Part shown: piece after piece, positions 1-64,000 of the stretch
How the letters are laid out: the number at the start of each line of letters is the position of its first letter
Position numbering within the stretch: position 1 is the stretch's first letter
Source: an uncultured Lachnospiraceae bacterium
Lineage (GTDB): Bacteria > Bacillota > Clostridia > Lachnospirales > Lachnospiraceae
Assembly (NCBI GenBank): GCA_947165025.1
Contig: CAMUYQ010000001.1
Coordinates: 1 to 64,000 of the forward strand
Direction of reading: 5' to 3'
Length of the DNA stretch: 64,000 nt
Made by a program: the position numbers and the translations under genes
Notes under the pieces: model-generated
Seen by the model: the letters and a program-made list of their open reading frames with translations, nothing else
What the model was told of the DNA's origin: nothing
Databases searched by the model: none

Positions 1-25
1 ACTAATCGGTCGAAGGCTTTCTTAA
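1..25 (+). rRNA. rrl: 23S rRNA, 3' end (partial)
   Basis: The first bases read actaatcggtcgaaggcttt, which closely matches the conserved 3' end of Firmicutes 23S rRNA (B. subtilis has actaatcgatcgaggactta). Only the last ~25 nt lie in the window, so the rest of the gene is upstream and the exact end is approximate. A terminator follows about 45 nt later, too close for a 5S gene to fit between them. Confidence 0.8.
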
Positions 26-70
26 AAAGATGTCGGTTCGTTGTCAGTGTTTGGTTGTTAAGATACCCAA

Positions 71-99
71 GCGGGGCAGTTTATTCTGCTCCGCTTTTT
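71..99 (+). terminator. Rho-independent terminator of the rRNA operon
   Basis: A 9-bp stem (gcggggcag / ctgctccgc, one G-U pair) with a 5-6 nt loop is followed by a run of T. It sits directly after the 23S 3' end and would close the rRNA transcript. Confidence 0.85.
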
Positions 100-145
100 A
101 TATGTCGAAGTATTGTGAATTATTGTATATTTTTCTGAAAATGTA

Positions 146-154
146 TGATATAAT
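146..154 (+). promoter_or_regulatory. Extended -10 promoter for cheV
   Basis: TGATATAAT is a perfect -10 box (149-154) with the TG of an extended -10 element one base upstream. The best -35-like hexamer (TTGTAT, 123-128) is 20 bp away, so the extended -10 probably does most of the work. It lies about 57 bp before the cheV start. Confidence 0.6.
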
Positions 155-211
155 TAATTCGCTGATTGTAGATTTTTTTACGATCGAGACATTATCATAT
201 GAGGTGAAGGT

Positions 212-1132
212 ATGGATAGCAAAATCTTGTTGGAAAACGGTACTAATGAGTTAGAGATCCTTGAGTTCAAACTTGGGGAGAACTCTTATGGGATCAACGT
301 TGCGAAGATACGTGAGATAATCACATATCAGCCTGTAACGCCTGTTCCTAATGCACACCCTTCGGTAGAAGGTATTTTCATGCCCAGAGATAAGATGATC
401 ACAGCCATCAGTCTGAAGAATGCTCTTCAGATGGGGGATGATGCAAGTGATTCGGGACTCTTTATCATAACCAATTTCAACAAGCTTGATGTTGCTTTTC
501 ATGTTGACAGGGTAATGGGTATTCACCGTGTTAACTGGACGGAGATCATCAAACCTGATGCAACTGTCAATAACGAGATTGAAGGTGTTTCAACAGGTAT
601 CGTAAAGTTCGATGACAGACTTGTTATAATTCTCGACTTCGAGAAGATCGTTGCAGACATCAGTCCTGAGACAGGACTTAGAATGAACCAGATAGATGCA
701 CTCGGAGAAAGAGAGAGGAGTGATATTCCGATCGTTATCGCAGAAGATTCACACCTTCTTAACAAGCTCATCAATGATGCACTTTCGGCAGCCGGATATA
801 TTAATGTTAAGCGTACGAACGACGGACTTGAAGCATGGAATTATATCGTTGATGCCAAGGAAAAGGGCGAACTTAATGAGAGAGTTCAGCTTGTTATCAC
901 TGATATCGAGATGCCTCAGATGGATGGTCACAGACTTACGCACATGATCAAGACCGACGATGAGCTTAAGGATATACCTGTAATTATCTTCTCGTCACTT
1001 GTCAATGAGGAGATGAGAGTCAAGGGTGAAGCACTTGGTGCAGATGCACAGCTTTCCAAACCTGAGATCGGCAATCTTGTTCTTCTTATCGACAAGCTTG
1101 TATCAGGAGTAAAGGCACCTGCTGCAGAATAA
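212..1132 (+). CDS. cheV: Chemotaxis protein CheV (CheW domain plus receiver)
   Basis: 306 aa with the two-domain layout of CheV: an N-terminal CheW-like coupling domain (about residues 13-150) and a C-terminal receiver domain (about 172-298). In the family it links chemoreceptors to CheA, and phosphorylation of its receiver tunes adaptation. The receiver keeps the acidic pocket (AEDS), the phospho-acceptor Asp231 in TDIEMPQMDG and the conserved Lys in LSKPE. The ATG at 212 follows gaggtgaagg. The gene is a single unit between its own extended -10 promoter and a terminator, with no other chemotaxis gene in the window. Family call is firm; that it acts in chemotaxis here follows from the family. 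Confidence 0.93.
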   Translation: MDSKILLENGTNELEILEFKLGENSYGINVAKIREIITYQPVTPVPNAHPSVEGIFMPRDKMITAISLKNALQMGDDASDSGLFIITNFNKLDVAFHVDRVMGIHRVNWTEIIKPDATVNNEIEGVSTGIVKFDDRLVIILDFEKIVADISPETGLRMNQIDALGERERSDIPIVIAEDSHLLNKLINDALSAAGYINVKRTNDGLEAWNYIVDAKEKGELNERVQLVITDIEMPQMDGHRLTHMIKTDDELKDIPVIIFSSLVNEEMRVKGEALGADAQLSKPEIGNLVLLIDKLVSGVKAPAAE

Positions 1133-1144
1133 ATAAAAAATGTT

Positions 1145-1175
1145 ACGGAGTCGGGTTACCCGGCTCCGTTTTTTA
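1145..1175 (+). terminator. Rho-independent terminator after cheV
   Basis: acggagtcggg / cccggctccgt form an 11-bp stem with a three-base TTA loop and one G-U pair, followed by TTTTTT. It separates cheV from the acidic repeat protein gene. Confidence 0.9.
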
Positions 1176-1180
1176 GTTGT

Positions 1181-1208
1181 TTGGACAGCCAAAATATGAT
1201 AGTATAAA
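1181..1208 (+). promoter_or_regulatory. Sigma-A-type promoter for the repeat protein operon
   Basis: TTGGAC (1181-1186) and TATAAA (1203-1208) are spaced 16 bp apart, just after the cheV terminator and 29 bp before the next start codon. Sequence match only. Confidence 0.5.
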
Positions 1209-1237
1209 TTGATATTTTGTGTAATGCGGAGGAACAA

Positions 1238-4042
1238 ATGGCGCAGTCCACTGAAGATTATTTAGACAGTCTGCTCAGACAGGCAATGGGCATACCTGAT
1301 CCCGAGCCTGAGGTCAAGGAAGTGCAACCGTCACCCGAACTTGAAAGGGATGATGTTCTTGCAATGGCTGAAGGTCTTACGGGGTCCAATTCTGCTATTC
1401 TCGGAAATGTTTATGATCATAATGCGTCCTTTACAAATGAGGGCGAGATCGAAATTCCTGCGCCGGAACCTGTGCCTGCAGTGACGCCGGCTGCTGTTGA
1501 AACTCCTGCTGTCGAAATCCCCGCTGAAGATTTACCTGATCCCGATGCACCTCCGGTGATCGGAAGGACCGAATCAGACGAGATCCCCACAGATACAGTT
1601 CAAATTGAGAGTCCTGTTGTAACAGAGACTCCTGTTATAACCGAGAATCTCCTTCCCGATATTGAGGAGTCTGTTGCTGCCGTCGAAGAAACCACACAGC
1701 AGGGTGAAGAGAGCATTCCCGAATTATCAGATGACGATCTTTCGGCTCTAATGTCAGAGCCTGTAATAATTCCGGATTCACCGGTGATAGAACCGGGTGA
1801 TAATCTGGATATTCTTGAGCATACAATTCCCGAGGGGCTTGTAGAGCCTTCCATAGAAGAACCTGTGATCACAGAGGAACCTTTGATCACTGAAGAGCCT
1901 CTGATTATGGAAGAACCGATCATTGAGGAGCCTGTAATTACGGAAGAACCCATTATCGAAGAACCTGTAATTACAGAGGAGCCGGTAATCACAGAAGAAC
2001 CTGTTCTTGAGGAGCCGTTAATTACAGAAGAGCCCATCATAGAAGAGCCCATTATAGAAGAACCATTAATTACAGAAGAGCCTGTGATCACAGAGGAACC
2101 TGCAATTGAGGAACCCACCGTCGAAGAACCTGCAGCTGAAGAGATGGCAGCTCCTTCAATTTCGATAGATGACCTTGACCCGAACGACAGTAGCAAGGCG
2201 CTCGATCCGGATATGATATCAGCTCTGTTTGCGAGCGCAAACGCAGAAGATGCTGCAGAAGAACCGGTGATCGAAGAAGAGCCTGTCATCGAAGAACCTG
2301 TAATAGAAGAACCTGCTATTGAGGAACCTGCTATTGAGGAACCTGCTATCGAGGAACCTGCTATCGAGGAATCTGCAATTGAAGAACCAGTCATAGAAGA
2401 GCCTGCACTTGAAGAGCCCGTAATTGATGAACTTCCTGAAGAAACAGCGGATGCGGATCTTGAAGAGCTTACCATTCCGGATGAAGGCGATGAGGAACCT
2501 CTTATAGCCGACCAGGAGATATCGGATCTTCTGTCTACACTCGGAGAGATCACCGGGGAGAATGAAGTTTCGGAAGAAGCGGCCGCAGAAGAGCCTGCGG
2601 AGGCTGATGATGAAGTGGCAACGGATGAAACTGCTGAGTCTGCATCTGATCTGGACCTTGGCGGAATAGACATGTTCGATACCGATCTGTCCGCTATGCT
2701 CGATGATGTAACGAGTTCGCTTGAATCACCGGAGGATGGTGCATCTGAAGATATAACTGATTCATCGGACCTTAATGATCTTCTCGGATCACTTGATGAC
2801 GGATCGGGAGATCTGTCCGATATAGGTGATCTTCTTGAAAAAGATGAAAACTCCGAACTTGTAGATCCCAATACCGAGACTGCGGAAGCACTCTTTGCAT
2901 CCGATTCCGAAGAAGATCTGTTCGGCATTGAAAATGTAATAGATGAAGAAGAATCCGGCGGCAAGAAGAAAAAGAAAAAGAAACGCGGATTATTCGGTAA
3001 AAAGAAAAAGCAAAGCGATAATGTAGAGATAATCGGCGAAGATGAGGAGATGCTCATCGATCCGGATCTTCTCGATATTCCTGATGAATCGGAAATAAAG
3101 AAAAAGAAGGGCGGATTCTTTGCCAATCTGTTTGCCAAACTCTTTGAAGAGGTCGGTGATGATGCAGAGAGTGAAAATGAGCTTCTTGGTATAGAACAGA
3201 CAGCTGTTGAGATCGCCCAGGAAGGTGCCGAGGAGAATGAGGCGATCCTTTCTGAACTGGAAGAAGAGGGCGCTGAAAAGGACAAGAAAAAGAAGAAAGA
3301 AAAGAAAAAGAAAGAAAAGAAAGACAAGAAGGGTAAGAAGGACGGGGGCGCCGAAGGAGAAGAAGGCGAAGAGCCGGCAGAGGAGCCCAAGAAAAAGAAA
3401 AAAGAAAAGAAAAAGAAAGAAAAGCTTCCGGAGCCTCCGGGCAAGAAGCTGCCGCGTAAGAAGGTCGTTGCCATATCGCTTTTCTGCATAACGATCGGAA
3501 TCGTTATCACGTTCCTTGCGTTCATGTATCCGTATTCACAGGACATGAAGAAAGCAAAGAAGTTCTATGCAACGGGTGAATACCAGAAGACTTATGAGTA
3601 TATGCGCGGTCATAAACTTACAAGTGATGACGAGATACTGTATAACAAGACAACGACACTGCTCCGCATTAAGAGGCCGTATGATTCGTACCAGAACTAT
3701 ATGAAAATGGGGCTTCGAATGGAGGCGCTGAATGCGCTCGTTCAGGGAATACAGATGTCGGATAAGTATGCCGAGGAAGCGGCATCACTCGGTATAATAG
3801 ATAAGTATTCCCAGTTGTCACGCAAGATATATGATGAGCTTTATAACACGTTCGGCGTAACTGTTGACAGGGCCAGAGGCTGGATAGAACTTGAAGGTTC
3901 ACCCGAGTACACAAGGGCGTTGTATGAATGCCTTCGTGATACATCGGGGGTAAAGGATGATGAGCCGATCAATCCGCCGCCTGTTGTCGATACGACAGAC
4001 AATGACAATGAGGTCATCAACGCGGAGGAGAACAATCTGTGA
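1238..4042 (+). CDS. Acidic EEPxI-repeat membrane protein with TPR-like C-terminus
   Basis: Unrecognised. From the ATG at 1238 (Shine-Dalgarno gcggagga; an in-frame TTG at 1217 lies upstream of that site) it is 934 aa. Visible parts: a short N-terminal segment YLDSLLRQAMG; a Pro/Glu-rich region; two blocks of degenerate EEPVI/EEPVIT repeats (about residues 205-305 and 340-402); Asp/Ser-rich acidic stretches; three poly-Lys/Glu tracts (about 570-595 and 680-740); one predicted membrane helix at about 743-766; and an outside domain of ~165 residues with TPR-like helices. The likely topology is a large disordered inner part with a small outer part. The stop overlaps the hisH start by 4 nt. It resembles FimV/HubP polar landmark proteins in general build only, not in sequence. 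Function unknown. Confidence 0.8.
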   Translation: MAQSTEDYLDSLLRQAMGIPDPEPEVKEVQPSPELERDDVLAMAEGLTGSNSAILGNVYDHNASFTNEGEIEIPAPEPVPAVTPAAVETPAVEIPAEDLPDPDAPPVIGRTESDEIPTDTVQIESPVVTETPVITENLLPDIEESVAAVEETTQQGEESIPELSDDDLSALMSEPVIIPDSPVIEPGDNLDILEHTIPEGLVEPSIEEPVITEEPLITEEPLIMEEPIIEEPVITEEPIIEEPVITEEPVITEEPVLEEPLITEEPIIEEPIIEEPLITEEPVITEEPAIEEPTVEEPAAEEMAAPSISIDDLDPNDSSKALDPDMISALFASANAEDAAEEPVIEEEPVIEEPVIEEPAIEEPAIEEPAIEEPAIEESAIEEPVIEEPALEEPVIDELPEETADADLEELTIPDEGDEEPLIADQEISDLLSTLGEITGENEVSEEAAAEEPAEADDEVATDETAESASDLDLGGIDMFDTDLSAMLDDVTSSLESPEDGASEDITDSSDLNDLLGSLDDGSGDLSDIGDLLEKDENSELVDPNTETAEALFASDSEEDLFGIENVIDEEESGGKKKKKKKRGLFGKKKKQSDNVEIIGEDEEMLIDPDLLDIPDESEIKKKKGGFFANLFAKLFEEVGDDAESENELLGIEQTAVEIAQEGAEENEAILSELEEEGAEKDKKKKKEKKKKEKKDKKGKKDGGAEGEEGEEPAEEPKKKKKEKKKKEKLPEPPGKKLPRKKVVAISLFCITIGIVITFLAFMYPYSQDMKKAKKFYATGEYQKTYEYMRGHKLTSDDEILYNKTTTLLRIKRPYDSYQNYMKMGLRMEALNALVQGIQMSDKYAEEAASLGIIDKYSQLSRKIYDELYNTFGVTVDRARGWIELEGSPEYTRALYECLRDTSGVKDDEPINPPPVVDTTDNDNEVINAEENNL

Positions 4043-4644
4043 TCGCGATAATAGACTATGATGCCGGCAATATGCTCAGTGTCGTCAAGGCCCTCAAGGC
4101 ACTCGGAGAGGAACCTGTCATAACAAGGGATCCGGGTACGCTGAACCTTGCAGATAAGATCATACTACCGGGAGTCGGAGCATTCGGAGATGCGATGGAT
4201 AAGTTGAACGGATACAACCTTGTTCCGGTCATAAAAGATCTTATCAACAGTAACAAACCATTTCTCGGAATTTGTCTCGGCTTGCAGCTACTTTACGAGG
4301 AGAGCGATGAGGCACCCGGTGCACAGGGCATTGGAGCCCTTGCCGGAAGGATACGCAGGATTCCGGTCGGAGAGTACAGGAAGATCCCGCACATGGGATG
4401 GAATTCCCTTGAGCTTCCTAACAGGGGAAGACTGTTTGAAGGGATCGACGAAGGTTCATATGTCTATTTTGTACATTCGTATTATCTTGATGCAAAGGAC
4501 AGATCCACGGTCACTGCAACATGCGATTACAATGTCAGGATCGATGCTTCGGTTGAATCGGGCAACCTGTTCGCATGTCAGTTCCATCCGGAAAAGAGCG
4601 GCTCAGTCGGACTTAAGATACTTGAAAACTTTATCAAACTGTAA
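4039..4644 (+). CDS. hisH: Imidazole glycerol phosphate synthase subunit HisH
   Basis: Glutamine amidotransferase subunit of IGP synthase (201 aa), which releases ammonia from glutamine and passes it to HisF in histidine biosynthesis. The class I triad is present: Cys79 in the nucleophile elbow GICLGLQ, and His183 and Glu185 in FHPEKSG. The start is GTG at 4039, overlapping the stop of the preceding gene by 4 nt, so translation may be coupled. hisF follows after 8 nt. No other his genes are nearby, so the pathway is scattered in this genome. Confidence 0.95.
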
Positions 4645-4652
4645 AGCTTACG

Positions 4653-5429
4653 ATGTATACCAAAAGAATTATCCCATGCCTTGATGTCAACAACGGAAGA
4701 GTTGTCAAAGGCGTTAACTTTGTAAATCTCCGAGATGCGGGTGACCCGGTTGATATAGCTGCGGCTTATGATAAAGCCGGAGCCGATGAACTTGTATTTC
4801 TTGATATCACTGCCTCAAGCGATGCCAGAAATACCGTGGCAGATATGGTACGGGCAGTGGCCGAAACGATCTTTATTCCGTTTACGGTAGGCGGCGGGAT
4901 CAGAACGGTAGATGATTTCAGGTATCTGTTAAGGGAAGGTGCAGACAAGATAAGCATCAATTCCGCAGCGATAATGAATCCTGATCTTATCTCGGATGCG
5001 GCCGACAAGTTTGGAAGCCAGTGCGTTGTTGTTGCAATAGATGCCAAGAGGCGTTCCGACGGGAGCGGATGGAACATTTACAAAAACGGCGGAAGAGTAG
5101 ATATGGGTATCGATGCCGTCGAATGGGCAATGAAAGCAGACAGGCTCGGAGCCGGAGAGATCCTGCTGACGAGCATGGACTGTGACGGCACAAAGGCAGG
5201 CTTTGATGTAAACCTTACGAAGATCATATCAGACAATGTCGGTATTCCCGTTATAGCCAGTGGCGGTGCAGGCACCAAAGAACATTTCCTTGAAGTGCTG
5301 ACAGAGGGAGGCGCTGATGCGGCACTTGCGGCATCGCTTTTCCACTACAAAGAACTTGAGATAAGCGATCTTAAGGATTACCTTAGCGAAAACGGCATAT
5401 CGGTAAGGAGAGACAAACGTGATAGATAA
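4653..5429 (+). CDS. hisF: Imidazole glycerol phosphate synthase subunit HisF
   Basis: Cyclase subunit of IGP synthase (258 aa). It uses ammonia from HisH to turn PRFAR into imidazole glycerol phosphate and AICAR. It is a TIM barrel with both catalytic aspartates in place: Asp11 in IPCLDV and Asp130 in VVAIDAKR. Phosphate-binding loops TVGGGIR and ASGGAG are also clear. The ATG at 4653 has only a weak Shine-Dalgarno, which fits coupling to hisH eight bases upstream. Its 3' end overlaps the GTG start of ung by 11 nt. Confidence 0.96.
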
Positions 5430-6087
5430 TGACTGGCTTGAACCGCTCTCTGCCGAATTTAAGAAACCGTATTATGCCGATCTTTACAGATTCGTAAACA
5501 CCGAATACAACACTAAGACAATATATCCGCCAAAGAACGATGTGTTTGCGGCATATGACAGGACGCCGCTTGCAAACGTAAAAGTTCTGATACTCGGACA
5601 GGATCCGTATCATGAACCGGGACAGGCCCACGGGCTGTGCTTTTCGGTCAATCCCGGGATTGATATTCCTCCAAGTCTTGTAAACATATACAAAGAACTT
5701 CACGATGATCTCGGATGTTACATTCCGAATAACGGTTATCTCGTTAAGTGGGCAGACCAGGGTGTTATGTTGTTAAACTCGGTGCTCACCGTAAGGGCGC
5801 ATGCGGCCAATTCTCATCAGAACAAAGGATGGGAAAAGTTCACGGATGCGACGATCGCAGCACTTAACAGACAGGACCGCCCGATCGTGTTCATGCTGTG
5901 GGGAAGAAGTGCGCAGCAAAAAGCATCGATGCTCAACAATCCGAAGCATCTTGTGCTCACAGCCGCACATCCGAGCCCGCTTTCTGCATACAGAGGTTTT
6001 CTCGGCTGCAGGCATTTTTCGAAAGCAAATGATTTTCTGTCAAAGAACGGAGTAGAGCCGATCGACTGGCAGATTGAAAACAGATAA
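5419..6087 (+). CDS. ung: Uracil-DNA glycosylase, family 1
   Basis: Removes uracil from DNA as the first step of base-excision repair. 222 aa, typical length. Motif A GQDPYH carries the catalytic Asp62 and motif B HPSPLS carries His184, which together define family 1 UDG. The GTG start lies inside the end of hisF (11-nt overlap), which implies co-transcription with hisHF. The gene ends 16 nt before the start of the next gene. Confidence 0.96.
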
Positions 6088-6103
6088 AAATGGAGAAACA
6101 GTA

Positions 6104-7270
6104 ATGGGAAAAAAGGAGGCGCTGGCCCTCAAGATATTTGTGGGAGCTGTGCTTGTCATAGCACTTCTGTTCGGCGCATTTTATTTTGAAAGTTACAGAT
6201 ACGAGGCAAACGAAGTTGCCGATCTGATAAATAAGGGTAACAGGTACATGGAGGCCGAATGTTACTCCGAGGCGATCGAGTGTTATGAGAGAGCACTTGA
6301 ACACGAGGAGAACAATGAGCAGATCAAGTCGGCCATAGTCAAGGCCTACATGTCGATGGCGGAAGGATACGGTGAAGGCGATGAGGCCCTGCTTTGCTAT
6401 CAGAATGCACTTGCCGTCAATCCAAATAACAAGACTGCTTACTGGTCGATCGCAAACATATATGAAAATCGCGGCGATGAAGATACGATGCTCGAAGTGC
6501 TTCACAAAGGGTTTGATGATACGGGCGACGAATCGATGAACGCAAAAGTGTTTGCCGTGGAAGAGGAACGCGCAAGGATCCAGGCTGAAGAAGAGGCGAG
6601 GATTGCAGAAGAGGAAGCAAGGCGTGCCGAAGAAGAGGCAAGGGCAGCCAAGCTTGATCCGTTAAAGGAACTGTTCATCGCCAAGGATTACGATGCCATC
6701 AAGGATAAGCTCCGCGAGGAGGAATACGTTGCTTTTTCCGACGAGGTTATCGGTGACAATTCCTATTATGTCGGTGATTACGATACTGACGGAAAGCGCG
6801 AGGGATACGGTATCGCGGTTTATGAAAACGGGTATTACTACTATGGTGAATACCATGATGACAAGCGCAGCGGACACGGAGTCCTGATGCGTGCCAGTTA
6901 TTCGGACAGTTCATCGATCGGGTCTTTTATCTTTGAGGGCGAATGGTCAGATGATAAACCGAACGGAAACGGAACCGCAAAGTCCAGTTATTTTAAGGAC
7001 AAGATAAGTGCGAATGATTTTGCAACAAAAGAGATTTCCGGAAACTACACGGACGGTCTTGAGGACGGAACGATGACTCTTGTCGGAACGACCCGCTCCG
7101 GTGCAAAGAGAACGTTCAAGTATACAGCCAAGGACGGCATAGCCGCAAAATCAAGCAAGGAAGATTCCGGTGTAAAGGGACAGTACATAATAGCGCAGAC
7201 AGATGATAAGAGCGAGAGCCTTACAAGTGACGGATCAAAACGAGGAGTGGAAGGATTCATAGAGGAGTGA
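6104..7270 (+). CDS. Membrane-anchored TPR / MORN-repeat protein
   Basis: 388 aa from ATG 6104, chosen because tggaga lies 7 nt upstream; an in-frame TTG at 6074 inside ung lacks a site. Order of parts: short Lys-rich start, one membrane helix (about residues 5-25), two or three TPR-like helical pairs (about 33-140), a charged Ala/Glu/Arg coiled coil (about 150-185), then MORN-type repeats around GKREGYGIAVYENG, YYYGEYHDDKRSGHG and GEWSDDKPNGNG (about 215-300). MORN repeats are usually scaffold or surface-binding elements. The topology (N-terminal anchor with an extracellular remainder) is inferred. Its helix-plus-TPR build recalls the C-terminus of the acidic repeat protein four genes upstream. 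Function unknown. Confidence 0.8.
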   Translation: MGKKEALALKIFVGAVLVIALLFGAFYFESYRYEANEVADLINKGNRYMEAECYSEAIECYERALEHEENNEQIKSAIVKAYMSMAEGYGEGDEALLCYQNALAVNPNNKTAYWSIANIYENRGDEDTMLEVLHKGFDDTGDESMNAKVFAVEEERARIQAEEEARIAEEEARRAEEEARAAKLDPLKELFIAKDYDAIKDKLREEEYVAFSDEVIGDNSYYVGDYDTDGKREGYGIAVYENGYYYYGEYHDDKRSGHGVLMRASYSDSSSIGSFIFEGEWSDDKPNGNGTAKSSYFKDKISANDFATKEISGNYTDGLEDGTMTLVGTTRSGAKRTFKYTAKDGIAAKSSKEDSGVKGQYIIAQTDDKSESLTSDGSKRGVEGFIEE

Positions 7271-7291
7271 TCCTTATCCGGGAGGAATAAG

Positions 7292-8548
7292 ATGAGAAAA
7301 AAAGCATTTATTGACAAAGCAACTGCCGAAAAGATCGCGGCAAAGATACCGACGCCGTTTTATGTGTATGACGAGGCTGGGATCGTTAAGAATATTGAGA
7401 ACATCAAGTCTGCGTTCTCATGGAACAAAGGATTTAAAGAGTATTTTGCGGTCAAGGCAACTCCCAATCCGTTTCTCCTGTCGATAATGAAGAAGAATGG
7501 GATAGGAGTGGACTGCTCCAGTCTTACGGAACTCATGCTTTCAAAGGCAGTAGGTTTTTCAGGCGATGATATAATGTTCTCTTCAAATGAGACACCTGCA
7601 GAGGACTATATCCTTGCAAAAGAGCTCGGAGCGATAATCAATCTTGACGACATCACACATGTGGAATATTTCGATAAGCTGTGCGGTGTCAATGAAACGA
7701 TGAGCATCAGGTACAATCCGGGCGGAGTCTTTACCGTCAGCAACGGCATCATGGATAATCCCCAGGATGCAAAGTACGGTATGACGACCGAGCAGATGTA
7801 TGAAGCCGTTAAGATGCTTTCCGATAAAGGTGTTAAACATTTCGGGATCCACTCGTTCCTTGTCAGCAATACGGTAACGAACGATTATTATCCTATGCTT
7901 GCAGAACAGCTTTTTGCACTTGCTGCGGATATCCATGAGAAGACAGGTGTTCATATCGCTTTTGTAAATCTGTCAGGCGGTGTGGGGATACCGTATACAC
8001 CCGATCAGGAACCCAATGATATTTTCGTCATCGGTGACGGTGTCCGTAAAGTTTACGAGAAGATATTTGTTCCGAAAGGAATGGATGATGTGGCGATATA
8101 TACTGAAATGGGCCGCTTTGTTATGGGGCCTTACGGTGCACTTGTAACAAAGGCTATCCACGAGAAACACATATACAAGGAGTACATAGGTGTTGACGCC
8201 TGTGCGGTCAATCTTATGCGTCCTGCAATGTACGGAAGTTATCATCATATAACCGTTCTCGGAAAAGAAGAAGAACCGTGTACACAGATGTATGATGTTG
8301 TAGGCGGCCTGTGCGAGAATAACGACAAGTTTGCGATAGACAGAAATCTTCCGAAGATCGAAAAAGGTGATCTTCTGTTCATACATGATACGGGTGCTCA
8401 CGGTTTTGCCATGGGATACAATTACAACGGTAAGCTCAGGAGCGCCGAAGTGCTTCTTCATCCCGACAAGAGTTTTGAGATGATAAGACGTGCCGAGACT
8501 CCGAAGGATTATTTTGCGACGTTTGATTTTTCAGACTATAAGTTTTAA
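7292..8548 (+). CDS. lysA: Diaminopimelate decarboxylase (fold III PLP enzyme)
   Basis: Converts meso-diaminopimelate to lysine and CO2, the last step of lysine synthesis. 418 aa. The PLP lysine lies in YFAVKATPNP near the start of the alanine-racemase-like barrel. The glycine-rich phosphate site is NLSGGVGIPY, and the C-terminal beta domain has the active-site Cys in GGLCENND and the GAHGFAMGYNYNG signature. ATG 7292 has gggaggaataag upstream. The paralogous carboxynorspermidine decarboxylase is possible, but the length and signatures fit LysA better. A two-component system starts 9 nt after its stop. Confidence 0.88.
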   Translation: MRKKAFIDKATAEKIAAKIPTPFYVYDEAGIVKNIENIKSAFSWNKGFKEYFAVKATPNPFLLSIMKKNGIGVDCSSLTELMLSKAVGFSGDDIMFSSNETPAEDYILAKELGAIINLDDITHVEYFDKLCGVNETMSIRYNPGGVFTVSNGIMDNPQDAKYGMTTEQMYEAVKMLSDKGVKHFGIHSFLVSNTVTNDYYPMLAEQLFALAADIHEKTGVHIAFVNLSGGVGIPYTPDQEPNDIFVIGDGVRKVYEKIFVPKGMDDVAIYTEMGRFVMGPYGALVTKAIHEKHIYKEYIGVDACAVNLMRPAMYGSYHHITVLGKEEEPCTQMYDVVGGLCENNDKFAIDRNLPKIEKGDLLFIHDTGAHGFAMGYNYNGKLRSAEVLLHPDKSFEMIRRAETPKDYFATFDFSDYKF

Positions 8549-8556
8549 GGATCAGT

Positions 8557-9276
8557 ATGCTTCGTATAGCTGTATGTGATGATGACCGATCAGACCGCGA
8601 GAGGGTTCACGGCCTGGTCGGTTTATATTTGAAAGAAAAGGATATCCGGGCGGATGTCCGGCAGTTTGATCATCCGGATGCCCTTATTGAAGAGTGTAAA
8701 GCTTTCAGACCACATATCTATATTCTTGACATAGTAATGCCAATGTTGAGCGGCATCGAGGCTGCCCGCGAACTGCGCTGGGACCAGCCGGATGCACAGA
8801 TCATATTTGCGACATCCGAGACATCGTATGCTCTCGAATCATTTGATGTAAATCCCATCAATTATATAGTTAAACCGATTGAGAAAGAGAAACTGTTCCA
8901 GACGCTCGATCTTGCGATCGGACGAGTCGATCCTGAAAAGGAAAGGTATATTAATCTTCGTACCAGGGATGGGATGGTATCTGTACCTGTTGATGATATT
9001 CTTTATGTCGAATACGGGAATCATGTCGTTTCGTATCATACTTTTTTGCATGATACGATCAAGCTTCCGACGATCAGGATTGGTTTTTCGGAGTATCTTG
9101 AAAACAATCATCCGCATGATAAAATCATTCGCTGCCATGAATCGATCGCTGTAAATATCAATGCGATAATAAAGCTGTCCAAGAATGACATCACGCTCAG
9201 CAATAATGAACACATCCCGGTCTCGAAGAGCCGGTATTCTTCTGTTCTGGAAAGGTATATGGATCACAGATTATGA
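8557..9276 (+). CDS. LytTR-family response regulator (AgrA/LytR type)
   Basis: 239 aa: receiver domain (about residues 2-120, phospho-acceptor Asp58 in YILDIVMP, acidic pair in CDDD, Lys in YIVKPI) and a C-terminal LytTR DNA-binding domain (about 132-235). Regulators of this class act with HPK10-type kinases and often control peptide signalling, bacteriocins, adhesion or cell-wall genes. The cognate kinase gene starts 14 nt downstream. No agrB- or agrD-like gene is visible nearby, so the signal is unknown. Confidence 0.93.
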   Translation: MLRIAVCDDDRSDRERVHGLVGLYLKEKDIRADVRQFDHPDALIEECKAFRPHIYILDIVMPMLSGIEAARELRWDQPDAQIIFATSETSYALESFDVNPINYIVKPIEKEKLFQTLDLAIGRVDPEKERYINLRTRDGMVSVPVDDILYVEYGNHVVSYHTFLHDTIKLPTIRIGFSEYLENNHPHDKIIRCHESIAVNINAIIKLSKNDITLSNNEHIPVSKSRYSSVLERYMDHRL

Positions 9277-9289
9277 TCCGGGGAAAATC

Positions 9290-10909
9290 ATGCACGATCT
9301 TCTGTTAGGACTGATGTATTCAAGCATATTGTGTATGTTCATGGAATGCTGGATCGTTTTCAGAAATATCAAGACACCGCTTCATTCATATCTGTTTCTG
9401 AGTTGTATAGCAACTCTTGTCAACAGTATCGGATATCTTCTGCAACTGAAATCAAAATGCGAAGACTCATATATGAACGCGCTCAGGCTTTCATATTCGG
9501 GAAGGACTTTTATCGCTCTTGCGATGCTTTTCTTCATCGCCGAACTGTGCCATGTCGTTATCCCTTCTCTAATAGCAAAATCACTTGTCATCGTTCATGT
9601 TGCCGTTTATGTTTTGATAATGACGATAAGTCATCACTCACTGTATTACCGGAACGGAAGATTTGAGACAGGAGGAATGTTTCCTGTTTACGTTCATAAA
9701 AACGGTATCGTGTTTATCTTTTTTATGCATCTGCTCATCATCTATGTGATCGTTGCACTTTACTGGCTTATCTTATCACTTATCAGGGAGAAGTCAGCAA
9801 CGGCAAGAAAGCGTCTTTTGCTCGTCCTGGCGGCACTTGTTTCTGAAGGAATGTCGATCGTCATACAGCTTTGGGGACGGTTTTCAGCGCTCCAGCCATT
9901 TGATTTTTCAATACTTGGTCTTGCTGTCGGAATGGTGTTCATGTATATCGCGATATTCAGGTATAACCTTCTCGGTGTGATGGACATTGCAAGAGAGTTT
10001 ATGATCGACAGACTTGCGGAAGGTGTGATAGCGGTAGATAACGAAGGGAACGTAAAGTATTTTAACGAGCCTGCAAGAACGATATTTCCCGAACTGTATT
10101 CCGATCCTGCATCCGTTGTTAAACAGGTAAAAGAAGCTGTATCCGCCCAAGAGACTATCAATGCAAACAACAGGATATATTCACCGGAAGAAAATGAACT
10201 CAAGGTCAAGGGTGAGTCATTCGGAAAACTGTACGCACTTCTTGATGCAACAGAACATAAAGAAAAAGAGCAGCAGCTCAGAGCAGATGCGGACATACTT
10301 GAGATGGCTGCCATAAGCATGAGAAAGAGGCTTCTTGCAGCCGAAGAGGCCGCGCGTCAGGACAGGCGGATGCGCCATGACAGAAGACACTTTGAGGCAT
10401 TGCTGATGGAACTTCTCAAAGAAGGCAGGACGGAAGAGGCGAAAAGATGTCTTTCGGAGAGACTTTTAGAAGAGCCGAAAGCGGAGATAAGATATTGCGA
10501 CAATACGACAGTCAATGCGTCTTTTGCTCATTATGTATTTGCTGCAAAAAGTAAGGCCATAAGAGTGGAAGTGTCTGCAAATATCCCGGAGAAGATTCAG
10601 GTTGATGAGATCAAGCTTGCGATAGCGATCAGTAATCTGATGGAAAACGCTATCCATGCCTGTGAGAAGGTGGAGCCGGAAAAGAGGTATATCAGTGTAA
10701 GATCAAGCTATAAAACCCAGCTTCTGATAGAGATATCCAATTCGTGCAGGGGAACAGTCAGGCTTGATCAGGACGGGTATCCTTTTACGGATGAGACGGG
10801 ACACGGTATCGGCACAAAGAGCGTGAGGGCTTTTGTAAGACAGACGGGCAGCGAGATCCGCTATTTTTCCAAAGAGGATGTTTTCAGGGTAAGGATGCTG
10901 ATCGGATAG
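9290..10909 (+). CDS. Sensor histidine kinase, 7TM input with HPK10-like core
   Basis: 539 aa from ATG 9290, with cggggaaa as ribosome binding site; the longer frame would run into the preceding gene. The N-terminus has about seven hydrophobic helices (residues 1-230), like the histidine-kinase 7TM input module. A PAS-like segment follows (about 235-330), then a dimerisation helix with MRHDRRHF (phospho-acceptor His363 by family alignment). The C-terminal GHKL ATPase has N-box NLMENAIHAC and G-box GHGIGTKSV. It pairs with the LytTR regulator directly upstream. The kinase has more input domain than a plain AgrC. Confidence 0.9.
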   Translation: MHDLLLGLMYSSILCMFMECWIVFRNIKTPLHSYLFLSCIATLVNSIGYLLQLKSKCEDSYMNALRLSYSGRTFIALAMLFFIAELCHVVIPSLIAKSLVIVHVAVYVLIMTISHHSLYYRNGRFETGGMFPVYVHKNGIVFIFFMHLLIIYVIVALYWLILSLIREKSATARKRLLLVLAALVSEGMSIVIQLWGRFSALQPFDFSILGLAVGMVFMYIAIFRYNLLGVMDIAREFMIDRLAEGVIAVDNEGNVKYFNEPARTIFPELYSDPASVVKQVKEAVSAQETINANNRIYSPEENELKVKGESFGKLYALLDATEHKEKEQQLRADADILEMAAISMRKRLLAAEEAARQDRRMRHDRRHFEALLMELLKEGRTEEAKRCLSERLLEEPKAEIRYCDNTTVNASFAHYVFAAKSKAIRVEVSANIPEKIQVDEIKLAIAISNLMENAIHACEKVEPEKRYISVRSSYKTQLLIEISNSCRGTVRLDQDGYPFTDETGHGIGTKSVRAFVRQTGSEIRYFSKEDVFRVRMLIG

Positions 10910-11156
10910 TTTATATGACCGTTTCCGTGTATATCGCATACAAATCAGTGCAATGTAGGTCGTTTTGGGGCGTTTGTGATAATTTCTTAAAGGTATCTGA
11001 AAAGATAACACAAAGGCGTCCCCTTGTCCTATCATCACATCTATTATCACATTTTTGCAATACACATCCAGATAATTCCTTTTCAGGCATTTGACATTCA
11101 ACGAGACAGGGGGACATCTGTTGAGCCATTAATCCCGCAAAATACAAAGATTATGA

Positions 11157-11162
11157 TATAAT
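11157..11162 (+). promoter_or_regulatory. -10 box (TGATATAAT) before the Cys-rich membrane protein
   Basis: TATAAT with an upstream TG, the same extended -10 sequence as before cheV, lies 22 bp before the start codon. No good -35 is seen. The rest of the 275-bp gap from 10910 holds no convincing gene or terminator. Confidence 0.5.
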
Positions 11163-11184
11163 ATAACATTAGAGGAGTGTCCTG

Positions 11185-11361
11185 ATGAATGTTTCAACTA
11201 TCATAGTCTGCATATTAATTGTTGCTGCAGTCATATTTGCCTTTGTGAGCATTATCAGGGACAGAAGACGCGGCAGGTGCTCGTGCGGATGCGATGCATG
11301 TCCGGGCAGCGGTGCGTGTACGATAAGAGAGAGCAGCACGGAAGATGACACTGGATTATAA
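11185..11361 (+). CDS. Small Cys-rich membrane protein (FeoB-associated type)
   Basis: 58 aa: a hydrophobic helix (residues 5-24), a basic stop-transfer (IIRDRRRGR), then a Cys cluster CSCGCDACPGSGAC with Cys32, 34, 36, 39 and 45. This is the build of the FeoB-associated Cys-rich membrane protein family, small proteins often encoded beside the ferrous iron transporter feoB. No feoB is present here. The ATG has gaggag upstream, and the 3' end overlaps the start of the HD-GYP gene by 17 nt, suggesting coupled translation. The function of the family is unclear. Confidence 0.75.
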   Translation: MNVSTIIVCILIVAAVIFAFVSIIRDRRRGRCSCGCDACPGSGACTIRESSTEDDTGL

Positions 11362-12691
11362 TATCTATCTCGAGGTTGCGGCGATCCCGCTCAACATCAT
11401 CATATATTCTTATCTTGTGCTTCGTTATACCAACATGACGAAGATAAATGTAGCGTTCAGAAGATTCGCATTTGTTGTGATGATCGCTGACATTATTGAT
11501 GTTGTCACAGCGATAGTCACGAGTGCACATGGCCTTGTACCTAACTGGATACATTACATCTTCAATATTACCGATTCTTTTTTTACTTCCTTTGCAGCAT
11601 TTACATTTACATATTACATCTATGCATATTCCGAGATGAGACCGAAGCCGAAGCTGGTCAGAAATGTTTTCAATATCACGCTTCTTTCGATCAATTACAT
11701 CCTGCTTCTTACAAACCCGTTCACCGGATGGGTGTTCACATATGATGCAGAAGGAAACTATATCCATGAAGTTCTTTTCGTTCCTGTCGCATACGGATTT
11801 CCAATACTGTTCTTCATGCTCGGAAGCATATATATGATGAGGCATCGTGAACGATACAGAAAGAACCAGATAAGGGTAATGGTGATCGCGATAATCTCGG
11901 CTGCAATACTGTTCCTTCTTCAGATGCTGTTCTTCGACAATGTACTCATTACGTTGTTTATTGCATCGATAGGTGTGCTCGTTATCTTTATCTCGCTCGA
12001 AACGCCTGACTACGTGAAACTGTTAAAGACCAGGGCCGAGCTGAACGCGGCAAGAGAGAGGGAAACTGCCGCGCTTGAAAAGGAAAATCTTTCCAGACAG
12101 GTCCTGCTTGCATTTTCCAAGGCTGTTGACGCAAAGGACCATTATACAAACGGTCATTCCGAGAGGGTGGCTCTCTATGCGCGTATGATAGCTGAGAGGA
12201 TGGGAAAGAGCGAGAAGGAGCAGGAAGAGATATATGAACTCGGTCTTCTTCATGATATAGGAAAGATAGGGATATCCGAAGCGATAATCAATAAAGAGGG
12301 CAAACTGTCGAAAGACGAGTTTGATCAGATCAAGGAACACACTATCATCGGATGGGACATACTCAAGACGATCGATGAGATACCGTGGCTTTCAAAGGGC
12401 GCCAGATGGCATCACGAGCGATATGACGGTACGGGTTATCCTGACGGACTCAAGGGAAAAGAAATTCCAGAGGAGGCACGTATCATCTGCCTTGCCGACA
12501 GTTATGACGCCATGACATCCAAAAGGTCATATTCAGCTGTTATGACCCAGCCTGCAGTCAGGGAAGAAATAGAAAGATGCAGCGGCACCCAGTTCGATCC
12601 GGATATTGCGCAGCATCTTCTTAACATGATCGATGAAGATAAAGATTACGACCTCAGAGAAAAACCAGAGGATGCAGGTGGCGGGACTTGA
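11345..12691 (+). CDS. Membrane HD-GYP domain protein (putative c-di-GMP phosphodiesterase)
   Basis: 448 aa. The N-terminal half holds six or seven hydrophobic helices (about residues 1-225), then a short coiled coil (about 225-255). The C-terminal HD-GYP domain has the metal-binding pair in LLHDIGKIG (His303, Asp304) and the signature HHERYDGTGYPDG (from His356). HD-GYP enzymes hydrolyse cyclic di-GMP to pGpG/GMP. The stop codon lies inside the 3' end of the convergent tRNA-Leu gene, so the last six codons are also tRNA sequence. Activity is inferred from intact motifs. Confidence 0.92.
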   Translation: MTLDYNIYLEVAAIPLNIIIYSYLVLRYTNMTKINVAFRRFAFVVMIADIIDVVTAIVTSAHGLVPNWIHYIFNITDSFFTSFAAFTFTYYIYAYSEMRPKPKLVRNVFNITLLSINYILLLTNPFTGWVFTYDAEGNYIHEVLFVPVAYGFPILFFMLGSIYMMRHRERYRKNQIRVMVIAIISAAILFLLQMLFFDNVLITLFIASIGVLVIFISLETPDYVKLLKTRAELNAARERETAALEKENLSRQVLLAFSKAVDAKDHYTNGHSERVALYARMIAERMGKSEKEQEEIYELGLLHDIGKIGISEAIINKEGKLSKDEFDQIKEHTIIGWDILKTIDEIPWLSKGARWHHERYDGTGYPDGLKGKEIPEEARIICLADSYDAMTSKRSYSAVMTQPAVREEIERCSGTQFDPDIAQHLLNMIDEDKDYDLREKPEDAGGGT

Positions 12692-12755
12692 ACCCGCATG
12701 TAGTTGCCTACGGCAGATTTTGAGTCTGCTGCGTCTGCCATTCCGCCACACCTGC
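12673..12755 (-). tRNA. tRNA-Leu (anticodon CAA)
   Basis: The minus strand gives an 83-nt class II tRNA: acceptor stem GCAGGTG / CACCTGC with discriminator A, anticodon loop CTCAAAA giving CAA (reads UUG), a variable arm, and a T arm with GGTTCAAGTCC. CCA is not encoded. It converges on and overlaps the HD-GYP gene by 19 bp. A good promoter lies ~140 bp upstream on the same strand, separated from the tRNA by a folded region. Confidence 0.95.
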
Positions 12756-12764
12756 GAAAGGTTG

Positions 12765-12888
12765 TAAGGAGGGACCCATCGAAGATGGGAGGATTCCTTA
12801 CTACACGACGAGCCCTATTCGACGAAGTCGAATTCTGATGGGCGAGTCTCCTACAGTAGTAATGCGCGACACTCCACTGACCAACGCT
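12765..12888 (-). ncRNA. Candidate structured RNA or folded leader upstream of tRNA-Leu
   Basis: No gene is seen in the ~270 bp between the tRNA and the next gene, but the part next to the tRNA folds well. On the minus strand: ATTCGAC / GTCGAAT around TTC (12817-12833) inside GCCC / GGGC; CCCATC / GATGGG around TTC (12775-12789) inside TAAGGA / TCCTTA; and TTACTAC / GTAGTAA as a possible closing stem, partly exclusive with the previous one. There is no U-run between it and the tRNA, so one transcript may hold both. It matches no RNA family I know; 5S, SRP and T-box signatures are absent. Strand is inferred from the promoter. Confidence 0.4.
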
Positions 12889-12894
12889 AATATT

Positions 12895-12924
12895 ACCATA
12901 TACATAAACTCTATTCAATGTCAA
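12895..12924 (-). promoter_or_regulatory. Sigma-A promoter for the tRNA-Leu transcript
   Basis: On the minus strand a perfect TTGACA (plus 12919-12924) and TATGGT (plus 12895-12900) are 18 bp apart. Transcription would start near 12888, at the edge of the folded region, about 130 nt before the mature tRNA. Confidence 0.6.
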
Positions 12925-12955
12925 TAAACGTCGTTTCTTCTCACTAATTCCCGTA

Positions 12956-12984
12956 TTGCAAAAAACACAATATTTAGGTATCAT
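12956..12984 (+). promoter_or_regulatory. Sigma-A-type promoter for the zf-HC2 / polA operon
   Basis: TTGCAA (12956-12961) and TATCAT (12979-12984) with a 17-bp spacer, about 40 bp before the start of the small zinc-finger protein gene. Confidence 0.55.
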
Positions 12985-13025
12985 AGAAAGGGTGTGGGCC
13001 AATATGTTGCGCACCATGATGTGAT

Positions 13026-13376
13026 ATGGAATACATTGACTGTAACGAATGCGAACTTCATATGAATCCGTTCATCGAGAACAGGCTTGTCGGAGAGACT
13101 CTCTGGCAGTTTCTTACGCATGTCGAAAAATGTCCGGAATGCTTTGAGGAACTGGAGATAAGATACCTTATCGCCGAAGCGCTCGGAAGACTTGAGAACG
13201 GAGAATCCATCGATCTTAAGAACGAGCTTTACCAGAAGATCAGGGTCACGAAGAGGGCAATGTATTTCCATTATTTCAACGAAGATGTTCTGAGGATCCT
13301 TGAGATCATATCGATGATAATAGTGTCTTATGAACTGTTCGGTTTTCTGTCGCACTTTTTCGGTATTGTGTTTTAG
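13026..13376 (+). CDS. Putative zinc-finger (zf-HC2-like) small membrane protein
   Basis: 116 aa. Cys6 and Cys9 (CNEC) and the HxxxCxxC motif His32-Cys36-Cys39 (HVEKCPEC) match the ZAS/zf-HC2 zinc fold seen in many anti-sigma factors. One hydrophobic helix lies near the C-terminus (about 88-114). No sigma factor gene is adjacent; polA starts 9 nt downstream. The ATG has no strong Shine-Dalgarno. It may be an orphan anti-sigma-like regulator or simply a membrane zinc protein; the target is unknown. Confidence 0.7.
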   Translation: MEYIDCNECELHMNPFIENRLVGETLWQFLTHVEKCPECFEELEIRYLIAEALGRLENGESIDLKNELYQKIRVTKRAMYFHYFNEDVLRILEIISMIIVSYELFGFLSHFFGIVF

Positions 13377-13385
13377 GACTTTGAA

Positions 13386-16028
13386 ATGGCCTCAAAACTT
13401 GTTCTTATTGACGGCAACAGCATAGCAAACAGAGCTTTCTTTGCAATCCCTGATCTTACCAATGCAAAGGGGATGCACACGAACGCCATATACGGCTTTT
13501 TAAATATACTGTTCCGGATCCTCGGTGAGGAGGATGCGGATCATCTTGTGGTTGCATTTGACGTTCACGAACCTACATTTCGTCATAAAATGTATGAGGC
13601 ATACAAAGGTACCAGAAAAGGTATGCCCGATGAACTCAAGCAGCAGATGCCGGTCCTTAAAGACCTGCTTCGTGCGATGGATATAACCGTTATGGAAAAG
13701 GGCGGACTTGAGGCGGATGACATCCTCGGAACTTTGGCCAAGCGTGCCGAGAAGGAAGGGATGGAGGTCACTCTTGTATCGGGGGACCGCGATCTTCTTC
13801 AGATCGCGACCGACAGTATCCTTATAAGGATACCGAAGACAAAGGGCGGCAAGACTGAGATAGAGAATTATCATACTGCAGACGTGATCGAGAAGTACGG
13901 ACTTACACCGCTTCAGATAATCGAACTCAAAGCACTTATGGGTGACGCATCCGATAATATCCCGGGTGTTCCGAAGATCGGTGAAAAGACTGCGACAGAG
14001 CTTCTTAAGCAGTACGGCAACATAGAAACTCTTAAGGAGCATATCGGAGAGATCACAAAGAAGTCTGTCAAAGAGACACTGGAGCAGAACTTTGACATGG
14101 CAGTCCTGTCAAAAAAGCTCGCAACGATAGAGATAAATGCCGACATAGCACTTGATCTTTCAGAAGCAAAGCTGGGAAACATTTATACCGATGATGCATA
14201 TGCGATCATTAAAGAGCTTGGCTTTAAGAACATGTTCTCGCGGTTTGAAGGCGCGTCGATAAAAGATGCATTAAACTATGCCGATTCATTCAGAACCGTC
14301 GGTGAAGACGGCGAATACGATTCTGTGATCGAGTCCGTTTCGGATGCAAAAAGTGCATCATTCTTCATAACTGATATCGGTATCGCGCTATCATATAAAA
14401 ATGATACGGTATTTGTTCCGGCATCAGGGAAGCGTACCATAGAACGCATATGTGATGCATTTTCCAATGCGGTGATAAAGAGCGGTGTTAAGCTGTTCAC
14501 TTTTGATCTGAAATCACAGCTTAAGTTTCTTCCGAAGTTCTGTGACACCTCTTTTGTGAAGGAACGTATATCAGATCTGTGCATAGGAGCATACCTTGTC
14601 AATCCGCTTAAGAATGACTATTCGATAGAAGATGTGGCAGGTGAATATGCTTCTCTTGTGATCAAAAGCGCTTCGGAGATATTCGGGAAACTGGATATGT
14701 CCGAATGCTATATGATAATGTCCGACGAAGTCGCAAAGTATATGTGTACGTATGCTTACGTCTGCCTGAAGGCTTCGGAGCCGCTGATGCGCAGGCTGGA
14801 CTCGCTTGGGATGACAGAACTTTATTACGATATCGAGATGCCGCTCATCGTATGTCTGTATGATATGGAAAGACTCGGCATCAGACTCCTTCCGGATAAG
14901 CTCAGGGCTTACGGAGATACTCTCGGCGCCCAGATAAAGGATTTGGAACATTCGATACACGAAGAAGCCGGTCAGGAGTTTAATATCAATTCACCGATGC
15001 AGCTTGGTGAGATCCTGTTCGGAAAGATGGGTATCCCCGGAGGCAAGAAGACCAAGAAAGGTTATTCGACTGCAGCCGATGTGCTTGAAAAGCTTGCACC
15101 AGACTATCCGTTTGTTTCCAGGATACTTGAGTACAGGGCACTTACCAAACTTAAATCAACATATACGGACGGACTGCAGCAGTATCTGGCTGCAGACGGA
15201 AGGATCCACTCCACGTTTAACCAGACGATAACCGCAACAGGCAGGATTTCAAGCACCGAGCCGAATCTTCAGAACATTCCCGCGAGAATGGAGCAGGGAA
15301 GGCTCATCAGAAAATACTTTGTCCCGAAGGACGGTTGCATGTTCGTTGATGCGGACTATTCACAGATCGAACTTCGTGTGATGGCTCACCTGTCAGGTGA
15401 TGAGACTCTTATCGAAGCGTTCAGGACAGGCGCAGACATCCATTCGATAACCGCATCAAAAGTATTCCATGTTGCGCCCGAAGAAGTGACATCACTCATG
15501 AGACGGAACGCAAAGGCAGTTAATTTCGGGATAATTTACGGGATAAGCGCATTCGGTCTTGCGAGCGATCTTAACATTGCGAAGAAGGAAGCGCAGGATT
15601 TTATTGATGAATATTTCAGAACGTTTCCCAAGGTCAAAGCGTTCATAGATGCCGGTGTTGAAAAGGCGAGAAAGGACGGATATGTTACGACAGTATTCGG
15701 AAGAAGACGTCCGTTGCCTGAACTTTCAAGCTCGGATTTCATGAAGAGATCATTCGGGGAACGCGTTGCGATGAACGCCCCCATTCAGGGAACCGCTGCC
15801 GACATCATGAAGATAGCGATGATAAAGGTCAAGGAGCGTCTTGAAAAGGAAGGCCTTGAATCGAGAGTCATCCTTCAGGTGCATGATGAACTGCTCATCG
15901 AGGCTCCCGAAAATGAAGTCGAAAAAGCGGCAGCTCTTCTGAAAGATGAAATGGAAAACGCCGTAAGATTTACCGTTCCGATGTCGGTTGAGACATCGAC
16001 GGGAAGCAACTGGTACGAGGCCAAGTGA
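13386..16028 (+). CDS. polA: DNA polymerase I
   Basis: Fills gaps in repair and lagging-strand processing. 880 aa: N-terminal 5'-3' exonuclease/flap domain (about 1-290, with LIDGNS, ADDILGT and SGDRD), a central 3'-5' exonuclease-like domain (about 300-480), and a polymerase domain (about 490-880) with motif A DADYSQIELR, motif B RRNAKAVNFGIIYG and motif C QVHDE. In the central domain the Exo I DxE is not conserved (FFITDIG), so proofreading is probably lost, as in several Gram-positive Pol I enzymes. coaE starts 1 nt after the stop. Confidence 0.96.
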   Translation: MASKLVLIDGNSIANRAFFAIPDLTNAKGMHTNAIYGFLNILFRILGEEDADHLVVAFDVHEPTFRHKMYEAYKGTRKGMPDELKQQMPVLKDLLRAMDITVMEKGGLEADDILGTLAKRAEKEGMEVTLVSGDRDLLQIATDSILIRIPKTKGGKTEIENYHTADVIEKYGLTPLQIIELKALMGDASDNIPGVPKIGEKTATELLKQYGNIETLKEHIGEITKKSVKETLEQNFDMAVLSKKLATIEINADIALDLSEAKLGNIYTDDAYAIIKELGFKNMFSRFEGASIKDALNYADSFRTVGEDGEYDSVIESVSDAKSASFFITDIGIALSYKNDTVFVPASGKRTIERICDAFSNAVIKSGVKLFTFDLKSQLKFLPKFCDTSFVKERISDLCIGAYLVNPLKNDYSIEDVAGEYASLVIKSASEIFGKLDMSECYMIMSDEVAKYMCTYAYVCLKASEPLMRRLDSLGMTELYYDIEMPLIVCLYDMERLGIRLLPDKLRAYGDTLGAQIKDLEHSIHEEAGQEFNINSPMQLGEILFGKMGIPGGKKTKKGYSTAADVLEKLAPDYPFVSRILEYRALTKLKSTYTDGLQQYLAADGRIHSTFNQTITATGRISSTEPNLQNIPARMEQGRLIRKYFVPKDGCMFVDADYSQIELRVMAHLSGDETLIEAFRTGADIHSITASKVFHVAPEEVTSLMRRNAKAVNFGIIYGISAFGLASDLNIAKKEAQDFIDEYFRTFPKVKAFIDAGVEKARKDGYVTTVFGRRRPLPELSSSDFMKRSFGERVAMNAPIQGTAADIMKIAMIKVKERLEKEGLESRVILQVHDELLIEAPENEVEKAAALLKDEMENAVRFTVPMSVETSTGSNWYEAK

Positions 16029-16029
16029 C

Positions 16030-16623
16030 ATGAAGACCATCGGGATAACAGGCGGTGTCGGGGCCGGTAAATCGGAAGTGCTGAAGATGATCAGGGATAT
16101 GGCCAGCTGCATCATCGTTACTGCGGATGACCTTGCCCGTTCTCTTGAAGTTAAAGGCGAAGTCTGCTATGAACCGCTCGTTAAGCTTCTCGGAGAGCAT
16201 GTTCTTGCCGATGATGGTCAGATCGATCCGAAGAAGATGGCGCAGGTGATTTTTGCCGAAGGCAGTGAGGAGCTTCTGAAGCAGGTGAATTTGATCGTTC
16301 ATCCTGCGGTCAAGGAGCGCATAACAGCAATGATCGCTGATGCCAAAGATCAGGGCTCGGTGGATTATTTCTTCATTGAAGCGGCTCTTCTGATCGAAGA
16401 CGGTTATGATAAAATTGTTGACGAACTGTGGTATGTCCGGGCGGATGAAGATACGAGGAGAAAACGTCTTAAGGACAGCCGAGGATATTCGGATGAGAAG
16501 ATAGATGACATCATCAAGTCGCAGAGTTCGGATGATGTTTTCAGAAGATACTGCAGGGTTGTGATTGATAACTCGCGCGGTCTTGATGATACAAAAAAGC
16601 AGCTTGAGAAATTGCTAGGATAA
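16030..16623 (+). CDS. coaE: Dephospho-CoA kinase
   Basis: Phosphorylates dephospho-CoA on the ribose 3'-OH, the last step of coenzyme A synthesis. 197 aa, typical. The P-loop GGVGAGKS is at residues 8-15, the substrate-binding EAALLIE and the lid region RRKRLKDSRGYS follow. The ATG at 16030 is the correct start because the protein family begins just before the P-loop; the longer frame would overlap polA. The polA-coaE pairing is common in Firmicutes. Confidence 0.94.
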   Translation: MKTIGITGGVGAGKSEVLKMIRDMASCIIVTADDLARSLEVKGEVCYEPLVKLLGEHVLADDGQIDPKKMAQVIFAEGSEELLKQVNLIVHPAVKERITAMIADAKDQGSVDYFFIEAALLIEDGYDKIVDELWYVRADEDTRRKRLKDSRGYSDEKIDDIIKSQSSDDVFRRYCRVVIDNSRGLDDTKKQLEKLLG

Positions 16624-16642
16624 GAGTCAGAGAGGTATTAAA

Positions 16643-18829
16643 GTGGCAGGCGGAAAAAAGAATCCCGGACAGTTGGTGTTTGGCCTTGATATAGGCACAA
16701 GGAGCATAGTCGGAACGGTGGGTTACCGTACCGATGATACTTTTCATGTTGTCGCACAGTGCGACAGGAAGCATGAAACGCGCGCGATGCTTGACGGACA
16801 GATACATGACATCGAGAAGGTCGGAAAGACCATCAAGGATGTCAAGAACGATCTTGAAGCGATAATCGGAAAAGAGCTTCATGAAGTTTGTATAGCTGCT
16901 GCCGGAAGAGTTCTTAAGACGATCAATTCATCGGCCACACTTGAGTTTCCCGAAGAGACTACGATAGATGCTGAGCACGTATATACGCTTGAGATGCTCG
17001 GTGTTGAACAGGCATACGAGGATTTCCAGGCTCAGAACAATACAGACATGAAGTTCTACTGTGTCGGATATACGGTCGTAAAGTATTACATGAACGGTTA
17101 TCCGATCTCAACGCTTGAGCGTCATAAGGCTTCAAGCATTTCGGTCGATCTTATTTCAACGTTCCTTCCCGATGATGTAGTTGACGGTCTGTACAAGGCT
17201 GTTGAGATAGCTGATCTTGAAGTGGCAAACCTCACGCTCGAGCCTATCGCTGCGATGACTGCAGCTATTCCCGATATGTACAGAATGCTCAACATCGCAC
17301 TTGTCGATGTTGGCGCCGGAACGAGTGATATCTCGATCACGAAGGACGGAAGTATCATCGCATACGGAATGATACCGAAGGCCGGCGATGAGCTTACCGA
17401 AGTTATAGCGAGCAACCTGCTGCTTGATTTTAACGAAGCGGAGCATGTCAAGATCGATTCGGGCAGGAAGGCACCGGTAAAGTTTACGGACATAATGGGA
17501 CTGGAGCATAAGGTTGAGCCCAAGGAAGTCCATAAGATGGCAGAGGGTGTCATCGCCGATATCACAAAGGACATCTCGGATAAGATAAAAGAACTGAACG
17601 GAGGCAAACCCGTATCGGCTGTGTTCGTTGTCGGAGGCGGCGGTAAGATTACCGGATTTACCGATGCTCTTGCAAAGGAAATGGGTATCATGGCGGAGCG
17701 TGTTGCTCTTCGAGGCGAGGAAGTCTTAAAGGATATTGATTACCAGTTCAACGGCGCGATACTTGACAGTACACATGTAACGCCGATCGGTATATGTCTT
17801 AACTTCTACGACCAGCGAAATAATTTCATATTCGTTACCTTCAACGAAAAGCGCGTCAAACTGTATGACAACGGTCATCTTACCATTGCCGATGCTGCTA
17901 TGCAGGCGGGCTTCCCGAACGAGGGACTGTTCCCGAAGCGAGGTCCGGAACTTAACTTTACCGTTAATGATAAGCCGCATATGGTAAGGGGACAGGTTGG
18001 AGAAGGTGCTGTAGTTAAGCTTAACGGCAAGGAAGTGAGTCTTACATCACCCATTGTCGGCGGCGACAGGATAACAGTTGAGGAGTCAACGGAGGGTGAG
18101 GCTGCAAGCGCAACGATCGGATCGCTCCTTGAATACGGAAGTGTCATTTCGGTCATTGTCAACGACAAGAAAGTCGAACTTCCCAAGTTTGCCGAAGTCA
18201 ACGGATCTCTTCAGTCAGAGTACTATGACATCCGGCCCGGTGATGACATTAAGATGCTGAACTACTACACTGTGTCACAGATAATCGAGTTCATGGATGT
18301 GATACTTAATCCTGAGATGAACGTATACGTCAACAACAAGAAGGCCGACAGGGACACGAAGTGTTACGACAATTTCTCGGTCATCTGGACGATGGAAGAT
18401 CTTTCGCTTTCGGATGTTTCCGATGAGGAAGAGGAAAAAGCAAAGGCGAGCGGAAATAAGAAGGCACCGAAGAAGAAAGAGATAGAAAACTACGAGGATG
18501 CCGTTGAAGCAGAGTCGATAGAGAATTCGGAATATGCCGATGACGGAACTCTTGACGAAGAGTATGTCGAGTATAAGCAGGCCAAGGAAGAAGCAAGGCG
18601 CAAAGAAGAAGAGAGCCGGTATACGACGATAACGGTTTTCGTTAACGGTGATCCGGTCACTCTGAATGATAAAGAGAGTTATGTGTTCACAGATATATTC
18701 GATCACATAGATTTTGACCTGAAGAACAGACCTGCGGGGAAAGGTATAGTGACGGAACTTAACAGCAAGAAGGCTGTGTTCTCCGAACCGCTTAAAGAAG
18801 GGGACTTTTTGGATATAAGATGGGAGTAA
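16643..18829 (+). CDS. FtsA-like actin-fold ATPase, long form
   Basis: 728 aa, much longer than FtsA (~420 aa). The N-terminal ~390 residues show an FtsA/PilM-type actin fold: phosphate-1 GLDIGTRSIVG, phosphate-2 ALVDVGAGTSDISI and the nucleotide-binding VVGGGGKITGF. The remaining ~330 residues include a ubiquitin-like or beta-grasp-like segment with NDKPHMVRGQVGEGA, an acidic linker (about 595-665) and a final domain with TITVFVNGDPVTL. Annotated relatives in clostridia are called cell division FtsA domain proteins; no ftsZ or pilus gene is adjacent, so a role in division is not shown. GTG start with gagagg 7 nt upstream. Confidence 0.75.
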   Translation: MAGGKKNPGQLVFGLDIGTRSIVGTVGYRTDDTFHVVAQCDRKHETRAMLDGQIHDIEKVGKTIKDVKNDLEAIIGKELHEVCIAAAGRVLKTINSSATLEFPEETTIDAEHVYTLEMLGVEQAYEDFQAQNNTDMKFYCVGYTVVKYYMNGYPISTLERHKASSISVDLISTFLPDDVVDGLYKAVEIADLEVANLTLEPIAAMTAAIPDMYRMLNIALVDVGAGTSDISITKDGSIIAYGMIPKAGDELTEVIASNLLLDFNEAEHVKIDSGRKAPVKFTDIMGLEHKVEPKEVHKMAEGVIADITKDISDKIKELNGGKPVSAVFVVGGGGKITGFTDALAKEMGIMAERVALRGEEVLKDIDYQFNGAILDSTHVTPIGICLNFYDQRNNFIFVTFNEKRVKLYDNGHLTIADAAMQAGFPNEGLFPKRGPELNFTVNDKPHMVRGQVGEGAVVKLNGKEVSLTSPIVGGDRITVEESTEGEAASATIGSLLEYGSVISVIVNDKKVELPKFAEVNGSLQSEYYDIRPGDDIKMLNYYTVSQIIEFMDVILNPEMNVYVNNKKADRDTKCYDNFSVIWTMEDLSLSDVSDEEEEKAKASGNKKAPKKKEIENYEDAVEAESIENSEYADDGTLDEEYVEYKQAKEEARRKEEESRYTTITVFVNGDPVTLNDKESYVFTDIFDHIDFDLKNRPAGKGIVTELNSKKAVFSEPLKEGDFLDIRWE

Positions 18830-18848
18830 AAGTAAGGAGGGGTCTTTA

Positions 18849-19646
18849 ATGCGTATCTGCAGCATTGCCAGTGGCAGCAGCGGAAACTGCATCTATGTCG
18901 GAAGTGACAACACACATGTTATAATCGATGCCGGGATCAGCGGTAAGAGGATCGAAGAAGGACTGAACAGGATCGGTCTTACGACGAGCGATCTTTCCGC
19001 TCTTCTGATCACACACGAGCATTCGGATCATATTGCAAGTGTGGGAGTGCTTTCCAGAAAATACGGTATACCGATGTACGCAACAAAAGGTACGATAAAA
19101 GGGATCATGCAGCAGAAGTGTCTCGGCACTGTTGACGAAACACTGTTTAATGAGATAAGCGCAGATAATCCTTTTGAGATAGAAGACCTTCATGTTCGCC
19201 CGATTGAGATCAGTCATGATGCGCTTGAGCCTGTTGCATACAGGATCGAACATGAAAACAGGTCCGTCGGAGTGTGTACCGACCTCGGGGTATATACCGA
19301 TAAGATCATCGAGGGATTTTCGGGAGTCGATGCACTTCTGATCGAAGCAAATCATGACGTGAGGATGTTACAGGTCGGAAGATATCCGTATGTGCTGAAG
19401 CAGAGGATACTGTCCGACAGAGGTCATCTTTCAAATGAGAACTGCGGAAGACTTCTGTGCAAGCTTCTTCATGACGACATGAGATCGATAATGCTCGGAC
19501 ACTTAAGCGCCGAGAATAATCTCGCAGAACTCGCATATGAAGCGGTAAGGCTTGAGATAACAATGGATGAGAGTAAATACAAGCCCACCGATTTTGATAT
19601 AAAGGTTGCAAATAGATCGGAGCCTTCCCAGGCGGTAGCGATCTGA
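18849..19646 (+). CDS. MBL-fold metallo-hydrolase, WalJ/YycJ-like
   Basis: 265 aa metallo-beta-lactamase fold. The zinc motif THEHSDH gives His56, His58, Asp60 and His61; the start ICSIASGSSGNC is typical of the YycJ/WalJ group, which has been linked to DNA repair and to coordination of cell division with replication in Firmicutes. ATG 18849 follows aaggagggg. It is not next to walRK here, so its local role is not shown by context. The substrate is unknown. Confidence 0.85.
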   Translation: MRICSIASGSSGNCIYVGSDNTHVIIDAGISGKRIEEGLNRIGLTTSDLSALLITHEHSDHIASVGVLSRKYGIPMYATKGTIKGIMQQKCLGTVDETLFNEISADNPFEIEDLHVRPIEISHDALEPVAYRIEHENRSVGVCTDLGVYTDKIIEGFSGVDALLIEANHDVRMLQVGRYPYVLKQRILSDRGHLSNENCGRLLCKLLHDDMRSIMLGHLSAENNLAELAYEAVRLEITMDESKYKPTDFDIKVANRSEPSQAVAI

Positions 19647-19678
19647 CGTAAGAGAGTAAACAGAAAGAGGAGATCAAA

Positions 19679-19951
19679 ATGAAAAAAACAATCATCACGG
19701 TCGTCGGTAAGGATACCGTGGGTATCATCGCAAAAGTGTGCACATATCTTGCTAACAACAGGATCAACATCCTTGATATTTCGCAGACTATAGTTAACGG
19801 ATATTTCAACATGATGATGGTGGTTGATATGAATGATTCCGCCAAGCCGTTTGCCGATGTTTCTTCCGAGCTTATACAGATCGGTGAGGAGATAGGTGTG
19901 GACATTCACTGCCAGCGTGAAGAGATATTTGAGTCTATGCACAGGATATAA
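19679..19951 (+). CDS. ACT domain protein (UPF0237 type)
   Basis: 90 aa, a single ACT domain of the kind MKKTIITVVGKDTVGIIAKV, related to the N-terminal half of GcvR. ACT domains bind small ligands such as amino acids. It is followed 9 nt later by a PFL-family gene; this pairing is found in many bacteria and archaea and implies joint function. Clear ribosome site (gaggagat). Ligand unknown. Confidence 0.88.
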   Translation: MKKTIITVVGKDTVGIIAKVCTYLANNRINILDISQTIVNGYFNMMMVVDMNDSAKPFADVSSELIQIGEEIGVDIHCQREEIFESMHRI

Positions 19952-19960
19952 GGATAAGCC

Positions 19961-21313
19961 ATGATCAATATTTTTGAAGTAAACGAAACAAATAAGATGA
20001 TCGAGGAACAGAACCTCGATGTCAGAACGATAACACTCGGTATCAGTCTTCTCGACTGTGTATCTGATGATCTTAATGTTCTTTGCGATAACATATATAA
20101 TAAGATCACAACGGTCGCAAAGGATCTTGTCGCAACCGGTAAGGAGATAGAACTTGAATTCGGTATACCGATCGTTAACAAGCGTATTTCGGTAACACCG
20201 ATCGCTCTTGTCGGAGCAAAGGCGGCAAAGAGTCCGGATGATTTCGTTAAGATAGCCGAAACGCTCGACAGGGCAGCAAAGACTGTCGGTGTGAATTTTC
20301 TCGGAGGTTATTCGGCACTTGTTTCAAAAGGGATGACGGAAGCCGACAGGACTCTTATAAAGTCTATCCCGGATGCACTTGCTAAAACGACACTTGTATG
20401 TTCATCGGTTAATGTCGGATCGACGCGCTGCGGTATAGATATGGATGCAGTCCGTCTGATGGGACGCATCATCAAAGAGACATCGGAGAAGTCTGACATA
20501 GGCCCCGCAAAGCTTGTTGTATTCTGCAATGCACCCGATGACAATCCGTTCATGGCAGGAGCTTTTCACGGGGTGACCGAAGGTGATGCGGTTATCAATG
20601 TCGGTGTATCGGGCCCGGGTGTTGTAAAGCGTGCTGTTGCCAAGACAAAAGGTCTGGGATTCGAGGAACTTTGCGAGACGATCAAGAAGACTGCTTTCAA
20701 GGTAACGCGTGTCGGACAGCTTGTTGCAAAGGAAGCATCGACAAGACTCGGTATACCGTTCGGTATCGTCGATCTGTCGCTTGCACCGACACCTGCGATA
20801 GGTGATTCGGTTGCGGATATTCTTTGCGAGATGGGACTTGAATATGCCGGAGCACCCGGAACAACTGCGGCGCTTGCGCTTCTGAACGACCAGGTCAAGA
20901 AGGGCGGTGTCATGGCAAGTTCATATGTCGGAGGACTCAGCGGTGCTTTCATTCCGGTATCCGAAGACCAGGGTATGATAAACGCTGCCGAAGCGGGAGC
21001 ACTCACTCTTGAAAAGCTTGAAGCGATGACGTGCGTATGCTCGGTAGGACTTGATATGATAGCGGTACCGGGAGACATATCCAGTTCAACGATCTCGGGT
21101 ATCATTGCCGATGAGATGGCGATAGGAATGGTCAACAACAAAACTACCGCTGTAAGACTCTGCCCCGCAAAGGGTAAGAAGGTCGGCGACAGCGTGGAAT
21201 ACGGTGGCCTTTTGGGCCATGCTCCCGTCATGGCTGTCAACGGCTTTTCGTGCGAGGAATTCATAAACAGAAAAGGAAGAATACCAGCTCCGATACACAG
21301 CTTTAAAAACTGA
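19961..21313 (+). CDS. PFL family protein (UPF0210 / DUF711)
   Basis: 450 aa, typical length. The UPF0210 family has a fold related to pyruvate formate-lyase but does not carry the glycyl radical motif, and its reaction is unknown. Recognisable conserved stretches include GFSVPTI-like [44 protein letters not shown] and [10 protein letters not shown]. It forms a unit with the ACT protein upstream. Confidence 0.9.
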
Positions 21314-21319
21314 GGGTAC

Positions 21320-22564
21320 ATGAAAGTCTGCACATGCATTTGTGAACTCAATCCGTTCCATAACGGTCATGAATATCTGTTCCGGGAAGCAAGAAGGCTT
21401 ACCGGAGCGGATTTTTTGGTTGTGGTAATGAGCGGTGATTTCGTGCAGCGCGGGCTTCCGGCAATATGCGATAAATACGCAAGGTGCCATATGGCGCTAA
21501 ACGGCGGGGCAGATCTTGTCGTTGAACTTCCCGTTGCATATGCTACGGCATCAGCAGATTACTTTGCTCAGGGCGGTGTCTCTGCAGCCGAGAGCATGGG
21601 TATAACGGACTGTCTCTGCTTCGGAAGCGAATGCGGCGATCTTGACATGCTGATGTCGTGTGCAGGTATCCGGACTGAATCCGATCCCGGACTTCACATC
21701 CTCTCACAGGGTGAAGGATCCGAGAAGACAAGGAATTACAGGATCACACAGCTTCTAAAGGAAGGAATGTCATACGCCAAGGCGTACGCCACGGTCACGG
21801 GTAACGAATATGCATCAAATGACATGCTTGCAGTCAGATACTTAAAGTCACTTGAGATGCTGTCATCATCGATAGAACCGGTATGCATCAGACGAATGGG
21901 AGGCGGATATAATGATACCGGAGCCGATTCGCTCTCTGCAGCATCTGTCAGGAAAAAGATCTTTTCGAGGGAAGGATTTGCGCATCTTGTTCCGAAGTAC
22001 ACTTACCGTACGCTTGAGAAGATCCATTCCGCTTCTTTCCCGATGGAAGCGAAGGATTTTTCGATTCAGCTTCATACGATCCTCTCTCGAATTCTGACTC
22101 AGACGGAAGATACCGAAACAGTACTTCAGGAATTCATGGATGTGTCCGCGAACATTGAAGGACGGATTAGGGCTAACATCGTAAAATACAGGGATTATGA
22201 AAGCTTTGTCGGACTCGTTCATTCCAAGGAATATACAAAGAGCAGGGTTATGAGAGCACTTCTCCATATCATGCTCGATATCAGAAAAGAAGATTATCCG
22301 TACGATCTCGAGGATTGTGGTGTATCATATATCAGGATCCTCGGCTTCAGAAGATCGGCATCGGCGCTCCTGACAGCCCTCAAGGAAAACTGCGTTGTGC
22401 CTGTCATCAGCAAGGCGGCTGACGCACCGTCATTGCTTGACGACGAAGCGCTGCATATGTTTGAACTTGATGTTAATGCGGCAAACCTTTACGACAGGGC
22501 GTGTACGTTTAAGTACGGTAAAGAGCCGGAACACGACTGTGCAAGGGAAGTTGTGATAATATAA
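21320..22564 (+). CDS. tmcAL: tRNA(Met) cytidine acetate ligase TmcAL
   Basis: 414 aa. Family members use acetate and ATP to form N4-acetylcytidine at the wobble position of elongator tRNA-Met. The nucleotidyltransferase motif NPFHNGH (residues 11-17) and MSGDFVQRG are clear, and ADLVVELP and CFGSE follow, which mark the YlbM/TmcAL family. ATG 21320 sits 6 nt after the PFL stop, so the three genes are probably one operon. Confidence 0.9.
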   Translation: MKVCTCICELNPFHNGHEYLFREARRLTGADFLVVVMSGDFVQRGLPAICDKYARCHMALNGGADLVVELPVAYATASADYFAQGGVSAAESMGITDCLCFGSECGDLDMLMSCAGIRTESDPGLHILSQGEGSEKTRNYRITQLLKEGMSYAKAYATVTGNEYASNDMLAVRYLKSLEMLSSSIEPVCIRRMGGGYNDTGADSLSAASVRKKIFSREGFAHLVPKYTYRTLEKIHSASFPMEAKDFSIQLHTILSRILTQTEDTETVLQEFMDVSANIEGRIRANIVKYRDYESFVGLVHSKEYTKSRVMRALLHIMLDIRKEDYPYDLEDCGVSYIRILGFRRSASALLTALKENCVVPVISKAADAPSLLDDEALHMFELDVNAANLYDRACTFKYGKEPEHDCAREVVII

Positions 22565-22581
22565 TGTAACAGGTGAATAAT

Positions 22582-24267
22582 ATGGAACGAATACTCAAAA
22601 ACAGAAACGTAAAAAGAAAGGTTCTCGTTGTCGATGACGAGATGATAAACCGCGAGATACTCGGTAACATGCTCGCGGGCGAATATGATGTTGCCTTTGC
22701 CAAGAACGGACGCGAGGCACTTGATATTTTAAGACAGCAGGGAGGAACTTTCTCGCTTATCCTGCTGGATCTTCTGATGCCTGTCATGGACGGCGAGACT
22801 GTCCTGAAAGATGTCAGATCCGACCCGATGCTTTCGGACATTCCTGTCATCGTCATGACTCAGGAGAAGGATGCCGAAGTAGACAGCATAAAGGCCGGAG
22901 CGGATGATTTTATCAAGAAGCCTTACAACATGCCTGAAGTAATTCTGGCAAGGTGCGAGAGGATCATCGATCTGTACGAAAAGAAGACCATAATCGATTC
23001 AGCCGAGTCTGATCCGCTGACAGGATTGTATTCCGGCGATTTTTTCTTCGAGTACATCAGACAGCTCAGCCAGTACATAGACGCTCAGATGGATGCTGTT
23101 GTCATCGATATCGAGCATTTCCATCTGATCAATGAGATCTACGGAAGAAACGAGGGCGACAGGATACTGAAGACTATCGCCTCGATAATCTCAAAGCGGA
23201 TCGAAGACGGTTCCGGTATCGCGTGCAGAAGTATCGCGGACACTTTTTATGTTTTTCATAATGCGATGGATGACTACAACGATCTTCTTGATGCGATGAT
23301 AGAAGAGATGGGAAGCCTGTCATTATCGCCGGGGCATATACGCCTTCGTCTGGGTATATGCAGAAACGTTGAAAAGAGCGAAACGTGTGAACAGTGGTTT
23401 GATCACGCAAAGCTTGCATGTGACGGCCTGAGACGCGATTACACACGACAGGTCGCATATTATGATAAGGACCTTAATGACAGACAGCTTTATCAGGCAA
23501 GACTCATTCATGACATAGATTCGTCGATCGAAAATCATGACTTTGTTGTTTTCTTCCAGCCCAAGTATAAGATCCAGGGCGATACACCGAAACTTGGAAG
23601 TGCGGAGGCACTCATAAGGTGGAAGCATCCGCAGCTCGGCATGATAAGCCCGGGAGATTTCATTCCGCTCTTTGAGGGTAACGGACTTGTCCAGAAGATC
23701 GATCGCTTTGTATGGGAAGAAGCCGCTTCAAATGTTGCAAAATGGAAGAAGGAATTCGGAGTGTCCGTGCCTGTGTCGGTAAATGTTTCAAGGATAGATA
23801 TCTATGATCCGGAGCTTGAAGACAGACTGCAGGATATCCTTGACAGGAACGGGCTGACTACTTCTGATCTGCTTCTTGAGATCACCGAGAGCGCATACTC
23901 TGATAACGCTTCAAGGCTTATTGAAGTTATCGAACACCTTAGAAAAAAAGGTTTCAGGATCGAGATGGATGATTTCGGTTCGGGTTATTCATCGCTCAAC
24001 ATGCTGACAACGATACCGATAGATGTTCTGAAAATGGACATGAAGTTTGTCAGCAACATGTTAAAGGACGAGAAGAGCCTAAAGCTGTGCGAGCTTGTAA
24101 TGGATATTTCACGATTCCTTGATGTGCCTGTTGTTGCAGAGGGGGTCGAAGAAAAAGCCCAGCTCGACAAACTGAAGAGCATGGGCTGTCAGATCATACA
24201 GGGATACTATTTTTCAAAACCGCTTCCTGCCGGTGAGTTTGAAGAACTCATCAGAAAGGAACTTTAG
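22582..24267 (+). CDS. Response regulator with degenerate GGDEF and intact EAL
   Basis: 561 aa from ATG 22582 (aggtga 5 nt upstream). Domains: receiver (about 12-125, Asp63 in LILLDLLMP, Lys in FIKKPY); GGDEF-like domain (about 140-295) with the signature site reading IADTF, so no cyclase activity is expected; EAL domain (about 310-555) with E342-A-L in AEALIRWKHP and the catalytic LEITESAYSD, EMDDFGSGYSSL, VLKMDMKFV and VAEGVEE motifs intact. It should degrade c-di-GMP under control of phosphorylation. It lies upstream of and faces the RR-Hpt-RR gene; their stop codons overlap by 4 nt. Confidence 0.93.
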   Translation: MERILKNRNVKRKVLVVDDEMINREILGNMLAGEYDVAFAKNGREALDILRQQGGTFSLILLDLLMPVMDGETVLKDVRSDPMLSDIPVIVMTQEKDAEVDSIKAGADDFIKKPYNMPEVILARCERIIDLYEKKTIIDSAESDPLTGLYSGDFFFEYIRQLSQYIDAQMDAVVIDIEHFHLINEIYGRNEGDRILKTIASIISKRIEDGSGIACRSIADTFYVFHNAMDDYNDLLDAMIEEMGSLSLSPGHIRLRLGICRNVEKSETCEQWFDHAKLACDGLRRDYTRQVAYYDKDLNDRQLYQARLIHDIDSSIENHDFVVFFQPKYKIQGDTPKLGSAEALIRWKHPQLGMISPGDFIPLFEGNGLVQKIDRFVWEEAASNVAKWKKEFGVSVPVSVNVSRIDIYDPELEDRLQDILDRNGLTTSDLLLEITESAYSDNASRLIEVIEHLRKKGFRIEMDDFGSGYSSLNMLTTIPIDVLKMDMKFVSNMLKDEKSLKLCELVMDISRFLDVPVVAEGVEEKAQLDKLKSMGCQIIQGYYFSKPLPAGEFEELIRKEL

Positions 24268-25925
24268 GACAGATCGCCTGACAGGATAGATCCCGCAAAG
24301 AATCTGTCGAGCGAATCTAGAAGTACTTCGTGCGGCATTGATTTGAGAAGATACCCGTCGGGCTTGAGCTCGAGTATCTTAATGACATCGTCTTTATCAT
24401 TTTTGCCGGTCAGGAAAATGATCGGTATCCTTTCACATTTAGGATTGGAGCGTATACGCTTCATGACCTGATCACCGTTAAGGCCCGGCATCTCCAGATC
24501 CAGAAGGATCAGATCGGGTCTTTTATGTTCAAGATATGCAAGTGCACTTTCACCTGATCTGAGACATTCCACGTCATACTGTTCCGACAGCCATTTGTCA
24601 ATTATCGCAAGAAAATCGGGATCATCATCGATAACAAGAACCGTTTTGGTACGCTGGTATTCTGCCTGTACATTATAGTACTGCGCCATGTCCGATGCCA
24701 TCCTGTCGAGGTCAACAGGACGCGGATATACGGAGCTTATATAGTCTTTGTCATGAATATCAAGCGCAACATTTATATCGAGCGGATCTCCGGCAAGGCA
24801 CAGAGTTTTGTTGTCGTCCCTGCATATTTCGGTCAGGATCGTACTCACAAGCTTAATATGATCGTTGTCGCCTGTAGGATAGTATAAAAGCAGATCCGAA
24901 TCACCGCGATGGTTCAGTATTATCTCGGGAACATCCTTGACGGGTATGACCGTAAAGCCTTCGTCTTCAAGGCATTTCGTTATACCGCGTCCGACGATGC
25001 CGCTGTCATCGCTGATGAACATTACTGACTGCTCGATATGTTTGTTCTGCTTTCCCTTATGACCTTCGTTGTCTGAATTATTGACAAGGGCAGTCATATC
25101 CTTCCCGTCGAGAATGCGCTTTAACTGCGGGAGCATATTCCTGTATTCTTTCAGAAGCGCACCTGTTCCCGCATGTATCAGTCCGTATTCCTCGCGGTGT
25201 CCGGCAAATTCAAGATCAGATGCTGCCTGTGCAAGAGAAGTTGCTCCGATGAGTCCGGCAACACTCTTTAAGGAATGTACCTTCAGAAGATACATCGGCC
25301 AGTTCCCGTCCTTTTCAAAACGTTCGATATCAGCAGCTTTTTCTTCTATCGAGCCCGTAAAGATCATAAGAGCATCGATATAGTCCGAAGCTGTATTACA
25401 GTGTTCTATACCGGACATAAGATCGAGCATGGGGATCTGCTTGATCCAGTCGGGGAGAGATGAGAGCTCTTTGGCATTTTTCTTTTTCTGTTCTTCGTCC
25501 TCGGGCATTTCAAAGCCGCCGTCGGGAAGGTATTTCATGAGCATTACCATGACCTGGCCGGGATCGGCGGGCTTTATGAGAACATCGGCAAAGCCTGCGG
25601 CCTTATAGAGATTGATATAACCGCGTCCCTCTTCAGCTGTATGACATATGACCGGTGATTCGAAACCGGACTTTCTGAATATCTCTTTCAGTTCGACCAG
25701 TGTATCGACACCGTCCATATCGGGCATCCTGTGATCAAGAAGGATCAGATCGTAATTATTCTTACGGCAAAGGTCCAGACATTCCGCACCGCTTCCTGCA
25801 AGATCGCATGAAATACCGAGCGTTGAGAGCATGGATGAGAGTATCGTACGGTTTACCGGCATATCATCCACTATCAGAACACGTGCTCTGTCATTGGCAT
25901 GTTTTGTGAATTGTTCTTCAGACAT
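24264..25925 (-). CDS. Multi-domain phosphorelay protein: REC - Hpt - pseudo-REC - REC
   Basis: 553 aa. Receiver 1 (about 13-132): VDD pair, Asp64 in ILLDHRMP, Lys118. Hpt domain (about 165-275): His217 in VHSLKSVAG. A third segment (about 298-415) starts like a receiver (FISDD) but has YYP where the phospho-acceptor Asp should be (Tyr349). Receiver 2 (about 425-545): VIDDD, Asp476 in ILLDLEMPG, Lys in LLKSMP. There is no DNA-binding or enzymatic output. It could act as phosphate shuttle or sink among the kinases and Hpt protein encoded next to it. Own promoter upstream; convergent with the EAL gene. Confidence 0.9.
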   Translation of the reverse strand: MSEEQFTKHANDRARVLIVDDMPVNRTILSSMLSTLGISCDLAGSGAECLDLCRKNNYDLILLDHRMPDMDGVDTLVELKEIFRKSGFESPVICHTAEEGRGYINLYKAAGFADVLIKPADPGQVMVMLMKYLPDGGFEMPEDEEQKKKNAKELSSLPDWIKQIPMLDLMSGIEHCNTASDYIDALMIFTGSIEEKAADIERFEKDGNWPMYLLKVHSLKSVAGLIGATSLAQAASDLEFAGHREEYGLIHAGTGALLKEYRNMLPQLKRILDGKDMTALVNNSDNEGHKGKQNKHIEQSVMFISDDSGIVGRGITKCLEDEGFTVIPVKDVPEIILNHRGDSDLLLYYPTGDNDHIKLVSTILTEICRDDNKTLCLAGDPLDINVALDIHDKDYISSVYPRPVDLDRMASDMAQYYNVQAEYQRTKTVLVIDDDPDFLAIIDKWLSEQYDVECLRSGESALAYLEHKRPDLILLDLEMPGLNGDQVMKRIRSNPKCERIPIIFLTGKNDKDDVIKILELKPDGYLLKSMPHEVLLDSLDRFFAGSILSGDLS

Positions 25926-25953
25926 AGTCCTGCTCCTTCATAAGCTATGTTTA

Positions 25954-25983
25954 ATTATACAGTCAACCGTTCATTTCTTTCAA
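25954..25983 (-). promoter_or_regulatory. Sigma-A promoter for the REC-Hpt-REC gene
   Basis: On the minus strand TTGAAA (plus 25978-25983) and a perfect TATAAT (plus 25954-25959) are 18 bp apart, about 30 bp before the start codon. Confidence 0.7.
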
Positions 25984-26067
25984 CCGTAAACTGAACACAT
26001 AAACATAAGTTACAAGTGGAGTTTTGCCGCGCTCTGTGGTATCATCGAAGCAGTGAAAGGAGATATC

Positions 26068-26403
26068 ATGATCACTTTGGAATCACTTAAACAGTTCGGC
26101 GCCGATACGGACACCGGCCTTGCGCGATGCATGGGAAACGAGGCACTTTATTTAAGACTTGTCGGATCGGTTGTGACAGAGGAAGGATTTGAAAAGCTCG
26201 GGGAGTTGCTGAACAGCAAAGATCTTGATGCGGCTTTTGAAACCGCGCATGCTCTCAAAGGTGTGCTCGGTAATCTGTCGCTGACTCCGCTTTTTGATCA
26301 GGCTTCCCTGATAACCGAACTTCTGCGTTCAGGAACCGATACGGATTATTCGGAAATGTATTCAAAGCTAATGGAGGAAAAGAGAAGACTTGAGCAGCTT
26401 TGA
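26068..26403 (+). CDS. Stand-alone Hpt phosphotransfer protein
   Basis: 111 aa from ATG 26068, chosen for aaaggagat 7 nt upstream. It is a single Hpt four-helix domain with the phospho-acceptor His in AHALKGVLGNLSL. It passes phosphate between receiver domains in multistep relays. Its end overlaps the TTG start of the hybrid kinase by 14 nt, so the two are made together. Confidence 0.88.
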   Translation: MITLESLKQFGADTDTGLARCMGNEALYLRLVGSVVTEEGFEKLGELLNSKDLDAAFETAHALKGVLGNLSLTPLFDQASLITELLRSGTDTDYSEMYSKLMEEKRRLEQL

Positions 26404-29400
26404 TGATAATCTGTTCACAAAGCATTCTTCCAAGAGAAGGAGCGGGATCATTCAGGCGGCCATCGTAGGCAGCCTTATTGTTGCCGCTATCCTTATAGTT
26501 GGTACTATCGTGACCGGTAAGAGTGCCAGCCGCGATGTCGAAAAAGCTGTCAGGAACGTAAGCCTTCTGTACCTTGATGAGCTTGCCGGCAGACGTGAAC
26601 AGGTCGTTGCATCTTCACTTGAAGGTCATATCACTGATATGGATGTGGCGATAGGACTCATTGAAAAGAATGATCTTGCGAGCATCGAGAACCTGCAGGC
26701 GTATCAGCTCAGGATGAAGACGCTTTTCGGTCTTGAGAAGTTCGCATTTGTCGATGAGAACGGTCTCATATACACATCGCGCGGCACGAGAAAAGATATC
26801 GATCAGTATGATTTTGACTATAATGCGCTTTCCGGTCCTTCGATATCGATAAAGGATTCCGGCATCAATGACAAGAAGGTGATCATAGCGGTTCCTGTTG
26901 ACAGGCTTAATCTGGCGGGATCTACGCTTATTGCGTGTTTTATGGAGATCAGTATGGACAACTTCCTTGATGAAGTTTCCCTTAAATCCGGTAACAACAG
27001 CACTACATTCTGTAATATCTACAAGCCGAACGGTATGTCGTTCACCGGCCTTGTACTTGGTGGACTGTCAGCGGAGGACAACCTTCTCGGTGCGCTTTCA
27101 CATGCCGAGTATGATGACGGATACAATTACGAAAACGTAAAAATGGATTTCGAAGAAAATCATGGCGGCGTCGTTTCTTTTACCTATAACGGCATAAAGG
27201 AGACATTGAGTTATGTTCCGATACACGGCACGGACTGGATGCTCACGTATCTTATAAGAGAGAGCGTTATAAGTGACCAGATAGATGCGATATCAGCCGG
27301 TATCATTGAGAGAAGCCTGATACTTTCAGTTATTATGACTGTTGTACTGCTTGCTATTTCGGTGTTCATGATCATACAGACAAGACGGGCTGTAAGACTT
27401 GATGCCGAGAGAGAAAATGCCGAAACACTGCAGCAGGAACTTGAGGAAAGAGTAGCGCTGCAGGATGAGCTTCTTGAACAGGAAAAGGCGCGGACGCAGC
27501 AGGACAGCATGATCACCGCACTTGCTTCGGATTACAGGAGCGTATACTATGTCGATCTCGACACCGGCAGGAGCATATGCTACAGGAAAGATGATATTGC
27601 CGAGAACGGAATTGGCCCCGGTGATGAATTCGATTACCGGAAGAAGTTCTCCGAATATGCAAAGACGTTTGTATCCGAAGAGTATCGAGAGGGCTTCCTT
27701 GATTTTATCAGCCCGGATTCTATACGCGAGAATCTTAAAGAGAACAAAATAATAACATACCGTTATCTGACAAACAGAAATGGCGAAGAAGTGTATGAGA
27801 TGATCAGAATGGCCGGTGTACGTCATCCGAAGGACCGCGATGACCACATCATTCATGCGATAGGCGCGGGATTTACCGACATTGATTCCGAAATGAGGGA
27901 GAATCTTGCTAAAAACCAGGCGCTTTCAGATGCGCTTAAGACTGCTGAAGAGTCAAGCCGTGCAAAGACTGCATTTTTGTCCAACATGAGTCATGAGATC
28001 AGAACTCCGATGAATGCGATCATTGGACTTGATTCACTGGCGCTCAGGAAAGAGGAACTTCCGGATGAGACAAGGGAGTATCTTGAGAAGATAGGTGACA
28101 GCGCAAGACATCTGCTCGGACTCATAAATGACATACTTGATATGAGCCGTATTGAATCGGGGCGTATCGTACTTCGTAAAGAAGAGTTCTCATTCCGCGC
28201 GATGCTTGAGCAGATCAATACGATGGTCATGTCCCAGTGTAATGAGAAAGGTCTCAAATACGAGTGCCGGGTAACCGGCGGTGTTGCCGATTACTATATC
28301 GGCGATGATATGAAGCTCAAGCAGATACTGATCAACATCCTGAGCAACGCGATAAAGTTTACCGATGCTCCGGGAGAAGTCAATCTGATGATCGAGAGGA
28401 TGAACGTATTTGACGATCAGAGTACTCTCAAGTTTATGATCAAGGATTCCGGTATCGGAATGGATAAGGCTTTCATCCCGAAGATATTTGAATCCTTCAC
28501 GCAGGAAGATTCGAGCCGTAACAGTAAGTACGGAAGCACGGGCCTTGGCATGGCTATCACGAAGAATATCGTTGAGCTCATGAACGGAACGATATCCGTC
28601 GAATCCGAAAAGGGTGTCGGGACATGCTTTACCATTGTCGTTACACTGAAGAACTGTGAACATGCTAACATTGACAGCAATTATATTAACTATAAGGATC
28701 TGAAGATACTTGTCGTTGATGACGAGGAAGTTGCAGCGGAACACGCAAAGCTTGTTCTTGATGAGGCCGGGATCAGATCGGATATCGCATTGTCGGGGTC
28801 CGAGGCCCTTAATATGCTTGAACTGGCACATACCAAACAGGAACATTACAATCTTGTTCTGCTTGACTGGAAGATGCCCGAAATGGACGGTCTTGAAGTC
28901 GCAAAAGAGATAAGAAAGAGATATGATAATGAGACTACGGTGATCATACTGACATCGTTCAACTGGGACGATATAATGGATGAGGCATTCCGTATCGGTG
29001 TTGACAGTTTCCTTGCAAAGCCGCTCTTTGCGTCTAATGTTGTTGATGAGTTTGAACGCATAGCACGCAAGAACAACATTAGTCTTTTTAAGGAGAAACA
29101 TCACGCTGACCTTAAGGGCAGAAGGATCCTTCTGGCTGAAGATATGGAGATCAATGCCGAGATCATGAAGGAAGTGCTCGCTGTCAAAGAGACGGTTACC
29201 GAGCATGCATCAAACGGTAAGATTGCTCTTGATATGTTTGAAAAGAGCGAAGAGAATTATTATGATGCGATACTGATGGATGTCAGGATGCCTGAGATGG
29301 ATGGACTTGAAGCGACACAGAAGATCAGGGCGCTGAAGAGAGCCGATGCCGGAATTGTTCCGATAATCGCCATGACGGCAAATGCATTTGATGAGGATGT

Positions 29401-29521
29401 TCAGAGATCGCTTCAGGTCGGAATGAACGCTCATCTTTCCAAACCGGTCGAACCGGACAGACTGTATCAGTCTCTTGAAGAACTGATATGGGAAGCCGAT
29501 CAGAAAAGACAGTCGATATAA
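26390..29521 (+). CDS. Hybrid sensor histidine kinase with two receivers
   Basis: 1043 aa. Two membrane helices (about 20-42 and 306-330) bracket a ~260-residue extracytoplasmic sensor that looks Cache-like. Then a coiled coil, a PAS-like region (about 375-510), HisKA with His535 in NMSHEIRTPMN, HATPase with NILSNAIKF and GTGLGMAI-type boxes (STGLGMAIT), receiver 1 (Asp826 in LLDWKMPEMDG) and receiver 2 (Asp964 in ILMDVRMPEMDG). Start is the TTG at 26390, inside the Hpt gene; the site ggagga lies about 12 nt upstream. With its Hpt partner it forms the input side of a phosphorelay. The ligand is unknown. Confidence 0.92.
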   Translation: MSSFDDNLFTKHSSKRRSGIIQAAIVGSLIVAAILIVGTIVTGKSASRDVEKAVRNVSLLYLDELAGRREQVVASSLEGHITDMDVAIGLIEKNDLASIENLQAYQLRMKTLFGLEKFAFVDENGLIYTSRGTRKDIDQYDFDYNALSGPSISIKDSGINDKKVIIAVPVDRLNLAGSTLIACFMEISMDNFLDEVSLKSGNNSTTFCNIYKPNGMSFTGLVLGGLSAEDNLLGALSHAEYDDGYNYENVKMDFEENHGGVVSFTYNGIKETLSYVPIHGTDWMLTYLIRESVISDQIDAISAGIIERSLILSVIMTVVLLAISVFMIIQTRRAVRLDAERENAETLQQELEERVALQDELLEQEKARTQQDSMITALASDYRSVYYVDLDTGRSICYRKDDIAENGIGPGDEFDYRKKFSEYAKTFVSEEYREGFLDFISPDSIRENLKENKIITYRYLTNRNGEEVYEMIRMAGVRHPKDRDDHIIHAIGAGFTDIDSEMRENLAKNQALSDALKTAEESSRAKTAFLSNMSHEIRTPMNAIIGLDSLALRKEELPDETREYLEKIGDSARHLLGLINDILDMSRIESGRIVLRKEEFSFRAMLEQINTMVMSQCNEKGLKYECRVTGGVADYYIGDDMKLKQILINILSNAIKFTDAPGEVNLMIERMNVFDDQSTLKFMIKDSGIGMDKAFIPKIFESFTQEDSSRNSKYGSTGLGMAITKNIVELMNGTISVESEKGVGTCFTIVVTLKNCEHANIDSNYINYKDLKILVVDDEEVAAEHAKLVLDEAGIRSDIALSGSEALNMLELAHTKQEHYNLVLLDWKMPEMDGLEVAKEIRKRYDNETTVIILTSFNWDDIMDEAFRIGVDSFLAKPLFASNVVDEFERIARKNNISLFKEKHHADLKGRRILLAEDMEINAEIMKEVLAVKETVTEHASNGKIALDMFEKSEENYYDAILMDVRMPEMDGLEATQKIRALKRADAGIVPIIAMTANAFDEDVQRSLQVGMNAHLSKPVEPDRLYQSLEELIWEADQKRQSI

Positions 29522-29535
29522 GGAGGAAATCACAA

Positions 29536-30537
29536 ATGAATTTCATTGAGAGCATCAAGGAACGTGCCAAACAGGACGTCAAGACGATAGTTCTGCCGGA
29601 GAGCAACGACAGAAGATCTCTTCTGGCGGCTCATAAAATACTTGAGGAAGGCATCGCGAACCTCATTATGATCGGTAAGGAAGAGAAGATCATGGACGGT
29701 GCAAGATGGCTGGAGCTTGATCTTTCAAAGGTTAAGGTGGTTGATCCCGAAACGAGTGACAAGTTCGAGAATTACGCACAGAAGCTTTTTGAACTTCGTG
29801 AGAAGAAGGGAATGACTCTTGAGAAGGCCAGGGATATACTTCACAAGGATAATCTGATGTGGGGTGTTATGATGGTCAAGATGAACGATGCCGACGGTAT
29901 GGTTGCAGGTGCATGCCATGCAACAGCTGATGTACTGCGTCCTTCGCTTCAGATACTTCGTACGGCACCCGGAGTTGACCTTGTATCGGGATTTTTCATT
30001 CTTGACGTTCCGAACTGTGAATACGGCGAGAACGGAACATTCCTGTTTGCCGACTGCGGACTGAATCAGGATCCGACAGCCGAAGAGCTTGCAAGCATAG
30101 CCAATACATCAGCCAAGAGCTTTACATCACTTGTCGGCGCAAAGCCGATAATCGCGATGCTCTCACATTCGACAAAGGGCAGTGCAAAGCATCCGCTCGT
30201 AGATAAGGTTGCTACCGCAACAGCGATCGCAAAGGAAAAATACCCTCAGCTTCTCCTTGACGGAGAACTGCAGACCGATGCGGCTATCGTTCCTGCGGTT
30301 TCACGTCATAAATCACCCGGTTCCGAGATCGGCGGTATGGCCAACGTACTCATATTCCCGAACCTTGATGCCGGGAACATCGGATACAAGCTTGTTGAGA
30401 GACTTGCCAAGGCCGAAGCATATGGACCGATGCTCCAGGGCCTGTCACGTCCCGTCAACGACCTGTCCCGCGGCTGTGACGCCGACGACATCGTCGGAGT
30501 TGTGGCACTCACCGCAGTCCAGGCTCAGCTCCTGTAA
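29536..30537 (+). CDS. pta: Phosphate acetyltransferase
   Basis: Interconverts acetyl-CoA and acetyl phosphate in acetate fermentation. 333 aa, the short Firmicutes-type Pta without the N-terminal regulatory domain. Start MNFIESIKERAKQ at 29536 has a perfect aaggagg; the longer frame overlaps the kinase gene. Conserved GVMMVKMNDADGMVAGA and QTDAAIVP-type (ELQTDAAIVPAV) stretches are present. No ackA follows. It starts 14 nt after the hybrid kinase stop, so it may share that transcript; acetyl phosphate can feed response regulators, but that link is speculation. Confidence 0.94.
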   Translation: MNFIESIKERAKQDVKTIVLPESNDRRSLLAAHKILEEGIANLIMIGKEEKIMDGARWLELDLSKVKVVDPETSDKFENYAQKLFELREKKGMTLEKARDILHKDNLMWGVMMVKMNDADGMVAGACHATADVLRPSLQILRTAPGVDLVSGFFILDVPNCEYGENGTFLFADCGLNQDPTAEELASIANTSAKSFTSLVGAKPIIAMLSHSTKGSAKHPLVDKVATATAIAKEKYPQLLLDGELQTDAAIVPAVSRHKSPGSEIGGMANVLIFPNLDAGNIGYKLVERLAKAEAYGPMLQGLSRPVNDLSRGCDADDIVGVVALTAVQAQLL

Positions 30538-30557
30538 ATTTTGTCTGTTTCACTTCA

Positions 30558-30696
30558 AAGGTGGACGGGCATAATTGTTCTGAGAAAACCTTGTGAAGGC
30601 GTCCGCGCTTGACGAGGTTTTTTCGAGTCTAGCGCCGGCTACGCCTGAACAGGAGCGGGAGCGTGTTTTCGAGGAATTATTATGCCCGCCCACCTT
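30558..30696 (+). ncRNA. Candidate structured RNA / long imperfect palindrome between pta and rpmF
   Basis: No open frame. The outer arms 30558-30589 and 30665-30696 pair over ~32 positions with only a few mismatches (AAGGTGG / CCACCTT, then CGGGCATAAT / ATTATGCCCG, then GAAAAC / GTTTTC). The inside folds again: AGGCGT (30597-30602) with ACGCCT (30641-30646), GCGCT (30605-30609) with AGCGC (30631-30635), and GAC / GTC with tandem G-A pairs under a T-rich loop. It lies upstream of the rpmF promoter, so it is not an rpmF leader; it may be a pta 3' UTR structure, an independent RNA or a mobile palindrome. No promoter for it is seen. Unknown family; strand not certain. Confidence 0.45.
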
Positions 30697-30721
30697 ATAG
30701 CAGAATTTTGAAAAAATATTA

Positions 30722-30750
30722 TTGACAACAACCGGTAGGATGGGTATACT
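30722..30750 (+). promoter_or_regulatory. Strong sigma-A promoter for rpmF
   Basis: A perfect TTGACA (30722-30727), a 17-bp spacer and TATACT (30745-30750), about 45 bp before the rpmF start. It makes rpmF independent of pta. Confidence 0.85.
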
Positions 30751-30795
30751 ATCCAAGTACGTCTATGAGACATCCTTGAAAAGGAGGTGTTACTA

Positions 30796-30975
30796 ATGTC
30801 AATCTGTCCTAAGAATAAGTCTTCCAAAGGAAGAAGAGATAAAAGAAGAGCAAACTGGAAAATGTCTGCTCCTACACTCGTAAAGTGCAGCAAGTGCGGA
30901 GCGCTTATGGTTCCTCACAGAGTATGCAAGGCCTGCGGCTCTTATAATAAGAAAGAGATCATCAGCCAGGATTGA
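30796..30975 (+). CDS. rpmF: 50S ribosomal protein L32
   Basis: 59 aa from ATG 30796, with a perfect AAGGAGG upstream. Zinc-binding form of L32: Cys31-x2-Cys34 and Cys44-x2-Cys47 (CSKCGALM, CKACGSY), preceded by the basic KSSKGRRDKRRANW stretch. rpmF before plsX is the usual Firmicutes order. The yceD gene that often sits directly before rpmF is not seen here; the folded element occupies that spot. Confidence 0.95.
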   Translation: MSICPKNKSSKGRRDKRRANWKMSAPTLVKCSKCGALMVPHRVCKACGSYNKKEIISQD

Positions 30976-30992
30976 TGCAAATGCTTAAATTA

Positions 30993-31017
30993 CCACGGGT
31001 TTTCCCGTGGTTTTTTT
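30993..31017 (+). terminator. Rho-independent terminator after rpmF
   Basis: ccacggg / cccgtgg with a 4-nt loop and seven T. It separates rpmF from plsX, which has its own promoter. Confidence 0.92.
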
Positions 31018-31031
31018 GTATCTTTTTTTAT

Positions 31032-31060
31032 TTGCTTTTTACGGATATGTCTAGTATAGT
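31032..31060 (+). promoter_or_regulatory. Sigma-A-type promoter for plsX-acpP
   Basis: TTGCTT (31032-31037), 17-bp spacer, TATAGT (31055-31060), about 38 bp before plsX. No FapR-like palindrome was recognised by eye. Confidence 0.6.
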
Positions 31061-31098
31061 AGTATAGGTTTTAAAGACACTGTATTCGGAGACAGGTA

Positions 31099-32109
31099 AT
31101 GGTACACGTTGTACTTGATGCAATGGGCGGTGACAACGCCCCTAATGAAATTGTAAAAGGAGCGGTAACGGCCCTTAATTCGTCTTCAGAGGTTAAGATC
31201 ACACTCTGCGGTAAAGAAGATGCGATAAAGGGCGAACTTGAGGGCAAGGAGTACCCCGAGGACAGGCTCTTCATAGAGAATGCCGATGAGGTCATATCGA
31301 CTGAAGAGGCACCCGTTATGGCGATAAGGCGTAAGAAGGATTCTTCCATAGTAAAGGGAATGAACCTTATCAAGGCCGGACAGGCCGATGCCTTTGTTTC
31401 GGCAGGTTCATCGGGTGCGATACTTGTCGGAGGACAGCTTATCGTCGGCAGGATAAAAGGTGTTGAGCGCCCGCCGCTTGCTCCGCTCATTCCTTCAACG
31501 ACAGAAAGAGGCGTATCGCTTATCATTGACTGCGGTGCGAATGTTGATGCGAGAAGTTCCCATCTCGTACAGTTTGCCAAGATGGGATCGATATATATGG
31601 AACATGTTCTCGGAGTTAAGAATCCGAGAGTTGCGATAGTGAACATCGGAGCTGAGGAAGAGAAGGGCAATATGCTCGTAAAGGAAACATTTCCGCTTCT
31701 GAAGAACTGTCCCGATATCAATTTCATCGGTTCGATCGAAGCACGTGAGATCCCTAACGGCGGTGCGGACGTTATAGTCTGCGAGGCGTTTGTGGGAAAC
31801 GTGATCCTCAAAATGTACGAGGGTGTCGGCAGGATGATGCTCGGTACGATAAAGGGAACTCTTATGAGCAGCCTTCGAGGAAAGATCGGCGGACTTATCA
31901 TCAAGCCTCTCATTAAGGGTGTGGTCAAGACATTTGATGCGACCGAATACGGCGGGGCTCCGCTTCTAGGACTTAACGGTCTTGTTGTAAAGGTTCACGG
32001 CAATGCGACCGAAAAAGAGATCTCCAATGCGATAAAGCAGTGCGAGACATTCAAAACACAGAATATCAGTCAGCGTATCGCCGACAAGATAATAATAAAG
32101 GATGAATAG
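31099..32109 (+). CDS. plsX: Phosphate acyltransferase PlsX
   Basis: Makes acyl-phosphate from acyl-ACP and inorganic phosphate, the first step of phospholipid synthesis by the PlsX/Y route. 336 aa, normal length. Signature start VVLDAMGGDNAPNEIVKGA, with SAGSSGA and DCGANVD further in. acpP follows 14 nt downstream, supplying the acyl carrier. Confidence 0.96.
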   Translation: MVHVVLDAMGGDNAPNEIVKGAVTALNSSSEVKITLCGKEDAIKGELEGKEYPEDRLFIENADEVISTEEAPVMAIRRKKDSSIVKGMNLIKAGQADAFVSAGSSGAILVGGQLIVGRIKGVERPPLAPLIPSTTERGVSLIIDCGANVDARSSHLVQFAKMGSIYMEHVLGVKNPRVAIVNIGAEEEKGNMLVKETFPLLKNCPDINFIGSIEAREIPNGGADVIVCEAFVGNVILKMYEGVGRMMLGTIKGTLMSSLRGKIGGLIIKPLIKGVVKTFDATEYGGAPLLGLNGLVVKVHGNATEKEISNAIKQCETFKTQNISQRIADKIIIKDE

Positions 32110-32123
32110 AAAGGGTAGTTGAA

Positions 32124-32354
32124 ATGGAACTTGAAAAGCTTAAAAAGATCATCACAGAGGTTCTGAATGTGGATGAGAGCGAGATCACGATGGATACCAA
32201 ATTCATTGATGATCTGGGTGCTGATTCTCTTGATGTTTATCAGATTATTATGGGCGTTGAGGAAGAATTTGACATTGAGATAGATGTTGATAACGCTGAA
32301 TCCATCGTGACCGTCGCCGATGCGATCGAGCAGATAAGAGCTGCAATAAGCTGA
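32124..32354 (+). CDS. acpP: Acyl carrier protein
   Basis: 76 aa, acidic four-helix carrier. The 4'-phosphopantetheine attachment site is Ser35 in DLGADSLDV. Clear ribosome site (aagggtagttgaa). The gene is followed by a perfect hairpin that probably limits read-through into rnc. Confidence 0.96.
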   Translation: MELEKLKKIITEVLNVDESEITMDTKFIDDLGADSLDVYQIIMGVEEEFDIEIDVDNAESIVTVADAIEQIRAAIS

Positions 32355-32381
32355 CGGGTTCAACAATTAAGTGTTCGGCTG

Positions 32382-32412
32382 ATAGAGTTCCGGATATGCG
32401 GAACTCTATTTT
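32382..32412 (+). terminator. Hairpin between acpP and rnc (weak terminator or attenuator)
   Basis: An 11-bp perfect stem (atagagttccg / cggaactctat) with a 6-nt loop, followed by only four T in total including the stem edge. It could lower transcription of rnc-smc-ftsY relative to acpP, or process the mRNA. Confidence 0.6.
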
Positions 32413-32427
32413 GAAGTATTGTTAAAC

Positions 32428-33138
32428 ATGAATATTCAGGATGGTTACAAAGAACTGCAGAATCGTATAGGGTATGATTTTCGCGACAGCGCGCGTCTTG
32501 TTAAGGCTCTGTCACACAGTTCATACGTTAACGAGATAAAAGCGGACAGACATGATGACTACGAGCGTACCGAGTTTCTGGGGGATGCCGTTCTTGAGCT
32601 GTCCGTAAGTGAGTTTTTGTACAATGAGAATCCCGACATGAGGGAAGGCGAGATGACAAAGCTTCGCGCATCTCTTGTATGTGAACCGACTCTTGCGTAC
32701 TGTGCAAGGGAAGGTTTTGAACTCGGAAAGTACGTTCTTCTCGGAAAAGGCGAGGATGCATCGGGAGGACGGAGCAGGGATTCGATCATTTCCGACGTTT
32801 TTGAGGCGATCATCGGAGCCATATATCTTGACGGCGGACTTGACTGTGCAAAAGCATTCATCAAACGTTTCCTTCTGACCGATTATGCGAAGAAGATAGA
32901 ATTTGTCGATTCCAAGACTATCCTTCAGGAGTACGCGCAGGATCACGGACTTGCGCTTGAGTATGAGCTCGTTGAGGAAAGAGGTCCGGAACACGACAGG
33001 GAATATGTTATGAGGGCAAAGCTCGGCAATGATATAAGTGAGACAGGAGTTGCAAAGAGCAAAAAAGCCGCACAGCAGAACGCCGCATATTCCATATTGA
33101 AGAAGTACGTTAATACGGAGAGCGATCAATGTATTTAA
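32428..33138 (+). CDS. rnc: Ribonuclease III
   Basis: Cuts double-stranded RNA, including rRNA precursors. 236 aa from ATG 32428 (an in-frame TTG lies 9 nt before). Catalytic domain with the ERTEFLGDAVLEL signature and the second acidic site DVFEAIIGAIYLDGG; the C-terminal dsRNA-binding domain ends with SKKAAQQNAAYSILKK. Only a weak ribosome site precedes it, close after the hairpin. The 3' end overlaps smc by 10 nt. Confidence 0.96.
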   Translation: MNIQDGYKELQNRIGYDFRDSARLVKALSHSSYVNEIKADRHDDYERTEFLGDAVLELSVSEFLYNENPDMREGEMTKLRASLVCEPTLAYCAREGFELGKYVLLGKGEDASGGRSRDSIISDVFEAIIGAIYLDGGLDCAKAFIKRFLLTDYAKKIEFVDSKTILQEYAQDHGLALEYELVEERGPEHDREYVMRAKLGNDISETGVAKSKKAAQQNAAYSILKKYVNTESDQCI

Positions 33139-36100
33139 AAAATATAGAAGTGCAGGGATTTAAGTCCTTTGCCAACAAGATCAATTTCGAATTTCATAAC
33201 GGGATCACCGCTATCGTAGGCCCTAACGGCTCGGGTAAGAGTAACGTTGCCGATGCGGTCAGATGGGTGCTCGGTGAGCAGAGCGCAAAGCAGCTTCGCG
33301 GATCTTCGATGCAGGACGTTATCTTCTCGGGTACAGAGATGCGTAAGCCCATGGGTTATGCCTATGTTGCGATCACGCTTGATAATTCCGACCATGCGCT
33401 TCCTATAGATTACGAGGAAGTGACCGTTGCAAGACGGGTGTACCGCTCGGGTGAGAGCGAATATCTTATAAACGGTGCAACATGCCGGCTGAAGGATGTT
33501 GCCGAGATGTTTTACGATACCGGTATCGGTAAAGAAGGATACTCGATCATCGGGCAGGGCCAGATCGACAGGATCCTTTCGGGTAAGCCCGAAGAGCGAA
33601 GAGAACTGTTCGACGAGGCTGCCGGTATAGTCAAGTTCAAGAGAAGAAAAGCGACCGCGCTCAAAAAGCTGGAGCAGGAGCGCGCAAATCTTGTACGTGT
33701 TTCCGATATACTTGCAGAACTTGAGCGCCAGGTTGAACCGCTTGAGAAGCAGTCTGCGGTTGCAAGGAACTATCTGCAGATGAAGGAAGAACTTAAGAAG
33801 CTCGATGTCAACATCTTCCTCCTTGATAATGAGCGTTCAAAGGAAGAACTTGCAGAGTGCGAGAAGAAGATTGAGGTTGCAGAGAACGACCTTAAGAATG
33901 CTAACGAAGAGAACGAGAGCATCAGGGAAGAGTACAGCGATGTCGAAAAGAAGATCGCCGAACTTGATGCCGGAATAGAAGAAAAGCGTGCAAAGCTTTC
34001 CGAAACAAGCCTTCTTAAAGAAAAGCTCGAGGGCGAGATCAACGTCCTGAATGAGAAGATCAATTCGGCAAACATTTCGCGCGAGCATTTTGATACGCGT
34101 CAGAAAGCGCTCACTGATGATATCGCTGCCAAGGAAGCTGAGTGCGAGAGACTGTCAAAAGAGCAGGAAACTCTGGATACAGAAACGAATGAACTTATCA
34201 AAAAGCGTGACGAGGCTGTTGCAGAACTCGAAGATCTTGTAAAGCAGATCGAGGAGCAGAACGATATCGTCGAGACTAACAAGAATCTCATCATCACGCT
34301 CCTTAACAACCGTGCCGGTATACAGTCAAAGCTCGGTCAGTTCGGAACGATGCTCGAGCAGAACAAGATAAGAAAGGCTGAGATACAGAGCAAGCTCATC
34401 AGCGCCAAGAGTGAGGAAGTGGAGCAGGAGAAGCTCGTCAATTCACTGACGCTTGAGCTTAATACGATATGCTCTGATATCGCTTCGATCGATCAGAAGA
34501 AAGAGTCGATGGAAGAGAAGCTGGGCGATTTTCGCTCCAAGCTGGAGGAACTCGACACAAAGCTCGGCGAAGCCCAGATGGCTTATCACGGGATAAAATC
34601 AAAGCTCGACACTTTAAAGAACCTTGCGGAGCGTTATGACGGATACGGAAGCAGCATTAAGCGTGTCATGGAGCAGAAGAGCAAGATGGCGGGCATTATC
34701 GGCGTTGTTGCCGATATCATGAAGGTCGATCCGAAGTACGAGACCGCGATCGAGACGGCACTTGGCGGAAACATCCAGAACATCGTTACAAAGGATGAGG
34801 AAGTTGCCAAGAAGCTTATAAAATACCTTAAGGAAAACAAGGCCGGACGTGCTACGTTCCTGCCTCTTACGACTACAAGGAACAGAGGCGAGTTCGACAA
34901 GCCCGAAGTCAGGAATGCAAAGGGCTTTATCGGGATGGCCAACGAACTTGTGTCTGCAAAGAGCGAATACGATGATGTTATCAGCCAGCTTCTCGGTGCG
35001 ATCATCGTCATCGATACCGTAGAGAATGCGTTGAAGCTTGCAAAGGAGTATAACTACACGCTCAGGATAGTCACGCTTGAGGGCGAATATCTGACACCCG
35101 GAGGCGCACTTGCCGGAGGATCGTTCAAGAACGCTTCCAATCTTCTCGGAAGGAAGCGTGAGATAGATGCGCTTGAGGAAGAGGCAAAGAAGGGCCTTAA
35201 GAGCATGGAGTCGATCATGGATGAGATCGACGCAACAAAGGATGAGCGCGCGAAAGTCCGTGAAGACATAGAAGAATTCAAGGCAAAACTGCAGGAGTTG
35301 TATATCCAGCAGAACACCGCACAGATGAACGTTGATGCTGCAAAGGCTCACATGGATGAGATGACCGAGCAGCATGCGAACCTGCTTACTGAGTTTGAAC
35401 AGATGGAAGAAGCCGAGAAAGGCATCACAACCGATCAGGACAGCGCCAAGGAAGAACTCGCGCAATCAGAAAAACGTGAGGCCGAGCTTAATGAAGCGAT
35501 CAGCGAAGCCGGTGAAAAACTCGAAAAACTGCGTGATGTTGAGAACGAAAAGGTTCTTGCCAAGTCGGATCTTGATCTTGAAGTAACAAGAGAAAAGCAG
35601 AAGCAGGATTTTGCAAAGCAGAACGTGGAAAGAGTACGTGCCGAGATCGAGCACCTGCGCAAGGAATCCGAAGAGATCGCTAAGTCCGTTAAGGATACGG
35701 AAGAAGAGATAAAGGAAAAACAGGAAAACATCGCAAAGATCAGGGAGACGATCGAAGCGAGCGCAACAAGCGCAGATGAGAATGAGATCGCCCTTAATGA
35801 AGCGATAAAGACAAAAGAAGAATTTGCCGAGAAGCAAAAATCATTCTTCGACAAGCGTGAAGCCATCTCGAAGAAGCTGGCAGATCTTGATAAGGAACTT
35901 TACCGCCTGAACGCACAGAAGGAAAAGTGTGAAAACGAGCAGGAAGGCCGCATCAACTACATGTGGAACGAATACGAGATCACCCTCTCTCATGCGGCGG
36001 AGCTTCGTGACGAAACACTTACCGATCAGGCTTCAATGAGAAAGAACATACACAGACTTCGTGACGAGATCAGAAAGCTTGGTGACGTTAACGTCAATGC

Positions 36101-36689
36101 CATTGAGGATTACAAGGTGCTCATGGAACGTTATACGCTGACGAAGACGCAGCATGACGACGTTGTCAAAGCGGAGCAGGATCTTATCGGAATACTTGAA
36201 GAACTCGATAAGCTCATGACCACGCAGTTCACGGAGAACTTCAAGCTCATTCAGGAAGAGTTCGACAAGGTGTTCAAGGAACTGTTTGCCGGTGGTAAGG
36301 GTACTCTTGAGATCAATAATGACGAGGATATCCTTGAAGCAGGTATCAACATAAATGCACAGCCGCCCGGAAAGAAACTTCAGAACATGATGATGCTCTC
36401 GGGTGGTGAGAAGGCGCTTGCAGCGATCGCACTTCTGTTTGCGATCCAGAACCTTAAGCCTTCGCCGTTCTGTCTTCTTGATGAGATCGAAGCCGCACTT
36501 GACGAATCAAATGTCGGAAGGTTTGCGGGTTATCTTAATAAGCTTACCGAACATACACAGTTCATAGTTATCACGCACAGACGCGGTACTATGGAAAAAG
36601 CGGACAGACTGTACGGTATCACGATGCAGGAAAAGGGCGTATCCGCGCTTGTTTCCGTCAATCTTATCGATAAGGATCTGGATGACTGA
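33129..36689 (+). CDS. smc: Chromosome segregation protein SMC
   Basis: 1186 aa, full length. Walker A GPNGSGKSNVADAVRW (from residue 31), long coiled coil (about 165-500), flexible hinge (about 510-670 with GALAGGSFKN), second coiled coil (about 675-1030), then the ABC signature LSGGEKALAAIALLFAIQ and Walker B CLLDEIEAALDESN. Works with ScpAB to compact and segregate chromosomes. The rnc-smc-ftsY order is the normal one for Firmicutes; the ATG overlaps the end of rnc. Confidence 0.98.
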   Translation: MYLKNIEVQGFKSFANKINFEFHNGITAIVGPNGSGKSNVADAVRWVLGEQSAKQLRGSSMQDVIFSGTEMRKPMGYAYVAITLDNSDHALPIDYEEVTVARRVYRSGESEYLINGATCRLKDVAEMFYDTGIGKEGYSIIGQGQIDRILSGKPEERRELFDEAAGIVKFKRRKATALKKLEQERANLVRVSDILAELERQVEPLEKQSAVARNYLQMKEELKKLDVNIFLLDNERSKEELAECEKKIEVAENDLKNANEENESIREEYSDVEKKIAELDAGIEEKRAKLSETSLLKEKLEGEINVLNEKINSANISREHFDTRQKALTDDIAAKEAECERLSKEQETLDTETNELIKKRDEAVAELEDLVKQIEEQNDIVETNKNLIITLLNNRAGIQSKLGQFGTMLEQNKIRKAEIQSKLISAKSEEVEQEKLVNSLTLELNTICSDIASIDQKKESMEEKLGDFRSKLEELDTKLGEAQMAYHGIKSKLDTLKNLAERYDGYGSSIKRVMEQKSKMAGIIGVVADIMKVDPKYETAIETALGGNIQNIVTKDEEVAKKLIKYLKENKAGRATFLPLTTTRNRGEFDKPEVRNAKGFIGMANELVSAKSEYDDVISQLLGAIIVIDTVENALKLAKEYNYTLRIVTLEGEYLTPGGALAGGSFKNASNLLGRKREIDALEEEAKKGLKSMESIMDEIDATKDERAKVREDIEEFKAKLQELYIQQNTAQMNVDAAKAHMDEMTEQHANLLTEFEQMEEAEKGITTDQDSAKEELAQSEKREAELNEAISEAGEKLEKLRDVENEKVLAKSDLDLEVTREKQKQDFAKQNVERVRAEIEHLRKESEEIAKSVKDTEEEIKEKQENIAKIRETIEASATSADENEIALNEAIKTKEEFAEKQKSFFDKREAISKKLADLDKELYRLNAQKEKCENEQEGRINYMWNEYEITLSHAAELRDETLTDQASMRKNIHRLRDEIRKLGDVNVNAIEDYKVLMERYTLTKTQHDDVVKAEQDLIGILEELDKLMTTQFTENFKLIQEEFDKVFKELFAGGKGTLEINNDEDILEAGININAQPPGKKLQNMMMLSGGEKALAAIALLFAIQNLKPSPFCLLDEIEAALDESNVGRFAGYLNKLTEHTQFIVITHRRGTMEKADRLYGITMQEKGVSALVSVNLIDKDLDD

Positions 36690-36691
36690 TC

Positions 36692-37636
36692 ATGGCTTTA
36701 TTTTCCAAACTATTTGCCGGACTGTCCAAGACAAGAGCGCAGTTTGATGACGAACTTGCTGAGATATTTGCAAGAGATGAGATCGACGATGATTTTTACG
36801 ACGATCTTGAGGAACTGCTGATTCTTGCTGATATAGGCGTTAAGGCAACAGAAAACATAATAGATGGCCTTCGGGAAGATGCAAAAAAGCTCAGGATCAA
36901 GTCACCCAATGAGCTTGGGAGCCATCTTGCTTTAAAGGTTAAGGATCAGATGGCAACATGCGAAGCTGACTATGAGTTTGAGAACAGAAAGTCCGTAGTA
37001 CTTGTTGTCGGTGTTAACGGAGTCGGAAAGACAACAACGATCGGAAAACTTGCCGCAAAGTACAGGGCTGACGGTAAGAAGGTCATAGTTGCCGCAGCTG
37101 ATACGTTCAGGGCAGCAGCACAGGACCAGCTGTCGGTATGGGCAGAGCGGAGCGGTGCTTATCTTATAACCGGAAAGGACGGACAGGATCCTTCATCGGT
37201 TGTGTATGATGCTGTAAATGCAGCAAGATCAAGGGATACTGATATCTGTCTCATCGATACTGCCGGAAGGCTCAACAACAAGAAGAACCTGATGGAAGAG
37301 CTTAAGAAGATGAACAGGATCATTGAGAGGGAATATCCCGATGCTTACAAAGAGACGCTCATCGTTCTTGATGGTGCAACGGGACAGAACGCAGTCAACC
37401 AGGCAAGGGAATTCAAGGATGCGACAGATGTGTCCGGAATTGTGATCACAAAACTTGACGGAAGCGCAAAGGGCGGTATCGCGATCGCGATCCAGTCGGA
37501 ACTTTCGATCCCGGTCAAGTTCGTAGGCGTCGGAGAAGGTGTTGATGACCTTCAGAAGTTTGACGCAGATACATATGTAAGAGCGTTGTTCTACAGGGAA
37601 GGAGCGGATGACGATGCCGGCGAGACAGAAGAATAA
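36692..37636 (+). CDS. ftsY: Signal recognition particle receptor FtsY
   Basis: 314 aa SRP-type GTPase at the membrane that receives Ffh-ribosome complexes. NG domains only, with a very short N-terminal A region: G1 GVNGVGKTTTIGK, ADTFRAAAQ, G3 DTAGRL, G4 TKLDGSAKGG. It begins 2 nt after the smc stop. Its partner ffh is also in the window at 40114. The end overlaps the longest reading of the next gene. Confidence 0.97.
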   Translation: MALFSKLFAGLSKTRAQFDDELAEIFARDEIDDDFYDDLEELLILADIGVKATENIIDGLREDAKKLRIKSPNELGSHLALKVKDQMATCEADYEFENRKSVVLVVGVNGVGKTTTIGKLAAKYRADGKKVIVAAADTFRAAAQDQLSVWAERSGAYLITGKDGQDPSSVVYDAVNAARSRDTDICLIDTAGRLNNKKNLMEELKKMNRIIEREYPDAYKETLIVLDGATGQNAVNQAREFKDATDVSGIVITKLDGSAKGGIAIAIQSELSIPVKFVGVGEGVDDLQKFDADTYVRALFYREGADDDAGETEE

Positions 37637-38855
37637 GACAGATATGCTCACACTTGACAAGTTCGAAGAAGCAAGTGAGATCGTCACGGAAGTTACAAAG
37701 GAAACAAAGCTTGTTTACAGTGCTTTTCTCAGCGAGAGGACAGGTAACAAAGTATATTTGAAGCCCGAGAACATGCAGATGACCGGTGCCTACAAGCTTC
37801 GCGGTGCCTACTATAAGGTCAGCACGATGTCAGAGAAAGAAAGAGCCAAGGGTATCATTACCGCATCCGCAGGCAATCATGCACAGGGAGTTGCCTATGC
37901 GGCAAAGGAATTCGGTCTTAAGGCAGTCATCGTTATGCCGACGACAACACCGCTCATCAAGGTAAACCGTACCAAAAATCTCGGCGCCGAGGTCATCCTT
38001 TACGGTGACGTATATGATGAGGCATGTGATAAAGCGCTTCAGCTCGCAAAGGAAAAAGGCTACACGTTCATCCATCCGTTCGACGATCCTGCCGTTGCGA
38101 CCGGCCAGGGTACGATAGCGATGGAGATCTTCCGGGATCTTCCGGTTGTTGATTATATTCTCGTTCCGATAGGCGGAGGCGGACTTGCGGCAGGTGTTTC
38201 AACTCTTGCAAAGCTTCTTAATCCGAAGATCAAAGTCATCGGGGTCGAGCCCGAGGGGGCTGCGTGCATGAAGGCATCGCTTGAGGCAGGAAAGGTTGTA
38301 TCACTTCCCGGTGTTTCAACGATAGCCGACGGTACAGCTGTCAAGACCCCCGGTCAGGAGATCTTCCCTTATATTCAGAAGAATATCGACAAGATAATAA
38401 CGGTCGGTGACGAGGAACTCATCGTTGCATTCCTCGACATGGTCGAAAATCATAAGATGATCGTTGAGAATTCCGGCCTTCTTACAGTGGCTGCGCTCAA
38501 CCATCTCAAGGTTAAGAACAAGAGGATCGTATCGATACTCTCGGGCGGAAACATGGACGTTATAACGATGTCATCCGTAGTATCGCAGGGGCTTATCATG
38601 AGAGACAGGATATTTACCGTATCCGTACTTCTTCCCGACAAGCCCGGAGAACTTTCAAGAGTCGCAAACGTCATTGCAAAAGAGAACGGAAACGTTATCA
38701 AGCTCGAGCATAATCAGTTTGTTTCGACGAACAGAAACGCTGCAGTGGAACTTCGTATCACGCTTGAGGCATTCGGTACCGATCATAAGAATAAGATAAT
38801 CGATTCGCTCGAAAAGACGGGATATAAACCCAAGATAGTCAGAACGAGCATCTAA
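37608..38855 (+). CDS. ilvA: Threonine ammonia-lyase (catabolic type with ACT domain)
   Basis: PLP enzyme that turns threonine into 2-oxobutyrate and ammonia. 415 aa if the ATG at 37608 is used; ATG 37614 has better spacing to aaggag, and ATG 37644 (MLTLDKFEEA) matches where relatives usually begin. PLP lysine in TGAYKLRGAYYK, phosphate loop PIGGGGLAAG, and a C-terminal ACT domain (VLLPDKPGELSRVANV) for feedback by an amino acid. It overlaps or abuts ftsY. Whether it serves isoleucine synthesis or threonine catabolism cannot be told from context. Confidence 0.9.
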   Translation: MTMPARQKNKTDMLTLDKFEEASEIVTEVTKETKLVYSAFLSERTGNKVYLKPENMQMTGAYKLRGAYYKVSTMSEKERAKGIITASAGNHAQGVAYAAKEFGLKAVIVMPTTTPLIKVNRTKNLGAEVILYGDVYDEACDKALQLAKEKGYTFIHPFDDPAVATGQGTIAMEIFRDLPVVDYILVPIGGGGLAAGVSTLAKLLNPKIKVIGVEPEGAACMKASLEAGKVVSLPGVSTIADGTAVKTPGQEIFPYIQKNIDKIITVGDEELIVAFLDMVENHKMIVENSGLLTVAALNHLKVKNKRIVSILSGGNMDVITMSSVVSQGLIMRDRIFTVSVLLPDKPGELSRVANVIAKENGNVIKLEHNQFVSTNRNAAVELRITLEAFGTDHKNKIIDSLEKTGYKPKIVRTSI

Positions 38856-38869
38856 TATGGAAAAACCTA

Positions 38870-38898
38870 TTGTGTAATAACGCAAAAGGTTGTAAAAT
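38870..38898 (+). promoter_or_regulatory. Sigma-A-type promoter for the secreted protein gene
   Basis: TTGTGT (38870-38875), 17-bp spacer, TAAAAT (38893-38898), about 44 bp before the start codon. Confidence 0.5.
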
Positions 38899-38941
38899 AC
38901 TGTTGTTATTTTGTTTATTTCATCGGAAATGAGGTGGAGAA

Positions 38942-39718
38942 ATGATTAAAAAGGCAATCAAGTTGTTATCGGGTGCTGTACTTGCAGGTGCATTTATTGT
39001 TGCGGCTTCCGTTAACACAAAGGCAGCGCTTCCCAGCACCATCGATATAATCAATGATGCAAACGCTCAGATCGCTGCCGCAAATGCTGCTTATGAAGCT
39101 GCAAAGGCTAACGAGGCCAATCTTCTCGCAGCTTTCAATGCGATCAAGGCAAATCCCGCCCATGGCCAGCTTGAGTACGAACAGGCTGCTTTCAACTATG
39201 CAAATGCAGTAAACGTTACCAAGTGGAATCTCGACCAGCTCAACAATGCAAAGGCTTACCTTAAGAACATCTCCGACAGAGGAAACTTTGAGGACAAGTT
39301 CTGGGCAAACAGAGCAGCTGTTGAAGCTCTTACGACTCTCAAGTCTTCCAAGCAGGAAGCTGACGGAGCCGCAAACATCGCAAACGGTCTTGCACAGCAG
39401 ATTGCGAATGTAGAGAAGGCCATCGCAGGATATCAGACACAGCTTGCTGTATCGCCTTACGCTTACCAGGCAGCTATCGATTCACTTACTGTGAAGCTTA
39501 ACGCATTAAAGGCTGAATATGCCAAGTATGCGGCAGATGCAAGCGCAAAGGCTGCAGTATTTGAGAACAATCTCAATACTCTCAATTACAAGGATTTCAA
39601 CCTTGCATTTGATAACTACCAGCATCAGCGTGAGTGGCAGAGAGAGAACCCTTCATTCGATCTTAAAGAGATGAGATGGATGGGTCCCGAAGAGGAAGCT
39701 TACAAGAGCGGTAAATAA
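38942..39718 (+). CDS. Small secreted Ala/Asn-rich helical protein, unknown
   Basis: 258 aa; not recognised. A clear signal peptide (basic start MIKKAIKLL, hydrophobic core, likely cleavage after NTKA near residue 29). The mature part is rich in Ala, Asn, Lys and Gln and looks almost fully helical, probably coiled coil (AQIAAANAAYEAAKANEANL and similar). A charged tail with aromatic residues (HQREWQRENPSFD) ends it. No LPXTG, LysM or membrane anchor is seen, so it may be released. It is a single-gene unit with its own promoter, a strong Shine-Dalgarno (gaggtgg) and a strong terminator, which suggests high expression. Confidence 0.8.
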   Translation: MIKKAIKLLSGAVLAGAFIVAASVNTKAALPSTIDIINDANAQIAAANAAYEAAKANEANLLAAFNAIKANPAHGQLEYEQAAFNYANAVNVTKWNLDQLNNAKAYLKNISDRGNFEDKFWANRAAVEALTTLKSSKQEADGAANIANGLAQQIANVEKAIAGYQTQLAVSPYAYQAAIDSLTVKLNALKAEYAKYAADASAKAAVFENNLNTLNYKDFNLAFDNYQHQREWQRENPSFDLKEMRWMGPEEEAYKSGK

Positions 39719-39735
39719 TCTGAATTAAAGACTCG

Positions 39736-39774
39736 AACAGGTGTCAAGAAAAAATACTTGACACCTGTTTTTTT
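39736..39774 (+). terminator. Rho-independent terminator after the secreted protein gene
   Basis: A perfect 13-bp stem (aacaggtgtcaag / cttgacacctgtt) with an A-rich 8-nt loop and a run of T. It ends just before ylxM. Confidence 0.95.
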
Positions 39775-39796
39775 ATGCTATAAACTATCGAATGTT

Positions 39797-40111
39797 ATGG
39801 ACGATATCGCGAAAAAGAATCTGCTATATGATTTTTACGGAGAACTTCTCACCAAACATCAGCGTCAGATATATGAAGATGCGGTATACAATGACTGTTC
39901 ACTGTCAGAGCTTGCCGAGGAGTATCAGATATCAAGGCAGGGCGTCCATGATCTGTTAAAGAGATGCGACAGAATACTCGAGGACTACGAGGATAAGCTC
40001 AAGCTTGTTGAAAGGTTCAATCTTGTAAAGAAGAAGGCACTTTCTATCGAACAGCTGTCGGATGATGAAAAGATCAAAAAGCTCGCAAGAGAGATAATCA
40101 AAGAGTTGTAA
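39797..40111 (+). CDS. ylxM: UPF0122 / YlxM-type helix-turn-helix protein
   Basis: 104 aa from ATG 39797; the longer frame runs into the terminator hairpin. A sigma-70 region 4-like helix-turn-helix (LSELAEEYQISRQGVHDLLKR) is followed by a charged coiled coil. YlxM proteins are encoded directly before ffh in Firmicutes and are thought to modulate the SRP system. Here ffh starts 2 nt downstream. No strong ribosome site is visible. Confidence 0.9.
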   Translation: MDDIAKKNLLYDFYGELLTKHQRQIYEDAVYNDCSLSELAEEYQISRQGVHDLLKRCDRILEDYEDKLKLVERFNLVKKKALSIEQLSDDEKIKKLAREIIKEL

Positions 40112-40113
40112 GC

Positions 40114-41466
40114 ATGGCATTTGAGAGCCTTACCGATAAACTTCAGAATGTGTTCAAGAACCTTCGCAGCAAAGGCAGACTGACCGAAGCCGATGTCAAG
40201 GCCTCGCTCAAGGAAGTCAAGATGGCGCTCCTTGAGGCCGATGTCAACTTCAAGGTCGTAAAGCAGTTTGTCAAAAGCGTTGAAGAAAGAGCTGTCGGAG
40301 CAGATGTTCTGAACGGACTCAATCCCGGGCAGATGGTCATCAAGATCGTTAACGAGGAGATGACATCGCTCATGGGAAGCGAAGTCACCGAGCTGGAATT
40401 CCAGCCGGGACAGGCAAAGACTGTCATCATGATGTGCGGCCTTCAGGGTTCGGGTAAGACGACAAGTGCGGCAAAGATCGCCGGAAAGCTTTTCAGGAAG
40501 GGTAAGAAGAGCCTTCTTGTTGCCTGTGACGTATACAGGCCTGCAGCCTATGAGCAGCTGAAGATAAACGCCGAAAAGGTCGGAGCTGATTTCTTCGGTA
40601 TCGAGGGCGAAAATGATGTCGTTAAGATCGTTAAAGCGGCGATGGATGAAGCGGTATCAAAGAACGATAACGTTATCATCATAGATACGGCCGGACGTCT
40701 TCAGATAGATGATGTTCTCATGGAAGAACTCGTTCATATCAAGGAAGCAGTAACTGTTCATCAGACACTTCTTGTTGTTGATGCGATGACCGGACAGGAA
40801 GCCGTTAATGTTGCTGATACGTTCAATGAGAAGATCGGTATAGACGGTGTCGTTCTGTCAAAGATGGACGGCGACGCCAGAGGCGGTGCAGCGCTTTCCG
40901 TCAAGAGCGTTACGGGCAAGCCGATACTGTTTGTCGGTATGGGTGAGAAGCTGACTGATATGGATCAGTTTTATCCCGACAGGATGGCCTCACGTATACT
41001 CGGAATGGGCGATGTGCTCAGCCTTATCGAAAAGGCCGGCGAGCAGATAGATGAAAAAAAAGAGAAAGAGATGTCCGCAAAGCTCAAAAAGGGAAAGTTC
41101 GATTTTGAGGACTACCTTGAGAGCATGAACCAGATGAAGAAGATGGGTGGTCTTGCATCGGTAATGTCGATGCTTCCCGGAATGGGAGGAATGCTCCCGA
41201 AGGGCGCCAATATGGCGGATCTAACCGATCAGATAGATGATAAGAAGATGGCAAGGACAGAGGCGATCGTGCTGTCCATGACCAAGCAGGAGAGACAGAA
41301 CCCCGATATTCTGAACCCCTCAAGAAAACACAGGATCGCAAAAGGGGCGGGCGTAGATATTGCCGAGGTGAACAGGCTGATCAAGCAGTTCACACAGGCG
41401 CAGAAGATGATGAAGCAGATGCCTCAGCTTATGGGAAAACGCGGAAGATTCAAACTCCCGTTTTAA
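40114..41466 (+). CDS. ffh: Signal recognition particle protein Ffh
   Basis: 450 aa GTPase that binds SRP RNA and signal sequences. N domain, G domain with GLQGSGKTTSAAK, DVYRPAAYEQL, DTAGRLQ and SKMDGDARGGAAL, and a Met-rich M domain (about 300-445: MNQMKKMGGL, MLPGMGGMLP, RIAKGAG, MMKQMPQL). Its order with ylxM upstream and rpsP downstream is canonical. Confidence 0.98.
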   Translation: MAFESLTDKLQNVFKNLRSKGRLTEADVKASLKEVKMALLEADVNFKVVKQFVKSVEERAVGADVLNGLNPGQMVIKIVNEEMTSLMGSEVTELEFQPGQAKTVIMMCGLQGSGKTTSAAKIAGKLFRKGKKSLLVACDVYRPAAYEQLKINAEKVGADFFGIEGENDVVKIVKAAMDEAVSKNDNVIIIDTAGRLQIDDVLMEELVHIKEAVTVHQTLLVVDAMTGQEAVNVADTFNEKIGIDGVVLSKMDGDARGGAALSVKSVTGKPILFVGMGEKLTDMDQFYPDRMASRILGMGDVLSLIEKAGEQIDEKKEKEMSAKLKKGKFDFEDYLESMNQMKKMGGLASVMSMLPGMGGMLPKGANMADLTDQIDDKKMARTEAIVLSMTKQERQNPDILNPSRKHRIAKGAGVDIAEVNRLIKQFTQAQKMMKQMPQLMGKRGRFKLPF

Positions 41467-41500
41467 ATATTAACAATCAATTCATTTGGAGGATGAGAAA

Positions 41501-41746
41501 ATGGCAGTAAAGATCAGATTACGCAGAATGGGTCAGAAGAAGGCTCCCTACTACAGGATCGTTGTAGCAGATTCAAGGAGTCCCCGCGACGGAAGATGTA
41601 TCGAAGAGATCGGAACATACGATCCTTCATCGGATCCTTCCACATACAACATCGATGCCGAGAAGGCAAAAAAGTGGCTTGATAACGGTGCCCAGCCTAC
41701 TGAGGTCGTAGGAAAGCTCTTCAAGCTTGCCGGTATCGAAAAATAA
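41501..41746 (+). CDS. rpsP: 30S ribosomal protein S16
   Basis: 81 aa from ATG 41501 (ttggagg upstream; an in-frame earlier start lies in the ribosome site). Typical start [31 protein letters not shown]. Followed 18 nt later by khpA. Confidence 0.97.
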
Positions 41747-41764
41747 AGACTGCGGAGGGATACT

Positions 41765-41995
41765 ATGAAAGAACTTGTTGAGGTTATCGCGAAAGCCCTG
41801 GTTGAAAATCCCGACCAGGTTGTTGTAACCGAAAAAGAAGATTCCAGATCCATCGTGATCGAACTTAAGGTTGCCCCCCAGGATATGGGTAAGGTCATCG
41901 GCAAGCAGGGAAGGATCGCAAAGGCGATCCGCGGTGTCGTAAAAGCTGCTTCGGCTGACCTGCCGAAAAAGGTGCTTGTTGACATAGTACAGTGA
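41765..41995 (+). CDS. khpA: KH domain RNA-binding protein KhpA
   Basis: 76 aa, a single KH domain with the GxxG loop in GKVIGKQGRIAKAIR. KhpA, with KhpB/Jag, binds RNA and affects cell elongation in streptococci. Its place between rpsP and rimM is standard. It is followed by a hairpin. Confidence 0.93.
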   Translation: MKELVEVIAKALVENPDQVVVTEKEDSRSIVIELKVAPQDMGKVIGKQGRIAKAIRGVVKAASADLPKKVLVDIVQ

Positions 41996-42021
41996 ATGAT
42001 CATCTGGAAGATGTTCTGAAA

Positions 42022-42042
42022 AGGGGCGGCCTTGCTGCCCCT
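42022..42042 (+). terminator. Hairpin between khpA and rimM (partial terminator or processing site)
   Basis: A 9-bp stem (aggggcggc / gctgcccct, one G-U) with a CTT loop followed by tgtttattt, a poor U-run. It may attenuate rather than stop transcription into rimM-trmD. Confidence 0.5.
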
Positions 42043-42065
42043 GTTTATTTGTAAAGGAGTTCTGC

Positions 42066-42575
42066 TTGGAAGATTTGCTTCAGATCGGCGTTATCACAAG
42101 AACTCACGGAGTCAGTGGGGAAGTCAAGGTTTTTCCCATGACCGATGACGTCAGACGTTTCAAGAAACTGAAAAAGGCACTGCTTGATACCGGAAAGGGC
42201 TATACCGAGCTTGAATGTGAGGGCGCGAAGTTCTTTAAGCAGTTTGTCATCCTCAAGTTCAAAGACCATGACAGCATCGAGTCTGTTCAGGGATACTGTC
42301 AGAAGGGCCTGTTCGTAACAAGAGCGGATGCCGTTAAGTGCAATAAGGATGAATACTTTATCGCTGATCTTATCGGTATGACGGTGGAAGATCCGGAACT
42401 TGGGCTTGAAGGCACTATCACGAACGTTATCGAAACAGGTGCCAATGATGTGTATGAGATCGAACTTTCCGACAAAAGGCAGGTCCTGATACCTGCGATC
42501 AGGGAATGCATCCTTGATGTTGATGTTAAAGAGAAAAAGATGATCATACACATTCTTCCGGGTCTTCTTGACTGA
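42066..42575 (+). CDS. rimM: Ribosome maturation factor RimM
   Basis: 169 aa. Binds S19 during 30S assembly. The start TTG at 42066 has aaggag 7 nt upstream. N-terminal barrel begins IGVITRTHGVSGEVKV; the C-terminal PRC-barrel has VLIPAIRECILDVDVKEKKM. It overlaps no neighbour in its likely form; trmD starts 16 nt after its stop. Confidence 0.95.
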   Translation: MEDLLQIGVITRTHGVSGEVKVFPMTDDVRRFKKLKKALLDTGKGYTELECEGAKFFKQFVILKFKDHDSIESVQGYCQKGLFVTRADAVKCNKDEYFIADLIGMTVEDPELGLEGTITNVIETGANDVYEIELSDKRQVLIPAIRECILDVDVKEKKMIIHILPGLLD

Positions 42576-42591
42576 ATGTAAAGGAGTACTG

Positions 42592-43284
42592 ATGAACTTT
42601 CATATCATGACGCTCTTTCCGGAAATGGTCATGTCCGGCCTTTCCGAAAGCATTATCGGACGCGCCGTAAGGAACGGCCTTCTGTCGATAGAAGCAGTCA
42701 ATATACGCGATTTTGCGGATAACAAACACAATAAGGTCGACGATTACACATACGGAGGCGGAGCGGGTATGCTCATGCAGGCCGAACCCGTATATCGCTG
42801 TTATGAAGATATTGTGGGCCGCCTGGGGCGAAAATCAGTCCGTGTGGTCTATCTCACCCCGCAGGGACGTATCTTTGACCAGAAGACGGCTGAGGAATTT
42901 GCCAAAGAGGAAGACCTGATCCTGCTTTGCGGTCATTACGAAGGCATAGATGAGAGAGTTCTTGAAGAGATCGTCACCGACAATATTTCGGTAGGCGACT
43001 ATGTCTTAACAGGCGGCGAGCTTCCGGCTATGATCGTTGTTGATGCGGTTTCCCGCCTGGTTCCGGGAGTACTTCATAATGACGATTCTTCCGAATACGA
43101 GTCTTTTTCGGACGGATTACTTGAATATCCGCAGTATTCCAGGCCCGAAGTCTGGCATGACAAGAGAGTGCCGGAAATACTGCTTTCCGGGGATCATGCA
43201 AAGGTGGATTCGTGGAGACATGAGCAGTCTCTTATCAGAACGCGCAAGAGAAGGCCCGATCTGTACGAGAAATACTTGCAATAA
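42592..43284 (+). CDS. trmD: tRNA (guanine-N1)-methyltransferase TrmD
   Basis: Methylates G37 next to the anticodon to prevent frameshifting. 230 aa from ATG 42592 (aaaggagtactg upstream; the longer frame overlaps rimM). SPOUT knot motifs are LLCGHYEGIDERV and YVLTGGELPAM; the early part has MTLFPEM and YGGGAGMLMQAEP. Confidence 0.97.
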   Translation: MNFHIMTLFPEMVMSGLSESIIGRAVRNGLLSIEAVNIRDFADNKHNKVDDYTYGGGAGMLMQAEPVYRCYEDIVGRLGRKSVRVVYLTPQGRIFDQKTAEEFAKEEDLILLCGHYEGIDERVLEEIVTDNISVGDYVLTGGELPAMIVVDAVSRLVPGVLHNDDSSEYESFSDGLLEYPQYSRPEVWHDKRVPEILLSGDHAKVDSWRHEQSLIRTRKRRPDLYEKYLQ

Positions 43285-43304
43285 GCACATTCCTGTGTTA
43301 ATAT
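43276..43304 (+). promoter_or_regulatory. Sigma-A-type promoter for rplS
   Basis: TTGCAA (43276-43281) overlaps the end of trmD; 17-bp spacer; TAATAT (43299-43304). It would give rplS its own transcript with a ~65-nt leader. Confidence 0.6.
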
Positions 43305-43322
43305 ATCAAAGTTGTTATAAAA

Positions 43323-43360
43323 GACGGTCCTCTGCCGGATGCCGGTAAGAACGTCCGGAT
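43323..43360 (+). promoter_or_regulatory. Possible L19 leader structure before rplS
   Basis: GACG (43323-43326) can pair with CGTC (43352-43355) and encloses a small CCGG-ATG-CCGG hairpin, just before the rplS ribosome site (aggagg). Firmicutes are known to have an autoregulatory L19 leader at this place. Match to that family is by position and the presence of a small fold only. Confidence 0.4.
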
Positions 43361-43376
43361 CAATAGGAGGAAAGAA

Positions 43377-43724
43377 ATGAACGACATTATCAAAGAGATC
43401 GAGAGCGAACAGCTCAAGGAGTCAGTTCCCGAGTTCGCTATCGGTGATACCGTAAAGGTATACGGTAAGATCAAAGAGGGAAACCGTGAGAGAATCCAGG
43501 TATTCGAAGGCACGGTCATCAAGCGCCAGGGCGGTTCAAGCCGCGAGACATTTACGGTCCGCAAGAATTCAAACGGCGTAGGAGTTGAAAAGACATGGCC
43601 TCTTCACTCACCGAATGTAGAGAAGATCGAGGTTACAAGACGCGGTAAAGTCCGCAGGGCTAAGCTCTTCTACTTAAGAGAACGTTCCGGTAAGAGTGCT
43701 AAGGTTAAAGAGCTCATCCGCTGA
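43377..43724 (+). CDS. rplS: 50S ribosomal protein L19
   Basis: 115 aa, standard length. Contains [30 protein letters not shown] and [20 protein letters not shown]. Own promoter, strong aggaggaaag, and a terminator directly after. Confidence 0.98.
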
Positions 43725-43739
43725 CAGACAGTTTATTAT

Positions 43740-43773
43740 GAAGCACTTGCGATCTGCAGGTGCTTCTTGTTTT
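43740..43773 (+). terminator. Rho-independent terminator after rplS
   Basis: gaagcacttgc / gcaggtgcttc (11 bp with one G-U) and a 5-nt loop, followed by ttgtttt. Confidence 0.8.
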
Positions 43774-43790
43774 AATAACGGGAAGATCAT

Positions 43791-44393
43791 ATGTTCAGAA
43801 GACGACCGGCACGCAGGGGTGCCGCTTCACTTTCATATATCAATCGTGAGAGAAAATTCAACATTAATATTCTATATCAGGTCATCCAGTGGATATTCCT
43901 CGTATTCATCGCGGTGTTTCTCGGTGTTGCCCTTGTGTTCGCATTCGGTATCAGAACAAGCGTTATAGGGGAATCCATGGAGCCTTCGCTTTCTAACGGT
44001 CAGGAAGTACTGATCAACAAGATAGCATATCAGTTCTCATCACCCAGACAGGGCGATGTCATCGTGTTCCGCCCGAACGGAAACGAAAACACGCATTTAT
44101 CGGTAAAAAGGGTTGTTGCAACACCCGGAGACAAGGTCCAGATCGTGCAGGGTAAGGTAGTTATCAACGGTGCCGTCTACAAGGATGACAGAGCTGAGGA
44201 TACACCGGATCCCGGAGTTGCAGCCTCGGAGATAGTTCTCGGGGCAGATGAATACTTTGTGCTCGGGGATAACAGAAGAAATTCCGAGGACTCGAGAAGC
44301 GCAAATATCGGAAATATCAGCCGTGGAATGATCGAAGGTAAAGCATGGTATCACTTAAAGAGCAAAAACAGGCCGGCCGGGAGGGTTGAATGA
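43791..44393 (+). CDS. lepB: Signal peptidase I (first copy)
   Basis: 200 aa serine-lysine protease that removes signal peptides outside the membrane. Arg-rich N-terminus, one membrane helix (about 29-52), catalytic Ser62 in GESMEPSL and Lys106 in VKRVVATPGD, and box E GDNRRNSEDSR. Its stop overlaps the rbgA start by 4 nt. A second copy lies directly after rbgA. Confidence 0.95.
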   Translation: MFRRRPARRGAASLSYINRERKFNINILYQVIQWIFLVFIAVFLGVALVFAFGIRTSVIGESMEPSLSNGQEVLINKIAYQFSSPRQGDVIVFRPNGNENTHLSVKRVVATPGDKVQIVQGKVVINGAVYKDDRAEDTPDPGVAASEIVLGADEYFVLGDNRRNSEDSRSANIGNISRGMIEGKAWYHLKSKNRPAGRVE

Positions 44394-45226
44394 TGCAGGT
44401 TCAATGGTACCCGGGACACATGACAAAGGCCAGGAGGATGATGCAGGAGGATATCAAGCTGATCGATCTTGTCATCGAACTGCTTGATGCCAGGATACCG
44501 ATGTCATCCCGCAATCCCGACATAGATGAGCTTGCAAAGGGAAAGGCAAGGCTCGTTCTTCTGAACAAGTCGGATCTTGCAGATCCCGCATCAAACGAAA
44601 GGTGGCTCAAATACTTTGAAGATAAGGGTATCATAGCGCTTCTTACGGATTCGAAAAACCGTAAGGGCTTTAATGCTATCGGAAAGGCCATTGAGGAGGC
44701 CTGTAAGGAAAAACTGGAGCGCGACAGAAAAAGAGGCATAATCGGAAGACCGGTCCGCGCAATGGTCGCAGGGATCCCTAATGTCGGTAAATCAACGTTT
44801 ATCAATTCTCTTACAAAAAGGGCGAGCACAAAGACCGGTAACAAGCCCGGTGTCACCAAAGGAAAACAGTGGATCAAACTTAATAAGAGCGTTGAGCTGC
44901 TTGATACCCCCGGAATACTCTGGCCCAGGTTTGATGATGAGACAACGGGGCTCAATCTTGCTTATATCGGATCCATTAATGATGAGATAATTGATTCGGC
45001 GGAACTGGCGATAAAGCTTATCGAAACATTAAAGAGCCGGTATGCCGGAGTACTGTATTCACGCTTTGAGACAGACGAGTCGGAAGAGGATACCGTTATT
45101 CTTGAGAAGATCGCATTAAAGCGCGGATGCCTGAAAAAGGGCAGTGAAGCCGATCTCGATAAAGCATCCCGTATTCTTCTTGATGAATTCAGGGCGGGAA
45201 AACTTGGGAAGATCACACTGGAATAA
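44390..45226 (+). CDS. rbgA: Ribosome biogenesis GTPase RbgA (YlqF)
   Basis: 278 aa circularly permuted GTPase needed for late 50S assembly. Motif order G4-G1-G3: LNKSDL, GIPNVGKST, DTPGILWP, preceded by WYPGHMTKARR at the start. The C-terminal ANTAR-like helices include RGCLKKGSEADLDKASRILL. Translation is coupled to lepB upstream (ATGA overlap). Confidence 0.96.
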   Translation: MMQVQWYPGHMTKARRMMQEDIKLIDLVIELLDARIPMSSRNPDIDELAKGKARLVLLNKSDLADPASNERWLKYFEDKGIIALLTDSKNRKGFNAIGKAIEEACKEKLERDRKRGIIGRPVRAMVAGIPNVGKSTFINSLTKRASTKTGNKPGVTKGKQWIKLNKSVELLDTPGILWPRFDDETTGLNLAYIGSINDEIIDSAELAIKLIETLKSRYAGVLYSRFETDESEEDTVILEKIALKRGCLKKGSEADLDKASRILLDEFRAGKLGKITLE

Positions 45227-45249
45227 CATATAAAGGAGCCTGTAGGGCT

Positions 45250-45795
45250 ATGAGCAAAAAGAAAAATAAAACAGACAGCGGATTGATGACGCTTATCAAG
45301 GCGGGCGTTTTTATACTGGCCGTATTGATCATGGCTTACGTTCTGTCCGAATTCGTATTGGAAAGAGTATGGGTAACCAATCATTCGATGGAAAGTACTC
45401 TGAATCCCGACGACTGTGTGATGATCGACAAGATCTCATACAGGTTCCGTGATCCTGAAAGATTTGATATCATAGTATTCAGGAAGAAAGGATCCGGAGA
45501 GGAACTTGTTAAGCGTGTGATCGGCCTTCCTTTTGAAACAGTACAGATCAAAGACGGAAAATTCTTCATCGACGGCTCTGAGATAGAAGACATTGAAGGA
45601 CTTGATGCACCTGAAGAAGCAGGACTGGCAGAAAATCCGGTAGAACTAGGTGTCGGCGAGTATTTTGTTGTAGGTGATAACAGAAGTGAAAGTATAGATT
45701 CGAGATATGAGCAGGTCGGTAATGTTACATCCACGAGAATAATCGGCAGGATGTTCATGAGGGTATTCCCGTTCAATAAGATCAAATTTTTCTGA
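45250..45795 (+). CDS. lepB: Signal peptidase I (second copy)
   Basis: 181 aa. One membrane helix (about 15-37), catalytic Ser47 in NHSMEST, Lys88 in VKRVIGLPFE, box E GDNRSESIDSR. It differs clearly from the first copy (shorter basic start, different substrate-facing loops), so it is not a recent tandem duplicate. Clear ribosome site (aaaggagcctg). Confidence 0.95.
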   Translation: MSKKKNKTDSGLMTLIKAGVFILAVLIMAYVLSEFVLERVWVTNHSMESTLNPDDCVMIDKISYRFRDPERFDIIVFRKKGSGEELVKRVIGLPFETVQIKDGKFFIDGSEIEDIEGLDAPEEAGLAENPVELGVGEYFVVGDNRSESIDSRYEQVGNVTSTRIIGRMFMRVFPFNKIKFF

Positions 45796-45862
45796 CAGAC
45801 CACAACATATAGTGGCCTGATTCGTTAATAATAACAATATATATGAAACGGATGATATTCAA

Positions 45863-46621
45863 ATGACAGAGAGCATAGGTGATATCAAATCCAAATTTAA
45901 TAATCTCAAAGACGGCGAATTTGAGCAATTTATCGAACAATACTCATCGGATGACAGGCGGGGTGTTATTCAACTTGTCGATAAAGCAACCCGTGTGATC
46001 GAAAAGTTGAAGAAAGAGACCGACAGGACTGAACGCATGTTATCGTTTGAAAAAGAATACAGCAGTTATATATATATCTGCGGTATTGATGAGGTTGGAA
46101 GAGGCCCACTGGCTGGCCCTGTTGTTGCCGGTGCCGTTATTCTTCCGAAAGATGAGAGGATCCTGTATCTAAACGATTCGAAACAGCTGACGGCAGCCAG
46201 GAGGGACGAGTTGTATGACGTTATATACGATAAGGCGGTTGCGGTTTCCGTAGGTATCGTTGATCATTGCAGGATCGATGAGATAAATATCCTTCAGGCA
46301 ACATATGAAGCAATGCGTCAGGCCATTAACAATCTTGCCGTAAAACCCGATATATTATTAAATGATGCAGTTACGATACCTCAGGTAGATATTAAGCAGG
46401 TTCCCATCATAAAAGGTGATGCCAAGAGCTGTTCGATCGCTGCTGCCAGTATCGTTGCAAAAGTTACAAGGGACCGGATGATGGAGGAGATGGACTTAAA
46501 GTATCCGGGGTACGGTTTTGCATCTAACAAAGGATACGGGTCGGCAGATCATATAAAAGCACTTAAAGAGAAAGGTCCATGTCCGATCCACAGAAGGTCG
46601 TTTATCAAAAACTTTGTCTGA
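45863..46621 (+). CDS. rnhB: Ribonuclease HII
   Basis: Cuts the RNA strand of RNA-DNA hybrids and starts ribonucleotide excision. 252 aa with the ~70-residue N-terminal extension usual in Firmicutes. Catalytic Asp76-Glu77 in GIDEVGRGPLAGPVVAGA; further acidic residues in LNDSKQL and the C-terminal DRMMEEMD region. It starts the unit rnhB, FliK-like, FlhB-like, yraN. Confidence 0.95.
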   Translation: MTESIGDIKSKFNNLKDGEFEQFIEQYSSDDRRGVIQLVDKATRVIEKLKKETDRTERMLSFEKEYSSYIYICGIDEVGRGPLAGPVVAGAVILPKDERILYLNDSKQLTAARRDELYDVIYDKAVAVSVGIVDHCRIDEINILQATYEAMRQAINNLAVKPDILLNDAVTIPQVDIKQVPIIKGDAKSCSIAAASIVAKVTRDRMMEEMDLKYPGYGFASNKGYGSADHIKALKEKGPCPIHRRSFIKNFV

Positions 46622-46636
46622 TCACGGGGTGTATGA

Positions 46637-48682
46637 ATGCCGATCAATATCGATAACAGCAGTTTTCCCGGCAACGAATACAATAAAGTTTCGTATAATC
46701 GAAGCGGATCCGCTGAAAGTATCCGGAGTTCTTCGCATGCCTCAATATCGTCTGCCGGCAGGGATTTAATGTCGCCCGGATCAACAATAACAGGTGAAAT
46801 CGTTGGAAAAGACGGTAATGAAGTCACGATAAAGCTGTCGGATAATCAGACAATATCCGCAAAGCTTCAGGGGAATGCCGATATCGAAGTCGGAATGAAG
46901 ATGACTTTTGAAGTTGCAAAAGGTGCCGACAATCAGATGTCCCTTCGCCCGCTCTATTCAAATCTTGCCAATAACAGTGCCGCGGTTTCAGCACTTCGTG
47001 CCGCGAATCTTCCCGTAAATGATACAACTGTTTCCATGACAGATAAGATGATGTCTGAGAGTATGCCCGTAAACAGAGCAGCACTTACCGAAATGTTCAG
47101 GAATGTCTCGGCTCATTCGAACGTATCTCCCGAATCTATCGTACAGATGACGAAACTGAATATGCCGCTTACGGATTCCAATGTCATCCAATTCGATAAC
47201 TACCGTAATTTTGAACATCAGATAACAAATGATCTTCAAAATACAGCGCAGTCCGTGGCTGATCTGTTTGAGGAGGCCATGGGTCATGCAACGGATTCAC
47301 AGAGTGTTGCTGACTTTGGCGGTATGTCACCACAGGAGGTCATAAGTGAGGTACTAAACCTTATCGATACGGATTCTCTTGAGACGATAGCACCTGATAC
47401 AGCTGCAGTGACATCTCAGCCGGAAGCGGTCTCAGAGTCTGTCGTTAATGAGGAGATCCCTGCTCAGGCATCCGCTATGGATCAGGCCGTTGTACCGGAA
47501 GCCGCCCCGCCAGTTCATGAAGCCGGGACGCTTAAGAATACCGTCGATGGCATAATATCCGGATTGAAGGGCATGTTCTCGCCCGATACTCAGCTTGCGG
47601 AAGAAAATGATATTCCGATAAACACAAATCTGTCGCTTGATGCCCAGGAGCAGCAGCTTCTGACAAGCCAGCTTTCGGATATACTGATACTTGCAGAGGA
47701 GTCATCCGATATTTATGAGCCGCTTGATCCTTCGCAGGTCATGGCGCAGATAAAGCAGCTTGTGAGCGAGTATCCCCCCGAGGATGTTAAGGTCATAGAG
47801 GCTGAGATCTCAGGGTATTCCGAAGAGACATATGAATCTGTCGATGAAGAAAATCTCAATCTTGCTGCAGAAAAGGATATCGCAGGCATGAAAAATGCGG
47901 ATAATGCAGCAAATGCTGCAAACGCTGCAAACGCTTCCGGTAATACCAATGCCTTAAGTCCCGAAAATACAGGCAATACAGAGATAACCGGGGAATCGGT
48001 CAGGCTGAAGATTGCGGAAAAGCTCAACGAATTACTCAAATCCGACGGTTTTTCAAAACTTGTAAAGGACAGCATCAAGGCCCAGATGTCGATAAAGCCC
48101 GAAGAGGTTGCCTCAAACGGAAAAATAGACGAACTGTATGACAGGATACAGAAGACATCGGCCAGGATAACGCAGCTCATGGAGAGCATAGGCAGGAGCG
48201 ACTCTCCCGCGGCACAGTCGGCAAATGCCCTGTCTGACAATGTCAATTTCATGAACCAGCTTAATGAATTTGTAAACTACGTGCAGCTTCCGCTTAAGAT
48301 GGCAGGAGAGGATGCCAACGGCGAACTTTACGTCTATACAAACAAAAAGAACCTTGCAAACAGTGACGGCAATTTTTCAGCGCTTCTGCATCTGGATATG
48401 GAACATCTCGGCCCTATGGACGTGTATGTTTCAATGCGTGACTACACAAGGGTTAACACCAATTTCTATCTGCAGACGGAGGAACTGCTTGATTTTATCG
48501 AGTCGCATATAGATGAGCTTACCAAACGCCTTACCGACAAGGGTTACAATACAACGATGAAAGTATCTCAGAAGCAGCCGGGAGTGCCTATTACCCCGAT
48601 AACTGATGAGTTTACGAAGGATGAGATGCACGAAGATGCAAAGATGATCGTGTCAAAGATGCGGTTTGACGTAAGGGCTTGA
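46637..48682 (+). CDS. FliK-like / YlqG-type protein with hook-length-control C-terminal domain
   Basis: 681 aa. The N-terminal ~60 residues are Ser/Asn-rich and disordered; residues about 50-100 form a small beta domain (TGEIVGKDGNEVTIKL). The middle is acidic, Ala-rich and low complexity (NAANAANAANASG). The C-terminal ~130 residues (FVNYVQLPLKMAGEDANGEL, LHLDMEHLGPMDVYVSM) look like the flagellar hook-length control domain of FliK. The rnhB - this - ylqH order is the same as rnhB-ylqG-ylqH of B. subtilis. No flagellar operon is adjacent, so a flagellar role is inference. Confidence 0.7.
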   Translation: MPINIDNSSFPGNEYNKVSYNRSGSAESIRSSSHASISSAGRDLMSPGSTITGEIVGKDGNEVTIKLSDNQTISAKLQGNADIEVGMKMTFEVAKGADNQMSLRPLYSNLANNSAAVSALRAANLPVNDTTVSMTDKMMSESMPVNRAALTEMFRNVSAHSNVSPESIVQMTKLNMPLTDSNVIQFDNYRNFEHQITNDLQNTAQSVADLFEEAMGHATDSQSVADFGGMSPQEVISEVLNLIDTDSLETIAPDTAAVTSQPEAVSESVVNEEIPAQASAMDQAVVPEAAPPVHEAGTLKNTVDGIISGLKGMFSPDTQLAEENDIPINTNLSLDAQEQQLLTSQLSDILILAEESSDIYEPLDPSQVMAQIKQLVSEYPPEDVKVIEAEISGYSEETYESVDEENLNLAAEKDIAGMKNADNAANAANAANASGNTNALSPENTGNTEITGESVRLKIAEKLNELLKSDGFSKLVKDSIKAQMSIKPEEVASNGKIDELYDRIQKTSARITQLMESIGRSDSPAAQSANALSDNVNFMNQLNEFVNYVQLPLKMAGEDANGELYVYTNKKNLANSDGNFSALLHLDMEHLGPMDVYVSMRDYTRVNTNFYLQTEELLDFIESHIDELTKRLTDKGYNTTMKVSQKQPGVPITPITDEFTKDEMHEDAKMIVSKMRFDVRA

Positions 48683-48683
48683 T

Positions 48684-48971
48684 ATGGCAAAAGACGAAGA
48701 GAAGAAAATAAAACAGGCTGTTGCCATTGAATATAATCCCAATGATATGGCCCCGAAGATTGTTGCGACGGGCCGTGGTAAGGTTGCCGAGAGGATCATT
48801 GAGCAGGCAAAGGAGAATGACGTTCCGATCCATGAGGATGCAAAACTTGCGGGAACGCTCTCAAAGCTTGATATCGGAGAATATATACCGCCCGAACTGT
48901 ATGAGGTCGTAGCTGAGATCCTTGTATTTGTCGATAATATGGAGAAGATCAGAAGTAAACTAACAAAATGA
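48684..48971 (+). CDS. FlhB C-terminal-domain-like protein (YlqH type)
   Basis: 95 aa, matching the cytoplasmic C-terminal domain of FlhB/YscU only, with no membrane part (AVAIEYNPNDMAPKIVATG, GEYIPPELYEVVAEIL). FlhB proteins cleave themselves at NPTH; here the site reads NPND (residues 18-21), so cleavage is not expected. It starts 1 nt after the FliK-like gene and overlaps yraN by 4 nt. In the family its function is unclear; partnership with the FliK-like protein parallels the FliK-FlhBc switch. Confidence 0.85.
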   Translation: MAKDEEKKIKQAVAIEYNPNDMAPKIVATGRGKVAERIIEQAKENDVPIHEDAKLAGTLSKLDIGEYIPPELYEVVAEILVFVDNMEKIRSKLTK

Positions 48972-49324
48972 TGAACAAACGAAAATGTGGATCGAAGTGG
49001 GAAGATGAGGCCGCGATGTTTCTCACAAAGTGCGGTCTTAAGGTTTGCGATCTTAACTTCAGGAGCCGTTTCGGTGAGATAGATATAGTTGCCAGGGACG
49101 GAGATTATCTGGTATTTGTCGAGGTCAAGTACAGAAAAACCGCTTCATGCGGGAAACCCGAAGAAGCGGTTGATATCAGAAAAGCAAAGATCATATCAAA
49201 AGTAGCCGATTATTATCGAGTCGTTAAAAAGATCCCCGAAAATACCAAAATCAGATTTGATGTTATCGCCATTGAAGGTGATGATCTTCGATGGTACAAA
49301 AATGCCTTTACATATATGTACTAG
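48968..49324 (+). CDS. yraN: UPF0102 / YraN endonuclease-like protein
   Basis: 118 aa. Restriction-endonuclease-like fold with acidic motif FGEIDIVARDGDYLVFVEVKYRK, which is the family signature. Role unknown, thought to be DNA-related. It is coupled to the FlhB-like gene by an ATGA overlap, and its stop codon overlaps the stop of prs, which converges on it. Confidence 0.9.
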   Translation: MMNKRKCGSKWEDEAAMFLTKCGLKVCDLNFRSRFGEIDIVARDGDYLVFVEVKYRKTASCGKPEEAVDIRKAKIISKVADYYRVVKKIPENTKIRFDVIAIEGDDLRWYKNAFTYMY

Positions 49325-50526
49325 GCGTTGTCATCTGCAAGGAATTCAGTTTCCAGCCTGCGGTTGTAGTTCCTCAGTACTTCCTGGATCTTCTCGGTGT
49401 TCGTATGTACCTTGGACATTGCGATATCATGGTTCATGTAATCGATGACAGTTGCCAGGAATTCACTCATATCTGCTTCGATGAAATAGGGCCTTGAATT
49501 GATCACAGGGTCGTGATAGCAAAGGTTCGTGCATATTATCTTCTCAAATACACATTCATCATATGCCTTGTCAAACTGATCGATACCTTCGGTGAAGAGG
49601 CCGAAAGTACAGCAAATGTATACGCGTTTCGCGTTCATCCCCTTAAGCTGCTTGGCAGTATCTATCATACTTCCGCCTGATGAGATCATATCATCAATGA
49701 TGATGACATCTTTGCCGTCGATGTTATCCCCGAGGAATTCATGAGCAACTATCGGATTTTTACCGTTTATGACCTTCGTGTAGTCCCTTCTCTTGTAGAA
49801 CATACCGGTATTAACTCCGAGAACGCCTGCAAAGTAGACCGCACGGTCAAGTGCACCCTCGTCGGGACTGATGACGATAAGATGGTCTTTGTCGATGATC
49901 AGATCTTTCTCGTAGTGTATGAGTGAAGATATGAATTCATAGGGCGGTGTGAAGTTATCAAATCCGCAAAGCGGTGTGGAATTCTGAACCTTCGGATCAT
50001 GAGCGTCAAATGTGATTATGTCGTTTACGCCCATGTCAGCAAGCTCGGCCATTGCCATGGCGCAGTCGAGTGACTCACGAAGAGTTCTCTTATGCTGGCG
50101 TGATTCATACAGAAAAGGCATGATAACGGTTATCCTGTGAGCTTTTCCGCCGATCGCAGCGATGATCCTTTTCAGGTCCATGTATATGTCATCGGGAGAC
50201 ATGTAGTGAACAAAACCGTTAACCGTAAATGAAATGCTGTGATTGCATACATCAGTGATGATATATATATCACGTCCCCTGGCCGTATCGCGCAGTATTG
50301 CTTTTCCTTCACCGGTTCCGAATCTGGGCCATTCGCAGTCTATGATGTAAGAGTCTTTCTCGTATTCGAAGAAAACGCTCGTATCGCGGTTTTTCAGGTT
50401 CTGGGTCTTACGAAACTTTGCGATACGTCGATCAACCGAATCACCAAGCTTTTTGCAGCTTGAGTGAATGATGAGCCCGAGCGGCGCTACCGGTCTTATA
50501 TCTTCAATTTCCATATGTTCTGCCAT
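49321..50526 (-). CDS. prs: Ribose-phosphate pyrophosphokinase, divergent long form
   Basis: 401 aa, about 85 residues longer than common PRPP synthetases (~315). The PRPP-binding loop VIIIDDMISSGGSM is clear, and ITFDAHDPKVQN stands where the usual DLH catalytic site lies, with VIMPFLYESRQHKR at the flexible loop region. Makes PRPP, used by the histidine genes at the other end of the window. The extra length is at both ends, including a C-terminal helical tail. Weak similarity to the standard class suggests a separate clade; activity is likely but the substrate-site changes leave some doubt. Convergent with yraN (4-nt overlap). Confidence 0.85.
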   Translation of the reverse strand: MAEHMEIEDIRPVAPLGLIIHSSCKKLGDSVDRRIAKFRKTQNLKNRDTSVFFEYEKDSYIIDCEWPRFGTGEGKAILRDTARGRDIYIITDVCNHSISFTVNGFVHYMSPDDIYMDLKRIIAAIGGKAHRITVIMPFLYESRQHKRTLRESLDCAMAMAELADMGVNDIITFDAHDPKVQNSTPLCGFDNFTPPYEFISSLIHYEKDLIIDKDHLIVISPDEGALDRAVYFAGVLGVNTGMFYKRRDYTKVINGKNPIVAHEFLGDNIDGKDVIIIDDMISSGGSMIDTAKQLKGMNAKRVYICCTFGLFTEGIDQFDKAYDECVFEKIICTNLCYHDPVINSRPYFIEADMSEFLATVIDYMNHDIAMSKVHTNTEKIQEVLRNYNRRLETEFLADDNA

Positions 50527-50619
50527 TTGTTACCTGCCTTTTTGATTTTAATAAAAACCAACATATAGTTTATCAACTGTTTTCGCTTTTTTCTACTGTA
50601 AAATTGCATCAAAATAAAG

Positions 50620-50625
50620 TATAAT
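50620..50625 (+). promoter_or_regulatory. -10 box for gltX
   Basis: A perfect TATAAT 55 bp before gltX in the divergent prs-gltX gap. No good -35 lies at the right distance. Confidence 0.45.
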
Positions 50626-50680
50626 AACTAGTGTTGCTTATTACGAAAACACGAGAATATCAACGGAAAGAAGGATTTAA

Positions 50681-52129
50681 ATGAAAACAGTCAGAACAAG
50701 ATTCGCTCCGAGCCCTACGGGACGCATGCATGTGGGAAACCTGCGTACGGCATTATATGCGTATCTTATCGCAAAGCATGAGAATGGGCAGTTCCTGCTG
50801 AGAATAGAAGATACCGACCAGGAAAGATATGTTGAAGGTGCGGTTGACATAATATATCGAACGATGCAGAAGACCGGTCTCATCCATGATGAAGGACCCG
50901 ATAAGGACGGTGGTGTCGGCCCTTATGTCCAGAGCGAGCGTCAGGCATCAGGGATTTATCTTAAATATGCAAAGCAGCTCATCGATGAGGGTAAGGCATA
51001 TTACTGTTTCTGCACAAAGGAAAGGCTTGAGGGTCTGACAAGGACCGTCGGCGATAAAGAGATAAACGTATATGACAAGCACTGCCTGCATCTGTCAAAA
51101 GAGGAGATAGAGGCAAATCTTGCGGCAGGGATGCCTTATGTCATCAGGCAGAACAATCCGACAGAAGGTACAACGACATTTCACGATGAGATATACGGAG
51201 ACATCACGGTTGATAACGCCGAACTTGACGATATGATCCTGATCAAGTCGGACGGCTATCCGACATACAACTTCGCGAATGTCATTGACGATCATCTTAT
51301 GGGCATCACACATGTCGTAAGAGGAAACGAGTACCTTTCATCGACACCGAAGTACAACAGACTCTATGATGCGTTCGGCTGGGAGATCCCGATATATGTT
51401 CACTGTCCTCTGATAACCGATGAGGAGCACAAGAAGCTTTCAAAGAGATCGGGTCACTCGTCATACGAAGACCTTATAGAGCAGGGATTCGTATCCGAGG
51501 CAGTCGTTAACTTTGTGGCGCTTCTCGGATGGTCGCCGGAAGATAATGTTGAGATCATGTCACTTGAAGAACTCATCAAAAAATTTGATTACACGAAGAT
51601 GAGTAAATCACCTGCTGTGTTTGATTTTACAAAGCTTAAGTGGATGAACGGTGAATACCTTAAAGCCATGGATTTTGACAGGTTCTACGATATGGCGCTT
51701 CCTTACCTTAAGGAGGTCATCACGAAGGACCTTGATCTTAAAAAGATCGCAGCGATGGTCAAGACGAGGATAGAGATATTCCCGGATATCAGGGATCATA
51801 TTGACTTCTTTGAAGCAGTACCTGAATACGATATCTCCTTGTATACTCACAAAAAGATGAAGACCGATGCGGTATCAAGTCTTGCACTTTTAAACGAAGT
51901 ACTTCCGATCCTCGAGAAGTGCGATGATTATTCCAATGACAATCTGTTCTCTGTTCTGTCGGAATTTGCGACGGCACATGAATACAAGACCGGCTTTGTT
52001 ATGTGGCCGATAAGAACTGCACTTTCGGGTAAGCAGATGACACCCGGAGGTGCAACGGAACTGATGGAAGTGCTCGGAAAAGACGAGTCACTGTCAAGGA
52101 TAAGAGCTGCGATCAGGCTTTTGTCCTGA
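50681..52129 (+). CDS. gltX: Glutamyl-tRNA synthetase
   Basis: 482 aa class I synthetase. HIGH-like motif [20 protein letters not shown] at the start and KMSKS-like KKLSKRSGH, which fit a GluRS rather than GlnRS. It charges tRNA-Glu and, in many clostridia, tRNA-Gln. ATG 50681 with gaaggattt upstream. Confidence 0.95.
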
Positions 52130-52162
52130 AACCGAAACAGCCACCCCGGGAAAGGAAAACGT

Positions 52163-55100
52163 ATGAGAAAAACCCCAAGATCAGGCAAATGGTTATTATC
52201 ACTTATCATGGCATGTATCATTGCCGTTAACGTGACGGTTGTCGATGCATATGCAGAACCCAGAAGGGTAGTGCAAAGATCTGAGGAGGATTATGCAGAG
52301 CCGACCCTTCGGAATGATGATGAAGAGTCGGTTGATGAAACTGAGGAAACTGATGTAACCGAGCAGTCTGATCCTGAAGAGGAAACCGGATCGGCCCTTA
52401 GAACTCTGCGTTCCGTTCCGGATTCCGAAGACGGCGAAACAGGAACAGTTTCAGAAAATGAGGAACCGGTTGCCAATAATGCCGGAGAGCCTCAGGGCAC
52501 AACCGCGACCTGGCCCCATCCCAATGATGCGAATAAAAACTTCCAGATAAAAATCCAAAATGGTATGGCAAGTCCGATCATCGATTACACTTATAACGAT
52601 GTTCCTGATGAGGGTGAATACAGCAATATCTATGAGGATAATGGTTACAGGTATTATAAGGACATTTTAAGGTTCTGCGTTTATGTTGAAACTGACTATG
52701 ATACGGATCAGGACGGTAAGAATGATCTGGTTCAGGCACTTGTCCAGGTTCCGACTGCTGCTGTATACGGAAAATATGAAGCCCCCACAATTTTTCATGC
52801 AAGTCCTTATATGGCCGGATGTTCCGACAAACAGATTTCGCAAAGGTTTGACCTTAATACGGATCCCGGCACTTTCAGTGAAACAGATCTTTACGTGAAG
52901 ACGGACAAACGCCGGACTCCGGCGCAGGAGCAGCCGGTATCCAGTCTTGTGGCTGCAGAGACCCCTAACAAGGATGACTGGTATTACAAGTATGAAAACA
53001 TATCATCTGATCCGGAAATTGTCGGAAATTATTATTTGCGTTCATTACATGACCATGATTATTTTCTCGTAAGGGGATTTGCAGTCGTTCTGTCTGCAGG
53101 ACTGGGAGCAAACGGTTCGGAAGGCTTTGAAACATGCGGAAGTGTTGCGGAAAGGGATGCCTTTAAGAATATCGTCGAGTGGATCCATGGTGACAGGAAG
53201 GCATATACCGATAAAGTTAGCAATATACCGATAGAAGCCGAGTGGTCGAACAAGAAGATCGCAATGGAAGGCCTTTCTTATGACGGGACCATGGCATATG
53301 AGGTAGCTACTACCGGTGTAGCAGGCCTGGAGACTGTCGTTCCGGAAGGTGCTATATCGAGCTGGTATGATTACTCGAACACACAGGGACTCAGTAACGG
53401 ATACTGGGGCTCTGATGAAAATGGTTACGATTATACCACGTGTCTTGCGGGATATTGTGCGAGCAGATTCTTTGGAAGAGACAGTACCGCAACGGAAGCT
53501 TTGAAGGAAAAGTACAACAAAGTTCTCGGTTATATGCGCAAATCACAGAAAGATCTTAAGGGTCTGTACGGGAAATATTGGGAAGACAGAGATCATTCCC
53601 GGCCTTCCGGTATGCAGGCTTCGGCTTTGATCGTTCACGGCCTTAATGATTTTAATGTCAAGCCCAAGCAGGCAGACCTGATGCGAAAGGCATTTGAAAG
53701 CAATGGGTGCAAGAATGTCAAGGTACTTCTTCACCAGGGAGCTCATGAGACGCCGGATAATATGTATATAAATGGCGAATATACATATGACGAGATACTT
53801 AACATGTGGTTCTGCCATTTCCTTCTGGATGAGGTCAACGGTATATGTGAGACCATTCCGGATTTCTGGGTCCAGAGTAATGCTGACCTCGGCTCGACCG
53901 CTATGGGTAATTTTGCGTCACTTGACAAATGGGAAGGAGAAGATACCCTTAAGCTCACCTATTCCGAGCAGGGGATAACAAAGATCAAGGCAAATTCAAG
54001 CAATGGTTCATCGGGTAACGGAACATCGAATCCGGATGAATACAGTGAACCGGATCCTAATGTGGATGCGTATTATACGATCGACGATTATTTCGAGTCG
54101 ATCGGACAGACATACGAATCATTAAGAGGCAACGATGGTAATGAGCCACAAACCGATGAAAACGAACCGGTTGAATTCATAGCCATAACTAAAGATATCA
54201 CAAAGGATACAACGATAAACGGTAGGACCGATGTCAAACTGAAAATTGCCGTTGATGATACTTCAAAAGATCTTACGATGGTCGGGTTCATGCTTTATGA
54301 CGAAGCAGATACGAATTTTGACATATATAATCTGGTAAATGATAATGTGCAAAAAGAGGTTGTAACGGCCGGAAAACTCGATAAAGGACTAGGCCAGGAC
54401 CCCGCTGATCTGGTTAGATATAAAAAGACATCAACCGAAAAAAAGAAGATGATCACAAAGGGTATGATCAATCTGAAGACACCGAATGCCAAATACAGAC
54501 CGGAGACGGCCGTGGCATCCGAAAATGCGGTTACAAACGGTCAGTACAATGAGTATGTGGTATCCCTGATACCTACGGTATATACGTTAAAGCCGGGTCA
54601 TCGTCTTGTGCTTTATATTCTTCCCGACATGGACGGTATTAATTCCAAATCAGGATTCAGTATCGAGAATTCCAGCATTGAGGCGACTGTTCCGCTTCTC
54701 CCCATTCAAAGTGGAGGAGCTGACCCTGAGGAACCTGAGGTTACAGAGTATCCTTCGGCCAGGACAAATCTTATATATTCAGGAGCAGCAAAGGACCTTA
54801 TCAATGAAGGTACCGTTACCGGTGGAACGTTTAAGTATGCACTCGGAAATGCTACAGCCGCAACGGAAGAGTACTCCGAAACGATCCCGCAGATGACTGA
54901 TGCAGGAACATATTATGTATGGTACAGGGTTGACAGCGACGATGATCATGCGGCATCAAGCATTTCCAATGTGTTGGAGGTTACGATCGCAAAGCGAAGT
55001 ACGCGTATCATCGCATCCGATCAGACAGTTAATGTCGGTGGTACGATATCAAAAGGTACCGGTTATGTCCTGATGGATAATCCGGCTTTGGGTGATGTCC

Positions 55101-55933
55101 TGAAAAGCATCACTCTTTCATCGAGCAGTACGAGAAGCGCGACAACAAACGGAACTATCACTCCATCAGCTGCGCTTATCGTTATAAACGGTACGAACAT
55201 GAACGTTACCGCAAACTACGATATCGAATATGTGGCCGGAAAACTTACAGTCAAAGCAAAAGAATCCGGTGGCGGTTCATCGGGAGGCAAGTCATCAGGA
55301 AGTTCGTCCTCAGGCAGTTCAAGTTCGTCAGGCAGCAGCTCATCGAGCAGCAGTTCATCCGGAAGCGGCAGTTCATCGGGATCTTCAGGCTCATCAGGCA
55401 GAGCGTCCAATGTTGTTGGATCGGTCAATTATGATGAGCTGTATGGAAAGCTTTCGGCTGCGATATCAAACACCCTTGCACTCAAGGCATTAAAAGGAGC
55501 AAAAGCCGGTGCGATCCAGCAGACCGTTACATGGGACAAGGGAGATGCTCTTCCGTACAATGTCATGAGCATATTGCAGAGTAATCCGAACATCACTCTG
55601 GTATACAAGTGTACATACGCCGGCATGAACTTCGTGTTCGCACTTCCCGGAAGTGCTGTTAAGGCCAATCCGCTCGTTCAGTGGTACGGACCTCTGTACC
55701 TTCTTGCAAATTACAGACAGTACGCAATGGTTACACCTGCCGTACCGGGTGCTCTCACAAATACTGCATTGACTACAGTTCCGGGTGCCGTTGATTATTA
55801 TGTTGTCAAGCGCGGAGATACCCTCGCGAGGATCGCCAGGAAGAACAACACGACAGTAAGCAAGCTGTTAAAACTCAACTCGATCAAAAACAAAAACGTT
55901 ATTATCCCCGGACAGATCATTAAACTGAAATAA
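52163..55933 (+). CDS. Secreted S15/CocE-type hydrolase (X-Pro dipeptidyl-peptidase-like) with LysM
   Basis: 1256 aa. Signal peptide to about residue 31 (cleavage near DAYA). Acidic linker (about 35-115), then an S15-type alpha/beta hydrolase (about 120-560) with nucleophile Ser372 in GLSYDGTMAY, Asp496 in HGLNDFNVKPKQ and His528 in HQGAHETP, followed by a beta-sandwich (about 600-850) that fits the X-Pro dipeptidyl-peptidase C-terminal domain. Then an MBG/Ig-like repeat (about 860-1030), a Ser/Gly linker (about 1034-1078), a domain of ~130 residues and a C-terminal LysM (about 1211-1256, YYVVKRGDTLARIARKNN). The LysM likely holds it to peptidoglycan. Substrate (proline peptides or esters) is not certain. 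Confidence 0.88.
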   Translation: MRKTPRSGKWLLSLIMACIIAVNVTVVDAYAEPRRVVQRSEEDYAEPTLRNDDEESVDETEETDVTEQSDPEEETGSALRTLRSVPDSEDGETGTVSENEEPVANNAGEPQGTTATWPHPNDANKNFQIKIQNGMASPIIDYTYNDVPDEGEYSNIYEDNGYRYYKDILRFCVYVETDYDTDQDGKNDLVQALVQVPTAAVYGKYEAPTIFHASPYMAGCSDKQISQRFDLNTDPGTFSETDLYVKTDKRRTPAQEQPVSSLVAAETPNKDDWYYKYENISSDPEIVGNYYLRSLHDHDYFLVRGFAVVLSAGLGANGSEGFETCGSVAERDAFKNIVEWIHGDRKAYTDKVSNIPIEAEWSNKKIAMEGLSYDGTMAYEVATTGVAGLETVVPEGAISSWYDYSNTQGLSNGYWGSDENGYDYTTCLAGYCASRFFGRDSTATEALKEKYNKVLGYMRKSQKDLKGLYGKYWEDRDHSRPSGMQASALIVHGLNDFNVKPKQADLMRKAFESNGCKNVKVLLHQGAHETPDNMYINGEYTYDEILNMWFCHFLLDEVNGICETIPDFWVQSNADLGSTAMGNFASLDKWEGEDTLKLTYSEQGITKIKANSSNGSSGNGTSNPDEYSEPDPNVDAYYTIDDYFESIGQTYESLRGNDGNEPQTDENEPVEFIAITKDITKDTTINGRTDVKLKIAVDDTSKDLTMVGFMLYDEADTNFDIYNLVNDNVQKEVVTAGKLDKGLGQDPADLVRYKKTSTEKKKMITKGMINLKTPNAKYRPETAVASENAVTNGQYNEYVVSLIPTVYTLKPGHRLVLYILPDMDGINSKSGFSIENSSIEATVPLLPIQSGGADPEEPEVTEYPSARTNLIYSGAAKDLINEGTVTGGTFKYALGNATAATEEYSETIPQMTDAGTYYVWYRVDSDDDHAASSISNVLEVTIAKRSTRIIASDQTVNVGGTISKGTGYVLMDNPALGDVLKSITLSSSSTRSATTNGTITPSAALIVINGTNMNVTANYDIEYVAGKLTVKAKESGGGSSGGKSSGSSSSGSSSSSGSSSSSSSSSGSGSSSGSSGSSGRASNVVGSVNYDELYGKLSAAISNTLALKALKGAKAGAIQQTVTWDKGDALPYNVMSILQSNPNITLVYKCTYAGMNFVFALPGSAVKANPLVQWYGPLYLLANYRQYAMVTPAVPGALTNTALTTVPGAVDYYVVKRGDTLARIARKNNTTVSKLLKLNSIKNKNVIIPGQIIKLK

Positions 55934-55945
55934 CCAAGGAGTAAC

Positions 55946-57340
55946 ATGAATCTTAACCAAGAACAATACCGGGCCGCGGTGCATTTAAGCGGCCCGATGC
56001 TTGTTCTGGCAGGGCCCGGGAGCGGCAAGACACATCTTCTTGTCGAGAGGATACGGATGATGATAGAGGACAGACACATCCCGCCGGAGAGCATCCTCGT
56101 CATCACTTTCTCAAAAAAGGCCGCCCGCCAGATGCAGCGAAGATTTGAAAAATGTGTCGAAGGCACATCATATCCCGTCACATTCGGGACATTTCACGCA
56201 GTTTTCTATAACATTCTTAAGCAGTACGATCCGAACATTTCAAGACTGATAACAGAAGAAGAGATAAGATCATTTGTAAGACGCGCCGTAACTGAATGTG
56301 CGCCTGATTCAGATTTTTTAAGATCCCGGGATAATACCGATGATATAGCGGGACTTATCTCGGCATACAAAAACTTCGGAGAAGAATTCTTTGTGAGAAA
56401 TGAATTCGCAAGAGAGTTCGAACTGTATGAAAGAGACGAATTCCAACGCATATTTGATAATTACTGCAAAGCCGTCAGAGACGCCGGCCTGATCGATTTT
56501 GACGATATGATCGTAAGATGCCGGGATGTTCTTCGAAAGCATGAGAGCGTTCTTCGTAAATGGCAGAAGATTTACAGGTACTTTCTCGTCGATGAATTCC
56601 AGGATATCAACTCACTCCAGTACGATGTGTTAAGACTTCTTGCGGGGGATGAAAGGAATGTGTTCGCAGTTGGGGACGATGATCAGTCGATATATGCATT
56701 CCGCGGTGCACGCCCGGAGCTTATGAAGAAGTTCCTGCACCAGTATCCCGGCTGCAGGCAGGTGACTCTTTCAATGAACTACCGATGTTCATCGAAAATC
56801 ATAGGAGTCGCGGATTCGCTCATACGTCACAACACCGACAGGCTCGACCGTCCGATGCAGAGATGGACCGATGCAAAAGCGGGTGGTGAGGTAGTTATCG
56901 TAAATGCTGAGAATACAGATGTTCAGGCAGAATTCGTATGTGACATGATAGAACAGCTGACTAAAATCGCCGGATATGAGGCTCGCGACATAGCGGTGCT
57001 ATACAGAAGTGCTCACTGCGCAAAGATGTTTGAAAGAGTTGCAAAAAGAAGAGGCATAAAGGACGTCATTTCAATGACGGCTCATGCCTCAAAAGGTCTG
57101 GAGTTTAAGTGTGTTTTCATTATCGGCCTTCAGGAAGGTCTCTTTCCGCATCACAGGAATATGTCAGAAAATGCAAGAGAAGAGCGAAGACTTATGTATG
57201 TTGCGATGACACGTGCGATAGAGCGCCTTTACATGTGCTCAGTAAGCACCACTTTCGGAAAACGCCGGTCGCGCTTTATCTTTGAAGCATCCAAAAGGAA
57301 ACACTGTATCGACGACGAACTCGATCTTATCAGGATATGA
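55946..57340 (+). CDS. Short UvrD/PcrA-like superfamily 1 helicase lacking subdomain 2B
   Basis: 464 aa, against ~720 for PcrA/UvrD. All SF1A motifs are present: Q-motif NLNQEQYRAAV, I GPGSGKTHLL, Ia ITFSKKAARQMQ, II LVDEFQDIN, III VGDDDQSIYAFRG, IV NYRCS, V MTAHASKGLEFKCVF, VI YVAMTRAIERLYM. Between IV and V the ~190 residues that make subdomain 2B are missing: after VAKRRGIKDVI motif V follows directly. It should still bind ATP and DNA; 2B is a regulatory part in UvrD/Rep. The stop abuts the stop of the convergent DUF1292 gene. Confidence 0.92.
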   Translation: MNLNQEQYRAAVHLSGPMLVLAGPGSGKTHLLVERIRMMIEDRHIPPESILVITFSKKAARQMQRRFEKCVEGTSYPVTFGTFHAVFYNILKQYDPNISRLITEEEIRSFVRRAVTECAPDSDFLRSRDNTDDIAGLISAYKNFGEEFFVRNEFAREFELYERDEFQRIFDNYCKAVRDAGLIDFDDMIVRCRDVLRKHESVLRKWQKIYRYFLVDEFQDINSLQYDVLRLLAGDERNVFAVGDDDQSIYAFRGARPELMKKFLHQYPGCRQVTLSMNYRCSSKIIGVADSLIRHNTDRLDRPMQRWTDAKAGGEVVIVNAENTDVQAEFVCDMIEQLTKIAGYEARDIAVLYRSAHCAKMFERVAKRRGIKDVISMTAHASKGLEFKCVFIIGLQEGLFPHHRNMSENAREERRLMYVAMTRAIERLYMCSVSTTFGKRRSRFIFEASKRKHCIDDELDLIRI

Positions 57341-57658
57341 TCATTCGTCCTTCATCATCTCGAATTCCTCGTTATCAAGGTATTCATCAAATGCGTCTGC
57401 AACGGCTTCGTATTCATCGTCATCATCGATGTATGTAAGCTCGGGCTCAACATTCGGATCGTTCTCGTCCTCACTGTATCCGTAAAACCACACTTCACCC
57501 TCGGATGAATTTCCGTCCTCATCAAGGGGCAGAAGTACAATGTAGTCTTTTTCATTTACTGTAAGTATCGTTATTATGGCACATGTGACCTTCTTACCGT
57601 CGGTAAGCTCAAGTTCCACGGTCATATCTGTATCGTCATTTTCTTCCTTACGACCCAT
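57341..57658 (-). CDS. DUF1292 family acidic protein
   Basis: 105 aa, strongly acidic. Matches the DUF1292 family (small beta proteins, function unknown) around VELELTDGKKVTCAIITILTVN and YIVLLPLDEDG, with an Asp/Glu-rich tail. Common in Firmicutes, often near ruvX/yrzL, which are not seen here. Start ATG with aaaggagcga upstream on the minus strand. Confidence 0.85.
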   Translation of the reverse strand: MGRKEENDDTDMTVELELTDGKKVTCAIITILTVNEKDYIVLLPLDEDGNSSEGEVWFYGYSEDENDPNVEPELTYIDDDDEYEAVADAFDEYLDNEEFEMMKDE

Positions 57659-57746
57659 TTTTTCGCTCCTTTACGTGTGATAAGCAAAACATTTCGCTGA
57701 TTATAACAAAAATGCGGCCCCATAGCAATGATAATGGTGCTTTTTG

Positions 57747-57775
57747 TTGAAAAAATGCGTGATTTTCGGTATAAT
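57747..57775 (+). promoter_or_regulatory. Strong sigma-A promoter abutting the GH13-like gene
   Basis: TTGAAA (57747-57752), 17-bp spacer, perfect TATAAT (57770-57775). Transcription would start about 57781-57783, only 2-4 nt before the ATG at 57785. Confidence 0.75.
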
Positions 57776-57784
57776 GTCATTCGT

Positions 57785-59698
57785 ATGACCACAAAATCAA
57801 AAGAACAAAAGCATATCACGGGTTCGGGATATCCGATGGGAGCCGTAAGGCTTCATGAGGGTGTACAGTTTTCTACAAACCTTCCCTTCAAAAAGACTCT
57901 TGAACTTTATATCTATAACCGCAAAGGCGAAGTGATCGATCATGTCAACATGACGGATCACATGGCACCTTCGGGCGTTTATTCGTGTATCATCAGATCT
58001 GACTGGTCTGATGAATCATATTGCTATGAAGTTGATGGAATAAAAGTTTCCGATCCGTTCATGACGGACAGCGTTGCAAAGAGAAAGTTCGGAGACCAGA
58101 AGAGTGCACCGGATAACGCTAAGATCGCATCCGATGATTTTGACTGGGAAGGTGATGAGGCATTACATATCCCGTACGATCAGGTCATCGCATACCAGCT
58201 GCACGTTCGCGGCTTTACAGCTCATTCCTCATCAAAGGTTAAAAACAGGGGTAAGTTTGAAGGCATTATCGAAAAGATAGCGCACCTTAAAGATCTCGGC
58301 GTCAATCAGATCGTTCTGATGCCCTGTTATGAGTTTGATGAGATAACACGAAAGAACAAAAATCTGACGATGGATAACATCGATTATAAGAGCGATCCGT
58401 CGGATGACAAGTGCAGGATCAACTATTGGGGATTCACTCAGGGCTCGTACTTTATGCCGAAGGCTTCGTATTCAAACGGTGAGCCCGTAAACGAGTTCAA
58501 GCATATGGTTCGTGAACTTCACAAGGCCGGGATAGAAGTCGTGATGAGATTTTATTTCCCGGATACGGCGAACAAATCGTTCATCCCGAATATTCTTGAA
58601 TTCTGGGCACGCACATACCATGTGGACGGCTTTTTCCTGATGGGTGCCGACATACCGATCGACATGATAGCGGCCGATGTTTATCTTCGCGACCGCAAGA
58701 TATACAATCCGTTCTTTGACAGAGACAGTGTTGTCCGTAAAAAGTACGGGTATAACAAAAACATGGCATTCGTTAATTCCGACTTTATGAACACATGCCG
58801 TAAGTTTTTGAAGAGCGATGAAAATCAGCTGTCAGAGTTTTTATACAGACAGCGTCTGAATCCGTCCGATGTACATACGGTCAACTACATTGCGGATTAC
58901 TACGGGTTCACGCTCCGTGACCTTGTTTCATACGATTACAAGCATAACGAGGAGAACCTTGAGGACAACACCGACGGCGAGAACTTTAACTACAGCTGGA
59001 ACTGCGGCGTCGAGGGAATGTCGAGAAAGAAATCGATCATACAGCTTCGGATGAAGCAGATAAAAAATGCGCTCGTCTTCCTGCTCCTTGCACAGGGTGT
59101 TCCGATGCTCAATTCGGGTGATGAATTATTAAATACGCAGAACGGAAACAACAACCCGTACTGTCAGGACAACGAAACCGGCTGGATCGTCTGGAAGCAG
59201 AACCAGAGGATCAAAGAGATATATGAGTTCACGAAAATGCTCATAAAGCTTCGCACGACACATCCGATCCTTCATCCCGAAAGGGAATTCAGGATCATGG
59301 ATTATGCGGCATGCGGATTCCCGGATCTGTCATATCACGGCGAACAGGCATGGAATCCGAGATTCGAAAATCATCTGCGTCATATTGGAATAATGCTGTG
59401 CGGAAAATATGCGCGTCTGACACGTGCCCGCGAGGATGATTTTTTCTATTTCGCTTACAACATGCACTGGGAGGATCACACGTTTGCACTTCCGAAACTT
59501 CCCAAAGGGCTCAAGTGGAAGGTGTGTCTTATCACGTGCGATGAAAACGCAGGAAAGATAATATATAAAACGCTCTCTGAAGGAGGCGACATCGTTACAG
59601 TACCCGACAGATGCGTATGTGTTCTCACAAGCGAAGAGGACAAAGAGAGCGCAGATAATAAAACAGAAAAGAGGATGATCGTTAATGGAAGGGGATAA
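57785..59698 (+). CDS. GH13-family (GlgX/pullulanase-like) protein lacking all catalytic residues
   Basis: 637 aa from ATG 57785 (an earlier ATG at 57728 would lie upstream of the promoter). N-terminal CBM48-like domain (about 12-110), then a GH13 barrel recognised by YQLHVRGFTAHS, LKDLGVNQIVLMPCYEFDE, YGFTLRDLVSYDYKHNEEN and SWNCGVEG, which follow glycogen debranching enzymes closely. The four active regions are changed: DVVYNH is MRFYFPD (from Met254); DGFRFD is DGFFLM (Asp281-Met286); no AEPWD-like Glu is seen; the HD before GFTL is YY (Tyr372-373). So a glycan-binding pseudoenzyme is likely. trpS overlaps its end by 14 nt. Confidence 0.85.
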   Translation: MTTKSKEQKHITGSGYPMGAVRLHEGVQFSTNLPFKKTLELYIYNRKGEVIDHVNMTDHMAPSGVYSCIIRSDWSDESYCYEVDGIKVSDPFMTDSVAKRKFGDQKSAPDNAKIASDDFDWEGDEALHIPYDQVIAYQLHVRGFTAHSSSKVKNRGKFEGIIEKIAHLKDLGVNQIVLMPCYEFDEITRKNKNLTMDNIDYKSDPSDDKCRINYWGFTQGSYFMPKASYSNGEPVNEFKHMVRELHKAGIEVVMRFYFPDTANKSFIPNILEFWARTYHVDGFFLMGADIPIDMIAADVYLRDRKIYNPFFDRDSVVRKKYGYNKNMAFVNSDFMNTCRKFLKSDENQLSEFLYRQRLNPSDVHTVNYIADYYGFTLRDLVSYDYKHNEENLEDNTDGENFNYSWNCGVEGMSRKKSIIQLRMKQIKNALVFLLLAQGVPMLNSGDELLNTQNGNNNPYCQDNETGWIVWKQNQRIKEIYEFTKMLIKLRTTHPILHPEREFRIMDYAACGFPDLSYHGEQAWNPRFENHLRHIGIMLCGKYARLTRAREDDFFYFAYNMHWEDHTFALPKLPKGLKWKVCLITCDENAGKIIYKTLSEGGDIVTVPDRCVCVLTSEEDKESADNKTEKRMIVNGRG

Positions 59699-60692
59699 GA
59701 AAGTTCTGTTTTCCGGAATGCAGGCAACGGGAAATCTCACACTCGGAAACTATCTCGGAGCGCTGCAGAACTGGGTCAAGCTTTCGGATGAATACGAATG
59801 TTTTTATTCGGTTGTCGATATGCACTCGATAACAGTCAGGCAGGATCCGGGTGAGCTTAGAAAGCGCGCCAGAAAGCTTCTGACACTGTACATAGCTGCC
59901 GGACTTGATCCCGAGAAGAACTGCATCTACTATCAGTCACACGTATCGGGGCATGCGGAGCTTGCATGGATACTGAACTGCTTTACATACATGGGCGAGC
60001 TTCAGCGCATGACGCAGTTCAAGGACAAGAGTGCAAAACATGCCGACAATATCAATGCGGGTCTGTTTACGTATCCTGTCCTGATGGCAGCAGACATTCT
60101 GTTATATCAGGCTGACGTTGTTCCTGTTGGCATCGACCAGATGCAGCATCTGGAGCTTACAAGGGATATCGCCGGAAGGTTTAATTCAATATACGGTGAC
60201 GTGTTCAAGATACCCGAACCATACATCGGAAAGGTCGGAGCTAAGATCATGAGCCTTCAGGATCCGGCAAAGAAGATGAGTAAATCCGATGAAAATCCAA
60301 ACGCCAGCATTTATCTTATGGATGATCCGGATACGATCATGCGCAAGTTCAAACGTGCCGTGACCGACTCTCTTGCACAGGTCAGGTATAACGAAGAAGA
60401 GCAGCCGGGAATCTGTAATCTCATGGATATTTACAGTGCTTGCACGGGCAAGAGCCGCGATGATATCGAAAAAGAATTTGACGGAAAAGGTTACGGCGAT
60501 TTCAAGACAGCCGTCGGCGAGAGTGTAGTAGAAAAGCTCCGCCCGCTTCAGGAGAAGATGGCAGAGCTTGAAAAGAACAAAGACTATATTGATTCCGTTA
60601 TTAAGAACAATGCCGAAAAAGCACAGTACGTTTCAAACAAAACACTTCGCAAAGTTCAGAAGAAAGTAGGTTTTCCTGAGAGGGTCAGATGA
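59685..60692 (+). CDS. trpS: Tryptophanyl-tRNA synthetase
   Basis: 335 aa class I synthetase. SGMQATGNLTLGNYLGAL carries the HIGH-like GNYL, KKMSKSDENP the KMSKS loop; also HSITVRQDP and YQADVVPVGIDQMQH. The ATG at 59685 lies within the end of the GH13-like gene with gagg ~9 nt before. The stop codon is inside the terminator stem. Confidence 0.96.
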   Translation: MEGDKKVLFSGMQATGNLTLGNYLGALQNWVKLSDEYECFYSVVDMHSITVRQDPGELRKRARKLLTLYIAAGLDPEKNCIYYQSHVSGHAELAWILNCFTYMGELQRMTQFKDKSAKHADNINAGLFTYPVLMAADILLYQADVVPVGIDQMQHLELTRDIAGRFNSIYGDVFKIPEPYIGKVGAKIMSLQDPAKKMSKSDENPNASIYLMDDPDTIMRKFKRAVTDSLAQVRYNEEEQPGICNLMDIYSACTGKSRDDIEKEFDGKGYGDFKTAVGESVVEKLRPLQEKMAELEKNKDYIDSVIKNNAEKAQYVSNKTLRKVQKKVGFPERVR

Positions 60693-60703
60693 CCCTCTTT
60701 TTA
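60679..60703 (+). terminator. Rho-independent terminator overlapping the trpS stop
   Basis: agagggtca / tgaccctct (9-bp possible stem, the innermost pairs serving as loop) followed by TTTTT. The trpS TGA (60690-60692) is in the right arm. The reverse strand lacks a U-run, so it is not expected to work for potD. Confidence 0.85.
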
Positions 60704-61771
60704 TTCCGATTTGATCTCTTTCCACAGTTCGCTGTAAAGAGCGGTCGTCTTCTCGTCAAGAGCTTCAAACACTTCACAGTCTTTCAGAGAATCGTATGAC
60801 GGATTAATGGCATTGTTGGCCTTAAGCGTTTCATCCATCTTATCGACAACTGTTTTGTTGGGTGACGAATAATACTGGAATTCGAAGTTTGCTTTTGCTA
60901 CATCCTCACGACACAGAAAATCAAGGAATTTGAGTGCTGCTTCCGTGTTCTTGCAGTTCTTTGTCATGATCCACGAATCAACCCAGAGATTGCTTCCTTC
61001 CTTTGGGATAACATATGCAAGATCGGGATTGTATTCGTGTCCGAGATATCCTTCACCGGAATATACAACGGCCATGACCGCATTTTCGGCAACGACTTCA
61101 TCTCTGGCTTCATCAACAAGATAGCTTTCAACATCCGGTTTCTGCTTTTTCAGAAGATCCGCTGCTTCCCTTATTTTTTTCTCATCCGTCGTGTTGAGCG
61201 AATATCCGAGATACTTAAGTGCGACCATGAATGAATCACGCATGCTGTCCTGCATTATGATCTGTCCGCTGTACTCACCGTTAAAGAGAACGTCCCAGCT
61301 GTCGATCGGGCCGTTGACTTTCGTCGTGTTGTACAATATACCGACTGTACCCCAGAAGTAGGGAAGAGCGTATTTGTTACCCGGATCGAAGCTGTCGGAC
61401 AGCTTCAGAAATTCAGGATTGATATTCTTGAAGTGCTCCATGCCTCTGTAGTTTACTTCCTTTGCTTCGCCTTCATCGATAAGGCGTTTTATCATGTAAT
61501 CGGAAGTGCACAGAAGATCATATGAGATACCGCCGGAAACATATTTAGTATAAAGCTCCTCAGGTGTTGCAGCCTCCTCGTAATTAATCCTGATACCGGT
61601 CTCTTTTGTAAAAAGCTCAAGCATTTCCGGTTCGAAATACTGGCCGTAATTGAACACTGTAAGGCTTTGTTCCTCCGAGTTGTCTTCTCCGGCTGTCTGA
61701 CCTGTTGCCGAACATGCACAGAGTGTAAGCATGCAAACACTCATGATGAGACACATGATCTTTTTTTTCAT
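60701..61771 (-). CDS. potD: Spermidine/putrescine ABC transporter, substrate-binding lipoprotein PotD
   Basis: 356 aa. Lipoprotein signal with lipobox LCAC near residue 20, then a type II periplasmic-binding fold with LTVFNYGQYFEPEMLELF and YALPYFWGTVGILYNTT, typical of PotD/PotF. Captures polyamines outside the membrane. It is the last gene of potABCD on this strand, starting a few bases after potC. Spermidine against putrescine preference cannot be told. Confidence 0.94.
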   Translation of the reverse strand: MKKKIMCLIMSVCMLTLCACSATGQTAGEDNSEEQSLTVFNYGQYFEPEMLELFTKETGIRINYEEAATPEELYTKYVSGGISYDLLCTSDYMIKRLIDEGEAKEVNYRGMEHFKNINPEFLKLSDSFDPGNKYALPYFWGTVGILYNTTKVNGPIDSWDVLFNGEYSGQIIMQDSMRDSFMVALKYLGYSLNTTDEKKIREAADLLKKQKPDVESYLVDEARDEVVAENAVMAVVYSGEGYLGHEYNPDLAYVIPKEGSNLWVDSWIMTKNCKNTEAALKFLDFLCREDVAKANFEFQYYSSPNKTVVDKMDETLKANNAINPSYDSLKDCEVFEALDEKTTALYSELWKEIKSE

Positions 61772-61774
61772 CTC

Positions 61775-62572
61775 TTATTTCTCCTCAATTGTTTTATTTA
61801 TGCTGCGTGATGCATTATTTCCCGTAACATTGATAAGTATCAGTATGATCAGAACCAGCAGGAAGAGTATCGATGACAGAGCGTACATCTCAGGTTTGAT
61901 ACCTTTCCTGATCTCAGTGTAGATCTTTGTCGAAAGAGTGTTAACGCCCGGACCTTTTGTGAAATAGGTTATGACAAAATCATCGAGTGACATCGTTGCG
62001 GCCATGAAGAATCCTGAAAAGATCCCGGGCATAAGATCCGGAAGCATTACCTTCCAAAACGCATAACGTATGCCGGCACCAAGATCGCGGGCCGCTTCGA
62101 ACTGATGCATGTCCATCGCATCGAGCCTCGGCAAAATACATAAAATAACATATGGCATGTTAAATGTCACGTGTGCGACAAGCACGCTCATGAAACCGAG
62201 AGGAAGGAATCTTACGAACCAGAGCATAAGTGCTATACCCGTAACTATGTCGGCATTTACGAGAGGAATGTTAGTAAAGAAAAGCATTATCTGTATATTT
62301 CTCTTCCTCATCGCAGTAATACCGAGAGCCGCAGCCAGTCCTATGACTGTCGCAATACCTGCGGAAAGGACAGCAAGGATTATCGTTGTATAAAACGCAT
62401 TCATATATGAACTGCTCGAAAACAGGGCGGAATACCATTTAAGTGTAAAGCCACCCCATACGACACGTGATCGTGAGTTGTTGAAACTGAGCACGATGAG
62501 AACTATTATCGGCGCATACATGAACAGGATCACAAGACCAATATAGATTTTTCGAAGAGTCTTACCGATCAT
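61775..62572 (-). CDS. potC: Polyamine ABC transporter permease PotC
   Basis: 265 aa, about six membrane helices, with the EAA loop EAARDLGAGIRYAFWKVMLP that contacts PotA. Starts with an ATG overlapping the potB stop by 4 nt. Matches PotC by its place and by LMYAPIIVLIVLSFNNS-type start (MYAPIIVLIVLSFNNS). Confidence 0.94.
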   Translation of the reverse strand: MIGKTLRKIYIGLVILFMYAPIIVLIVLSFNNSRSRVVWGGFTLKWYSALFSSSSYMNAFYTTIILAVLSAGIATVIGLAAALGITAMRKRNIQIMLFFTNIPLVNADIVTGIALMLWFVRFLPLGFMSVLVAHVTFNMPYVILCILPRLDAMDMHQFEAARDLGAGIRYAFWKVMLPDLMPGIFSGFFMAATMSLDDFVITYFTKGPGVNTLSTKIYTEIRKGIKPEMYALSSILFLLVLIILILINVTGNNASRSINKTIEEK

Positions 62573-63390
62573 AATACAAATCCTTTATTTGTATCTTCGT
62601 GCCTGCCGAACAGAAGAGTGGTCAGAAGCACGAATATCATGAGCGTTACCGACAGTCCCGATCCGAGATGCTGGTTCATGGTAACGGAGAATTCCTGTTC
62701 GATTATGTTTCCGAGAAGCTGTATCTTGCCGCCGCCGAGAATGTTTGCGATAACGAATTCGGTCATTGACGGAACGAACACCATGGTTATCCCGCTACCG
62801 ATACCAGAAAGCGAGAGCGGTATTATTATCCTGCGAAGCACGGTCAGACGGTTTGCGCCAAGATCCCTGGATGCTTCGATGATGTCATCGGGGATCGCGA
62901 GAATGCAGTTGAGCACCGGCAGCATCATGTACGGAAGATAGTCGTATACCATACCGAATACTATCGCATACGGTGTGTTTATGATGTTGATCGGTGACAG
63001 ACCTGCCATCGTCAGAAAATGGTTGATGATGCCGTTCTTTGACAGCAGCATCTGAACCGCAAGGATCCTTAATATAAAGTTCATCCACATCGGAAGGATA
63101 AGTATGAACATCAGTATCTTTTTGTTCTTTATCTTTGATGATTTGAGAATGAGTGCAACGGGATATGATATCAGTATGCACATGACTGTACTTATGAATG
63201 CGAGAAGAAGAGACAGAATGAGTGATTTTCTGTTCACGGGGTCGAAGATAGCAAGAAGGTTATCAAAAGTAAACCCGCCGGCAGGACTTGTGACTGCCTT
63301 TGCGAGCACGAACATGAGCGGGATGAGAGTGAACCCTACGATCCATACCGCATATGGTATTGCAAGAACGCGAACCTTCTTACTCTTCAA
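62569..63390 (-). CDS. potB: Polyamine ABC transporter permease PotB
   Basis: 273 aa, about six membrane helices; EAA loop [20 protein letters not shown]. The start is TTG at 63390 with gaggag 8 nt upstream on the minus strand, inside the potA 3' end (11-nt overlap). Confidence 0.93.
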
Positions 63391-64000
63391 TGAGCTTCTC
63401 CTCGTCCTCTGACTGAGGTTTGTGCATTATCTGGAAATTGTCGGGAATGATACTGATGCCGACACGTTTACCTACAGGGAAATGCTGTGTTGTCTGTGCC
63501 ATGAACGTTATACCGATGATGCTCTCAACCTGGATCTCCCAGTGAACACCTTTGAATATGATCGATGTCACGGTACCTTCGGTCTGTCCGCCTTCAGGTT
63601 CACCCAGTTCAACATCTTCGGGACGTATCACAACGTCAACTGGCTCGTTCTTTTCAAAGCCTGTATCAACACATGCAAACTTCTGACCGCCGATCTCAAC
63701 GAGACGGTCCTCAAGCATTACGCCGTCTATGATGTTGCTTTCTCCGATAAAATCAGCTACAAAAGCATTTTCCGGTTCATTGTAGATGCATTCGGGAGTA
63801 CCGATCTGCTGTATGTACCCCTGGTTCATTACAACGATCGTATCGGACATCGTAAGTGCTTCTTCCTGATCGTGTGTTACATATATGAAAGTTATACCGA
63901 GCTCGTTCTTGAGACGTATGAGCTCATACTGCATTTCCTGCCTGAGCTTCAGATCGAGCGCACCGAGAGGCTCGTCAAGAAGAAGGACCTTAGGCTCGTT
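63380..64000 (-). CDS. potA: Polyamine ABC transporter ATPase PotA (partial, 5' end beyond window)
   Basis: The reading frame stays open to the window edge, giving the C-terminal 206 residues. At the edge it shows Walker B and D-loop [16 protein letters not shown], then the H-loop [14 protein letters not shown] and the TOBE regulatory domain ([27 protein letters not shown]). The Walker A part lies outside. First gene of the potABCD operon in transcription order. Confidence 0.95.

Follow-up and report, generated by a model that had tools for sequence, protein, structure and literature searches.

The intergenic region between pta and rpmF in an uncultured Lachnospiraceae bacterium contains one member of a large set of structured palindromic repeats. 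We favour, with moderate confidence, the reading that these are non-autonomous dispersed repeats of Lachnospiraceae, similar to REP, ERIC and Correia elements, in which one hairpin lies inside another, the folded strand is recognised, and the arms are kept by template switching. The conserved core, ~100 nucleotides long, folds as a three-way junction that has a GNRA hairpin and tandem G-A loops, together with a U.U mismatch seen in 37/37 aligned copies from the same genome (hereafter, own copies). The long outer stem that surrounds the core differs in sequence by site, yet is self-complementary. Copies are dispersed and patchy, occur in either orientation and show no target duplication. Within a class-wide sample, the repeat is restricted to Lachnospiraceae, with no match outside the family.

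The element between pta and rpmF

Positions in Table 1 refer to the window, which is the whole stretch of 64,000 nucleotides that was analysed.

Table 1. Positions, strand and evidence for the parts of the element and the adjacent promoter-like site
Feature	Position	Strand	Evidence
Whole element (palindromic repeat)	30558..30696	+ (strand with GNRA fold)	Fold; BLASTN; R1 match at 30569-30688
P1 5' arm, locus-specific sequence	30558..30581	+	Read and folded; varies between copies
P1 3' arm, complementary to 5' arm	30673..30696	+	Fold; compensating changes between copies
Tandem G-A mismatch closing P1	30582..30583 (5' side), 30671-30672 (3' side)	+	GA/GA in 30/37 own copies
Inner P1 strand GAAAAC	30584..30589, pairs with 30665-30670 (GUUUUC)	+	AAAA/UUUU in 37/37; flanking pairs covary
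P2 hairpin	30590..30653	+	Fold and own-copy alignment
U.U mismatch in P2	U30610/U30630	+	UU/UA in 37/37 own copies
Tandem G-A in P2	30614-30615/30625-30626	+	GA/GA in 32/37 own copies
P2 loop G(U)6	30617-30623	+	Fold
P3 hairpin GC-GGGA-GC at the three-way junction, interpreted as a GNRA tetraloop	30655..30662	+	G-N-R-A in 37/37 own aligned copies
rpmF promoter-like site, outside the element: TTGACA (30722-30727), 17 bases, TATACT (30745-30750)	30722..30750	+	Read; similar site in relatives without the element

The element lies 3' of the stop codon of a phosphotransacetylase-like gene (pta) and 25 bases 5' of the -35 box of the rpmF promoter-like site; the names pta and rpmF were assigned by eye from translations. 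Genes resembling pta, rpmF, plsX and those for an acyl carrier, rnc and smc follow one another at 29536-36689, all on the + strand, and a 1043-aa ORF directly upstream of pta (26390-29521) resembles a hybrid histidine kinase with receiver domains, again as named by eye.

The RNA fold of positions 30540-30720 reaches -76.2 kcal/mol, which is far beyond that of shuffled sequences (-48.9, sd 3.8; z -7.1), none of which was as good (0/200). A preliminary description of this DNA had proposed strong secondary structure, and direct reading of the sequence places the arms at the coordinates given there. The pairings listed there, AGGCGT/ACGCCT and GCGCT/AGCGC, are also present together with the G-A pairs, and the same fold is kept in the 37 aligned own copies. 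For P3, folding programs favour a neighbouring register, GCG-NRAG-CGC, that is shifted by one.

A location 3' of the pta stop codon would suit an ordinary intrinsic terminator of that gene or a palindrome formed by chance. However, no T-run follows directly 3' of the stem, where the sequence past 30696 is ATAGCAGAATTTTG, and there are many homologous copies. The z-score of the fold and the copies detected both by BLASTN and by the covariance model R1 refute this explanation, whose probability we consider negligible.

The element had also been thought to take the place of yceD, but this proved wrong. In all six near relatives in which the site could be read (G016, G006, G001, G021, G026 and G031), pta is followed by the rpmF promoter, and neither a gene nor the element lies in the gap. 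The search motif did not detect rpmF in G011, G033, G008, G023 and G004, and another gene lies upstream in G019. plsX was located in 36/37 genomes of the genus, and the plsX-carrying contigs of the other genus genomes contain no R1 match, as compared by eye and with contig breaks that could hide some. The rpmF promoter, earlier called perfect, is more exactly near-consensus (TTGACA-17-TATACT), and its reported distance of 25 bases from the element is correct. Because the relatives that could be read have no element here, and because sense and antisense copies are equally frequent (see below), a pta-specific role, for example as a 3' UTR stabiliser, is unlikely. Any effect on pta or rpmF would be incidental, amounting at most to a stable stem at the 3' end of pta mRNA, which might block exonucleases or undergo cutting by RNase III.

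Fold and covariation of the core

The 37 own copies were aligned without structure (alignment A1), and R1 was built from these. Two-sided changes occur at 27/39 pairs of A1, and 93.2% of its cells are paired, vs 75.5% in shuffled and at most 51.8% in slid controls. For alignment A5, which was fitted to the structure model and leans towards it, two-sided changes occur at 35/39 pairs, and 93.8% of cells are paired, vs 65.5% (shuffled) and at most 47.4% (slid). Covariation analysis had been proposed as a check on the fold, and it shows that relatives have not lost the base pairing but preserve it through compensating changes.

The P3 loop conforms to GNRA in 127/132 distinct copies, with a purine as the third base in all 127. 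One of the five other copies has GCGC, and four are without such a hairpin aligned there. GNRA is also found in 20/20 copies from six genomes of other genera. Own copies in A1 have 102 G-U cells vs 16 A-C cells, and pairs other than outer columns 3-8 have 96 and 11, an excess in the core that rests on few, partly inherited positions. Outer columns 3-8 are without such an excess (6 G-U vs 5 A-C cells).

Copy subtypes differ in P2. Extra hairpins lie within the P2 apical loop at L137, L173 and L183 (G021), L134 and L158 (Mgla MAG) and L144 (UBA7076), and the structure therefore seems to enlarge as new hairpins are set into the loops of existing ones. At L126:240-430 in G027, the apical hairpin module is present alone, with four units in a row.

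The preliminary description could name no RNA family that fits, and this agrees with searches of Rfam 15, in which neither the element nor six loci with other copies matched anything at gathering score. The best relaxed match within the element is to a plastid 3' UTR hairpin (E 0.076; 21.2 bits vs 51.5 needed), and the only one for the six loci is to IsrM (E 0.5), outside the element. Like the structured families in Rfam, the element has a covarying fold with a GNRA loop, but it scores below every gathering threshold. We did not find a description of the element in the open-licence papers searched. The idea of an undescribed RNA is supported as regards a structured sequence, given the GNRA loop, the G-U excess, the covariation of the core and the lack of an Rfam score, but not as regards an RNA of a single locus.

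Copies and distribution

A BLASTN search of the own genome (2.70 Mb, 20 contigs), suggested earlier as a way to reveal multiple copies, yielded 46 matches to the element at E<=10 and 43 at E<1e-3, some of which are pieces of one copy. R1 identifies 46 places at E<1e-9, and two more at E 0.09-0.12. These 46 scattered copies make the element a dispersed palindrome, and in this respect the earlier term "MITE-like palindrome" is apt; as to target duplications, it is not (see below).

In the genus, 23/37 genomes are R1-positive at E 0.01 including the own genome (22/36 others, some weakly), with 0-46 copies each, and 14/37 have no R1 match. All 12 near relatives, whose PlsX is 84-89% identical, are positive, with 1 to 25 matches each. 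Among the remaining 24 genomes, 10 are positive, several of them weakly. A diverged type is found in the more distant half of the genus and, at a few sites, in the near half. Some of the weak matches, in G027 and G036, are arrays of the apical hairpin and not whole elements.

A second model, R2, was built from 60 genus copies only. In the taxonomic family, R2 matched 153/397 genomes and 136/334 genera at E 1e-5. Nine candidates per genome were scored in this search, so copy numbers are lower bounds, and the E-values of both models are rough. Matches from the family were inspected as 20 copies from six genomes and as six further loci, with one copy in both; the cut loci L301 and L303 were left out. 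Matches in the class-wide sample occur in 11/391 genomes, all 11 of them in Lachnospiraceae, and five more genomes of the family are negative. The relatives named by a scan of genome contigs are mostly Lachnospiraceae MAGs, several of which are from rumen samples. Phage and plasmid collections gave no match to the one query searched, and none of three stretches picked up by a pattern scan of viral contigs has an R1 match at E 0.01. A locus in a genome outside the family (L122 in G058; R1 E 1.9e-5) was rejected as a long inverted repeat that is not member-like, and a Mycobacterium locus (L179) is a marginal R1 match with E 0.0046.

An RNA-like core with a GNRA loop and covariation would also fit a family of stand-alone sRNA genes, each copy being functional and having its own promoter. 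However, beyond the core the sequence changes from site to site, which makes a conserved upstream promoter unlikely, and such a family would have 46 copies in one genome and none matched in 14 of the 37. We regard this explanation as very improbable.

Gene context and orientation

Genes were called by a simple codon-score script, and called genes that overlap an element by >=25 bp were set aside. Such overlaps are absent for 128/132 copies, whereas three copies lie wholly and one partly inside a called gene. The copies inside called genes at L129:1286-1406, L115:1501-1623 and L156:7455-7574, all in relatives, are either miscalls or rare intragenic copies, and unless the genes were miscalled they speak against a strictly intergenic habit. 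Between co-directional genes, 49 of the 132 copies are in sense and 53 in antisense orientation; 15 copies are between convergent genes, 6 are between divergent genes, and 9 have one uncalled neighbour.

The elements might act in cis on mRNA, by stabilising the upstream message or by being cut by RNase III, and set the relative expression of adjoining operon genes, for example pta/rpmF, pgk/tpiA and scpA/scpB; copies would have spread by duplication and been kept. The very stable fold fits this proposal, as do the occupation of the pgk-tpiA site in 9 genomes and the location of 102/123 elements with both neighbours called between co-directional genes. That share is, however, equal to the background, in which 145/177 gaps of >=15 bp (82%) are co-directional, as counted in 42 loci with element-bearing gaps included and some loci on one contig. 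These loci come from a pattern scan of named genomes, whose 57 stretches were reduced by omitting 11 non-Lachnospiraceae, L179 among them, and 4 under 6 kb. An apparent operon enrichment among own copies (41/46 co-directional, or 28/46 with a cruder gene call) equals background and was dropped.

Sense and antisense copies are similarly frequent (49:53), which argues against a simple cis-acting mRNA element, and those in the own genome are equally well paired (726/849 vs 333/390 Watson-Crick cells). A long stem folds in either transcript, and equal orientation therefore weakens the case for a two-way mRNA stem without excluding it. As the pta-rpmF site is also empty in the relatives read, we consider a cis-acting mRNA element doubtful. 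The neighbours of ten own copies, identified by eye, include pgk/tpiA, scpA/scpB, thyA/folA, metH, and clp- and argS-like genes; they are unrelated, mostly housekeeping genes with no common theme. A riboswitch or other cis-regulatory leader was rejected on account of the balanced orientations and unrelated neighbours.

Outer arms

Cores and arms of the copies in one genome differ greatly in their conservation. Six copies examined in G408 have cores that are 98.7% identical and arms that are 65.7% identical, and the complementarity of an arm is 89.6% with its partner in the same copy vs 66.0% with the arms of other copies. The same four measures are 91.2, 67.3, 78.5 and 63.4% for eight copies in G429, and 97.1, 63.0, 58.8 and 47.3%, with many gaps, for six own type C copies selected by a pattern. 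Inner arm sequence is common to copies within one genome, for example in G429 and G408, and this counts against fully free arms.

When all mismatches are weighted alike, the arms of 127 copies have 61 G-U, 42 A-C, 221 other mismatches and 2047 Watson-Crick pairs. The covariance-model alignment gives the outer arms a G-U excess of 72 to 4, but such counts are biased because cmsearch favours G-U by construction. An unanchored pairing test beyond the model ends gave no signal (10/127 copies above the 95% level), with windows thought too long for short arms, and an anchored arm alignment was used in its place. Judging from the G-U and A-C counts, the core looks strand-specific and RNA-like, a character that the arms show weakly, if at all.

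The 3' arm of L102 (own C8:56675-56794), GGTTCGATTCCCG, resembles a tRNA T-arm, and may hint at the source of some arms.

Ends and mobilising enzymes

For 127 elements, direct repeats in the flanks are no more common than in shuffled partners, and a target-site duplication was not detected by this comparison. We found no terminal inverted repeat common to all own copies, and the outer ends of most copies differ. A GGTG/CACC sequence is near the outer end of 10/46 own copies, all of type A, and of 1/83 copies in relatives; it may be a worn terminal repeat, and it too counts against fully free arms. At the loci L123 and L263 in G036, two apical-hairpin modules each lie between shared outer ends TTCAGAACAG/CTGTTCTGAA, recognised by eye, that look like a true terminal inverted repeat.

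The search for mobilising enzymes covered the Pfam families Y1_Tnp and RVT_1. Y1_Tnp has no match in the own genome or in G023, which are the two copy-richest genomes of the genus, and no RVT_1 reverse transcriptase was found in the own genome. A Y1 transposase is present in 18/37 genus genomes.

A classical MITE or REP would be a deletion derivative of an IS, with ends acted on by an IS200/IS605-type (RAYT) or DDE transposase. Such repeats are expected to be dispersed, mostly intergenic, palindromic and patchy, as observed here, and the GGTG/CACC end and the common ends in G036 point in the same direction. However, this origin is unlikely in view of own copies that as a whole have no common terminal inverted repeat, target duplication that is as in the null, and the lack of Y1_Tnp in the two genomes with most copies. 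Because both the duplication test for a MITE and the Y1 test for REP/RAYT failed, we do not file the element as a member of either.

Back-to-back inverted pairs of the element, ~150 bp apart, occur in the own genome at C5:41189-41308(-)/41340-41459(+), and in G023 at C11:46648(-)/46813(+) and C23:24854(-)/25012(+). A second, smaller two-hairpin repeat, consisting of CAACATC..GATGTCGCC plus CACGATTGC..GCAATC, is nested inside some copies of the element. Its sites are L202:1655-1725 (own C8:103292-103362), L073, L141, L068, L289 and L278, the last of which, upstream of thyA in G031, has the two-hairpin repeat alone. Seven places in the own genome match this repeat, mostly as short pieces.

History of shared sites

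When sites are matched by the resemblance of their called neighbours on both sides, 19 intergenic sites carry the element in at least two genomes, and sharing is highest for pgk-tpiA. Sites common to up to 9 genomes fit old, retained and possibly useful copies as well as they fit mobility. The 79 site-sharing pairs are divided between same (40) and opposite (39) orientation. Arms were compared in 69 pairs from 17 sites, after the removal of two sites at which one genome has two copies, and of one further second copy. Arm similarity reaches the 99% level for unrelated pairs in 12/36 same-orientation pairs and 2/33 inverted pairs. Since the other 31/33 inverted pairs are below this level, they may represent independent insertions at favoured sites.

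At scpA-scpB, G004 and G031 have common arms, CGAATGATTTAT, with the core reversed, and this is the only pair in which inversion of the core in place is clear. The arms upstream of thyA are the same in G004 and G033, but the P2 module differs. At a site where G026 has an element, G031 has arms only, forming a hairpin of 13 perfect base pairs and a 9-nt loop, with no core; deletion explains this hairpin as well as an unfilled target does. G026 and G031 are 92% identical over one 4-kb locus, and an arm block changes from CGTC/GACG to CAAA/TTTG between them, with flanks that are 79-89% identical. Arms and core can thus evolve apart at shared sites, as seen in one inversion, one module exchange and one core-less hairpin. 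The relatives are too diverged to provide a clean empty site, and the core-less hairpin might have arisen by deletion, so that no insertion event as such was seen.

Template switching homogenises the arms of inverted repeats and inverts their spacers (PMC8604942), and is described as able to create and maintain hairpins (PMC8794818). Block-compensated changes and spacer inversions are among the products of inverted-repeat template switching on record (PMC8604942, PMC8794818).

Relation to known repeats and proposed mechanism

The way of working of the element is like that of REP, ERIC and Correia elements. REP sequences are short hairpins, ERIC elements (also IRU) are ~130 bp in length, and Correia elements are associated with a TA duplication. 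An earlier survey reportedly dealt with stem-loop families in 40 genomes.

REP palindromes are intergenic and alternate in orientation within BIMEs (PMC2817692). The present elements are similarly intergenic palindromes, some of them in inverted pairs, but unlike REP/RAYT systems they are ~140 nt long with a three-way junction, and the own genome is without a Y1 transposase. ERIC elements share with them an imperfect palindrome, an intergenic location and a lineage-dependent copy number (PMC10969869). They belong to another lineage, however, whereas the arms here are site-variable, the core has a GNRA loop at a three-way junction, and there is neither a terminal repeat in all copies nor a target-site duplication. 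The Correia (NEMIS) elements of Neisseria are also dispersed palindromes, for which inversion and RNase III cleavage are reported (PMC10969869). According to the same source, Correia elements have terminal inverted repeats at which RNase III cuts; here, in contrast, the arms are mostly locus-specific, with no target-site duplication.

Copies of the Lachnospiraceae element may have spread through recognition of a folded single strand by some factor, and this strand would more likely be RNA than single-stranded DNA. Within a species, the likeness of the cores might be due to gene conversion between copies. During replication, template switching from one arm to the other could maintain their complementarity despite drift, and could also invert the core. 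A bolder version of this mechanism is a tentative possibility. It posits a family-wide, mobile or formerly mobile element that is recognised as folded RNA rather than by DNA ends, with a GNRA three-way-junction core that settles in the loops of hairpins and inverts in place, and a flanking stem that template switching re-creates at every site.

Implications

Roughly two fifths of the genomes sampled from a very common gut and rumen family match a structured element without an Rfam entry. This element offers a test case for the spread of structured repeats that have no recognisable transposon ends, and for how much apparent RNA covariation is a product of DNA template switching, not of selection. 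The core and arms of one molecule seem to show the regimes of selection and of template switching side by side, and the element warns that covariation alone is no proof of a functional RNA. If recognition as folded RNA is the true explanation, the element would represent a new kind of bacterial interspersed element, one without transposon ends or target duplications.
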